Positions 1 to 39,273 of a stretch of 39,273 nucleotides of DNA are shown here, one piece after another. This DNA comes from an uncultured bacterium. GTDB lineage: Bacteria > Verrucomicrobiota > Kiritimatiellia > RFP12 > UBA1067. Position 1 is the stretch's first letter. Each line of letters opens with the position of its first letter. The notes beneath the pieces were generated by a model. That model was not told where the DNA came from. It worked only from the letters and a program-made list of their open reading frames with translations, and searched no databases. The DNA is taken from NCBI GenBank assembly GCA_902803135.1, contig CADCPA010000304.1:1-39273 (forward strand), written 5' to 3'. The position numbers and the translations under genes were made by a program.

Positions 1-296
1 AGCAGGCCGTTCGACGCGAAGATGCGCGCGACGTTCTCGACGCAGCCCTTGTTGGGGCCGTCCTGCCCGCCGTAGGTCTTCAGCGCGTTGTTGTAGTCCG
101 ACGGCCAGACGCCCTTCGACTGCAGCAGGATGTTCAGCGACGTCATCACATTGGAGACCAGTTCCTGCGCCCGCGCCTTCTGCGCCGCGCGCGTCACATG
201 GCCGAAGCCCGCGAGGAGCGCGCCCATCAGCACGCCGATGATGCCGAGCACCACCAGCATTTCAATCATCGTAAAGCCCTTGCTTGTCTTTTTCAT
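1..296 (-). CDS. type II secretion/type IV pilin-like pseudopilin (3' end outside window)
   Basis: The protein starts MKKTSKGFTMIEML, a short basic leader followed by the prepilin peptidase site (G|FTMIE, with the conserved Glu at +5) and a hydrophobic helix of about 20 residues. It is therefore a pseudopilin or pilin that would be cleaved and N-methylated at Phe and assembled in the inner membrane. The start is the ATG at 294-296, with a GGAAGG element upstream. After the helix comes a predicted amphipathic stretch (AAQKARAQELVSNVM), typical of GspG/GspH-type minor pseudopilins. About 98 residues are visible and the C-terminus lies outside the window. It follows another pseudopilin and pilC on the same strand. 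Which pseudopilin class it belongs to cannot be decided from this part. Confidence 0.85.
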   Translation of the reverse strand, partial: MKKTSKGFTMIEMLVVLGIIGVLMGALLAGFGHVTRAAQKARAQELVSNVMTSLNILLQSKGVWPSDYNNALKTYGGQDGPNKGCVENVARIFASNGL

Positions 297-349
297 CTTC
301 GCTTGCCAACCTTCCGTTTGAATTTCGAGTCGTCGGGATTCCGTCCCCG

Positions 350-1534
350 TCAGTTGCTCAAATGGACGAAGTCGTCATGGATGTAGCCGCGGATCGTCGA
401 AATGTCGCTTGACGAGAACTGTTCGAGGTCGTACCATGGCGGGAACGTGCGGCGGTTGGCCCCGGCGGACCAGAGGCGATAGCTCTGATACGGCGGCTCC
501 GAATAGTAGTAGAAGTCCATGTGCCAGCCGTCTCGCACCGTCATGCAGTTCAGGATGTAGAGGTCGCCGCCGGACCCATTCTCGCCCGCATAGCCGTTGC
601 GCGCGTGGATGTGGAGTTCACCGTACTCGATGCCGTCGCCCGTGAAGCCCTTCGGGAGTTCGAAGTAGCCGTCGTCGTTCTCGGAGCAATGGGTGTTGAC
701 GCCGTAGAACGTGCCGCCGCCCGTGACGATGCCCTGGAGGTTCGGCATCCAGCGCGCGCAGACGCTCTGGCTCGTGAGGTTCGAAATCATGCCGGCCTCC
801 TGGTCGGTGATGCGGCCGTCTTTGTTGTTGGCGCCCATGATGTTGCGGATTTCGCCCCAGCCCGAGAACGGCACGCCCGTATCGAGACGGCTCGGCAGCT
901 GGTTGTTCACGCCCCACTGGTTCTTGCCGTTGTAGGACGTGTAGAAACCTTCGTTGCCCGAGAACATGAAGAAGTAGCGCGGGAGCAGGAAGGACATCAG
1001 GCCGAACTGGAAGAGCTGCACGCTCTCGCCGTTCCTGGTGTCGCCCCAGTTCGTGTTGCCGACGTTGATGCCGCCCGCGTTCTTGATGACGCTGAACTTG
1101 TTCTTGTACTTCGTCGTCTTGCCGTAGTAGAACGTGCACGCTTCCGAGAGCTTTTCCATCGATTCCGGCCAATGTCCGTCCGTCCGGGACGGGAAGAGCG
1201 CCGCCACGGGCTGCGCGCGGCAGGCATTGTGGATGCGCAGCGGGTTCAGCGTCGTCTGCGGCTCGTTGCCGCTCTGCTGCACGCTGTAGGTGTCCACGGC
1301 CGTGTAGATGCTGCGGCTGCGGCCCTGAAGCGGAACCGGCGGATAGGAACCGTAGGCCGCGTAGTAGCCCGAAAGCGCGTTCTCGAGGCACTGCATGCGG
1401 CGGATGGTAATCGCGCGGCGGCGGCTGTCGCTGCCGACACCCGCCAGACGGAAGACGACGCCCATGAGCGTGACGATGACCACGGTCACAATCAGCAGCT
1501 CGATCAGTGTGAATCCTTTTCGGCTCTTGTACAT
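350..1534 (-). CDS. large pseudopilin-like protein with prepilin N-methylation site
   Basis: I start the gene at the ATG at 1532-1534, which gives MYKSRKGFTLIELLIVTVV, a class III prepilin leader with cleavage G|FTLIE. A GGGAG Shine-Dalgarno sits 5 nt upstream; the longer frame to 1615 lacks a site and would bury the leader. The product is about 394 residues, far longer than GspG pseudopilins (about 140). After the helix it has a mixed globular region rich in Gly, Asn and aromatic residues. Its C-terminal part (YYSEPPYQSYRLWSAG, then a TFPPW segment) resembles the surface domains of 'type II secretion system protein' paralogues that are expanded in PVC bacteria; this is recalled, not searched. 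It lies between pilC and a second pseudopilin and is probably cotranscribed with them. The substrate or role is unknown. Confidence 0.8.
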   Translation of the reverse strand: MYKSRKGFTLIELLIVTVVIVTLMGVVFRLAGVGSDSRRRAITIRRMQCLENALSGYYAAYGSYPPVPLQGRSRSIYTAVDTYSVQQSGNEPQTTLNPLRIHNACRAQPVAALFPSRTDGHWPESMEKLSEACTFYYGKTTKYKNKFSVIKNAGGINVGNTNWGDTRNGESVQLFQFGLMSFLLPRYFFMFSGNEGFYTSYNGKNQWGVNNQLPSRLDTGVPFSGWGEIRNIMGANNKDGRITDQEAGMISNLTSQSVCARWMPNLQGIVTGGGTFYGVNTHCSENDDGYFELPKGFTGDGIEYGELHIHARNGYAGENGSGGDLYILNCMTVRDGWHMDFYYYSEPPYQSYRLWSAGANRRTFPPWYDLEQFSSSDISTIRGYIHDDFVHLSN

Positions 1535-1618
1535 AGGAACTCCCAGTTCGGGATTGGGTCCGAACCGTCGCCGGCAGGGACCCGCCCCCATTTGCATCTC
1601 TGAAACCCGATCCACCGC

Positions 1619-2944
1619 TTAGGTGCCGGCGCCGGCGCCCGACACGGAGGAGATGATCTTGATCATCGGGAGGAACATGGCGATGACGATCGTACCGACG
1701 ACCACGGCGAGGAAGATGATCAGCGCCGGTTCGATGGCGGCCGTCATGCCGGCCACGGCGTTGTCGACTTCGTCGTCGTAGGTGTTCGCGACACGGGTGA
1801 GCATGTCGGAAAGCGCGCCGGTTTCCTCGCCGACCTGCACCATCGACACGACCATGGGCGGGAACACGCCGGAGGCGGCGAGCGGGTCGGTCATGGATTC
1901 ACCTTCCTTGACCGCGTCGTGCACCGTCTGGATGGCGTTGCGCACCACCTGGTTGCCGGTCGTGTCGCGCACGATGACGAGCGCCTGGAGAATCGGCACG
2001 CCGGAGGCGAGCAGCGTGCCCAGGGTACGCGAGAACTGCGAGATGGCCGTCCGCCGGATGAGGGTGCCGATGATCGGCACGCTGATGCGAAACTTGTCGA
2101 TCTGGTAGGAACCGAACTTCGTCTTGGCGAAGACCTTGTACATGACGAACAGGGCCGCCGCGCCCACGAGAATCTGAAGGCCGTTGTGCTGCACGTATTC
2201 GGACACGGCGATGACGAACTCGGTGACGGCCGGCAGGGACTGACCGCCGAGAATGTCGTTGAACACCTGCTGGAACTTCGGAATCACCGTCACGAGCAGG
2301 AAGCCCGTGATGCCGATGGCGGCGAAGAGAACGACCGCCGGGTAGATCATGGCGCCCTTCACCTTGTTCTTGATCTTCTGGGCCTTTTCCGCGAATTCGG
2401 CCAGTCGGTTCAGCACGACTTCCAAGACGCCGCCCGCTTCGCCGGCCTTTACCATGTTGACGTAGAGGTTGTCGAAGATCTTCGGATAGGCCGTGAGCGA
2501 TTCGGAGAACGTCGCACCGCCGGCGATGCCCTCGGAGATGCCGTTCAGGCAGTCCATCATGGCCGGCGCCATCTTCTGCTTCTTCAGAACCTCGATGCAG
2601 CGCATGAGCGGCAGACCGGCGTTCACCAGCGTCGCGAGCTGGCGCGTAAAGGCCGTCAGGTCCTTCGCGCTCACCTTGCCCATCAGCCACTTCGGAAGCT
2701 TGATGTTGATTTCCTTGCTGCCGAGACCGCCCTTCTTCGCCGCCTTCGCGGGCTTGGCGCCCTTCGCCGGCTTGCCCGCCTTCGCGGGCGCCGCCGCAGG
2801 TGCGCTCTTCACCTCGCCGATCGCGGTCGGAAAGAGTCCGTTCGCGCGAATCGACGCGATTGCCGAGGCGCGGTCGCCCGCCTCGATCGTTCCGCGCGAC
2901 TCCTGGCCCGCGCTATCCTTCGCAATGTACTGGAATGTCGCCAT
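1619..2944 (-). CDS. pilC: PilC/GspF-type inner-membrane platform protein
   Basis: The 441-residue product is the polytopic inner-membrane platform of type II secretion or type IV pilus machines. It links the assembly ATPase to the pseudopilins. The N-terminus (MATFQYIAKDSAGQ) is the usual GspF/PilC beginning. Residues of about 48-80 form an Ala/Lys/Gly/Pro-rich linker. Two T2SSF domains follow, at roughly 95-220 (FTRQLATLVNAGLPLMRCIE) and 300-425 (FSRTLGTLLASGVPILQAL), each with hydrophobic helices, and the protein ends in a membrane helix. The start ATG at 2942-2944 has an AGGA site and a TTGCGC-17-TATAAT promoter upstream. Two pseudopilins follow directly. No ATPase (GspE/PilB) or secretin is visible, so the machine's full gene set lies elsewhere. 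Confidence 0.93.
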   Translation of the reverse strand: MATFQYIAKDSAGQESRGTIEAGDRASAIASIRANGLFPTAIGEVKSAPAAAPAKAGKPAKGAKPAKAAKKGGLGSKEINIKLPKWLMGKVSAKDLTAFTRQLATLVNAGLPLMRCIEVLKKQKMAPAMMDCLNGISEGIAGGATFSESLTAYPKIFDNLYVNMVKAGEAGGVLEVVLNRLAEFAEKAQKIKNKVKGAMIYPAVVLFAAIGITGFLLVTVIPKFQQVFNDILGGQSLPAVTEFVIAVSEYVQHNGLQILVGAAALFVMYKVFAKTKFGSYQIDKFRISVPIIGTLIRRTAISQFSRTLGTLLASGVPILQALVIVRDTTGNQVVRNAIQTVHDAVKEGESMTDPLAASGVFPPMVVSMVQVGEETGALSDMLTRVANTYDDEVDNAVAGMTAAIEPALIIFLAVVVGTIVIAMFLPMIKIISSVSGAGAGT

Positions 2945-2990
2945 CTTCGGTCCTGCCTCGGTTGATTGGTTATACGTTCAAGGTTCCTGT

Positions 2991-3019
2991 ATTATACAAC
3001 AGACAATCGGTTTGCGCAA
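2991..3019 (-). promoter_or_regulatory. sigma70-type promoter for pilC
   Basis: On the minus strand the sequence reads TTGCGC (3019-3014), a 17-bp spacer, then TATAAT (2996-2991). Transcription would start near 2984, giving a 40-nt leader to pilC. The perfect -10 and ideal spacer make this one of the clearest promoters here. It separates the secretion genes from the TPR gene that ends at 3035. Confidence 0.75.
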
Positions 3020-3034
3020 GCAGTGTCGCGCGGT

Positions 3035-5485
3035 TCAGCGTGCGGCGCCCGGAGGGGTTGCGGACGCTTTCCCGCCGTCTTTCGCCGGCTCCTTCGCCCC
3101 CGCCGAGGCGGTCTTCCGCGCCGCGGCGATCTGGGCGAGGGTGTCCTTCACCTCGTCGGACTCCGGCAGCAGCTTCTGCGCCTTCAGGCCGTAGGCCTCG
3201 GCCTCGTCGAAGCTGCCCAGCTTCAGAAGGGCGAGCGCGAGGTTGTTCAGCACGGCCGGTTCGGACGGCTTGCGCGTGAGGCACCGCATGAGGGAATCCT
3301 TCGCCCGCGTCCACTGTTCGAGCTCGAAGTAGTTCATGCCCTCGCCGAAGTTGGCGTCGGGATCGTCGGGATCGGCCTCGAGAATCGGCTTCGCATACCG
3401 GCTCGCCAGGGCGAAGTCCGCACGCAGCAGCGCAAGCTGCAGGCCTTCGCGCGGCGTCACCTGGCGCAGCGTGGCGGCGCGGCGGCGCTCCGCAAGCTTG
3501 ATCAGACCCTTCAGGTCGCCGTTGGCGTCGTCGAGCCGGTCGGCGAATTTCTGCTCGGTCTTCGCCTGCGCGAGGTCGCCCGCGAGATCGGCCTGGACGG
3601 CCCGCAGACGGGCAAAGCGCGCGAGGCGCCACTGGATGAGCAGAAACACCTTCTTGGCGACGGCGCCAGCGGAGGCGTCGGGGCCGCCGGCCGCATAGAG
3701 ATCGAGGATGCGCGTCGCGAGCTTGTGCGCCGCCGCCACGCCGTCCTTGAGCTCGGCCTCGGGCATGCCCAGCCGCATCACCGTGCCCGAACTCGGGGGC
3801 ACCGTCTCGCCGTCGCGCAGCCACTGGGAATGGCCCATCATGAACGCGGCCTTTTCCAGACGCTCCGGTTTGTCGCGCTTCCAGGTGCGCAGCAGCGTGG
3901 CCACGCCCATGCCGAGCGCCGTGCGGTCTTCCTCGTCCGTCGCCACGCGCATCGACAGCTTCTTCTCATAGGCGGAATCGCCGCCGCGAAGGGAGAGCGT
4001 CGGGAGCTGGCGGCCCTTCTCCGCGGCCGCGAGTTCCAGCCGCGCGTCGAACACGCCGTCGGTGAACACGTACGCCGCGTCGCCGCATTCCTTCAACAGC
4101 TCCGCCATGTAGTCGTCGACGATGCCCAGCATGCGATGCGCCTTGACGAGGCGGCGGCCCGGCAGCACGCCCGCCAGCAGCACGAGCGCCACCACGCCGA
4201 ACAACCCGATTCGAGCGCGGCGGATCGACGCACGGGCCGGCTCGGCGCCTGTCTCGTCCTGCACGCGGAAGCTCGCCAGACGCACGTGATTGCGGCAGCA
4301 GGCATCCGTGCCGAGCACGACAAGGAAGTACGACACCGTAATCGCGGCCAGGAGCAGGAAGACCTGCAGCATGTAGGGCAGGCGCACTTCCGTGAGCGGA
4401 CTCCAGGTCCAGAACCAGACCTGGTGGGCCATCGAAAGCTGCGAATAGGCGATGACGCCGGAAATGAAGAAGATTCCGCCCACGTGGTACGGCAGAAACC
4501 GCTCTTCGTCGACGGCCCGCGGGAGCGTGATGCTCGACACGAGGAACGGCAGCGCGCAGAGCGCGAACGCGAAGATCCAGCCGAGGCCGCCCATCGCCTC
4601 CATGAGCACCGAGAGCCAACGCTGCGCATAGGCAATCGGCAGGCTCGACGTCAGCACCGCGCCGCCGCCCATCCTGAGGAAGCTCCAGCAGTTGAGGACG
4701 ACGCCCAATATGAAGCCGAAGCCCCAGAAGAACGTGAGAATCCACTTCGCCGTCTGCGCCGTCAGCGGGTCCAGCAGCGGCGTGTTTTCGCTCAGCGCGT
4801 CGTGGCGGAGCGCCATGTGGTAGGCAATCCAGCAGAACGTGACGAACATGATGCCGAGCGGCGTCTCGGCGGCCAGCAGGCCCAGCAGGCACATCGAGAC
4901 GTAGGCGCAGCCGAGGGTGCCGTTGAGCATGAAGACGACGAACGGCGTCAAACCGAGGATCGTGAGGAGGATCATCAGCTCTTCCGACGAGAAGGCCTGC
5001 GCCGACAGCCACACGGGATCCGCGCAGACGAAAAGGATCGCGCCGATGACTGCGGCGACGCGCTGGATGAGATACCGCCGCACCGCGAAACGGAGACGGC
5101 CGCGCACCAGAAGCGCGATGACCGTACGCAGGAACAGGTAGGTCGCGCCGGCCATGCAGCCCAGGCACAGATGCCCCAGGAGGCGAAGCATCGCCACGCC
5201 CGACGACACGCCGCCGAGGAAGAGTCCGCCCGCCAGCGTGCGCCAGAAGCCCGGGAAGATGTCCACCGGCGGACGCAGGCCCGCGGCGACCGCCGCGCCG
5301 TCCCACAGCGAGGGCACGAGGCCCGGCAGCGCGAAGACCGTCACGCCAAGGAAGGCGAGCACGCCCAGCACCGCCGCCAGAATCCAGTCCAGCAGCGTCA
5401 AGCGCTCGTTCGACAGGAACATCCGCTGAGGATGGTCGATTTCGGCAAAACCGTCGTCTTCGTCGTCGTAATATTTCTTCTTCAT
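3035..5485 (-). CDS. polytopic membrane protein with C-terminal TPR repeats, function unknown
   Basis: The start chosen is the ATG at 5483-5485 (MKKKYYDDEDDGF), preceded by GAGGAGAGAGAG. The upstream in-frame start at 5518 would overlap the preceding gene. The product is about 816 residues. After an acidic cytoplasmic tail, the first 400 or so residues carry about ten or more hydrophobic segments. A further membrane segment (ARIGLFGVVALVLLAG) precedes a long soluble part ending in TPR-like repeats (for example ADPDDPDANFGEGMNYF and PAVLNNLALALLKLG) and a low-complexity Lys/Ala tail. The layout resembles membrane glycosyltransferase-like proteins with TPR tails (DUF2723-like), but I see no catalytic motif that proves it. 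It lies 10 nt after a small secreted protein gene, suggesting a pair. Function is not assigned. Confidence 0.8.
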   Translation of the reverse strand: MKKKYYDDEDDGFAEIDHPQRMFLSNERLTLLDWILAAVLGVLAFLGVTVFALPGLVPSLWDGAAVAAGLRPPVDIFPGFWRTLAGGLFLGGVSSGVAMLRLLGHLCLGCMAGATYLFLRTVIALLVRGRLRFAVRRYLIQRVAAVIGAILFVCADPVWLSAQAFSSEELMILLTILGLTPFVVFMLNGTLGCAYVSMCLLGLLAAETPLGIMFVTFCWIAYHMALRHDALSENTPLLDPLTAQTAKWILTFFWGFGFILGVVLNCWSFLRMGGGAVLTSSLPIAYAQRWLSVLMEAMGGLGWIFAFALCALPFLVSSITLPRAVDEERFLPYHVGGIFFISGVIAYSQLSMAHQVWFWTWSPLTEVRLPYMLQVFLLLAAITVSYFLVVLGTDACCRNHVRLASFRVQDETGAEPARASIRRARIGLFGVVALVLLAGVLPGRRLVKAHRMLGIVDDYMAELLKECGDAAYVFTDGVFDARLELAAAEKGRQLPTLSLRGGDSAYEKKLSMRVATDEEDRTALGMGVATLLRTWKRDKPERLEKAAFMMGHSQWLRDGETVPPSSGTVMRLGMPEAELKDGVAAAHKLATRILDLYAAGGPDASAGAVAKKVFLLIQWRLARFARLRAVQADLAGDLAQAKTEQKFADRLDDANGDLKGLIKLAERRRAATLRQVTPREGLQLALLRADFALASRYAKPILEADPDDPDANFGEGMNYFELEQWTRAKDSLMRCLTRKPSEPAVLNNLALALLKLGSFDEAEAYGLKAQKLLPESDEVKDTLAQIAAARKTASAGAKEPAKDGGKASATPPGAAR

Positions 5486-5495
5486 CTCTCTCTCC

Positions 5496-5888
5496 TCAGA
5501 ATTCGGCGTTGCCGACAAGTTCGGGCATTTCGATCTGATTGACCGAAATGTAGCCGCACATGATCAAATCGCGGTAGGAAGGCGTGATCTTCCCCTCTTC
5601 TTCGGCCTTGCCGTTGCGCACCAGCCAGAACTGGAGATAGCTCCAGATTTCCCACTTCATGACGGAATCCGCCGTGTCGGGCAGCCCGGTCATCGACCAG
5701 ATGGATTCGGCATGCTGCGCCACGCCCGACGCGGCTTTCACGGCCTCGACCTGCTGCGCCAGGCGATAGCGCAAGGCAAACCCGTCCATGCCCGTGATCT
5801 GCCATTTCATCGGACCGGCCTCGACGCACGGCGCCGCCGCCAGCGCCGCCGCGGCCATCCAGCCACATCTTTTCAAAAGGAACGCCAT
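5496..5888 (-). CDS. small secreted protein of unknown function
   Basis: The 130-residue product begins MAFLLKRCGWMAAAALAAAPCVEAG, which looks like an Ala-rich Sec signal peptide with cleavage near VEA|G. The mature part of about 106 residues is Trp- and Met-rich (MKWQITGMDGFALRYRL; IWSYLQFWLV), has no membrane helix and matches no family I recognise. The ATG at 5886-5888 has an AAGGAGA site 8 nt upstream. It sits 13 nt after the MATE gene and 10 nt before the membrane TPR gene, so the three are likely cotranscribed. An extracytoplasmic partner for the TPR membrane protein is a reasonable guess, nothing more. Confidence 0.7.
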   Translation of the reverse strand: MAFLLKRCGWMAAAALAAAPCVEAGPMKWQITGMDGFALRYRLAQQVEAVKAASGVAQHAESIWSMTGLPDTADSVMKWEIWSYLQFWLVRNGKAEEEGKITPSYRDLIMCGYISVNQIEMPELVGNAEF

Positions 5889-5901
5889 CTTGCATTTCTC
5901 C

Positions 5902-7605
5902 TTAGAATCTGAACACGTTGCGATTGAATCCCGTCGTGACGATGTTCATGCGGCCGGCCTGCGTCTCCATCACGGAGGCGACCAGGTAGGTCCGCAACGA
6001 CGAAATTTTCTGATCCGCATCCGTGATGTCGAAGATTTCGCCATCGTCCCGCAGCGTGAGCTGCACGCCGTCGTTGAGGTCGAGCGTGACTTCGCCCAGC
6101 ACGCGCCGCGCGCCGTTGCGGTCCTTGACCGCCATGAACACCTCTTCGGTCATCAACGACGCGCGCATCGCGACGGTCGGCTTGACGCCGGCGGCCTTCA
6201 GCACCTCGCCGACCTGTTCGGACGCCCGGACGATCTCCTCGTCGTTCAGCGCGAGGTCGACCATCGAGATCTTCGCGTCGCGGTCCCGCGGCAGCAGCAG
6301 CGGGAACCGGGCGGCGCCATGGCGGAGGAGGAGGAAGGCCCCGAAAAGGACGAGCGCCGCCACCGGCGCCGCCGCCAGCGCGGCCCACAGTCCATACGCC
6401 CCCCTTCCGCCGCAGAGCAGCACGAGACCCACCGGCACGACGAAACCGTTCAGAACCGTCACCGCGACGGACAGTCCTTCATGGCCGACGAAGACATAGT
6501 AGGAATTGTAGAGGTAGGCAAGCGAATAGGCCACAAGTCCCGCGGCGACGAACCGCACGGCCGCGTGCGCGTCGCCGGCCAGCGCCGGATCGTCGATGCC
6601 CACCAGGCGCACGACGAGGCCGGGGAAGGCCAGCAGCAGCGCCGACAGCGCAGCCCCTTCCAGCAGGGCCAGCTTCGTGCCCATGCGCATCATCAGGCGG
6701 ATGGCCGGATAGTTCCGCTCCCCCGAATAGACGGTGACGATCGGCGCCAGCGCGTTGCCCACGCCGTTGAAGATCTCCAGGAGGCCGATCGTGACGATCA
6801 CCGTCGCCAGCACGGGCAGCATTCCGCTGCCGTAGCGGGAGATGACGAACTTGTTCAGGAAGAAGAAGAGCGCCGCCGAACAGAGGAAGGAACTGGCGTC
6901 GCCAAAGGAGGACGACACGATTCGTCCTGTGTCCTTCAGACTGAAATGGCGCACAAGGGCGAAGGAATTGGCCTTCGAGAGAAAATGCGTCGACAGCACG
7001 CCCGCCGCGACGACGTTGGCGACAATCGTGCCCAGCGCGCACCCCGCAACCCCCAGATCACGGATCGCCAGCAACGACACGGCCAGGTTGACGACGAGCT
7101 GGGCGGCGTAGCTGATGAAGCAGAGGCACGAGTTGCCGTCCGCCATCGCCACGTTCACCAGCAGAATCACACACGGCTCCAGCAGCGCCGAGGGGACGAA
7201 AAACCTCCAGTAGCGCCGCGCATATTCGGCGATTTCGGGCGAGGGGGACATGAACGCCAGGAACGGCTCGCGGAGGAAGATCAGCGCCGTGACGAGCATC
7301 AGACCGACCCCGAGGGCGGTCCACAGCCCCTGCGTGAAAATCTGCCGCGCCCGGTCCGGCGCGCACCGCCCCGATTCGAGCGCGTAGTTGACGCCCATGC
7401 CGACGCCGATCAGGCTGGCGAAGAACGTCACGACGCCCATCACCGACGACAGCAGATTGATGCCGGCCAGGGCCTGTTCGCCCAGCAGATTGCCGGCGAC
7501 CGCCGAGTCGGAAACCCCCATCAGAAACTCGACGACCGTCGCGAAACTCGCCGCGAGGAGGAGTCCCTTGAATTTCTCGATGCCGAAATAGCGTTTCACG
7601 GGCAT
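5902..7605 (-). CDS. MATE-family transporter with C-terminal degenerate HATPase (RsbW-like) domain
   Basis: Residues 1-430 form a polytopic MATE-type exporter: about 12 hydrophobic segments and a pseudo-twofold layout, with the family-like start EFLMGVSDSAVAGNLLGEQA. Residues 445-567 are an extra cytoplasmic domain resembling the anti-sigma HATPase fold (HATPase_c_2): an N-box-like region (TEEVFMAVKDRNG, 486-498), a G1-like RDDGEIFD (519-526) and the terminal strand NIVTTGFNRNVFRF. The N-box Asn is replaced and no glycine-rich G2 box follows, so ATP turnover is doubtful. The ATG at 7603-7605 overlaps the stop of the 85-residue gene (TAATG), implying translational coupling. A STAS protein and a phosphatase/HATPase protein lie upstream in the directon, so the tail may bind the STAS protein (inference). 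Typical MATE proteins are about 450 residues; the extra length is this tail. Confidence 0.88.
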   Translation of the reverse strand: MPVKRYFGIEKFKGLLLAASFATVVEFLMGVSDSAVAGNLLGEQALAGINLLSSVMGVVTFFASLIGVGMGVNYALESGRCAPDRARQIFTQGLWTALGVGLMLVTALIFLREPFLAFMSPSPEIAEYARRYWRFFVPSALLEPCVILLVNVAMADGNSCLCFISYAAQLVVNLAVSLLAIRDLGVAGCALGTIVANVVAAGVLSTHFLSKANSFALVRHFSLKDTGRIVSSSFGDASSFLCSAALFFFLNKFVISRYGSGMLPVLATVIVTIGLLEIFNGVGNALAPIVTVYSGERNYPAIRLMMRMGTKLALLEGAALSALLLAFPGLVVRLVGIDDPALAGDAHAAVRFVAAGLVAYSLAYLYNSYYVFVGHEGLSVAVTVLNGFVVPVGLVLLCGGRGAYGLWAALAAAPVAALVLFGAFLLLRHGAARFPLLLPRDRDAKISMVDLALNDEEIVRASEQVGEVLKAAGVKPTVAMRASLMTEEVFMAVKDRNGARRVLGEVTLDLNDGVQLTLRDDGEIFDITDADQKISSLRTYLVASVMETQAGRMNIVTTGFNRNVFRF

Positions 7606-7862
7606 TAGGCCTGCGGCGTGCGGAGGATGCGCAGAACCTCGCCGATGGCGACGATCAGCTCCCTCGATTCGAATCGATCAATCCAGCCATCCGCCAGAAC
7701 CTTGTCGATCTTTCCCAGCAAATAGGAGAAATCGACGCCGTCGCCATGCTCTTCAAGCCAGCGCTTGAGGATCCGCGCCTCGTCCACATCGACCTTCTCG
7801 TCCTGGAGGATGCCCTTCGTCAGCATCCAGAACTCGCGGCCTTTCTCTTCTCGTGTCAGCAT
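7605..7862 (-). CDS. 85-residue stand-alone acidic two-motif helical protein (shared with neighbouring fusions)
   Basis: This small, predicted all-helical protein has two acidic motifs, QDEKVDVDEA (20-29) and ADGWIDRFES (57-66), each at a helix junction. The same two-motif layout forms the N-terminal extensions of the next three genes upstream (uracil permease, apt, AzgA-type permease), so this looks like the free version of a shared module. The motif (DGxxDxxE) resembles TerB-like domains and the helical region before BRCT domains in some bacterial proteins; these are recollections, not searches. The start ATG at 7860-7862 has an AAGGAG site, and a TTGTCT-17-TAAAAT promoter lies upstream. 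The stop overlaps the MATE start. A regulatory or adaptor role is inferred. Confidence 0.75.
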   Translation of the reverse strand: MLTREEKGREFWMLTKGILQDEKVDVDEARILKRWLEEHGDGVDFSYLLGKIDKVLADGWIDRFESRELIVAIGEVLRILRTPQA

Positions 7863-7894
7863 GAAATTTCTCCTTGGACAATCAATGACCCATT

Positions 7895-7923
7895 ATTTTA
7901 CCATAAACCCGCTGACGAGACAA
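7895..7923 (-). promoter_or_regulatory. promoter for the 85-residue gene and MATE operon
   Basis: On the minus strand TTGTCT (7923-7918), a 17-bp spacer and TAAAAT (7900-7895) lie in the 83-nt gap after the uracil permease gene. The predicted start is near 7888, 26 nt before the ATG. It would give the small protein and the MATE gene expression independent of the permease genes. Confidence 0.55.
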
Positions 7924-7945
7924 ACCGCAAATGAGGTCGATGCGC

Positions 7946-9598
7946 CTAGTCCTTCGGACCACCCCAGCGGTCGGCGTCCTTGATGCCGGGCTCCGTCTCC
8001 GAGAAGGCATAGTCCTTGCCCGGAAGGACCGCATTCAGGACGATGCCCATCAGGGCGCCCACCGCAAGACCGGAGAGCGAGATCGTCGCCGAACCGAGGT
8101 GGAAGGCGATCGCCTTTGCGTTCGAGAAGCTGATGCCGAGCGTGCAGACGATCGACACGGCGCAGATGAGCATGTTGCGCGGTTTCGAGAAGTCCACCTG
8201 GTGCTCGACGAGGTTGCGCACGCCCACGGCGGAGATCATGCCGTAGAGGATGAAGGATACGCCGCCCACGGTCGCCGCCGGGAGGGTCGTGATCACCGCC
8301 GCGAACTTCGGACAGAACGCGAGCAGGATCGCCAGCACCGCCGCGATGCGGATCACGCGCGGATCGTAGACCTTCGAGAGGGACAGCACGCCCGTGTTCT
8401 CGCCGTAGGTCGTATTGGCCGGGGCGCCGAAGACCGCAGCCAGGAACGTCGCGGCGCCGTCGCCGAGCATCGTACGGTGCAGACCCGGATCCGCGAAGAA
8501 ATTACGGTTGACCGTCGAGGAGATGGCGGACACGTCGCCGACGTGCTCCATCAACGTCGCGGCGCAGAGCGGCGTCACGGTCAGGATCGACGAGAGGATA
8601 CGGTCCGCATTGTCGCCTGCGTGGGCGAGGACGGGGAACACCGTCTCGTTCCAATGGAACGGCAGGCCGATCCACGGCGCAGCGCCGATCTTCGAGAAGT
8701 CGACGGCGGCGGACGGTACGCCGCACCAGTTGCCAAGCACGACGGCGGTCAGATACGAGGCGACGACGCCGATGAGGATCGGGATGATCTTCACCATGCC
8801 CTTGCCGAACACGGAGGCGAGTATCACCGCCAGGATGCCGACGAGCGCCACCGGCCAGCACGACGAGGCGCTGTTCACCGCGACCGGCGACAGCACGAGA
8901 CCGATGCCGATGATGATCGGGCCCGTCACGACCGGCGGGAAGAACTTCATCACCGTCTTCACGCCGAAGGCCTTCACGAAGCCCGAGACGACCACATAGA
9001 CCAGCGCGGCCACGCACACGCCCACCGAGGCGTACGCGAGGAGATCGGTCTTCGCCAGCCCTTCCCAGCCCGGCTTGCCCTCCAGGCCCGTGAGCGCGAA
9101 GTAGCCGGCGAGGAACGCGAAGCTCGAACCGAGGAACGCCGGCACGATGCGCTTCGTGAGGAAATGGAAGAGCAGCGTGCCGAGACCGGCGAAGAGCAGC
9201 GTCGCGGAGACGCTCAGGCCCGTCAGCAGCGGCACAAGCACCGTCGCGCCGAACATGGCGAAGAGATGCTGCACGCCGAGCAGGCCCATCTTCGGCAGGC
9301 CGAGCGTGCGGGCGTCGTAGATGGCGCCGGCGTCGGCATACTTCGCCTTGAGCGTCTGGATCGCCGCGGCGATGGCGACGGATTCCTCAGCCGTCACGAC
9401 GCCATCTTCGGCGACGTCGGCAAGGAGATGGGCGAACGCGGCGAGGTCGGGATCCTGGCCCTTGGCCGCGAGCGGCCTGACGAGGCCCAGCAGGGCCTTC
9501 GTCTCGGCAAGGTCGGCCTTGCCGTCGGCGTAGGTGAACTTTTCGGCGGCGCGCAGCAACTGGCCCGCGGCCTGCAGCTCCTGGGAGGAGAGGGACAT
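7946..9598 (-). CDS. uraA: uracil permease (NCS2/UraA type) with N-terminal two-motif extension
   Basis: From about residue 100 the protein is a UraA/PyrP-type uracil:proton symporter of the inner membrane. It has the family landmarks GVQHLFAMFGATVLVPLL (108-125), LGSSFAFLAGY, the EHVGD segment with the Glu that binds uracil in UraA, DPGLHRTM and NTTYGENTGV. Residues 1-95 are not part of the family: they hold ADGKADLAET (24-33) and EDGVVTAEES (64-73), the same two-motif module found in the neighbours. Total length is 550 against about 430 for UraA. The ATG at 9596-9598 has an AGGAG site and lies 14 nt after apt. With upp in the same directon it would supply uracil for salvage to UMP. A xanthine substrate is less likely given the UraA-like motifs. 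Confidence 0.92.
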   Translation of the reverse strand: MSLSSQELQAAGQLLRAAEKFTYADGKADLAETKALLGLVRPLAAKGQDPDLAAFAHLLADVAEDGVVTAEESVAIAAAIQTLKAKYADAGAIYDARTLGLPKMGLLGVQHLFAMFGATVLVPLLTGLSVSATLLFAGLGTLLFHFLTKRIVPAFLGSSFAFLAGYFALTGLEGKPGWEGLAKTDLLAYASVGVCVAALVYVVVSGFVKAFGVKTVMKFFPPVVTGPIIIGIGLVLSPVAVNSASSCWPVALVGILAVILASVFGKGMVKIIPILIGVVASYLTAVVLGNWCGVPSAAVDFSKIGAAPWIGLPFHWNETVFPVLAHAGDNADRILSSILTVTPLCAATLMEHVGDVSAISSTVNRNFFADPGLHRTMLGDGAATFLAAVFGAPANTTYGENTGVLSLSKVYDPRVIRIAAVLAILLAFCPKFAAVITTLPAATVGGVSFILYGMISAVGVRNLVEHQVDFSKPRNMLICAVSIVCTLGISFSNAKAIAFHLGSATISLSGLAVGALMGIVLNAVLPGKDYAFSETEPGIKDADRWGGPKD

Positions 9599-9612
9599 GA
9601 CGTGACTCCTGG

Positions 9613-10464
9613 TTATTTGTCGGGATATTGGATGAGGGAAGAGACGGAATAGGGGGCCAAGACGCCCGTACGGGCCTGGAACCCCGCGAGCTCGATCGGG
9701 AAGAGCATCTTCACGACGCGGCCGCCGAGACGCTCGACGAGACGCGCACAGGCGAGCACCGTGCCGCCCGTCGCGAGCAGGTCGTCGACGATGACCGCCC
9801 TTTCGCCGACGTAGAGCGCGTCCTTGTGCATGTGGAGCGTCGCCGTGCCGTATTCAAGCGCATAGTCCTCGTGGATCGTAGCGCGCGGCAGCTTGCCGGG
9901 CTTGCGCACGGGCACGAAGGCCTTGCCGAAGTGGGCCGCGAGCGCCGCCCCGAAGATGAAGCCGCGCGACTCGGGGGCGACGACCACGTCGAAGTCCACC
10001 TGTTCGAGCTCGCGGACGGACATCTCGAGGCACAGGTTGAATCCTTCGGCGTTGTCGAAGATGCCGGTCACGTCGCGGAAGAGGATGCCGGGCTTCGGGA
10101 AGTCGGGGATCTCGCGCACGTACTCGGCGAGAGACAGCTTGCCGCGGCGGATTTCCGCCAGCAGCGCGAAGATTTCAGCCGATTCCGCGTCCGAAATCTC
10201 GCCATCGGCCCGGGCGGCGACGAGACGCTGCTCGAGGCGGCGGGCCTCCGGGTTGCCCCGGAGGGAATAGGGCTTCACCAGACGCAGCAGCGCGGCCGTC
10301 TTCGGGAGGTCGATCTTGCCGTCGGCGAACAGAGCCTGCTGGCAGAGGTCCGCAAGGCCGAGCATCGCAGCGGTTTCATCCAGATCGACCGTGCCGTCCG
10401 CCAGCACGAAATCCTTCAGGCCCTGCAGAATCTGCAGGAAAGCCTTCTTCTCGCGTGCGTTCAT
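9613..10464 (-). CDS. apt: adenine phosphoribosyltransferase with N-terminal repeated acidic-motif extension
   Basis: Residues from about 110 to 283 are a complete Apt: YVREIPDFPKPGILFRDVTG (115-134) is the family's usual N-terminus, APESRGFIFGAAL is a conserved core motif, and VIVDDLLATGGTV is the PRPP-binding loop. It converts adenine and PRPP to AMP in the cytoplasm. The first 110 residues are extra. They contain three acidic motifs, ADGTVDLDET (22-31), ADGKIDLPKT (47-56) and ADGEISDAES (86-95), that is, one complete module plus a half copy. Apt alone is about 170-180 residues; this is 283. The start ATG at 10462-10464 follows AAGGAAAGGG. It lies 42 nt after the AzgA-type permease gene and 14 nt before uraA. 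Confidence 0.95.
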   Translation of the reverse strand: MNAREKKAFLQILQGLKDFVLADGTVDLDETAAMLGLADLCQQALFADGKIDLPKTAALLRLVKPYSLRGNPEARRLEQRLVAARADGEISDAESAEIFALLAEIRRGKLSLAEYVREIPDFPKPGILFRDVTGIFDNAEGFNLCLEMSVRELEQVDFDVVVAPESRGFIFGAALAAHFGKAFVPVRKPGKLPRATIHEDYALEYGTATLHMHKDALYVGERAVIVDDLLATGGTVLACARLVERLGGRVVKMLFPIELAGFQARTGVLAPYSVSSLIQYPDK

Positions 10465-10506
10465 GACGCTGCCCTTTCCTTCGGGGGTCCGTCGGCTTTC
10501 CCCGGC

Positions 10507-12216
10507 TTACATCAGCGCATACTTCGCCACAAAGAGCGCCGTGAGGACGTACATGATCCAGTGGATGCGTTTGAAGTGGCCGGAAAGCGCGTTGATCGCC
10601 GTATAGGAAATCACGCCGAACATGATGCCGTCGGAGATCGAATAGGCGAACGGCATCGCGACGATCGCGAGGAACGCCGGCACGGCTTCGCCCGCATCGG
10701 AGAAGTCGATGTCCGTGCAGGAGGAGAGCATCATGTAGCCCACGATGATGAGCGCGGGCGCGGTCGCGAACGCGGGGATGGCGAGGAACACGGGCGCGAA
10801 GAGGATTGCAAGGGCGAAGAACGCCGCGGCGACGACGCCCGTGAGGCCGGTCTTGCCGCCGGCCACGACGCCGGAGGCGGATTCGACATAGGTCGTCGTC
10901 GTGGAGGTGCCGAGCATCGCGCCGACGGAGGTCGCGATCGAGTCGGCGCAGAGCGCGCCGGAGATGCGCGGCAGCTTGCCTTCCTTGTCGAGGAAACCGC
11001 CCTTCATCGAGACGCCGATGAGCGTGCCGAGCGTGTCGAAGAGGTCCACGAAGAAGAACGCGAACATGACGACGAAGAAGTCGAGCGACTTCACGAGCGA
11101 CCAGCCCGAACCGGCCACGGCCGCCGCGCCGTCCGCGCCCTTCACGGTGTGCGTCCAGCTCGCGGGGTTGAAGAGCGCGCCGACCGTCTGGCCGAATTCC
11201 CTGAAGTTCTGGGCGATGCCCTCGAACGAGAAGTTCGGGTAGAGCGAGAACGCCTTCGCCGCCGGATCCGGAATGTAGATGCCCGTGCACTGGCAGAGCA
11301 TGCCCGCACACCAGGTCGCGAGGATGCCGACGAGGATGGCGCCCTTCACGCGCTTGACGAGCATGAAGCCCGTCAGCAGCGTCCCGGCGAGCGCAAGAAG
11401 CGCGCTGATGCCGGCCGTGTGGAAGTTCACGTTCTTGAAGGACACAAGGGCCACGAGCGTCGCCTCGTTGTTGACGATGACGCCGGCCGTCTGCAACGCG
11501 ATGAAGCAGATGAACAGGCCGATGCCGGCCGCGACCGCCTTCTTCAGCGAGAACGGAATGGCGTTGAAGATGCCTTCGCGCACGGGCGTCAGCGAGAGCG
11601 CGAGGAACAGGAGACCTTCGACGAACACCGCCAAAAGCGCGAACTGCCAGCTATACCCCATGCCCAGCACGACGCCGTACGTGAGGAACGCGTTGAGGCC
11701 CATGCCCGGCGCGAGCACGAACGGATAGTTCGACATGAAGGCCATGAGCAGCGTGCCGACGACGGCGGCGATCGTCGTCGCGAGGAACACGCCGCCGCGC
11801 GGGATGCCCGCGGTCGACAGGATGTTCGGGTTCACGGCGAGGATGTAGGCCATCGTCATGAACGTCGTGATGCCGGCGACGACTTCCGTCTTGGCCGTGG
11901 TACGGTTGCGCTTGAGCTTGAAGATGCGTCCGAGGAAGCCGGTGTCGGACTCCTCCGTCTTGACCTCGCGCATCAACCACTTCAGGTGGGCGCCCAGGCG
12001 CACCGACTCCTCGTGCGTGATGACCTCGTCCGCAAGCGCGCCTTCCAGCACGAGGGCGAACTCCGCCATCTCCACGTTGTCCTTCGCCCGCGCTTTCGCG
12101 AAGGAAAGCAGAATCTGCGCTTCCGCGCGATCGACCTTCCCGTCCGCAAGGATGTACTTCTCCAACTTCGCGATCGACGCCTTGATGTCTTCCATCTTGA
12201 TGTCTTCCGTAGCCAT
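10507..12216 (-). CDS. AzgA-type purine (adenine/guanine/hypoxanthine) permease with N-terminal two-motif extension
   Basis: The core from about residue 108 is an AzgA/PbuG-family purine:proton symporter: VVAGITTFMTMAYILAVNP (112-130), FVLAPGMGLNAFLTYGV, and DLFDTLGTLIGV near the middle, with about 12-14 membrane segments. Residues 1-90 are foreign to the family and carry ADGKVDRAEA (24-33) and ADEVITHEES (62-71). The first motif is at exactly the same residue numbers as in the uracil permease. A Lys/Arg-rich linker (98-110) joins module and core. The 569-residue length against about 430-450 in the family reflects this addition. The ATG at 12214-12216 has an AAAGGAAC site. It probably imports purines for the apt encoded directly downstream. 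Confidence 0.93.
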   Translation of the reverse strand: MATEDIKMEDIKASIAKLEKYILADGKVDRAEAQILLSFAKARAKDNVEMAEFALVLEGALADEVITHEESVRLGAHLKWLMREVKTEESDTGFLGRIFKLKRNRTTAKTEVVAGITTFMTMAYILAVNPNILSTAGIPRGGVFLATTIAAVVGTLLMAFMSNYPFVLAPGMGLNAFLTYGVVLGMGYSWQFALLAVFVEGLLFLALSLTPVREGIFNAIPFSLKKAVAAGIGLFICFIALQTAGVIVNNEATLVALVSFKNVNFHTAGISALLALAGTLLTGFMLVKRVKGAILVGILATWCAGMLCQCTGIYIPDPAAKAFSLYPNFSFEGIAQNFREFGQTVGALFNPASWTHTVKGADGAAAVAGSGWSLVKSLDFFVVMFAFFFVDLFDTLGTLIGVSMKGGFLDKEGKLPRISGALCADSIATSVGAMLGTSTTTTYVESASGVVAGGKTGLTGVVAAAFFALAILFAPVFLAIPAFATAPALIIVGYMMLSSCTDIDFSDAGEAVPAFLAIVAMPFAYSISDGIMFGVISYTAINALSGHFKRIHWIMYVLTALFVAKYALM

Positions 12217-12308
12217 GGCATCCGTTCCTTTCTTAAGTATAGATAAGTAGAGGGGTTAAAACCGCTTTTTCAACACGCGTTCCGAAAATCTTTCAGCTCC
12301 CGACTCGC

Positions 12309-12602
12309 CTAGGCGATTGTCAGAATGCTGCTGAAGCCCGTGATGTCCAGCACTTCCTTCACCGTCGGCTGGAGGCCGACGACGGTCATCGAGCCGCCGC
12401 CCGCCATCATCTTTTTCTGGGCGGACAGCAGACAGCGAAGGCCCGCCGAACTCATGTACGGCACGCCCGAAAGGTCCAGCGTGAGCGTCTCGTTGCCGAC
12501 CAGCTGCAGACCCGCGTCGAGTTCCGGCGCCGTCGTCGTGTCGACACGCCCCGTCACCGCAATCACCAGCTTGCCGTCTTCCGTCTTTTTCGCAATCTCC
12601 AT
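12309..12602 (-). CDS. STAS-domain anti-sigma factor antagonist (RsbV/SpoIIAA-like)
   Basis: The 97-residue product is a single STAS domain. It starts MEIAKKTEDGKLVIAVTGRV and has the loop LDLSGVPYMSSAGLRCLL, whose SSAG contains the Ser expected to be phosphorylated in RsbV/SpoIIAA proteins. In partner switching the unphosphorylated form binds an HATPase kinase domain, and a PP2C/SpoIIE phosphatase reactivates it. Both activities are encoded in the single gene directly upstream. The ATG at 12600-12602 has an AAGGAG site and follows a heptamer repeat tract. No sigma factor gene is visible in the window, so the output could be something else, for example the MATE protein's HATPase-like tail. 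Confidence 0.92.
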   Translation of the reverse strand: MEIAKKTEDGKLVIAVTGRVDTTTAPELDAGLQLVGNETLTLDLSGVPYMSSAGLRCLLSAQKKMMAGGGSMTVVGLQPTVKEVLDITGFSSILTIA

Positions 12603-12617
12603 TCCGAACTCCTTGTT

Positions 12618-12659
12618 AACTCACAACTCTCAACTCACAACTCACAACTCACAACTCTC
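12618..12659. repeat. six tandem heptamers between phosphatase and STAS genes
   Basis: On the plus strand AACTCAC, AACTCTC, AACTCAC, AACTCAC, AACTCAC, AACTCTC follow without interruption; a seventh unit (AACTGCC) runs into the upstream gene's coding end. On the mRNA strand these are GTTGTGA/GTTGAGA units. The stop codon of the phosphatase gene is formed by the first unit, and the last ends just before the STAS gene's AAGGAG. Confidence 0.9.
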
Positions 12660-14712
12660 AACTGCCATAGGTCAGCCCCATCGTCAGCACGTTGCGTCCG
12701 TCCTTGCGGCTGTACATGACCGGCGACATCGTCTTCTTCACGATGAAGATGCCCATGCCGCCGAGGGTGCGGTTCTCGGCGGACAACGTCGTATCCGGAT
12801 CGCGCGCGGCGAGCGGATCGAAGGGCTTGCCGTCGTCCGTCAGCACGAGGCGCACGCTGTCGGGACACGCCGTGAACACGACGCGGAGCGTCCAGCTCGT
12901 CGCCCCCGAATACCGCACGATGTTCGCGAAAATCTCGTCCGCCGCGACCATCAGCTTCATCTGCTGCGCCATCGGCACGGGCTCGAGCGCGGCCTCGAGG
13001 TCGGCCGTCGCCTGGGCGAGGTCTTCCATCGTCGGCCGATACGAATACTCGACGACACGGGAGGAGCCCCGATAGCGGAGGACGAGCTGCGTGCAGTCGT
13101 CCGCCTGTTCAATCTCGCCGGCATGCCGTTTGACCGCCGCCAGCACCTGTTCGAGCACTTCCTTCTGATGGTAGCGCGACGACTTGAGCACGTCGACAAG
13201 ACGCGTCTCGCCGAACAGCTCGCCCGACGGGTCGGGCTGTTCGGTGATGCCGTCCGTATAGAGGTAGATGGCGTCTCCTGCGCCCAGCCGGATGTCCCGG
13301 CTCCGGTAGGGAACGCCCGCCATGGCGCCCAGCACGAGGCCGGGGCTGTCGCGCAGATAGGCGACCTCGTCGCCCCTCCGCACCACCGGCGGGTTGTGGC
13401 CCGCGTTGACATAGGTCACAACGCCGGTATCGAGATTGAGTTCGCCGATCCAGGCCGTGACGAACATGTTCGTCTCGTTGCCCTCGCAGAGCGCGTCGTT
13501 CGTCTCGGTCACGACCTGATGAAGCGGCTTTCCCGTCTGGGCCGTGCCCTTCAGGAGCGTCTTCGCCCGCATCATGAACATCGCGGCGGGAATGCCCTTG
13601 CCGCTGACGTCCGCAATCAGGAAGGCCAGCTTTCGCGGCCCGGTGAAGTAGAAGTCGTAGAAGTCGCCGCCGACGACCTTTGCGGTCTTCATGTCGGCGT
13701 AGATGTCGAACGCCGTCTCGTTCGGGAATGGCGGGAAGACGCCCGGCATCGCGGAGAACTGGATGTCCTGCGCCATCTGCAGCTCCTTCTCCGCGCGTTC
13801 CTGCGCCATCCGCCGTTCGCGCTCGGCCTGCTCGCGCTCCTGCCTCCGCACGAAGCCGGAGATCACGATCGCCACGAAGATCGCCACGAAAGTCAACGCC
13901 ACGGCGTTCAGAATCGCCGTCGAACCCACAAGCACGTTGCGCGTGACGGCGGCGGCGGAACGCGGAATCATCACGTAGACGGGGAAGCCGTCGATGTCGC
14001 GCTTCTGCCAGTAGAAGGAAGGGTCGGGGTCCTTCCAATGCGTACCCTCGCGACCGTTCTCCGCGAGATCGGAGATGACGAGTCCCTCGCGCGTCGTGAT
14101 GACGACGCCGCCCACGCCGGACACATGCCAGTGTGCCGTGATGCCCGTGAGCGACGTGCGCGAGAGGTTGCGCAACGACTCGCCGTCGCAGCCGATTTCC
14201 ACGAAACCGCCCTTCGGACGCCACACGCCCACGTACTTGCGCCAGGATCCGTTGGCGGAGTTCTGCCGGTACGGCTGGCAGTATTCCGTATCGAGGCCGT
14301 CGATGAGCCGCATCATGTCGGCGGCCTGCCCGCCCGCCGCCGCAAAATTGAACGCCGGCTGGCCGTCGTGCGCCAGATACTCCGGCACGGAGGACTTGAC
14401 GATGTCGCCCTTCCCGTCGACCAGGCTGATTTCCGTCACCTGCAGCTCATGGGCGAGCGAAATGAGCGACTCCGTATCCGTCGGATAGCCCTCGTCGAAC
14501 CGCTCGCGCGCCGCCATCGCCTGGCGGACCAGACGGGCGTTGACGCGGGAGACGATGGATTCGGAGACGTCCTGAAAGGCGTTTTCGATCAGCTTGTCGG
14601 CCTCGCGCCGCGCCAGATAGTCCTGCAACAGCCAGGTGACGAACATCGAGGCCGCGAAGGCCAGCAGCACGCTGCCGACCAGCTTGAGACGCAGATTGCC
14701 GACGTCGGTCAT
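12658..14712 (-). CDS. membrane sensor SpoIIE-type phosphatase fused to HATPase (RsbU-RsbW fusion)
   Basis: Domain order in 684 residues: transmembrane helix (8-31); extracytoplasmic sensor region (about 32-255); second helix (258-287); Glu/Arg-rich coiled coil (288-316); PP2C/SpoIIE phosphatase (about 320-548) with metal-site motifs GGDFYD (348-353), DVSGKG (368-373), DG (487-488) and DD (538-539); HATPase_c_2 domain (about 560-684) with N box ADEIFANIV (591-599), G1 DDGKPFD (626-632) and G2 GGMGIFIVKK (651-660). All key residues look intact. It can be predicted both to phosphorylate and to dephosphorylate a STAS partner, which is encoded next. The start ATG overlaps the stop of the solute-binding protein gene (ATGA), tying the sensor to that lipoprotein. 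The ligand is unknown. Confidence 0.92.
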   Translation of the reverse strand: MTDVGNLRLKLVGSVLLAFAASMFVTWLLQDYLARREADKLIENAFQDVSESIVSRVNARLVRQAMAARERFDEGYPTDTESLISLAHELQVTEISLVDGKGDIVKSSVPEYLAHDGQPAFNFAAAGGQAADMMRLIDGLDTEYCQPYRQNSANGSWRKYVGVWRPKGGFVEIGCDGESLRNLSRTSLTGITAHWHVSGVGGVVITTREGLVISDLAENGREGTHWKDPDPSFYWQKRDIDGFPVYVMIPRSAAAVTRNVLVGSTAILNAVALTFVAIFVAIVISGFVRRQEREQAERERRMAQERAEKELQMAQDIQFSAMPGVFPPFPNETAFDIYADMKTAKVVGGDFYDFYFTGPRKLAFLIADVSGKGIPAAMFMMRAKTLLKGTAQTGKPLHQVVTETNDALCEGNETNMFVTAWIGELNLDTGVVTYVNAGHNPPVVRRGDEVAYLRDSPGLVLGAMAGVPYRSRDIRLGAGDAIYLYTDGITEQPDPSGELFGETRLVDVLKSSRYHQKEVLEQVLAAVKRHAGEIEQADDCTQLVLRYRGSSRVVEYSYRPTMEDLAQATADLEAALEPVPMAQQMKLMVAADEIFANIVRYSGATSWTLRVVFTACPDSVRLVLTDDGKPFDPLAARDPDTTLSAENRTLGGMGIFIVKKTMSPVMYSRKDGRNVLTMGLTYGS

Positions 14713-15431
14713 TTCGCCCTCCCCTCGGCAATCACCTTGTTGGCGGCGGCCAGTACGTCGGGACGATGCTTGGAAACCGCCACGCCGTAGTGCTCGCGGG
14801 TTTCAAGCGGCGTCGTGACGAAACGTCCGCCCGACGTCTGCGCACGATGGCGCAGCGGAATCGCGTCGAAGAACACGGCGTCGACCTTGTTGGACGACAG
14901 CGCGTCGACGGCGTCGTTCATGCTGGCGAAGCGGATGGGGTCGCACCCGTGGCGGCAGAGGTAGATGTCCTCGAGCGTGCCGGTCTCGACGCCGATGCGC
15001 TGCGAGGCGAGCTGGGACATGCGCGGCTTCACGCCGTCCGTCCGGTACAGGAAGCACACGCCGCCCGTTTCGTAGGGGTCGGAGAAGAAGACGTCCCTCT
15101 TGCGGGCCTCGGTAATCGTGATGGTCGCAATGCCGAAATCGGCCGTTCCCGCCTTCAGGCGCGGGATGATCGTGTCGAATTCGACGCCCTCGATCTTGAG
15201 CTCGGCGCCCATCGCCGCGGCGATCTTGCGCGCGAGTTCGACGTTCGTGCCGGCGAACGCGCCCGTGCCGTCGAGGTAGGAGCACGGCGGCTCCGTCGGA
15301 TGGGTGAGGAAGACGAGCGGACGCGTCGCGTCCACCTTCGTCGAAACCTCCGGCGCCGCCGGCTCGGACGTCGAATCCGAACAGCCGCCGAGCGCCGCCG
15401 CCAGCACGAAGACCGAAAGGAGCCGTTTCAT
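14709..15431 (-). CDS. family-3 extracellular solute-binding lipoprotein
   Basis: Starting at the ATG at 15429-15431, the 240-residue protein begins MKRLLSVFVLAAALGGCSD, a lipoprotein signal with lipobox LGGC. The rest matches the SBP_bac_3 fold used by polar amino-acid ABC transporters: an LDGTGAFAGTNVELARKIAAA-type ligand lobe, FDTIIPRLKAGTADFGIATI, and TEARKRDVFFSDPY. No ABC permease or ATPase lies nearby. Instead the gene begins 2 nt after upp and overlaps the start of the sensor phosphatase by 4 nt. It may therefore be a ligand-presenting accessory to that sensor instead of a transport component (inference). The alternative is an orphan subunit served by a transporter encoded elsewhere. 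A longer in-frame start upstream would lie within upp and is rejected. Confidence 0.9.
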   Translation of the reverse strand: MKRLLSVFVLAAALGGCSDSTSEPAAPEVSTKVDATRPLVFLTHPTEPPCSYLDGTGAFAGTNVELARKIAAAMGAELKIEGVEFDTIIPRLKAGTADFGIATITITEARKRDVFFSDPYETGGVCFLYRTDGVKPRMSQLASQRIGVETGTLEDIYLCRHGCDPIRFASMNDAVDALSSNKVDAVFFDAIPLRHRAQTSGGRFVTTPLETREHYGVAVSKHRPDVLAAANKVIAEGRAK

Positions 15432-15433
15432 CG

Positions 15434-16054
15434 TCAGAGCGTTCCGAAAATGCGGTCGCCCGCGTCGCCCAGCCCGGGCACGATGTAGTAGTGGCTGTTG
15501 AGACGCTCGTCCTTCGCCGCCGTGTACACCGGCACGTCGGGATGGTTCTTCTCGAAGTTGGCAATGCCTTCCGGCGCCGACACGAGATTGAGGAAGATGA
15601 TCTTCTCGTAGCCGAGCTTCTTGAGCTGCGTCACGGCGTCGACCGCGCTGCCGCCCGTGGCGAACATCGGATCGATCACGATGGCGAATTCGCCGCCCTT
15701 CGCCGGCGGCACCTTCGCGTAATAGGGAATCGGCTCGGCCGTCTCTTCGTTGCGCTGCATGCCCAGAACGCCCACCTTGGCATAGGGCAGCACATGGAGC
15801 ATCGCGTCGAGCATGCCCATGCCGGCACGGAGAATCGGCACGAGCACGATCTTCTCGTCGATCTTCCGGCCGATGGTCTTCGCCACGGGCGTCTGAATCT
15901 CGACCGGCTTCGTCCTGAGATCCTTCAACGCCTCGAACGCGAGGAACTGGGTGATTTCGCTCACGAGCTCGCGAAACAGCTTCGGCGGCGTGGACTGGTC
16001 GCGCATGAGCGTCATGCGGTGGTCGACAAGCGGATGGTTGAGTACGGTCGTCAT
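15434..16054 (-). CDS. upp: uracil phosphoribosyltransferase
   Basis: The enzyme converts uracil and PRPP to UMP in the cytoplasm. The start is the ATG at 16052-16054 (MTTVLNHPLVDHRMTLMRD), with GGAGGG 9 nt upstream. This gives 206 residues, the usual Upp length (208 in E. coli); the longer frame to 16132 would run through a hairpin. Visible motifs include VPILRAGMGMLDAML, the PRPP loop VIDPMFATGGSAVDAV and the C-terminal uracil-binding VPGLGDAGDRIFGTL. It is the first gene of a run containing the binding protein, the sensor phosphatase, STAS and the permeases, and complements the UraA-type permease encoded further downstream. Confidence 0.97.
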   Translation of the reverse strand: MTTVLNHPLVDHRMTLMRDQSTPPKLFRELVSEITQFLAFEALKDLRTKPVEIQTPVAKTIGRKIDEKIVLVPILRAGMGMLDAMLHVLPYAKVGVLGMQRNEETAEPIPYYAKVPPAKGGEFAIVIDPMFATGGSAVDAVTQLKKLGYEKIIFLNLVSAPEGIANFEKNHPDVPVYTAAKDERLNSHYYIVPGLGDAGDRIFGTL

Positions 16055-16081
16055 TTTCCGAATCCCTCCAAATAGCAGACA

Positions 16082-16113
16082 AGAGGCGGAACGGGCATCG
16101 CCCTTCCGCCTCT
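16082..16113 (-). terminator. strong hairpin between barrel gene and upp
   Basis: AGAGGCGGAA (16082-16091) pairs perfectly with TTCCGCCTCT (16104-16113). Inside, GGGC (16093-16096) pairs with GCCC (16100-16103) around ATC, with one bulged base. On the minus strand it is followed by TGTCTGCTATTT, not a clean T run. It probably ends much of the barrel-gene transcript. No good promoter is seen between it and upp, so some readthrough is likely. Confidence 0.6.
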
Positions 16114-16153
16114 CGTCCGATTTGATCTTCAACGCTTCACGCGCAGCTTCCGT

Positions 16154-17071
16154 TTAGAATTTGACCGTGATGCCGAGACCGCCCCAGGCGAAGTCCTTGT
16201 ACTTGCCGTAGGCCGGGCCGCTCGCGTAGTCGGCCGCATCGCGCATGTCGCCGTCAAGCGTCGTGCAGGACGCCACCTTCGCGAAGAAGCCGAAGTGGTC
16301 GGAGATCTGATAGTCGAAGTCGAGCTCGAGCACCATCGTCGCGAGGCAGGAGTTGATCTTCTCGCCCTCGGGCGTGTAGCCGAAGTTGGGGAAGCACCAG
16401 CCGTAGTTGCGGTTGCGCCACACGAACGTCGCGCTCGGCGTGATCGTGAGGTTCTTCAGGAAGTCCTGGCGGTCGGCGAACGCGAGCGTGCGCTTCACAC
16501 CGAACTGGAGGAGGTTTCCGTCGCTCTCGTGGTACTCGTGCACGACGTTGATGAACGGCGTCAGGTACGGGTTCTGGAGCTCGAAGTAGTGGTTCCAGTC
16601 CATCGTCGTGTGGATCGACCCCCACAGATGGTCATGGCGGCGGTGGGGATAGTAGTACCACACGAACGTCGTGCGGTAGGCAAGCGCCCACTTCTCGTCG
16701 TCGTCAAAGTAGAACTTGTAGTCGAAGTGGAGGTTGGGATCGTACTCGTTGAACGCCTTGCCGAGCGAACTGCGACGCTTGTCGGTGAGATCCGTGTTCG
16801 ACCAGCAGCCGATGCCGAGCGAGAGATTGTCGATGAGATTGACGTTGGCTTCGAGATAGCCCTGCATCGTCGGCTGCGAGTTCACGAGCGAACCGTAGAG
16901 CTGATAGCCGGAATAGATGCCGTAGTTGCCGAAGCCCCACACGATGGGGTCGTCGCTTTCTTCAATCTGGGGCACTTCCTTCTGGGGAGCGGGCGCTTCG
17001 GCCTTTTCGGCCTCCGCCGCAAACACAGTACCAGCCGCGAAGAACGCAGCAGCGATCATCAGCTTTTTCAT
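16154..17071 (-). CDS. putative outer-membrane beta-barrel protein
   Basis: The 305-residue protein has a Sec signal (MKKLMIAAAFFAAGTVFA|AEA), then an acidic Pro/Glu spacer, then alternating polar/aromatic strands rich in Tyr, Trp and Phe to the C-terminus GGLGITVKF. A terminal Phe is typical of outer-membrane barrels. The first strands (YGIYSGYQLYGSLVNSQPT) resemble TorF-type putative porins, by memory only. The ATG at 17069-17071 has AAGGAAA and a TTGAAA-17-TAGAAT promoter. It lies at the head of the nucleobase salvage directon, so an outer-membrane pore for that pathway is possible, but nothing in the sequence fixes a substrate. Confidence 0.75.
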   Translation of the reverse strand: MKKLMIAAAFFAAGTVFAAEAEKAEAPAPQKEVPQIEESDDPIVWGFGNYGIYSGYQLYGSLVNSQPTMQGYLEANVNLIDNLSLGIGCWSNTDLTDKRRSSLGKAFNEYDPNLHFDYKFYFDDDEKWALAYRTTFVWYYYPHRRHDHLWGSIHTTMDWNHYFELQNPYLTPFINVVHEYHESDGNLLQFGVKRTLAFADRQDFLKNLTITPSATFVWRNRNYGWCFPNFGYTPEGEKINSCLATMVLELDFDYQISDHFGFFAKVASCTTLDGDMRDAADYASGPAYGKYKDFAWGGLGITVKF

Positions 17072-17108
17072 GTTTTTCCTTTTTTGAAGTTAAAGTGAAA
17101 ACGCCAAT

Positions 17109-17137
17109 ATTCTATCATAACGTCCAAGAGGTTTCAA
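17109..17137 (-). promoter_or_regulatory. promoter for the barrel gene
   Basis: On the minus strand TTGAAA (17137-17132), 17 bp, then TAGAAT (17114-17109). The predicted start near 17102 gives a leader of about 30 nt to the ATG at 17071. It is the strongest promoter seen at the head of the 3-17 kb directon. Confidence 0.65.
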
Positions 17138-17587
17138 GCCCCCAGATGGCGTCGATGCGGCGAGCCAGGGTGAGGGGGCGAGAAGGAGCAGGTCGCGGAG
17201 GAAGGCGGGGATCGGGCTGGAGGAAGACGTGCCGCCACTACCGCGATTTCATACGCTCCGAAATCTCATTCTCGTACTTCGCCCGTCACCCCCGCGAGCA
17301 TGTTGACGTCCTCCACCCGCTCCGGGTCCGTCAGCGCATCCAGCCGCTCCATGAGCGCAGTCGCACTCCCCCCACGCCTTTCACAACCTCCAGCCACACG
17401 GCCCTCGCCCGCACCACCGCCAGCTCCGGCACCGGCGACCTTGAAATGCCTGATTTCCGCTGCATGGCGGGATGATACCGCAGGGGAAGGCGGAAGGCAA
17501 ACTGAAAATGAGATTACGGTGAGTATGAAATCTCATGGCGGAGCAGATGGCGTGGTAGTGCGTCGAAGGTGCCGGTGAATTGCGTAG
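17138..17587. other. gene-poor spacer, mostly degraded sequence
   Basis: No intact gene is seen between the barrel-gene promoter and the transposase remnant. The stretch has purine-rich tracts (17160-17225), a decayed minus-strand reading frame (17238-17352) and short related segments around 17246 and 17523 (GATTTCATA and TATGAAATC, an inverted pair; AAATCTCAT occurs at both). It reads as decayed accessory DNA. Confidence 0.5.
17238..17352 (-). pseudogene. possible decayed C-terminal coding fragment
   Basis: On the minus strand an ATG at 17352 opens MERLDALTDPERVEDVNM and runs to LAGVTG. A one-base shift then continues in another frame as AKYENEISERMKSR and a TAG at 17238-17240. The two halves together read like the natural end of a protein interrupted by a frameshift. 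I do not recognise the family, and chance cannot be excluded at this length. Confidence 0.25.
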
Positions 17588-17743
17588 ATGCGCCCCGTCG
17601 CCCAGACGGCGGCGGAACACAAGGTCGTCAGCCGCGCGTTCTCGCCGAAGAGCCACGTCACGGCGATGCTCTACTGCCAGGTCGCGAAGACCGAGTCGCT
17701 CAACTTCATCTGCGATGTCGCGCAGGTGAACGAGACGCTCTGA
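17588..17743 (+). pseudogene. remnant of IS4-type transposase N-terminus (DUF4372-like)
   Basis: A 51-codon frame contains AFSPKSHVTAMLYCQVAKTE followed by SLNFICD. This strongly recalls the N-terminal region of IS4-family transposases with a DUF4372 domain, where a 'FSPWSHV..LLYCQL....SLN.ICD' pattern is usual. After ICDVAQVNETL it stops (TGA 17741-17743) and none of the catalytic DDE region follows, so it is a fragment. No terminal inverted repeats of a full insertion sequence are visible. The match is from memory of the family. Confidence 0.5.
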
Positions 17744-17830
17744 ACGTCGATAATGGGACGACAGCGACCAAATTTCAGATGCCGCGTGGCCGGACGGCGA
17801 GGAACGGGCCGGAGGAGGACAGGCCGCAGA

Positions 17831-17926
17831 AATGTTGCCATTGTTGCCAGTATCCAATTCCAGTGGCCAATACCCAATTGAAATTGGCAACATTGGAATT
17901 GGCAACCCTTCCACACTGGCAACATT
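17831..17926. repeat. composite imperfect inverted repeat bounded by AATGTTGCCA/TGGCAACATT
   Basis: AATGTTGCCA (17831-17840) is the exact reverse complement of TGGCAACATT (17917-17926). Between them lie several GTTGCC/GGCAAC and CCAAT/ATTGG units arranged with approximate dyad symmetry around 17880 (CCCAATTG then AAATTGG). The 96-bp block could fold as a cruciform. It lies between the transposase remnant and a possible small ORF, whose stop codon shares its edge. Confidence 0.75.
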
Positions 17927-18030
17927 CATGCCCCAACGCAGGGCCGTCGGCGGCTGCGCAATGCGGCAACGACCGCCGCCGCAGTCAGCAGCACAGTCCC
18001 ACAGACAATCACCGTTATCCGTCTATTCAT
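17926..18030 (-). CDS. possible 34-residue single-pass membrane peptide
   Basis: From the ATG at 18028-18030 the frame reads MNRRITVIVCGTVLLTAAAV, continues with VAALRSRRRPCVGA and stops with TGA at 17926-17928. It has one hydrophobic helix of about 20 residues flanked by Arg on both sides. A weak AAGAAG site precedes the ATG; no promoter was found. The stop overlaps the end of the inverted repeat, which could act as its terminator. The gene may not be real. Confidence 0.3.
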   Translation of the reverse strand: MNRRITVIVCGTVLLTAAAVVAALRSRRRPCVGA

Positions 18031-18174
18031 TTTGCTTCTTAGAGTGCCTCTCGGCATTACATCATCCATCCACACGGCCCCATCATGTCCCGTAAAGTCT
18101 ATCAGCTCCGACTGTCAAACATATACTGTAAAGGTTATATGGAAGGGGCTGACCCTACTACGATCATCGGACTC

Positions 18175-18203
18175 TTGACACGGCCACGGCAATCTGATAC
18201 AAT
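18175..18203 (+). promoter_or_regulatory. consensus sigma70-type promoter of the kinase cluster
   Basis: TTGACA (18175-18180), a 17-bp spacer and TACAAT (18198-18203). Transcription would start near 18210, 22 nt before the ATG at 18232. It rules out the longer in-frame start at 18085. Confidence 0.8.
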
Positions 18204-18231
18204 TTGTGCCAAATCGTTTCACTGGGACCAA

Positions 18232-19383
18232 ATGGCACATACCAAAAAATTCTTTAAGAAGGTCGCGGACCGCATCGAGAAGCTCGACGCGGAGGACCGC
18301 CGTCAGCAATTCGTGGCGCTGGCGGACGAAATCGGTTTCCTCGAATCGGTTTTCAACGCCCTTTCCGAAGGCATCCTCGTCATCGGCAGCGACGGCAAGA
18401 TCCTTTATTCGAACGCACGCGCGGAGCGCCTCGCGGCTTGTCCCTTCTCGCAGGAGCGCGGCAAGCAGATCCGCGACGTCGTGCCGGGCTGGGACTGGGA
18501 CCATCTGCTCAACCCCTCGACCGAGGGCGACGGGTGGAGCCGCACGGCCTCCTGCGAAATCGAACTGGCCTATCCCGAACATCGCATCCTCGAACTCGGC
18601 TCGCTGCCCAACAACGACGCGGTGGTCGTCATCATCCGCGACGTCACGCGCGAACACGCGCAGGCGGAGGACGCGCGCGAGAACGAGCGCACGAGCGCCC
18701 TTCAGGACCTCGCCGCGGGACTCGCCCATGAAATCGGCAACCCGCTCAACGCCCTCTCGCTCAACCTCCAGCTGATGGCGCGCGAATTCCGCCGCGAGGC
18801 CGACCCCGAACGCCGCGAGCGCCTGCTGGCCGACGTCGCCGCGGCGCAGAACGAGATCAAGCGGATTGCGGACATCAACCGCGGCTTTCTCGAGGCGATG
18901 CGCCCCGTGCGCCCGAATCTCATGCCCGGTTCGCTGGCGGATCCCCTGCGCGACACGCTCGCCACCCTCAAGCCGCAGATCGAGGACCGCCGCATCCGCG
19001 TGACGCTCGACCTGCCGCCCGCCCTGCCGCCGGTCGCCCTCGACCGCGCGCAGATGGAACAGGTCTTCTTCAACCTCGCCAAGAACGCCCTCGAGGCGAT
19101 GAAGGACGGCGGCGAGCTGGCGCTGGCCCTCGACGCGAACGACGACGACGTGACCGCCTCCTTCCGCGACACCGGCGGCGGCATGGCGCCCTCCGCCCTC
19201 GCGGCCCTCTTCGAGCCCTACCGCACCACGAAGCCAAAGGGAACCGGCCTCGGGCTCATGCTCTCCCGCCGCATCGTACGCGCCCACGGCGGCGAAATCG
19301 ACGTCGAATCGAAGGAAGGCGCCGGCACGAAGTTCACGGTCCACATCCCCCGCCTCGAAAAACGCGTGAGAAGACTGACATGA
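18232..19383 (+). CDS. soluble PAS-domain sensor histidine kinase (NtrB-like)
   Basis: With the start at 18232 (MAHTKKFFKKVADRI), justified by the promoter just upstream, the protein has 383 residues and no membrane helix. A PAS-like domain covers about 36-140 (FNALSEGILVIGSDGKILYS). The HisKA H-box is LAAGLAHEIGNPLNALSLNL, with His166 as phosphoacceptor. The HATPase domain has an N box in FFNLAKNALEAM, G1 DTGGGM and G2 GTGLGL. It should autophosphorylate and pass phosphate to the NtrC-type regulator encoded next, whose ATG overlaps this stop (ATGA). The cytoplasmic location suggests an internal signal. The Shine-Dalgarno is poor (TGGGACC). Confidence 0.92.
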   Translation: MAHTKKFFKKVADRIEKLDAEDRRQQFVALADEIGFLESVFNALSEGILVIGSDGKILYSNARAERLAACPFSQERGKQIRDVVPGWDWDHLLNPSTEGDGWSRTASCEIELAYPEHRILELGSLPNNDAVVVIIRDVTREHAQAEDARENERTSALQDLAAGLAHEIGNPLNALSLNLQLMAREFRREADPERRERLLADVAAAQNEIKRIADINRGFLEAMRPVRPNLMPGSLADPLRDTLATLKPQIEDRRIRVTLDLPPALPPVALDRAQMEQVFFNLAKNALEAMKDGGELALALDANDDDVTASFRDTGGGMAPSALAALFEPYRTTKPKGTGLGLMLSRRIVRAHGGEIDVESKEGAGTKFTVHIPRLEKRVRRLT

Positions 19384-20741
19384 AACAACATATCCTCATT
19401 GTCGACGACGAGAAAGACACGCGCGACCTGATGGCGCGCGCGCTGGGCGCGGACTACCGGGTGACGACGGCGCCGGACGCCGAGCAGGCCATGAAGGCGC
19501 TCGACGCGGAGCCCGACATCGCCCTGATGCTCTCCGACGTGCGCATGCCCGGCGCCGACGGACTCCAGCTGCTGAAGGCCGCCAAGGCGAAGCACCCGCG
19601 TCTGCTCTGCATCCTCCTCACGGCGTTCGGCACGGTGGACCAGGCCGTCGCCGCCATGAAGGACGGCGCCGAGGATTTCATCATGAAGCCCGTGGACCTC
19701 GACCAGCTGGACCTGCGCGTCGCCAAGACCCTCAAGACCGGCGCCCTCGAAAACGAGGTCGACCTGCTGCGCCGCCAACTCGACGAAAAGTTCGGCCTTG
19801 AGAACATGATCGGCTCCTCCGTCGCGATGAAACGCGTCTTCGACAAGGTCCGCCGCGCCGCCCCCTCGTCCGCCACGGTTCTCCTCCAGGGCCCCAACGG
19901 CACGGGCAAGGATCTCGTCGCCCACGCCCTTCACAATCTTTCACCCCGCAGCAAAGGCCCCTTCATCGCCGTCAACTGCGGCGCCATTGCCGAGAATCTC
20001 ATCGAAAGCGAACTCTTCGGCCATGAGAAGGGATCGTTCTCCGGCGCGATCAGCCAGCACATCGGCGCCTTTGAGGCGGCCAACCACGGCACGATCTTCC
20101 TCGACGAAATCGGCGAACTGCCGATGCCGATGCAGGTCAAGCTGCTGCGCGTCCTGGAAAACCGCAGCTTCATGCGCGTGGGCGGCTCGAAGACGGTCGA
20201 CGTGGACATCCGCGTCGTGGCGGCGACCAACCGCGACTTGAAGGCGCTGGTCGAAAAGGGACTCTTCCGCGAAGACCTCTTCTACCGTCTGAACGTGGTG
20301 GACATCTATCTGCCCGCCTTGAAGGACCGCCGCGAAGACATTCCCCTGCTCGCCGCGAAGTTCATCCGCGAACTCTCGGAAAAGAACGGACGCGCCATCA
20401 ACGGCATCACTCCCGCCGCGATGAAGCTGCTCGAGGCCTACGACTGGCCCGGCAACGTGCGCGAACTGCGCAACACGATCGAGAAGATGGTCGTGCTCGC
20501 CGTCGCCGACACGACGCTCGACGTCGCCGACGTGCCCGAGGAACTTCAAGCCCCCGCCGCCGCATCGACGAAACTCTCCGCGGCCGTCACCCTGATGGAA
20601 AACGAAAAGGCCCAGATCCTCGCCGTGCTGCAGGAATGCAACGGCAACCGGTCCGAAGCCGCCCGCCGTCTGGGCATCGCCCGCCGCACGCTTTACCGGA
20701 AACTTGACGAATATAAAAACGAAGGAGTTGACGTTCCATGA
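19380..20741 (+). CDS. NtrC-family sigma54-dependent response regulator
   Basis: Three domains in 453 residues: receiver (1-120) with the DD pair at 9-10, phosphoacceptor Asp53 in LSDVRMPG and Lys103; AAA+ ATPase (about 140-375) with Walker A GPNGTGKD (171-178) and Walker B GTIFLDEIGELP (237-248); C-terminal Fis-type helix-turn-helix (about 410-450, NRSEAARRLGIARRTLYRKL). The sigma54-contact loop, usually GAFTGA, reads GSFSGA (218-223), a conservative change. Walker A has GPNGTGK instead of the usual GESGTGK. It would activate sigma54 promoters when phosphorylated by the upstream kinase. Both ends overlap neighbours by ATGA, so the cluster is translationally coupled. Confidence 0.95.
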   Translation: MKQHILIVDDEKDTRDLMARALGADYRVTTAPDAEQAMKALDAEPDIALMLSDVRMPGADGLQLLKAAKAKHPRLLCILLTAFGTVDQAVAAMKDGAEDFIMKPVDLDQLDLRVAKTLKTGALENEVDLLRRQLDEKFGLENMIGSSVAMKRVFDKVRRAAPSSATVLLQGPNGTGKDLVAHALHNLSPRSKGPFIAVNCGAIAENLIESELFGHEKGSFSGAISQHIGAFEAANHGTIFLDEIGELPMPMQVKLLRVLENRSFMRVGGSKTVDVDIRVVAATNRDLKALVEKGLFREDLFYRLNVVDIYLPALKDRREDIPLLAAKFIRELSEKNGRAINGITPAAMKLLEAYDWPGNVRELRNTIEKMVVLAVADTTLDVADVPEELQAPAAASTKLSAAVTLMENEKAQILAVLQECNGNRSEAARRLGIARRTLYRKLDEYKNEGVDVP

Positions 20742-21352
20742 ACCGCATCCGCCTGCCATTCGCCGCCATCCTCGCCGCCCTCGCCACGCTGGTTCTGCCG
20801 GTTCGCGCCGAGCCGGTCATCCAGAAGACCGTCTGTCCGGCCTGCCATGGCAAGAAGTCGCTCTCGCTGACCCCGCCGAACCTCGGCCAGTATGACGGCG
20901 AGATCGGCGTGACGCCGGGCCGCCCCTTCACGACGCACCGCTTCGACGTGAAGTACAAGACGTGCCCTCTCTGCGACGGCCTCGGTTTCCATGAGACCTA
21001 TCGTCTCACCGTGAAGCCGCCGGCGGACGCGGCCGACCTCGACCCCTGCCCCGACTGCCGCTGGGCCGGCGTGACCGCCTGCCGCAAGTGCAAGGGCTCG
21101 GGCTACCTGACCTGCGCCAAATGCCAGTCGGGCGGTGCCGGCAAGGACGGCAAACCGGGCTGGATCGTCACCCAGAAGTCGACGACGACCGGCATGCGTT
21201 CCGCGATGAAGCATTCGAAGATGCTCGTGACGCCCTGCGGCACCTGTTCGGGCATCGGACGCATCGTCTGCCCCGACTGCGCCGGCAGGGGCGGTGTTCT
21301 CTGCCGTAAATGCAAAGGGGACGGCGGCGTGCCGAAAAAGGAGAAGCGGTAA
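20738..21352 (+). CDS. exported CxxC-rich (DnaJ zinc-finger-like) protein
   Basis: The 204-residue protein has a signal peptide (MNRIRLPFAAILAALATLVL, cleavage near VRA|EP) and eight CxxC pairs: CPAC, CPLC, CPDC, CRKC, CAKC, CGTC, CPDC, CRKC. Several are followed by xGxG as in the DnaJ central zinc finger (CRKCKGSG, CPDCAGRG). No J domain or peptide-binding domain is present. It may bind zinc, or form a structural or redox scaffold outside the cytoplasm. The start overlaps the NtrC stop (ATGA) and the TAA at 21350-21352 overlaps the next ATG (TAATG). Being locked between a sigma54 activator and a Ser/Thr kinase suggests a dedicated role in that signalling unit, which I cannot define. Confidence 0.85.
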   Translation: MNRIRLPFAAILAALATLVLPVRAEPVIQKTVCPACHGKKSLSLTPPNLGQYDGEIGVTPGRPFTTHRFDVKYKTCPLCDGLGFHETYRLTVKPPADAADLDPCPDCRWAGVTACRKCKGSGYLTCAKCQSGGAGKDGKPGWIVTQKSTTTGMRSAMKHSKMLVTPCGTCSGIGRIVCPDCAGRGGVLCRKCKGDGGVPKKEKR

Positions 21353-22467
21353 TGGCGGCAGCACCTGAAAACGGGAACGAGAACAAGTCGCCCGAGCCGG
21401 CCGAACCGACCGCAGTTCCCCATCGCCGCTACCGGTTCGCCAAGCGGCGCCGTACGACGCTGAAACCGACTATCGAGATTTCCGCGGCGCCAATCGACGT
21501 CGCGCATCCTGTCGACCCGAGTCCGGACGACGTCCAGCAGACGCGCGTGATGAAGAAGATCCGGCCCGTCTCCCTCGAGACGCCGCCGAATCTCCCCTTC
21601 CTCCGCTTCGACGCCATCGCCGGCCGCGGCGGCATGGCCGTCGTCTGGCGCGCCTGGCACAAGGAGCTCAAGCGCTATGTGGCGGTCAAGGTGCTCGACG
21701 AACGGTTTACCTCCTCCGCGCAGGACATCCGCCAGTTCATGTCGGAGGTCCGCACAATGACGGACCTCCACCACCAGGGCATCGTACAGGGCTACGGCGC
21801 GGACTGCGTGGACGGCCGCTACTATCTCATCATGGACTACGTCGACGGCTATACCTTCGGCTCCCTGATGAACCGCAAGTCACGCATCTCCGAAGCGGAC
21901 GGCATCATCATCTGCGAATCCGTCGCGGATGCGATGAAATACGCCTGGGATCTCTTCCAGACCGTCCACTGCGATCTGAAGCCCGAGAACATCATGGTCG
22001 ACCGCGACGGCACCGTCAAGGTCATGGACCTCGGCCTCTGCCAGTCCACCGCCGCCATCCGCAGCCAGGAAACCGCCGACGAAGTCATCGGCACGCCCGC
22101 CTACATCAGCCCCGAGCAGATCTACGGCGACCGCGAACTCGACTGCCGGGCGGACATCTACTGCCTCGGCGCGACCCTCTACCACCTGACGACGGGCCGC
22201 ATGCTGTTCCCCTATTCGGACAACGACGACATCCTGCGCGCCCACGTGGACCCGAAGATCCAGGCGCTGGACCCGCGCGTGAATGCGCCGGATCTCTCGC
22301 TCGGCTTCGTCCGCCTGATCGCGGGCATGCTCGTGAAAGATCCTGAATGGCGCTACCAGACCTGGGACGACGTCTACGACGACGCGAAGGACGTCGAGGA
22401 GGGACGGCCCATTCCGCCCCTTCCCCCCGAAGCCATCTCCTCCGTCCACGTCGACGAAGCCGAGTAG
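21352..22467 (+). CDS. serine/threonine protein kinase (Hanks type)
   Basis: Start at the ATG 21352-21354, with AAGGAG 8 nt upstream. The product has 371 residues and no membrane helix. Residues 1-80 are a basic, Pro-rich tail. The kinase domain (about 84-350) has a Gly loop GRGGMAVVW (91-99), Lys113 in VAVKVL, Glu132, catalytic HCDLKPEN (206-213, Asp208), DLG in place of DFG (226-228), and SPEQIYG as the APE motif. HRD is changed to HCD, which occurs in some bacterial kinases, and the essential Asp and Lys remain, so activity is expected. It is the last gene of the kinase-regulator cluster. Targets are unknown; PASTA or other sensor domains are absent. Confidence 0.93.
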   Translation: MAAAPENGNENKSPEPAEPTAVPHRRYRFAKRRRTTLKPTIEISAAPIDVAHPVDPSPDDVQQTRVMKKIRPVSLETPPNLPFLRFDAIAGRGGMAVVWRAWHKELKRYVAVKVLDERFTSSAQDIRQFMSEVRTMTDLHHQGIVQGYGADCVDGRYYLIMDYVDGYTFGSLMNRKSRISEADGIIICESVADAMKYAWDLFQTVHCDLKPENIMVDRDGTVKVMDLGLCQSTAAIRSQETADEVIGTPAYISPEQIYGDRELDCRADIYCLGATLYHLTTGRMLFPYSDNDDILRAHVDPKIQALDPRVNAPDLSLGFVRLIAGMLVKDPEWRYQTWDDVYDDAKDVEEGRPIPPLPPEAISSVHVDEAE

Positions 22468-22486
22468 GCGGCCGGTGGCCGGCGCC
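22467..22486. terminator. weak hairpin between convergent genes
   Basis: GCCGG (22471-22475), TGG, CCGGC (22479-22483), extended by GGC/GCC with one bulge, lies in the 54-bp gap between the kinase gene and the convergent phosphoesterase gene. It lacks a T run on either side, so termination here is only suggested by position. Confidence 0.3.
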
Positions 22487-22521
22487 CCTCTGGACGCCGA
22501 CCGCCGAAGATCGCCCGCCGT

Positions 22522-23853
22522 CTACGCCCGACGCGGCTTGAACGTGTGTTCGGCCTGCACCTTGCCCGTACGCAGATTGTGCACGACGACCTTGAGAAGC
22601 CCGTTCGCGACCCGGCCCTCGATGACGGTCGGGAAGTCGCCCGGGTTCTTGTCTCCGTCCGGAAGCGAGCAACCGCCGCCCGTGATCTGCGCCCAGGCGC
22701 GCGTCGCATCCGGCGCGTCGAAATGGTAGCGGTGCTGGTGCGCGGTGACGAGGAGCTGCACGCGATGCTTCTGCAGGAGCGGACTCCACAGCTCGCCGCA
22801 CTCGCGCGACCAGTGCGCGAAATCGTCCGGATCGATGACGACGCCGTCGTGCGGATAGGGCCCGTAGGATTTGTCGCAGTAGATCGGAATGTGGCAGAAC
22901 GCGACGACAAACGGCGCCTGCGCAATCTCCGGCCGCGCGAACTGGCGCTCGAACCAGCCGACCTGCGCCTTGCGCGCAGGCGAGAAATTCGCGACGCCCG
23001 CCCATTTCGGATGGGCGTCGGGCTTGTCTTCGCCGGTGTCGAGGCCGATCAGCGCGAGATCGCCCACACGCACCGCAAAGTTGCGCGTCAAGGGCCAGTC
23101 TTCCGGCGCCCGCTCGGTCGGCAGACGATCGAACACGACCTCGCCGAGGCGGGACATGAAACGTCCGCGGAAATCATGGTTGCCGTCATTGAAGAGAACG
23201 GGCATCTCCGCACTCCACGCCGGCGTGGACACCGGCGGCGTGACAAACGCGTCGAGCGCCGTCGCCTTCGTCTCCGTCGTGTTCGTCGCGTCCCCGTTCC
23301 AGAGGACGACGGACGGCTTCAGCTCATGGAGCTTCTTCACCACCCTCTCGAAAACGGGCCAGCGCATGTGCGTGTCGTTCATCACGGCGAAATGCGACGC
23401 GGCCGCGACGCCCAGCGTCGTGAAGGAATGGATCTTGCCGAAGACCGGCTTGCCCACCTTGAGGTCGTAGGCGTTCTTGTACTTGAGATAGGGCGTCGTA
23501 CGCGTGCGGTACCAGTAGCGCGTCGCGGGCTTGAGCCCGGTGAGGCGCACCTGCAGCGCCTCCTCGTCGAGCTGCGCGAGCCCCAGCCCCGTGCCGCTGC
23601 GGTACAGGACGGGATTCTTGAAATCCGCCGTCTCGGAAACCTCGACCTCGCCGTGCGCGAGCCTGTTCACGCGCCACACGACGCCCATCGTCGTCTCGCC
23701 CGGCGCCTGCAGCACCGGCTCGGATGCCGTGAACGGCGCGTCCTTGGCCTCGGCGGCCACGCGTGCGGGCTTCGCGGCGTCTTCGGCCCCCGCCGCCGCC
23801 GCCGCCGCAAACAACGCCGAAGCGCCCAGAAATCCCCGTCGATTCACTTCCAT
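22522..23853 (-). CDS. exported metallophosphoesterase (purple acid phosphatase-like)
   Basis: The start is the ATG at 23851-23853 (MEVNRRGFLGASALF), with AGGAGGG 6 nt upstream. The N-terminus is a Tat-type signal (NRRGFLGA, Ala-rich helix, cleavage near AGA). A fibronectin-III-like domain follows (about 45-150), as in purple acid phosphatases. The calcineurin-type domain has the metal motifs NDTHM, WNGDATN, NDGNHDF, FCHIPIY and TAHQHRYH. It should hydrolyse phosphomonoesters or diesters outside the cytoplasm; 443 residues. It is last in a minus-strand run with the lactonase-like gene 52 nt upstream. The substrate is not predictable. Confidence 0.9.
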   Translation of the reverse strand: MEVNRRGFLGASALFAAAAAAGAEDAAKPARVAAEAKDAPFTASEPVLQAPGETTMGVVWRVNRLAHGEVEVSETADFKNPVLYRSGTGLGLAQLDEEALQVRLTGLKPATRYWYRTRTTPYLKYKNAYDLKVGKPVFGKIHSFTTLGVAAASHFAVMNDTHMRWPVFERVVKKLHELKPSVVLWNGDATNTTETKATALDAFVTPPVSTPAWSAEMPVLFNDGNHDFRGRFMSRLGEVVFDRLPTERAPEDWPLTRNFAVRVGDLALIGLDTGEDKPDAHPKWAGVANFSPARKAQVGWFERQFARPEIAQAPFVVAFCHIPIYCDKSYGPYPHDGVVIDPDDFAHWSRECGELWSPLLQKHRVQLLVTAHQHRYHFDAPDATRAWAQITGGGCSLPDGDKNPGDFPTVIEGRVANGLLKVVVHNLRTGKVQAEHTFKPRRA

Positions 23854-23905
23854 TTCACACCCTCCTGTCAATTCGGTTGATTAATCGTGTTGAAACCAGT
23901 CTCCC

Positions 23906-25030
23906 TCAGCGGGCCGACTTGAGATTGAACGTGACGAACAGCGGGCGGTACACGCCCTCCATCTGCGCAACCTTCGCGAACGTGCCCTTCGACTTGTCGT
24001 AGGCATAGCTGGCCACGCGCCAGCTTTCCTTCAGACCGACGAGGCAGAACTTGCCGCCGGGCATGAACGCATAGTCGCGCGGAAACTTGCCGTCAAGCGG
24101 CGCGTTGTTGAGGAACTCCATGCGCCCCGTCGCGGGATCGAGGTTGAACACCGTGATGGAATCCTGTCCGCGGTTCGAGCAGAAGAGCTGCGTGCCGTCT
24201 TCTGAAATCTTGATCGCCGCGGCCTTGCTGAAGTCCGACTTGCCGTCGGGCAGCAGCTCCTTGATCTCAACGAACTCGAAGCCTTCGCCGGTGTAGCGGA
24301 AGCTCGCGGCCTTGTTCAGCAGCTCGAAGATGACGTAGGCGAATTGGCCGTTCGGATGGAAGACGATGTGGCGCGGACCCGCCCCCGGAGCCAGCTTGCG
24401 CGTGTCGATCGTCGCCGCCGGCACCTCCTTCAGGCCCATCTCGGCACGATGTGCGAAATCGTAGGCGACGATCTTGTCGAGCGTCAAGTCCACAATCATC
24501 AGGAACTTGCCGTCGGGCGTCACCACCGCGCAGTGCGGATGCGCACGGTCCTGGCGCGGCTTGTTGGGTCCGTCGCCCACGTGGCGCACCTGGTACGGGG
24601 CAAGGACCCGTCCCGGCTGGCCGGCACACGCATGATCGAACAGGCCGTCGCCTTTGAGATCGACATAGCCCGCCGTGCCCGAACCGTAGTCCGCATACAC
24701 CACGGCGCGCTCGGCCGGATCGAGCGACACGTGGCAGGCCGTTCCCCACCCGGTCAACACGCGGTCGATCGGCGCGAGACGGTCGCCCTGTCCCTCGACG
24801 GCGAAGGCCGCGAGACCGCCGCTGAGCCAGCCTTTCGCGAGATCGGGACAGTCGCACACCGTGTAGAGACGGGTGCAGGCCCTGTTCAGCGCCATGTAGG
24901 TCGGGTTGCGCAGCGTGTCGATGACGCGCATCGTGCGGAAGTCGCCCGTCTCGGCATCGCTTTCGAAAATGTGGATGCCGTCGGTGCGTGCATCGCCTGT
25001 ATAGCTGCCGACATACGTCGTATACTTCAT
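23906..25030 (-). CDS. lactonase-family beta-propeller protein (YbhE/6-phosphogluconolactonase-like)
   Basis: The start is taken at the ATG 25028-25030 (MKYTTYVGSYTGDARTDGIH), with GAAGGG 8 nt upstream; a GTG two codons earlier is possible. The 374 residues form seven blade-like repeats with signatures of the lactonase family: RNPTYMALN, AHPHCAVVTPDGKFLMI, GAGPRHIVFHPNGQFAYVI, SNRGQDSITVFNLD, FPRDYAFMPGGKFCLVGL. No signal peptide is seen, so it is cytoplasmic. Family members include 6-phosphogluconolactonase and other sugar or muconate lactonases. Nearby Gfo/Idh oxidoreductases, which can produce sugar lactones, fit a lactone-hydrolysing role, but those are exported while this is not. Confidence 0.9.
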   Translation of the reverse strand: MKYTTYVGSYTGDARTDGIHIFESDAETGDFRTMRVIDTLRNPTYMALNRACTRLYTVCDCPDLAKGWLSGGLAAFAVEGQGDRLAPIDRVLTGWGTACHVSLDPAERAVVYADYGSGTAGYVDLKGDGLFDHACAGQPGRVLAPYQVRHVGDGPNKPRQDRAHPHCAVVTPDGKFLMIVDLTLDKIVAYDFAHRAEMGLKEVPAATIDTRKLAPGAGPRHIVFHPNGQFAYVIFELLNKAASFRYTGEGFEFVEIKELLPDGKSDFSKAAAIKISEDGTQLFCSNRGQDSITVFNLDPATGRMEFLNNAPLDGKFPRDYAFMPGGKFCLVGLKESWRVASYAYDKSKGTFAKVAQMEGVYRPLFVTFNLKSAR

Positions 25031-25080
25031 TGCCACCGCCCTTCTTTGAGAGGATTAAAAGAAAACCGCCTGCTGCCGCA

Positions 25081-26550
25081 TCAGGACATGGCCTTGTATT
25101 CGGTGCGGATGACTTCGTCCGCCCGCGCAAGCACCTCGTTGAGCGTGCCCGTCTTGACGCGGTGCCAGAGCTTGAGGTCGTCAAGGTCCGCCACCGTCAC
25201 GCCATGGCCGAAATCGTCGTAGAACGGGTCGATGTTGCGCGGCACGCCCAGATCCACGAAGAGGACGTTGCGGTCCGCCACCGCCGCGCTCATCTCGCGC
25301 GTCACGACGGGCTTCGAGGAATCGACCGCCGAGAGGACGACGTCCGACGTCGTGAGCGCGGCCGGAATCGCCGTGAGCGGAATCAGCGCCGGCGGCGCCG
25401 CGTCGCCCGCAAAGGCGGGATGCGAGAGGTCGGGCCGGTGTACATGGTACGCCCAGGTCACGCGGCAGCCGAGCTTCAGCAAAGCCTCCACGACACCGCG
25501 GCCGACCATGCCCGTGCCAATCACGAGCACGTTCGTCTTCGGATCGACGTCGCCGTGCACGCTGAGATAGCGCACGGCGATCTGGTCGATCTCCGCGACG
25601 CGCAGCAGCCCCTCCACGTCATGGCGCACGGCCTTGGAGACGCGAAGCACCTCCGCGCCCGTGAAACGGATCGCACCGGCGCTCCACTTGTTCGCCTCGG
25701 CTTCCGCCAGCGCGTCCTTCAGCTGGGAGACGATGTGGAATTCGCCGAGCAGGGAAGATTCGAGTCCGCTCGCGACGCGCGTCAGATGGCGGAACGCCTC
25801 AAAGCCGCGCAGCTCAAACCGCTCGGACGGCTCCAGCCTGTCGAGCCCCGTGAGGCGCCGCAGCACGGACGCCACCAGCGGATCGCGCGAGGCGACGACG
25901 ACGAGCTCCACGCGGTTGCACGTGTTGAGAACGAAAAACTCGCGCACGCCCCGCACGCGCGTGAGCAGTTCGCCGAGCACGGCCCGCTCTTCGGCGGGCA
26001 AATGGAAAGGCGCGCGCTTGCGGCTCGGCAGCAGCGCGTCGCTCGTGCCGAGCACGAGCAGTTCGAGATCGCGGCGTTCGCGCAGCATCGCGACGATGTC
26101 GTTCTTGACATCGCGGGCGGAGGCGCAGCTCTGTCCGCTCGTCGACACAGCCAGCGTGATCTCGCCCACGTGCGCGGTTGCGGGCGTCGTGAAGTCGCCG
26201 TCGCTCCAGTTCATGTCCGCACAGCAGCAGAGCACGCACGAAAGGCGCGCCTCGTCCAGAATGGCGCGGTTGACGTGCTTGTCGTCCGTACACGCGAAGA
26301 CGAGCAGATGGCCCGCCACGTCGCCGGCCCGGAATGCGCGCTGCGTCCACTGAATGGCGCCCGACGCGGCGAGCGACTTCAGTTCGTCCACCGCGTCGGG
26401 GCAGATCAGTTCCACCGCCGCGCCGGACTCGAGGAGCCCCCGCGTCTTGCGCAAGCCGACGCGTCCGCCGCCGACGACCAGCGCCGTGCGCGTGTCGACG
26501 ATGAGATTCAGCGGAATCGTCTTCCGAACCGGTCTGCCTTCTCTGTGCAT
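25081..26550 (-). CDS. hemA: fused precorrin-2 dehydrogenase (Met8-like) and glutamyl-tRNA reductase
   Basis: Residues 1 to about 158 resemble the NAD-dependent dehydrogenase of siroheme synthesis (Met8/SirC, CysG N-terminus): ALVVGGGRVGLRKTRGLL (23-40), VFACTDDKHVNRAIL (84-98), ITLAVSTSGQSCASARDVKN (131-150). Residues 160-489 are glutamyl-tRNA reductase: NTCNRVE with catalytic Cys211, ASGLESSLLGEFHIVSQLKD (260-279), and the NADPH site VLVIGTGMVGRGVVE (341-355). The C-terminal dimerisation domain seems missing: the protein ends soon after VADLDDLKLW, giving a reductase of about 330 residues against about 420. A CCC triplet (108-110) is unusual. Fusions of these activities are known in clostridia with HemA first; here the order is reversed. 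No other heme genes are in the window. Confidence 0.9.
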   Translation of the reverse strand: MHREGRPVRKTIPLNLIVDTRTALVVGGGRVGLRKTRGLLESGAAVELICPDAVDELKSLAASGAIQWTQRAFRAGDVAGHLLVFACTDDKHVNRAILDEARLSCVLCCCADMNWSDGDFTTPATAHVGEITLAVSTSGQSCASARDVKNDIVAMLRERRDLELLVLGTSDALLPSRKRAPFHLPAEERAVLGELLTRVRGVREFFVLNTCNRVELVVVASRDPLVASVLRRLTGLDRLEPSERFELRGFEAFRHLTRVASGLESSLLGEFHIVSQLKDALAEAEANKWSAGAIRFTGAEVLRVSKAVRHDVEGLLRVAEIDQIAVRYLSVHGDVDPKTNVLVIGTGMVGRGVVEALLKLGCRVTWAYHVHRPDLSHPAFAGDAAPPALIPLTAIPAALTTSDVVLSAVDSSKPVVTREMSAAVADRNVLFVDLGVPRNIDPFYDDFGHGVTVADLDDLKLWHRVKTGTLNEVLARADEVIRTEYKAMS

Positions 26551-26582
26551 TCAACCTGCCTGGAATGGGAGAAGCCCGCGCT

Positions 26583-27047
26583 TCAGCCGCGCACGCCCTG
26601 CCAGGTCGCGAAACGCTGACGGGCCAGGGCCTTGTAGCGCGCACCCGTACCGCCGTTCACGAACGGATCGATCGAGATGCCGCCGCGCGGCGCGAATTTA
26701 CCGTAGACTTCCATGTACTTCGGCTTCAGCAGCTTCACGAGATCGTCGTAGACCACGTTCACGACGTCTTCGTGGAAATCGCCGTGGTTGCGAAAGCCGA
26801 AGAGATAGAGCTTGAGGGACTTCGACTCCACGAGCTTCTTCGCCGGAATGTAGCGGATGGTGAGCGTGGCGAAGTCGGGCTGCCCGGTTTTCGGGCAGAG
26901 CGTCGTGAATTCTGGCGCCGTGAACGCGACCCAATAGTCGCGGTCGGGATGCTTGTTCGAAAAGGCGTCCAGGAGGGAGGGGTCGTACCCTCCCTCCGGA
27001 CGGACCGTGCGTCCCAGCGCCGAAAGCCGGTCGAGATCGTCTCTCAT
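26583..27047 (-). CDS. queF: NADPH-dependent 7-cyano-7-deazaguanine reductase
   Basis: The enzyme reduces preQ0 to preQ1 in queuosine biosynthesis. The 154-residue product is the short, single-domain (YkvM) type. Visible landmarks are the nucleophile Cys51 and Asp58 in [13 protein letters not shown], and the QueF signature [20 protein letters not shown] (74-93). The ATG at 27045-27047 is chosen over the TTG at 27051-27053. It starts 8 nt after the Gfo/Idh gene stop and is followed by the Met8-HemA gene 32 nt on. queC, queD and queE are not in the window. Confidence 0.96.
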
Positions 27048-27055
27048 GGTCAAGC

Positions 27056-28486
27056 TCAGACCTTGTAGAAACCTTCCCAGCCCTTGCGCGGCGTGCCCTT
27101 CGAGCCTTTGAGGAGCGCGTTGGCCTCGTCGTCGCCGACGACGACCTTCTTGACGGGGTCGAACTTGAAGCCGCGATTGAGACGCTGCGCGATGCAGCCC
27201 AGGCAGAAGACTTCGCTCAGGGGCGCGGAGACCGAGAACGGGCTGCGCGTCTGTTCCTTGCCCATGACGGCGAGGAGGAAGTTTGCGTAGTGGTCGGAGC
27301 CGCTCTTCGGGAACTTCGGCAGATCCTTCTTGTCGACGCCCGCCTTTTCAAGGGTCGCGCCATGCGAACCGCCGAACCACACGTCGCCGTTCGAGAGTTC
27401 GAAGAACTTGCCCGGATTGAGGGACTTCGACTTCGCGGAACCCGAAGCGCCGCCGGAAGCGGGAATCGAGTCGTCCCACGCGGCGCTCTTGTGGCCCTTC
27501 GGCAGCACCGGCAGATTCTTCACGCCTTCATACCATTCAAGCGTGCAGGCCGGACGCTTGCCCTTGGCCGCGAACTTGAAGTTGAGCGTATCCTGCATCG
27601 GGAACACGAAGGGATTCCAGCCCGTGACGTCCTTGATGACGACTTCCGTCGGCAGACCGAGCTCGAAGAAGCGGTGCATCGTGTCCATCGTGTGGGCGCC
27701 CCAGTCGCCGAGCGCGCCGTTGCCGAAGTCGAACCAGCTGCGCCACTCGCCCTGTACGTAGTCCTTGGAGTAGTCGTGGGGAAGCGCGGTACCGGTCCAG
27801 GTGTCCCAGTCGAGGCCTTCCGGCATCTTCTCGCCCGTCGGGAACGCGCTGACCTTTCCGTTCCACTTGTGCCAGCGGCGGCCGCTGTTCATGTGGGCGC
27901 AGAGACGCGTCAGCTTGGACACGTCGATGACGCCCTTTTCGACATACTCCTTGAACTGATAGTAGTTGCCGCCGGAGTGGCCCTGGTTGCCCATCTGCGT
28001 GACGACGCCGTACTTCTTCTCGGCGGCCATCAGGAGTTCGCATTCTTCGAACGTATGGGCGAGCGGCTTTTCGGTGAAGACCGCCAGCCCGCGCTTCATC
28101 GCGGCCATCAGCGCCGGGAAGTGCGAGAAGTCGGGGTTCATCACCGCGACGGCGTCGATCTTGCCGTCCATCGCGTCGAGCATCTTGCGGAAGTCGGTGA
28201 ACTGCCGGGCCTTCGGAAACACCTTCTTCGCCGCGGCGCATTGCTTGCCGTTGATGATGTCGGTGTCGCAGAGGGCGACGATTTCGCAGAGGCCCTTGCC
28301 GTGGAACGTCCGATCCTTGTCGTTCCAGCCGGTGAAGGCGCGGATGTCGTTCCACGCCTGCTGTCCGCAGCCAACGCAGGCGAGGCGGACCTTGTCGCCG
28401 GTGAACGCGCCATGGACGGGCAGCAACGGGAACGCACCTGCGGCAAGCGAGGCCTTCAGGAACGAACGACGAGACATAGTAGTCAT
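27056..28486 (-). CDS. Tat-exported Gfo/Idh/MocA-family oxidoreductase
   Basis: The start is the ATG at 28484-28486 ([19 protein letters not shown]), with AAGGAG upstream; the frame further up to 28582 is not supported. SRRSFLK is a textbook twin-arginine motif, so the 476-residue protein is exported folded with its cofactor. The Rossmann domain has [12 protein letters not shown] and the family motif TEKPLAHT (EKP, with catalytic Lys). The C-terminal domain ([20 protein letters not shown]) has the conserved Asp and His. Such secreted members act on sugars or glycans with tightly bound NAD(P). The gene is preceded by a rhamnosidase gene and has its own promoter-like signal with a hairpin in the leader. 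Confidence 0.92.
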
Positions 28487-28508
28487 CTGATTCTCCTTAT
28501 TCGCTGTG

Positions 28509-28548
28509 AAAAAATCCACCGAGGACGAAGCGGCCCTCCATCCTCGGT
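28509..28548 (-). terminator. intrinsic-terminator-like hairpin in the leader of the Gfo/Idh gene
   Basis: ACCGAGGA (28518-28525) and TCCTCGGT (28541-28548) form a perfect 8-bp stem around a 15-nt loop. On the minus strand GGA and six T residues (28514-28509) follow, the form of a Rho-independent terminator. It lies after the rhamnosidase stop (28586) but also after the promoter at 28554-28582, so it may work as an attenuator for the Gfo/Idh gene. Confidence 0.7.
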
Positions 28549-28553
28549 TGGTT

Positions 28554-28582
28554 ATTCTACCATAATCTGCGCGTACGCGCAA
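28554..28582 (-). promoter_or_regulatory. promoter upstream of the Gfo/Idh gene
   Basis: On the minus strand TTGCGC (28582-28577), 17 bp, TAGAAT (28559-28554). It begins just after the rhamnosidase stop codon. The expected start near 28547 coincides with the first bases of the terminator-like hairpin. Confidence 0.6.
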
Positions 28583-28585
28583 ACC

Positions 28586-31573
28586 TTACAGACCCTTGAC
28601 GGTCTCGTGATAGGTGCCCGGCGCGTACGTACGCGCCTGCTTTTCGCCCGGCAGCGTCACGGACGCCGTCGCACCCTTCGGCACCGTGAAGTCCCAGACC
28701 CACGTGTCGCCCTCGTAACGCCAGGCGCTCTTGACTTCGCCGAAGCGCGTCTTGTAGGATGCGTTGACGTGGCCGAGCCGGCGGTCGGGCTGCGGAGCCA
28801 TCACGACGTTCTTGAAGCCGGGCGCCTTCGGGTCGGCGGCGATGCCGGCCGCGACCTTGTAGATCCAGGAGAGCACCGCGCCATAGGCATAGTGGTTGAA
28901 CGAGTTCATGCCCACGTCGCCGAAGCCCGTGTCCTTGCGGTACGAGTTCCACCGCTCCCAGATCGTGGTCGCGCCCTGATCGACGGAGTAGAGCCAGCTC
29001 GGGTTCTTGTGCTGGAGAAGGAGCGTGTACGCCACGTCCGTCATGCCGTTCTCGGAGAGCGTCTCCATGAGAATCGACGTGCCGAGGAAGCCCGTCTGCA
29101 GGCAGTCGCCGTGATCCTTGACGTTCGTGCGCAAACCCGCGATCATGCGGTCCTTGGCCGCCCCTTCCACGAGACCGAGCTTGAGCGCGAAGAGCGCCGG
29201 CGTCTGCATGCGATTGAGCGTCGCCAGCTTGAACGTGCCGTCGGCCGTGAAGAACGCCGCCTTGATGAAGGCCTTCGCCTCAACCGCCTGCTTTGCATAC
29301 TTCGCCGTGTCCTTGCCGGCCGCGTGGCCCATTTCGACCATCAGGCGCGCATCCCAGAGCCAGTAGCAGGCGCCGAGATAGTTCCAGTACTGGGCTTTCT
29401 CGTTGCCCGGCACGCCTTCGTAGCTGAGCCAGTCTGCCCACTGGTAGCCGCCGTTCTCGCCGCGCGTCGCCTCGAAGTCGTACTTCGTCTCGGCGCAGCG
29501 GTCGACGTACTTGCACATCGCCGCCCAGTTCTCCTCGATGATCTTCACGTCACCGAACTGTTTCCAGATCTGGTACGGCACGATGACGCCCGCGTCGGCC
29601 CAGCCGAAACGCATCGGCTCGTTGCCGTACTGGGCGTGCGGCGCCACGCCCGGGAAGCCGCCGCGCGCGTCCTGCGAGTCGCGCATGTCGCGCATCCACT
29701 TGTGGAAGAAGCGCGAGGTGTCGGCGTTGAACGAGCCGGCTTCCGTGAACACCTGCGTGTCGGCCGTCCAGCCCAGACGCTCGTTGCGCTGCGGGCAGTC
29801 CGTCGGCACGGAGAGGTAGTTGGAGAGCTGGCCCCAGTAGACGTTGGCGATGAGGCGGTTGACGTCCTTGACGCCCGTCTCGATCTGGCCGAGTTCCATG
29901 TCCTTGGCGATGGAGGTCACCGGCACGCTCTCGACCGTGAGCGTCACTTCGTCGGTCACCGTCACGGAAATGTAGCGGTAGCCGAAGAACGTGAAGCGCG
30001 GATAGTAGTCGTTGGCGCCGTCCGCGCACGTGTAGACCGCGCGCATGCCGTCGCCCGGCATGCGGAGGTTCGCACGGTAGAGCGAGCCGGCGGGGCCGTC
30101 GTTGCCGCGGCTGCGTTCACCGTTGCTGTCGTTGAGCATTTCGCCCGGCAGGCAGGTGAGCGTCGTGCCCGCCTTGGCCGTCATCTTGAAGTGCGGCACG
30201 GCGGCGGCGTTCTGTCCGAAGTCGACGACGAGCGTTTCGCCCGGCACGACCTTCATCGGTTCGCCCGGCTTGAAGACGCGCGTCTTCACGACCTTGCCGA
30301 ACACGTCCTTGCCGGACCCCTCGGCCCCCTTCCAGCAGTACGCCTCGACCGGCTGGAGCGCGATGTCGAAGCGGCGCACGATCTCGGCGCCGCAGTTCGC
30401 GTAGACCTCGCCGCCGAATTCCGAGCAGACCACGGCCGGCTTGAACGAGGAGAGGCCCGTCACCGGCGCGGCGATGCGCGCATCGTAGATTTCACCGTCG
30501 AAGATGGCCGCGCGCTTGACCGGGCCGCCCACGCCCGCCTTCCAGTCGGACGTGTTCGTCGTCAGCACTTCCTTCGTGCCGTCTGCATATTCGAGCAGCA
30601 GCTCGGCGCGGAACGCGCTCTTCTTGCCCGCGTAGTTGACGATCTTGTCGCGCCACCAGCCGGCGGAGACTTCCGCGGCGAGGATGTTCGTGGCGCCTTT
30701 CGCGCGGTTGAGCTTCCCGGTGATGTCGTAGGTGAAGTAGTACTTCGTCTTGCGCGCATGCGTGAAGCCCGGCTTCAGGGCCTGTTCGGCGCCGACGCTC
30801 TGGCCGTTGACGTAGATTTCGAACGTGCCGAGCCCCGCGACCGACCACTCGGCCTTCTTGATTTCGGCCTTGTTCGCAAACGTCGAGGCGAACCAGCTCG
30901 TTCCTTCGGCGGAAATCTGGTGGCGGTGCGCATAGCTGTCCGCGACCACCGCGTCTTCGGCCGCAATCCACGCGCTCGTGAAGGCCGGCGCGCCGGCGAT
31001 GTCGCGCATGCGCGGCGAGGAGAGGCGCACGCCTTCGGCGCAACGGCCCCACGGACCGGCCCCGTAGACGCCTTCCACGCACGGCTTCACATAGTCCTTT
31101 CCGTCTTTCGTCACCTGCCAGGCGAGATCGTCGGTCAGGAGGCGCGTCACCTTGCCGTCCTTGCCCTCGAGCTCGAGCGCGGCGATGAAGCCCATGCCGT
31201 CGCGGAGGTTGGCCGCCGGAACCTCGATCACGTTCCGGCCCGGCTTGAGATGCTGCGCGAGATCCCACACGACGGTCGGCGTGCGCCAATCGTCCTCGCC
31301 GCATGCCTGCGACGCGACCTTCGCGCCGTTGATCTTCACATCGGCTCCGTTGTCGCACGTGAAGAGCAGCTGCGAACGCACAACGGCCTCCGGCGCGTCG
31401 AACGTCGCGCGGAAGACGACCTTGGCGCCGTTCGCGCGGTTCTGCGGATGCCAGATCCACTTCGCACCGTCCAGCGAAGCCGTGCGGGCGGGTGCGGCGA
31501 AGACCGTTGCGGCCGTCCAGGCCGCAACCGCAAACGTGAAGGCAAAAGCCTTTCCAGGAAAAAGTTTATTCAT
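28586..31573 (-). CDS. exported alpha-L-rhamnosidase (GH78)
   Basis: The start is placed at the ATG 31571-31573 (MNKLFPGKAFAFTFAVAAWT), which gives a Sec signal peptide ending near VFA|APA; the ATG at 31582 is an alternative. The promoter at 31608-31636 rules out the longer frame. The 995-residue protein shows GH78 architecture: N-terminal carbohydrate-binding-like beta domains (AKWIWHPQN; FEIYVNGQSVG; AAEVSAGWWRDK), then the (alpha/alpha)6 catalytic domain with DCPQRNERLGWTADTQVF and TTIWERWNSY, FNHYAYGAVLSWIY, and a C-terminal beta domain. It releases terminal alpha-L-rhamnose from plant or microbial glycans. It is monocistronic by its signals: own promoter and a hairpin after it. Confidence 0.95.
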   Translation of the reverse strand: MNKLFPGKAFAFTFAVAAWTAATVFAAPARTASLDGAKWIWHPQNRANGAKVVFRATFDAPEAVVRSQLLFTCDNGADVKINGAKVASQACGEDDWRTPTVVWDLAQHLKPGRNVIEVPAANLRDGMGFIAALELEGKDGKVTRLLTDDLAWQVTKDGKDYVKPCVEGVYGAGPWGRCAEGVRLSSPRMRDIAGAPAFTSAWIAAEDAVVADSYAHRHQISAEGTSWFASTFANKAEIKKAEWSVAGLGTFEIYVNGQSVGAEQALKPGFTHARKTKYYFTYDITGKLNRAKGATNILAAEVSAGWWRDKIVNYAGKKSAFRAELLLEYADGTKEVLTTNTSDWKAGVGGPVKRAAIFDGEIYDARIAAPVTGLSSFKPAVVCSEFGGEVYANCGAEIVRRFDIALQPVEAYCWKGAEGSGKDVFGKVVKTRVFKPGEPMKVVPGETLVVDFGQNAAAVPHFKMTAKAGTTLTCLPGEMLNDSNGERSRGNDGPAGSLYRANLRMPGDGMRAVYTCADGANDYYPRFTFFGYRYISVTVTDEVTLTVESVPVTSIAKDMELGQIETGVKDVNRLIANVYWGQLSNYLSVPTDCPQRNERLGWTADTQVFTEAGSFNADTSRFFHKWMRDMRDSQDARGGFPGVAPHAQYGNEPMRFGWADAGVIVPYQIWKQFGDVKIIEENWAAMCKYVDRCAETKYDFEATRGENGGYQWADWLSYEGVPGNEKAQYWNYLGACYWLWDARLMVEMGHAAGKDTAKYAKQAVEAKAFIKAAFFTADGTFKLATLNRMQTPALFALKLGLVEGAAKDRMIAGLRTNVKDHGDCLQTGFLGTSILMETLSENGMTDVAYTLLLQHKNPSWLYSVDQGATTIWERWNSYRKDTGFGDVGMNSFNHYAYGAVLSWIYKVAAGIAADPKAPGFKNVVMAPQPDRRLGHVNASYKTRFGEVKSAWRYEGDTWVWDFTVPKGATASVTLPGEKQARTYAPGTYHETVKGL

Positions 31574-31607
31574 GGCAGTCATAACCTTTGTTGGTGAGTA
31601 TGCGAGT

Positions 31608-31636
31608 AGTATACACAAAAAAGCGAAAGTCGGCAA
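31608..31636 (-). promoter_or_regulatory. promoter of the rhamnosidase gene
   Basis: On the minus strand TTGCCG (31636-31631), 17 bp, TATACT (31613-31608). The start near 31601 leaves a leader of about 20-28 nt. It directly follows the stop of the upstream membrane-protein gene at 31640. Confidence 0.65.
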
Positions 31637-31639
31637 ACC

Positions 31640-32812
31640 TTACGTGAAGACGGCATGGGCGAGTTCGCGCCTCAGAACGGCGGCCACGTACGTGCGGACA
31701 TTGTCCGGCGCACCGGCCAGGAGGCGGAACGGCTGGGGATTGCCCGGCGTCACGAGGCGGAGTTCGGGCCAGGGGCGTCCGTTGACCTGGAAGGCCGACA
31801 GACCTTCGAGCACCTTCATCTCGCGCGCAAGGCGCAGTGTGCGCGTGCGGCCGAAGGGACCGATGCCGGACCACAACCGCAGTTCGCCGCCGCGAATCGT
31901 CAGACGGCGCGAACCGAACAGCGAAAAGAGGATGATGCCGACGAGCACGCACGTTCCCAGCAGAAACGGAATGCCGAAGAGCGACCTTTCGAGGATGAAA
32001 TGGCGCTGGATGATCTGAGTTCCGTAGATGCCGAAGAGGCTGATTCCCGACCAGAAGCAGGTAAACGGAATGAGGAAGAAAACCACCTTCGACATCTTGC
32101 GGTAGACGAGCGTCACGCCGGCAGACGGGTTGGCTGCATCCTGTTCGACGGTCAGATGCTTCGGCGGCGGGGCGAGCAGAACCGCGGAATCGGCAGGCGG
32201 TTCCGGCGCGTCGCGTTCCGCGTTCGCGGAATCTTCCGAATCACGCCAAGCAGACTTCGCTCCCTTCAGGCCCCGCAGGGCGAACGCCACCTGCGGCGCC
32301 TCGTCCGCCGAGATGCGTTCCAGGATGTCTTCGCGCCGCGCCACGCGCACGCCACGGCGCGAGTGGACGAAATGCTCGGCAAAGAGGAAATCGACGCTGC
32401 CGTCGGGATGGTCGTGGCGGGTCGCTTCGTCGAAGAGCTCGTCCTTCTCCCAGCTCTTCGTGCGGAAAGCGCCGAAGCGCAGAATGCGCTCGTTCGTGAT
32501 GCACCAGACGGCGAGGCATCCGCCCAGCCAGCGTCGAAACGGCGAGAGCAGACAGCTGAGCCCGACGACAAGGAACGGCAGGCAGAAGAGCGAAACGCCG
32601 ACCTTGATCGCCGGCGATTCGGAACCGCACCAGAGGTCGGCCACCGTCCAGTGCATCATGAATTTGCCGAAGATCAACCAACACCAGAACAGGCCGAAGG
32701 CCATCTCGGGAATCACACCGAACGTCCACGTGGGCGGATGCGTCTTGCCGCACCAGACGACAGACTCCCCCGGCCTCAGCCTGCGCATCTGTCTCTCGGT
32801 CAACGTCGTCAT
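31640..32812 (-). CDS. membrane protein with bacterial PH-like domains, function unknown
   Basis: The 390-residue protein has two hydrophobic pairs (about 30-90 and 245-305), each followed by a soluble beta-rich part. After the first, AVWCITNERILRFGAF resembles the 'ITN.R' strand of bacterial PH domains; after the second, RRLTIRGGELRLWSGIGPFG has similar character. A charged, Pro/Ala-rich linker (about 195-230) separates the halves, suggesting an internal duplication. The ATG at 32810-32812 has GGGGAG upstream. It lies between GH78 and a Gfo/Idh gene, with a terminator on its upstream side. I do not assign a function. Confidence 0.75.
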   Translation of the reverse strand: MTTLTERQMRRLRPGESVVWCGKTHPPTWTFGVIPEMAFGLFWCWLIFGKFMMHWTVADLWCGSESPAIKVGVSLFCLPFLVVGLSCLLSPFRRWLGGCLAVWCITNERILRFGAFRTKSWEKDELFDEATRHDHPDGSVDFLFAEHFVHSRRGVRVARREDILERISADEAPQVAFALRGLKGAKSAWRDSEDSANAERDAPEPPADSAVLLAPPPKHLTVEQDAANPSAGVTLVYRKMSKVVFFLIPFTCFWSGISLFGIYGTQIIQRHFILERSLFGIPFLLGTCVLVGIILFSLFGSRRLTIRGGELRLWSGIGPFGRTRTLRLAREMKVLEGLSAFQVNGRPWPELRLVTPGNPQPFRLLAGAPDNVRTYVAAVLRRELAHAVFT

Positions 32813-32836
32813 TGTCGGCTCCCCTGTTTAAGAAAT

Positions 32837-32864
32837 TCCGCCGCCGGATTGCTCCGACGGCGGA
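32837..32864 (-). terminator. hairpin after the second Gfo/Idh gene
   Basis: TCCGCCG-CCGGA (32837-32848), loop TTGC, TCCGA-CGGCGGA (32853-32864) form a 12-bp stem with one mismatch that becomes a G-U pair on the minus-strand RNA. The RNA loop is GCAA, a stable GNRA tetraloop. ATTTCTT follows, a short T-rich tail. It probably ends transcription of the Gfo/Idh gene that stops at 32890. Confidence 0.6.
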
Positions 32865-32889
32865 TTCGTTCAACTTCGGCGCATCGCGA

Positions 32890-34248
32890 TCAGAGCGTGT
32901 AGCCGAGCGCGTTGGACAGCGTGGCCTTGTTGGAGACCTTCACGTCCTTGCCGAAGCCGCGCCACGGATTGCCCGGGAGGTACCACTCGTTGTCGCCGCA
33001 TTCGGGCATCGCCACGTCGCCGTCCTTCTCGAAGTCGGCCGGGCGCGGAATGCAGTCCATGTTGTAGTACTTGCTGTTCGTATCCGTGAGAATCGACGCG
33101 AGCGAGACGATCTGGCCCGTGTAGCAGGAGATGCGGCCGATGACGCCGCAGGCCGTGGACATCGCGCAGGCTTCGCCTTCGTTGTAGTACGGCCCCGTCT
33201 TCATGATCGAACGGAGCAGGTTGTAGTGCTCGATGTCATAGGGGTTGCCGTCCTTGAAGTCGCCGACGAGGTCGATGCGCTTGCCGTCCAGCGTCTTGAC
33301 CGCATGGCCGGCCGCGATCGTCGAATCCTTCGTGCGGAAGATTTCCTGCACGCCACCGCCCGAGCAACCGTCGATCTGGCGGCACATGGAGTGGATGTGC
33401 ACGCCTTCGCCGTAATCGAAGTCGATGCTGAAGGAGTCGTACTGGTTGCCGCTGAGACGACGCGCGCGGGAACCGAAGCCGAGCGCGCTCTTCGGGTAAC
33501 GGCCGAGATACCAGTTCGCGATATCGATGTTGTGCACGTGCTGCTCGCAGATGTGGTCGCCCGAGAGTTCCGTGAAGTTCAGCCAGTTGCCGCAGAGGTA
33601 GGCCGCGTTGGACTCGTTGCCCTGGCGGGCGCGCACCCACGGCACCGAGCCGTTCCAGTACACGTTGCCGCCGATGATCGGGCTGATGAGGCCCTTCTGA
33701 AGCATGTCGGCGATCTGACGGTAGCCCTTCTGGTGGCGGCGCTGCGTACCGCACACGATCGAGAGGCCCTTCTCCTTCGCGAGCTTGGAGGCCTCGATCA
33801 TGAGACGGCAGCCGGCGCCGTCGACGGCCACGCCCTTTTCGGCGAACACGTTGATGCCGGCCTGGATGGCGGCCATCGTGTGCGTCGGACGGAAATTCAG
33901 CGGGGTCGTGAGGATCACGATGTCCGGCTTGACTTCCATCACCTGCTTGTAGCCGTTGGCGCCGCCAAAGCAGAACTTTTCATCGAACTTGAACTTGCGC
34001 GCAACGCCCTTGGCCTTGTCCACGAAGAAGTCCGCCGCCGCGACGACCTTGAGCTCGACGTTGCAGCCTTCGTCGCGCAGCATCTTCGCCGCGTTGTGGA
34101 TGTTGTCGAGCGCGCCGTTGCCGCGGCCGCCGCAACCGACGATGCCGACCTTGAACACGCGCGGCGCGCCCTCGGCCTTGAGAATGGATGGCGCCCCGAC
34201 GGCGCCCGCGAAGAGCGCGGAGCTCTTGATGAAGTCCTTACGGGTCAT
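32890..34248 (-). CDS. exported Gfo/Idh/MocA-family oxidoreductase with variant EKG motif
   Basis: The start is the ATG at 34246-34248 (MTRKDFIKSSALFAGAVGAP), preceded by AAGGAAAAGGAAA. The signal is Tat-like but has Arg-Lys instead of Arg-Arg (TRKDFIK), which Tat sometimes accepts. The 452-residue product has the Rossmann start FKVGIVGCGGRGNGA and a C-terminal domain with EQHVHNIDIANWYLG. The usual EKP motif reads FAEKGVAVDGAG, so the Pro is lost but the catalytic Lys is kept. It differs clearly from the other Gfo/Idh protein in the window. The gene follows a TIM-barrel isomerase gene by 61 nt, a common partnership in sugar or inositol catabolism. Confidence 0.9.
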   Translation of the reverse strand: MTRKDFIKSSALFAGAVGAPSILKAEGAPRVFKVGIVGCGGRGNGALDNIHNAAKMLRDEGCNVELKVVAAADFFVDKAKGVARKFKFDEKFCFGGANGYKQVMEVKPDIVILTTPLNFRPTHTMAAIQAGINVFAEKGVAVDGAGCRLMIEASKLAKEKGLSIVCGTQRRHQKGYRQIADMLQKGLISPIIGGNVYWNGSVPWVRARQGNESNAAYLCGNWLNFTELSGDHICEQHVHNIDIANWYLGRYPKSALGFGSRARRLSGNQYDSFSIDFDYGEGVHIHSMCRQIDGCSGGGVQEIFRTKDSTIAAGHAVKTLDGKRIDLVGDFKDGNPYDIEHYNLLRSIMKTGPYYNEGEACAMSTACGVIGRISCYTGQIVSLASILTDTNSKYYNMDCIPRPADFEKDGDVAMPECGDNEWYLPGNPWRGFGKDVKVSNKATLSNALGYTL

Positions 34249-34309
34249 TTTCCTTTTCCTTTTTTTAGTGCGGTTGAAATTCCGACTCGGCCAACCAACG
34301 GCCGGAAGA

Positions 34310-35266
34310 TCAAGCCTGCTCCCACTGCGCGCGGAGCATCTTGCACATGTCCGCAAAGATCTTGCGCTGCTGCTCCTGGTTCGGCCAGATGTCCTTGCCC
34401 TTGTCGTTCTTGCCGAGGGAGACGTGGCCCGCTTCGACCGAGACCGCGCCGCGGTAGCCGATGAACTTCAGGCCGCGGAAACCGTCCACGTAGTTGTCGG
34501 CCGCGCCGTCCGAACCCGGAATCTTGCGGCGGCGGAGCGAGGCGATGTGCACGTGGCTGAGCTTCGAGCCGGCCGAGACGAACGCACCGAAGAAGCTGGC
34601 CTCTTCCTTGGACATGTGCCAGAAGTCGCCCATCACCGTGCAGCCGTCGCCGATTTCCTGCGCCATGCGCGCACCGTCGGAAACCTGGCGGAGGAACGGC
34701 GTCTCGGCACGCTGCAGCGGCTCGAGCACGATCGTCGTGCCGCACGCGGCGGCCTTCTCGGCGAGGCGCTTGCCCGTGTTCGTGACGAAATCTTCACGCA
34801 GTTCCTTGAGTCCCATCTCCGGCGAGCCGCGGGCGGGGCAGATGATGAGGCCGATGCTCTTCATTTCGCCGAGCAGCTCGAGAACCGGCATGAAACGCTC
34901 GACTTCCGCGTCGTTCTTCGCCTTGTCCTTGCGGTCGAACTGCGAGCCGCCGCAGGCGGTCGTGAGGAACAGCTTGCGCGTCTTGAGGGCGTCGCGCAGC
35001 TTGAGGCCGTTGTCGCGGAGCCAGCCGAGGTCGGACGGAATTTCGACCGCCTGGAAATCGTTCTGCTCAAGGTAGTCGAGCTTGGCGTTGATGTCGTTCG
35101 CCGCCGGAATGCCCCACCACTGGAGGCAGAGGTTCAACTGTGCGGGTTCCTTCGGGAACGGCAGCTTCGGGAGGCCCTTCATCTGCGGGCATTCATCCGC
35201 CTTGACGGGCATCGCCGCGGCCAGACCGGCCAGTGCGCTGCCTGCGAGAAATTCACGTCGATTCAT
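34310..35266 (-). CDS. Tat-exported xylose-isomerase-like TIM-barrel protein (sugar isomerase/epimerase)
   Basis: The start is the ATG at 35264-35266 (MNRREFLAGSALAGLAAAMP), with AAGGAG 5 nt upstream; a GTG two codons earlier is less likely. NRREFLAG is a twin-arginine motif. The 318-residue product is an AP-endonuclease-2-like TIM barrel with the expected metal ligands on strand ends: IVLEPLQRAE (Glu), MGDFWHM (Asp, His), HVHIAS (His) and AVSVEAGHV (Glu). Such proteins isomerise or epimerise keto sugars, or act with Gfo/Idh dehydrogenases in inositol and anhydrosugar pathways. Export of both this and the next gene's product suggests a periplasmic pathway. Exact substrate unknown. Confidence 0.9.
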   Translation of the reverse strand: MNRREFLAGSALAGLAAAMPVKADECPQMKGLPKLPFPKEPAQLNLCLQWWGIPAANDINAKLDYLEQNDFQAVEIPSDLGWLRDNGLKLRDALKTRKLFLTTACGGSQFDRKDKAKNDAEVERFMPVLELLGEMKSIGLIICPARGSPEMGLKELREDFVTNTGKRLAEKAAACGTTIVLEPLQRAETPFLRQVSDGARMAQEIGDGCTVMGDFWHMSKEEASFFGAFVSAGSKLSHVHIASLRRRKIPGSDGAADNYVDGFRGLKFIGYRGAVSVEAGHVSLGKNDKGKDIWPNQEQQRKIFADMCKMLRAQWEQA

Positions 35267-35298
35267 TCGCACTCCTTGTTGTAGATTTAACTGTAAGT

Positions 35299-35327
35299 AT
35301 TGTAGCGAAAATCCGGAAGGCGCGCAA
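35299..35327 (-). promoter_or_regulatory. promoter of the isomerase-Gfo/Idh pair
   Basis: On the minus strand TTGCGC (35327-35322), 17 bp, TACAAT (35304-35299). The start near 35292 gives a leader of about 26 nt. A short GC-rich hairpin at 35356-35374 (CGGGCG/CGCCCG) right after the preceding stop may end the upstream transcript, though it has no T run. Confidence 0.65.
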
Positions 35328-35374
35328 GTGGAAAAGGCGCAGCTGCACGCATCGCCGGGCGTTGAATGCGCCCG

Positions 35375-36652
35375 TCACTTCACGAGGTCGCCGACCAGCA
35401 TGATCTGCGCCGGCCAGAAGTTGGTGCCCTGGTACTTGGGTTCGGCGAGTTCCTTTTCGGGATCTTTCAGACGAAACGCCACGCTCTGGCGGGACGGCTG
35501 ATCCTTGTCCACTTCGATCTCGACCGTGTGTTCGCCTTCCGCGCCCGTGAACACGTGCAGCGTCGCACGGCGGTGATAGGTGCAGTAGCTGTCAAAGCGG
35601 GGCTGGACGCGGTCGGCGCGCCGGCCGTCCACCGCCACCCACACCTGGCCGCCGTCGGGTCCGAGCAGGTCGTAGATGCGGCACGTCGTGCCCTTGAACT
35701 TGAACGCCAGCCTGTCGCCCGGCGCGCCCGCATGCCAGATGTCGCCCATCCATCCGCCGAACGCCTTGACTTTCCAGTCGTCCGCCGGCAGCTTCCGCCA
35801 CGATCCCGCGAGCATCGACGCCTCGACCGGAACCATCTTCGCCTGCTCGAGGTTGTTCGCGACGTACGGCGCGCGCGCGATCAGCGGCGCGTGGTCGACG
35901 GGCTTCAGGGCCTTCATCTGCGTGAAGCCTTCGATGATGGACTTCAGATAGAACGCATGGCCTTCAGGAGCCGGATGCACGCCGTCGCCGGCGAAGAGCA
36001 CTTTGCCGTCGCCCTCCTTGCGGTCGCCGGGCGTCATCGCGAGACGGCCGGCGGCGACTTCGGCCGCGACGCGCGGACCGAACCCGATGGACGGGATGCC
36101 GTAGAAGTCGGCGAGCTGTTCCATCGCGCTCGCGGCGCGCGGACACATCCCCTTCCCGTAGTCGTTCATCATCGTACACGTAATCGTGTAGGTGAAGACG
36201 ATGTCCGTCCGCGGATCCTTCCGCCACGTCTGGCGCACGATGCCTTCCATCGTCATCCAGATGGACTCCGGCGAAGCGCCGGCATCGTTCGTCGCGAACT
36301 CGACGAAGAGCAGGTCGGGATTGTAGCGCAGCGCGTCATGCTCGAGACGGAAGACGCCGAGGTCGGACCCCGTGCCGCCGATCGCCGCGGGAACTTCCTT
36401 GAACGTCACGTCCGGATAGGTCTTCCGCAGCCAATCGGTCGTCAGGTTCCGCCAGCCGTTCATCTCGGTGATCGAACCGCCGAGATACGCGACCGCGATC
36501 TCCTTCCGGCCGTCGGCGATCTTCTTCATGAAGTTGCCCACGCCGGTGCGCACATGGACCTCTTCCGCCTTCACGGGGCCCTTGTAGACGGGCGTCTCGC
36601 CCCACGCCAGCGCCGCCAGCGCGACAATCGTTCCCACGAGCAGTCTTTTCAT
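35375..36652 (-). CDS. exported SGNH/GDSL-family hydrolase
   Basis: The start is the ATG at 36650-36652 (MKRLLVGTIVALAALAWGET), with AAGGAG 9 nt upstream. It has a Sec signal with cleavage near AWG|ET. The 425-residue protein has SGNH blocks: AYLGGSIT with the nucleophile Ser60 in a GGS variant of GDS, an Asn-containing FVEFATNDAG, and DGVHPAPEGH with the catalytic Asp and His. The C-terminal 150 or so residues are beta-rich (TCRIYDLLGPDGGQVWVAVD), like a carbohydrate-binding or accessory domain. It probably removes ester groups from glycans, which fits the neighbouring glycosidases. It follows the RluA-type gene by 63 nt. Confidence 0.88.
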   Translation of the reverse strand: MKRLLVGTIVALAALAWGETPVYKGPVKAEEVHVRTGVGNFMKKIADGRKEIAVAYLGGSITEMNGWRNLTTDWLRKTYPDVTFKEVPAAIGGTGSDLGVFRLEHDALRYNPDLLFVEFATNDAGASPESIWMTMEGIVRQTWRKDPRTDIVFTYTITCTMMNDYGKGMCPRAASAMEQLADFYGIPSIGFGPRVAAEVAAGRLAMTPGDRKEGDGKVLFAGDGVHPAPEGHAFYLKSIIEGFTQMKALKPVDHAPLIARAPYVANNLEQAKMVPVEASMLAGSWRKLPADDWKVKAFGGWMGDIWHAGAPGDRLAFKFKGTTCRIYDLLGPDGGQVWVAVDGRRADRVQPRFDSYCTYHRRATLHVFTGAEGEHTVEIEVDKDQPSRQSVAFRLKDPEKELAEPKYQGTNFWPAQIMLVGDLVK

Positions 36653-36670
36653 CTCTTTTCGCTCCTTGCC

Positions 36671-36698
36671 ATTGAACATTCAACCTGCAACCCGCAAC
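36671..36698. repeat. four diverged heptamers upstream of the SGNH hydrolase gene
   Basis: On the plus strand ATTGAAC, ATTCAAC, CTGCAAC, CCGCAAC occur in register. On the mRNA strand these are GTTNNNN units. Like the tract at 12618-12659 they sit in an intercistronic gap just before an AAGGAG site. Confidence 0.65.
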
Positions 36699-36715
36699 CT
36701 GTCCGCGCTTCACGC

Positions 36716-37414
36716 CTACCGATAAACCATGTCGTCGGGCGGTTCCGCCGCAAAGGCGACCCGACGTCCCGTCACGGGATGCGGGAAACTCAGCTGCACC
36801 GCATGGAGCAGCGTACGCGACGCACCGCGCGCGGACGCGGCGTCGCCATAGAGCGGATCGCCGACGAGGGGATGTCCAAGATGGGCGGCATGCACGCGGA
36901 TCTGGTGCGTACGCCCCGTTTCAATCGTAAACTCCACGAGCGACTCGTCGCCGTTGCGGCCGAGCACCTCCCACCGCGTCACGGCGCGCTTGCCGTCCGC
37001 CCCTTCCGGCACCACGGCCATGCGCTTCGGATCCCACGGCTTGCGTCCGATCAGCGTCTCCAGCGTGCCCTTGCGCGGTTTCAGCACGCCGCGCACGATG
37101 GCGAGGTAGGTCTTCACAACCGCCGTGTGCGATTCGAAAGCCGTGCGCAGCGCGAGGTAGGCACGCTGCGTCTTCGCGAGCACCATCACGCCGCTCGTGT
37201 CCGCATCGAGCCGGTGCACGACGCCGGGACGTTCCACGCTGCCGACGCCCGCCATCGTCGGCACATGCGCAAGCGCGGCATTCACCAGCGTGCCCGTGAG
37301 GTGGCCCGGCGAGGGATGCACGTACTGCCCCGCCGGCTTGGCGACGACGAGGATGTCGGCGTCTTCAAAGAGAATGTCGAGCGGAAGCGTCTCGGGTTTC
37401 GGGGCGGTGGCCAT
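36716..37414 (-). CDS. RluA-family pseudouridine synthase (no S4 domain)
   Basis: The start is the ATG at 37412-37414 (MATAPKPETLPLDILFEDAD), with AAGGA upstream. The 232-residue enzyme has the family landmarks LVVAKPAGQYVHPSPGH, the catalytic HRLDADTSGVMVLAKT (Asp), KTYLAIVRG, GRTHQIRVHAAHLGHPLVGD and LLHAVQLSFPHP. It makes pseudouridine in rRNA or tRNA. There is no N-terminal S4 RNA-binding domain, so it is of the short RluA type; which nucleotide it modifies cannot be told. It begins 1 nt after the stop of the GH27 gene, so a housekeeping gene is coupled to glycan genes. Confidence 0.95.
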   Translation of the reverse strand: MATAPKPETLPLDILFEDADILVVAKPAGQYVHPSPGHLTGTLVNAALAHVPTMAGVGSVERPGVVHRLDADTSGVMVLAKTQRAYLALRTAFESHTAVVKTYLAIVRGVLKPRKGTLETLIGRKPWDPKRMAVVPEGADGKRAVTRWEVLGRNGDESLVEFTIETGRTHQIRVHAAHLGHPLVGDPLYGDAASARGASRTLLHAVQLSFPHPVTGRRVAFAAEPPDDMVYR

Positions 37415-37415
37415 C

Positions 37416-39273
37416 TTATTCCTTCGCCTTCCTGTCGCGCCGGTTCTCAAACTTCAAAAGAGCGGACGCTTCGCGGATATCCGCGCAACCCGCGCGCACA
37501 CGACCGTCCGCCGCAGGCGAGAGCCGCACGAGATGCGTCGCGTGCCCGTACACGTTCGCGCGATAGACGCCGCACGCGTCGGCTTCGTCCCGCTGCCGCC
37601 AGACGTCGCGCACGTGCCATGTGCCGTCGAGGCCGACGCCCGCCAGGTCGAATGCGATTTCCCGCTCAAGGAGATTCGCGTTGAGCAGACCCAAGGCGAC
37701 CGAACCGTCCGCCAGCGGACGCCCCCAGACCTCAGCGAAACCTTCCTCCTGCAGCAGCGCCGCCCCCTTTCCCAGCGGATCCTGGTCGATCGCGAGCACC
37801 TCGTCGTTCGTCAACAGGCCGAGCGTGAAGGCATCGAGCCGCCCCAGGTCGCAGCCGATCATCAGCGGCGCCGCGGCAAGGCACCAGAGGGACATGTGCG
37901 TGTACTGCTCGTTCGGCGACAGACGCGTGCCCTTGTAGCCGTTCCATTTCATCTTGCCGACGCAGAGCATGTCTGGATCGTTGAACGCCCCGGGGGCGGA
38001 CCACATCCACAACTCGCCCTGATGCCGGAGACTGTCGTAGACGTCGCCCCACGTGTCGAAGACGTCCGCCGTCGTGCGCCAGCAGGCGCCGCCGACGGTC
38101 GATCCCCACGACGAAACGTCGTCCCTGCCGTATTGGCAGATGGCAAAGAGGATGTCGCGCGGCTGCTCGCGCAACGCGCGGCCCATCAGCAGGAACGGCA
38201 GGCGCGCACGGTCGAGGCCCGTCCCCGTGGCGACGCGCTCGTAGCTGCACCAATCGTACTTGAGGAAATCGAAGCCCCAGGCCGCATAGGTCCGCGCGTC
38301 CTGGCGCTCGTGGCGCCAGCTGCCCTCGCAACCGCCGCACGTGCGCGAACCCGGCGAGGAGTAGAGACCGGCGCGCAGGCCCTTCGCGTGGATTGCGTCC
38401 GCAAGCGCCTTCATGGACGGAAACCGCCGGTTCGGCAGAATCGTCCCGTCCGCCGCACGCACCGGCCCCGCAAGCGTCGCGTCGTCCGCCTCGCCCGGAT
38501 TGTTCTGCCAGTAGTCGTCCACGCAGACATAGTTCCATCCGTGGTCGGCGAGGCCGGTGGCAAGCAGCGCCTCCGACGCCGCGAGAACCTTCTCCGCCGT
38601 GACCGCGCGCGTGAAGGCGTTCCAGCTGTTCCAGCCCATCGGCGGCGTAAGCGCGAAGGCGTCTCCGACGACCAGGTCGACCGTGCGCGTGGCCGTTCCC
38701 TTCGCGTTCGCGGCCGTGATCGCCAGCGGATAGACGCCGCGTTCCCGCACGACACCGTTGACGGACGCGTTCGCGGGGTTGAACGTGGCGCCCGGCGGCA
38801 ATCCCGCGACCGTGATTGCAACGGGCCGTTCGCCCGTCACCGGCACGCGATAAAGGATGGGCGAGCCGGGACGCACGCCGAAGCGCACGGGACCATTGAT
38901 GCGCGGCACCGCAGGCGCCGGCGGCGTGAGAATGCCCAACTGGGGCGAAAGCGAGGCCGGATCGACGGGCCCCGTGCCGTCTTTGAAGAGGAAAAAGGCG
39001 TCCGCCCAATCCGCATGGTCCTGCACGTGTGGATCGCCGCCATCCGTGACCTCGAGCTGCACGACCCGCGCGCCGGCGAGATCGACGGCGAGCGACTGCC
39101 GACGCTTCCCCTTGCGCAGCAGGCCCGACGACGCCGCGAGACGTCCGTCCACCCACACGCGGAATTCAACGGCGGCACGCGAGGTGCGCGGCACGCCGTC
39201 GTCGAGACCGACTTCCGCGGAAAAGGAAAGCGCATGGCCGCCGAGCGGCACCGTCAGGACGTTGGGCGCGTGG
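37416..39273 (-). CDS. GH27 alpha-galactosidase with NPCBM-like N-terminus (5' end outside window)
   Basis: 618 residues are visible; the N-terminus lies beyond the window. The visible start (HAPNVLTVPLGGHALSFSAE) and the next 90 residues look like an NPCBM galactose-binding domain. An Ig-like putative domain follows (PGSPILYRVPVTGERPVAIT to about 195). The GH27 barrel has PPMGWNSWNAF, YVCVDDYWQ, GLYSSPGSRTCGGCEGS, FDFLKYDWCSYE with the nucleophile Asp, WRTTADVFDTW with the likely acid/base Asp, and GAFNDPDMLCVG. A C-terminal beta domain (DGSVALGLLNANLLEREIAF) ends the protein. It releases alpha-linked galactose; presumably exported, though the signal is not visible. The RluA-type gene starts just after its stop. 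Confidence 0.95.
   Translation of the reverse strand, partial: HAPNVLTVPLGGHALSFSAEVGLDDGVPRTSRAAVEFRVWVDGRLAASSGLLRKGKRRQSLAVDLAGARVVQLEVTDGGDPHVQDHADWADAFFLFKDGTGPVDPASLSPQLGILTPPAPAVPRINGPVRFGVRPGSPILYRVPVTGERPVAITVAGLPPGATFNPANASVNGVVRERGVYPLAITAANAKGTATRTVDLVVGDAFALTPPMGWNSWNAFTRAVTAEKVLAASEALLATGLADHGWNYVCVDDYWQNNPGEADDATLAGPVRAADGTILPNRRFPSMKALADAIHAKGLRAGLYSSPGSRTCGGCEGSWRHERQDARTYAAWGFDFLKYDWCSYERVATGTGLDRARLPFLLMGRALREQPRDILFAICQYGRDDVSSWGSTVGGACWRTTADVFDTWGDVYDSLRHQGELWMWSAPGAFNDPDMLCVGKMKWNGYKGTRLSPNEQYTHMSLWCLAAAPLMIGCDLGRLDAFTLGLLTNDEVLAIDQDPLGKGAALLQEEGFAEVWGRPLADGSVALGLLNANLLEREIAFDLAGVGLDGTWHVRDVWRQRDEADACGVYRANVYGHATHLVRLSPAADGRVRAGCADIREASALLKFENRRDRKAKE

Follow-up and report, generated by a model that had tools for sequence, protein, structure and literature searches.

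The MATE transporter gene studied here lies in a window of 39,273 nucleotides, i.e., the whole stretch of DNA that was analyzed, and its product probably ends in a kinase-dead receptor for a STAS protein, and if so the exporter would be a direct output of the partner switch whose genes share its operon. This reading draws on the predicted fold and motif losses of the C-terminal tail, on the organization of the window operon and on the recurrence of the same genes in related genomes. The sequence-only reading that preceded this work had placed the open reading frame at 5902-7605; these limits proved exact, and the strand is minus (Table 1).

Table 1. Predicted features of the tailed MATE gene and its operon in the window.
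Feature	Position	Strand	Details or basis
MATE exporter with C-terminal pseudo-HATPase tail	5902..7605	-	567 aa, ATG start
MATE core, about residues 1-430	6316..7605	-	Pfam MatE, TIGR00797
Predicted degenerate HATPase_c_2 / RsbW-like tail, residues 445-567	5905..6273	-	Profile-profile comparison, Pfam on orthologues, AlphaFold/Foldseek
N-box EEVFMAV, residues 487-493	6127..6147	-	Column counts
G1 box RDDGEIFD, residues 519-526, intact	6028..6051	-	Column counts
Lost G2 box SSLRTYLVASVM, residues 535-546	5968..6003	-	Kinases have GGxGxxxVKK
TTGFNRN motif, residues 557-563, family-specific	5917..5937	-	NRN invariant, 25/25 tails
TerB-like protein	7605..7862	-	85 aa; 1-bp overlap with MATE start codon
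Two NCS2 nucleobase permeases and apt	7946..12216	-	Same-strand genes between STAS and the MATE side
STAS anti-sigma-antagonist-like protein	12309..12602	-	97 aa; phosphosite motif SSAG
Predicted membrane sensor, SpoIIE + HATPase_c_2	12658..14712	-	Profile matches
SBP_bac_3 solute-binding lipoprotein	14709..15431	-	4-bp overlap with sensor gene

A MATE core with an HATPase-like tail

Residues ~20-420 were assigned to the MATE family by Pfam MatE (1.2e-22), which matched in two stretches corresponding to the two MatE repeats, and TIGR00797 matched residues 21-407 at 5e-26, below its trusted cut-off. Both matches agree with the full MATE core that had been read from the letters alone. Twelve long helices were present in a full-length AlphaFold model, itself of low confidence (two sequences; pLDDT 39). 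Cation-coupled export is the predicted activity of this protein, and its substrate would be of the drug or metabolite kind. The window's genome contains a single copy of the tailed MATE. Since a scan of genome contigs produced one relative only, the family was surveyed by whole-genome searches instead, and homologues were found in 48 of 115 same-family genomes, most of them aligning through the tail to residue ~566. One relative, L001, is a Kiritimatiellae MAG obtained from goat jejunum, and its MATE is 65% identical to that of the window, which suggests a gut member of the Kiritimatiellae as the probable source of the window. The open frame in the window, together with 0 internal stops among matched orthologues, ruled out a pseudogene.

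As judged from sequence and structural modelling, the protein ends in ~125 residues that form a distant HATPase_c_2 homologue of the RsbW/SpoIIAB type, with its catalytic motifs degenerate. The window MATE protein alone gave no HATPase match in Pfam. Twelve of 25 orthologous tails matched HATPase_c_2 (best 1.4e-4), no other Pfam family recurred among these 25, and two related MATEs passed Pfam's own cut-off for the family (L036 P0007, 4.7e-8; L103, 2.4e-9), with matches at the same C-terminal place as the window tail. When the 25 tails were compared, profile against profile, with 14 kinases from the operons, the alignment was collinear over 107 columns (P = 5.9e-6); a STAS control aligned over 7 columns only. 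Repeated with trimmed alignments, the comparison scored 38.7, the reversed profile scored 16.7, and the best of the column shuffles reached 24.8 (0/100 attained the real score), which rules out chance resemblance of the tail to HATPase. Searches of PDB sequences by the tail profile and by the L103 tail returned no match.

Modelled blind by AlphaFold, the tail gave a structure of moderate quality (pLDDT 59, pTM 0.59) because the only rows in the input alignment were the window and L001 sequences. Its ten best PDB matches by Foldseek were all SpoIIAB, UsfX, RsbW or SiaB chains, with probabilities of 0.96-1.00 and TM scores of 0.54-0.65, the best E value being only 5e-3. Such unanimity from a moderate model would be hard to get by chance. 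The suggestion that residues 445-567 are HATPase-like is thus upheld by the profile comparison, the Pfam matches among orthologues and the structural matches, and prediction of the tail by itself yielded the fold of SpoIIAB, UsfX, RsbW and SiaB, not an unrelated one.

Motifs of the tail and the putative STAS-docking face

Motif columns were counted in the 25 tails and in the 14 genuine kinases of the same operons. The catalytic Glu of the N-box (Glu488 here) was present in 25/25 tails and 14/14 kinases, whereas the Mg-binding Asn of that box occurred in 0/25 tails vs. 14/14 kinases (Ala492 in the window). The G2 glycines were likewise found in 0/25 tails, where an invariant S-L-R stands in place of G-x-G, and in 14/14 kinases. 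Both losses had been noticed in the window protein beforehand, and each holds throughout (25/25 tails vs. 0/14 kinases). In addition, about 10 residues of the ATP lid that separates G1 from G2 are missing from the tails. By motif, then, the tail is predicted to be kinase-dead, and it would also have lost ATP binding. An active kinase in the tail was considered and appears unlikely because the loss of motifs is family-wide.

The G1 box is a different matter, its Asp520 and Gly522 (DxG) being invariant in 25/25 tails and 14/14 kinases. Together with the nucleobase permeases and phosphoribosyltransferases encoded nearby, this would suit a tail that binds adenine, a nucleoside or ADP through the retained box, outside Mg-ATP chemistry, such that purine status gates export. 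We regard such nucleotide sensing as quite unlikely: since the lid is short and the N-box Asn and G2 are lost, the pocket has no phosphate side left, and the strongest genomic linkage is to STAS, also where purine-block genes were not detected nearby (L040, L043, L048).

Mean identity was 0.55 for the tail vs. 0.45 for the core, and the tail was the better conserved part in 24 of 26 orthologues; on this sequence measure, selective constraint is stronger on the tail than on the pump. The tails have also acquired invariant motifs of their own (KDRN-type, SLR and NRN). An ordinary exporter with a relict tail devoid of any regulatory role would account for the lost catalytic motifs, and the function of the tail is itself a proposal only, but conservation above that of the core, the new invariant motifs and recurrence with STAS in many gene arrangements render this reading highly improbable.

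If the tail is a STAS receptor, residues that contact STAS in a true kinase might be expected among those kept. Contacts were mapped on an RsbW sequence whose numbering agreed with all of the published residues. The RsbW residues touching RsbV are Arg23, Asp42, Lys44/Ser48, Glu49 and Tyr118 (PMC7340262). The equivalent of Glu49 was kept in 25/25 tails and that of Tyr118 was Tyr or Phe in 25/25 (Tyr540 in the window), while the position of Ser48 was occupied by Glu in the tails and by Asp in the operon kinases. The equivalent of Arg23 was apparently unconserved, being Ser in the tails, and this counts against STAS docking. So the docking face appears, by residue mapping, to be partly retained and the chemistry lost. 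A mirror-tree analysis revealed no tail-specific co-variation with STAS beyond that of the MATE core (partial r = 0.007). The earlier idea of the exporter as an output of the switch is therefore backed in part, by the HATPase fold, the dead motifs and the operon tie, and not by co-variation of tail and STAS.

The switch operon and its recurrence in relatives

All genes between 17071 and 5496 lie on the MATE strand, and the gaps separating them do not exceed 92 bp. Their order, starting at 17071, is an unannotated gene (16154-17071), upp, the SBP_bac_3 lipoprotein, the SpoIIE/HATPase sensor, STAS, an NCS2 permease, apt, a second NCS2 permease, the TerB-like protein, MATE and a small protein. 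Promoter-like sites, which are consensus matches only, occur ahead of the first operon gene and ahead of the TerB-MATE pair, and this pair recurs with a 4-bp overlap in L001, L039 and L050. At the N-terminus, both NCS2 permeases and apt are extended by an acidic, helical region that is TerB-like (Pfam TerB 0.0024, apt only), and the NCS2/apt block also follows STAS in several relatives. The SBP and sensor genes overlap or abut in at least seven relatives as well (L037, L038, L058, L061, L112, L115 and L127), and the lipoprotein is a candidate periplasmic input of the sensor.

The sensor combines a SpoIIE phosphatase domain (residues 360-547) with an intact HATPase_c_2 kinase domain (residues 561-678), and the SSAG phosphosite motif of STAS was invariant in 18 homologues. 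Positions 12309-14712 thus encode together a STAS protein with a phosphosite, a HATPase kinase and a SpoIIE phosphatase, i.e., a partner-switching module. The single STAS, the single SpoIIE and the single above-cut-off HATPase_c_2 found in the genome (81% complete) are all in the window operon. Since no other such switch was found in the genome and the pump belongs to the same operon as this one, the pump is the probable object of the switch.

Among relatives, the STAS family was present in 43/43 genomes with the MATE tail vs. 33/72 genomes of the same family without the MATE (Fisher 7e-11, relatedness uncorrected). STAS was located <5 kb from the MATE and on the same strand at 31/44 loci; at 12 loci it was 5-83 bp from the matched MATE end, and in L035, L043, L044 and L048 the two genes overlap by 4 bp. 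At least six gene arrangements were seen, those with STAS including MATE-STAS-RsbW, MATE-SBP-SpoIIE/HATPase-STAS, STAS-RsbW-MATE and STAS-RsbW-SpoIIE-x-MATE, and those without it RsbW-MATE and MATE-SpoIIE. A gene for LPG_synthase_C (phosphatidylglycerol lysyltransferase C-terminal) immediately precedes the tailed MATE gene in L032 (6863-7771) and L103 (8307-9158). Among close neighbors of the MATE, STAS recurs most constantly, and it was the only switch gene detected beside it in L041, L060 and L056. At 13/44 loci STAS was on another contig, and in L001/L042, L045, L050, L051, L057 and L059 no STAS was detected within several kb of flank; linkage, although strong, is therefore not found everywhere. 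The tie of the tail to a STAS/kinase/phosphatase switch, as first read from the window, recurs in many genomes.

A tail of this fold could also pair with a true RsbW-type kinase through alpha1 and beta1, recruiting or restraining the kinase at the membrane. RsbW itself dimerizes via these elements (PMC7340262), and RsbW-type kinase genes adjoin the MATE in L040 and L036. However, STAS and not the kinase is the most constant neighbor, no kinase was detected beside the MATE at the three loci where STAS stands as the only switch gene, and the window kinase is already fused to a membrane sensor, leaving heterodimer formation an unlikely role for the tail.

STAS and SpoIIE-HATPase also occur in genomes lacking the tailed MATE (the 33/72 above for STAS), and STAS must therefore have other targets there. 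In L116 (4770-9113), L118 and L119 (whole loci) and L131 (365-3574), the pair is situated amid export-apparatus genes with no tailed MATE, an arrangement that resembles BtrUVW; Bac_export_1 and the FlhB/YscU family were confirmed in L116 and L119. The presence of STAS in MATE-less genomes would also suit a tail that binds STAS as a sink or anchor, leaving the transporter unregulated and tuning another target of the switch by titration at the membrane, and the docking evidence is the same for this as for a receptor. Nevertheless, the operons examined had no other client (sigma factor or second HATPase protein), searches of the genome yielded a single STAS and a single SpoIIE, and titration needs no fusion to an exporter, yet the fusion is kept over ~44 loci. 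We consequently assign titration, the second option of the sequence-only reading, a low probability.

The receptor reading, which we prefer, takes the MATE as an exporter of the inner membrane with its pseudokinase C-terminus in the cytosol. The SBP_bac_3 lipoprotein would probably inform the membrane sensor (12658-14712), whose SpoIIE domain would dephosphorylate STAS~P. Unphosphorylated STAS would then dock on the tail in the way it binds a kinase and, once docked, would escape phosphorylation by the dead tail. Because phosphorylation there would be impossible, STAS would remain on the tail until the true kinase enters into competition for it, and re-phosphorylation by the HATPase domain of the sensor would remove it from the exporter. 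Docking would alter exporter activity, most likely by switching it on, and the exporter would stand where classical switches have their sigma-controlled output. STAS docking, competition by the kinase and the sign of control are all conjectural steps that we infer from the arrangement of domains and genes. For the wider proposal we see about even chances: that the kinase-dead, RsbW-like domain on a MATE pump is a phosphorylation-gated STAS dock controlling efflux post-translationally and with no sigma factor, and that the tail is a receptor module used family-wide, including in related MATEs that bear a GNAT domain.

Distribution, significance and comparison with known systems

Among 388 same-phylum genomes, the close form of the tail was found in the window's family and in one other genome (G339); a weak match in G279 looks like an ordinary sensor kinase region. 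Viral contigs and plasmids contained no MATE-HATPase fusion at the sensitivity used, and the open-access literature yielded no relevant paper on such a fusion. Domain databases may list MATE-HATPase architectures, and the fusion is therefore not presented as categorically new.

MATE-related proteins with other C-terminal additions were also encountered. In L022 (5120-7396), L023-L025 and L028 (3801-6095), a MATE of 758-766 aa has a GNAT-like acetyltransferase domain behind a tail that is itself very degenerate (GNAT 6.8e-4 in L022, just under the Pfam cut-off). In L030 (3655-6036) and L031 (1395-3884), a MATE-related core is joined to a condensation domain like those of non-ribosomal peptide synthetases (Pfam Condensation 2.9e-35 in L030).

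Several STAS-only proteins of non-sigma switches, such as SypA, have targets that are reported as unknown. Here, a probable STAS target can be read from sequence because the MATE ends in a copy of the STAS kinase that is dead by motif, and the switch and MATE genes are grouped in dozens of genomes. If the proposal is true, bacteria gate a multidrug-type exporter directly by a phospho-switch, and pseudo-RsbW fusions to other proteins would offer a route to the missing outputs of partner switches.

The window core is like the NorM, DinF, MepA and FepA MATEs by Pfam and NCBIfam, none of which is known to have a C-terminal HATPase-like domain; none of the matched NCBIfam MATE models reaches into the tail. 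The SpoIIAB/SpoIIAA/SpoIIE and RsbW/RsbV/RsbU-P switches have the same three components as the window operon, and the tail is predicted to share the fold of RsbW and SpoIIAB. In contrast to these switches, no sigma factor was found here, and the additional HATPase-like domain has degenerate catalytic motifs and is part of a MATE exporter. Closer parallels are switches whose STAS output is not a known sigma factor, namely Vibrio SypE, a dual kinase/phosphatase acting on the STAS protein SypA, the target of which is reported as unknown (PMC8256260), and Bordetella BtrUVW, which is involved in type III secretion (review PMC8256260). Unlike in those cases, the candidate target here has a recognizable receptor domain. 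STAS docking on the cytosolic, ATPase-type part of a transporter has a precedent in MlaB, which docks on the transporter ATPase MlaF and binds less well when a phosphomimetic is placed at the STAS site (PMC7367683). However, MlaF is an active ABC ATPase, whereas docking in the window is proposed from sequence and would involve a MATE secondary transporter whose GHKL-type domain is degenerate, served by a dedicated kinase and phosphatase. Finally, the SulP/SLC26 proteins are secondary transporters that are likewise wired to the STAS/anti-sigma world, in their case through a C-terminal STAS tail. They form a mirror image of the present system, in which the transporter bears the kinase-like partner and STAS is free.
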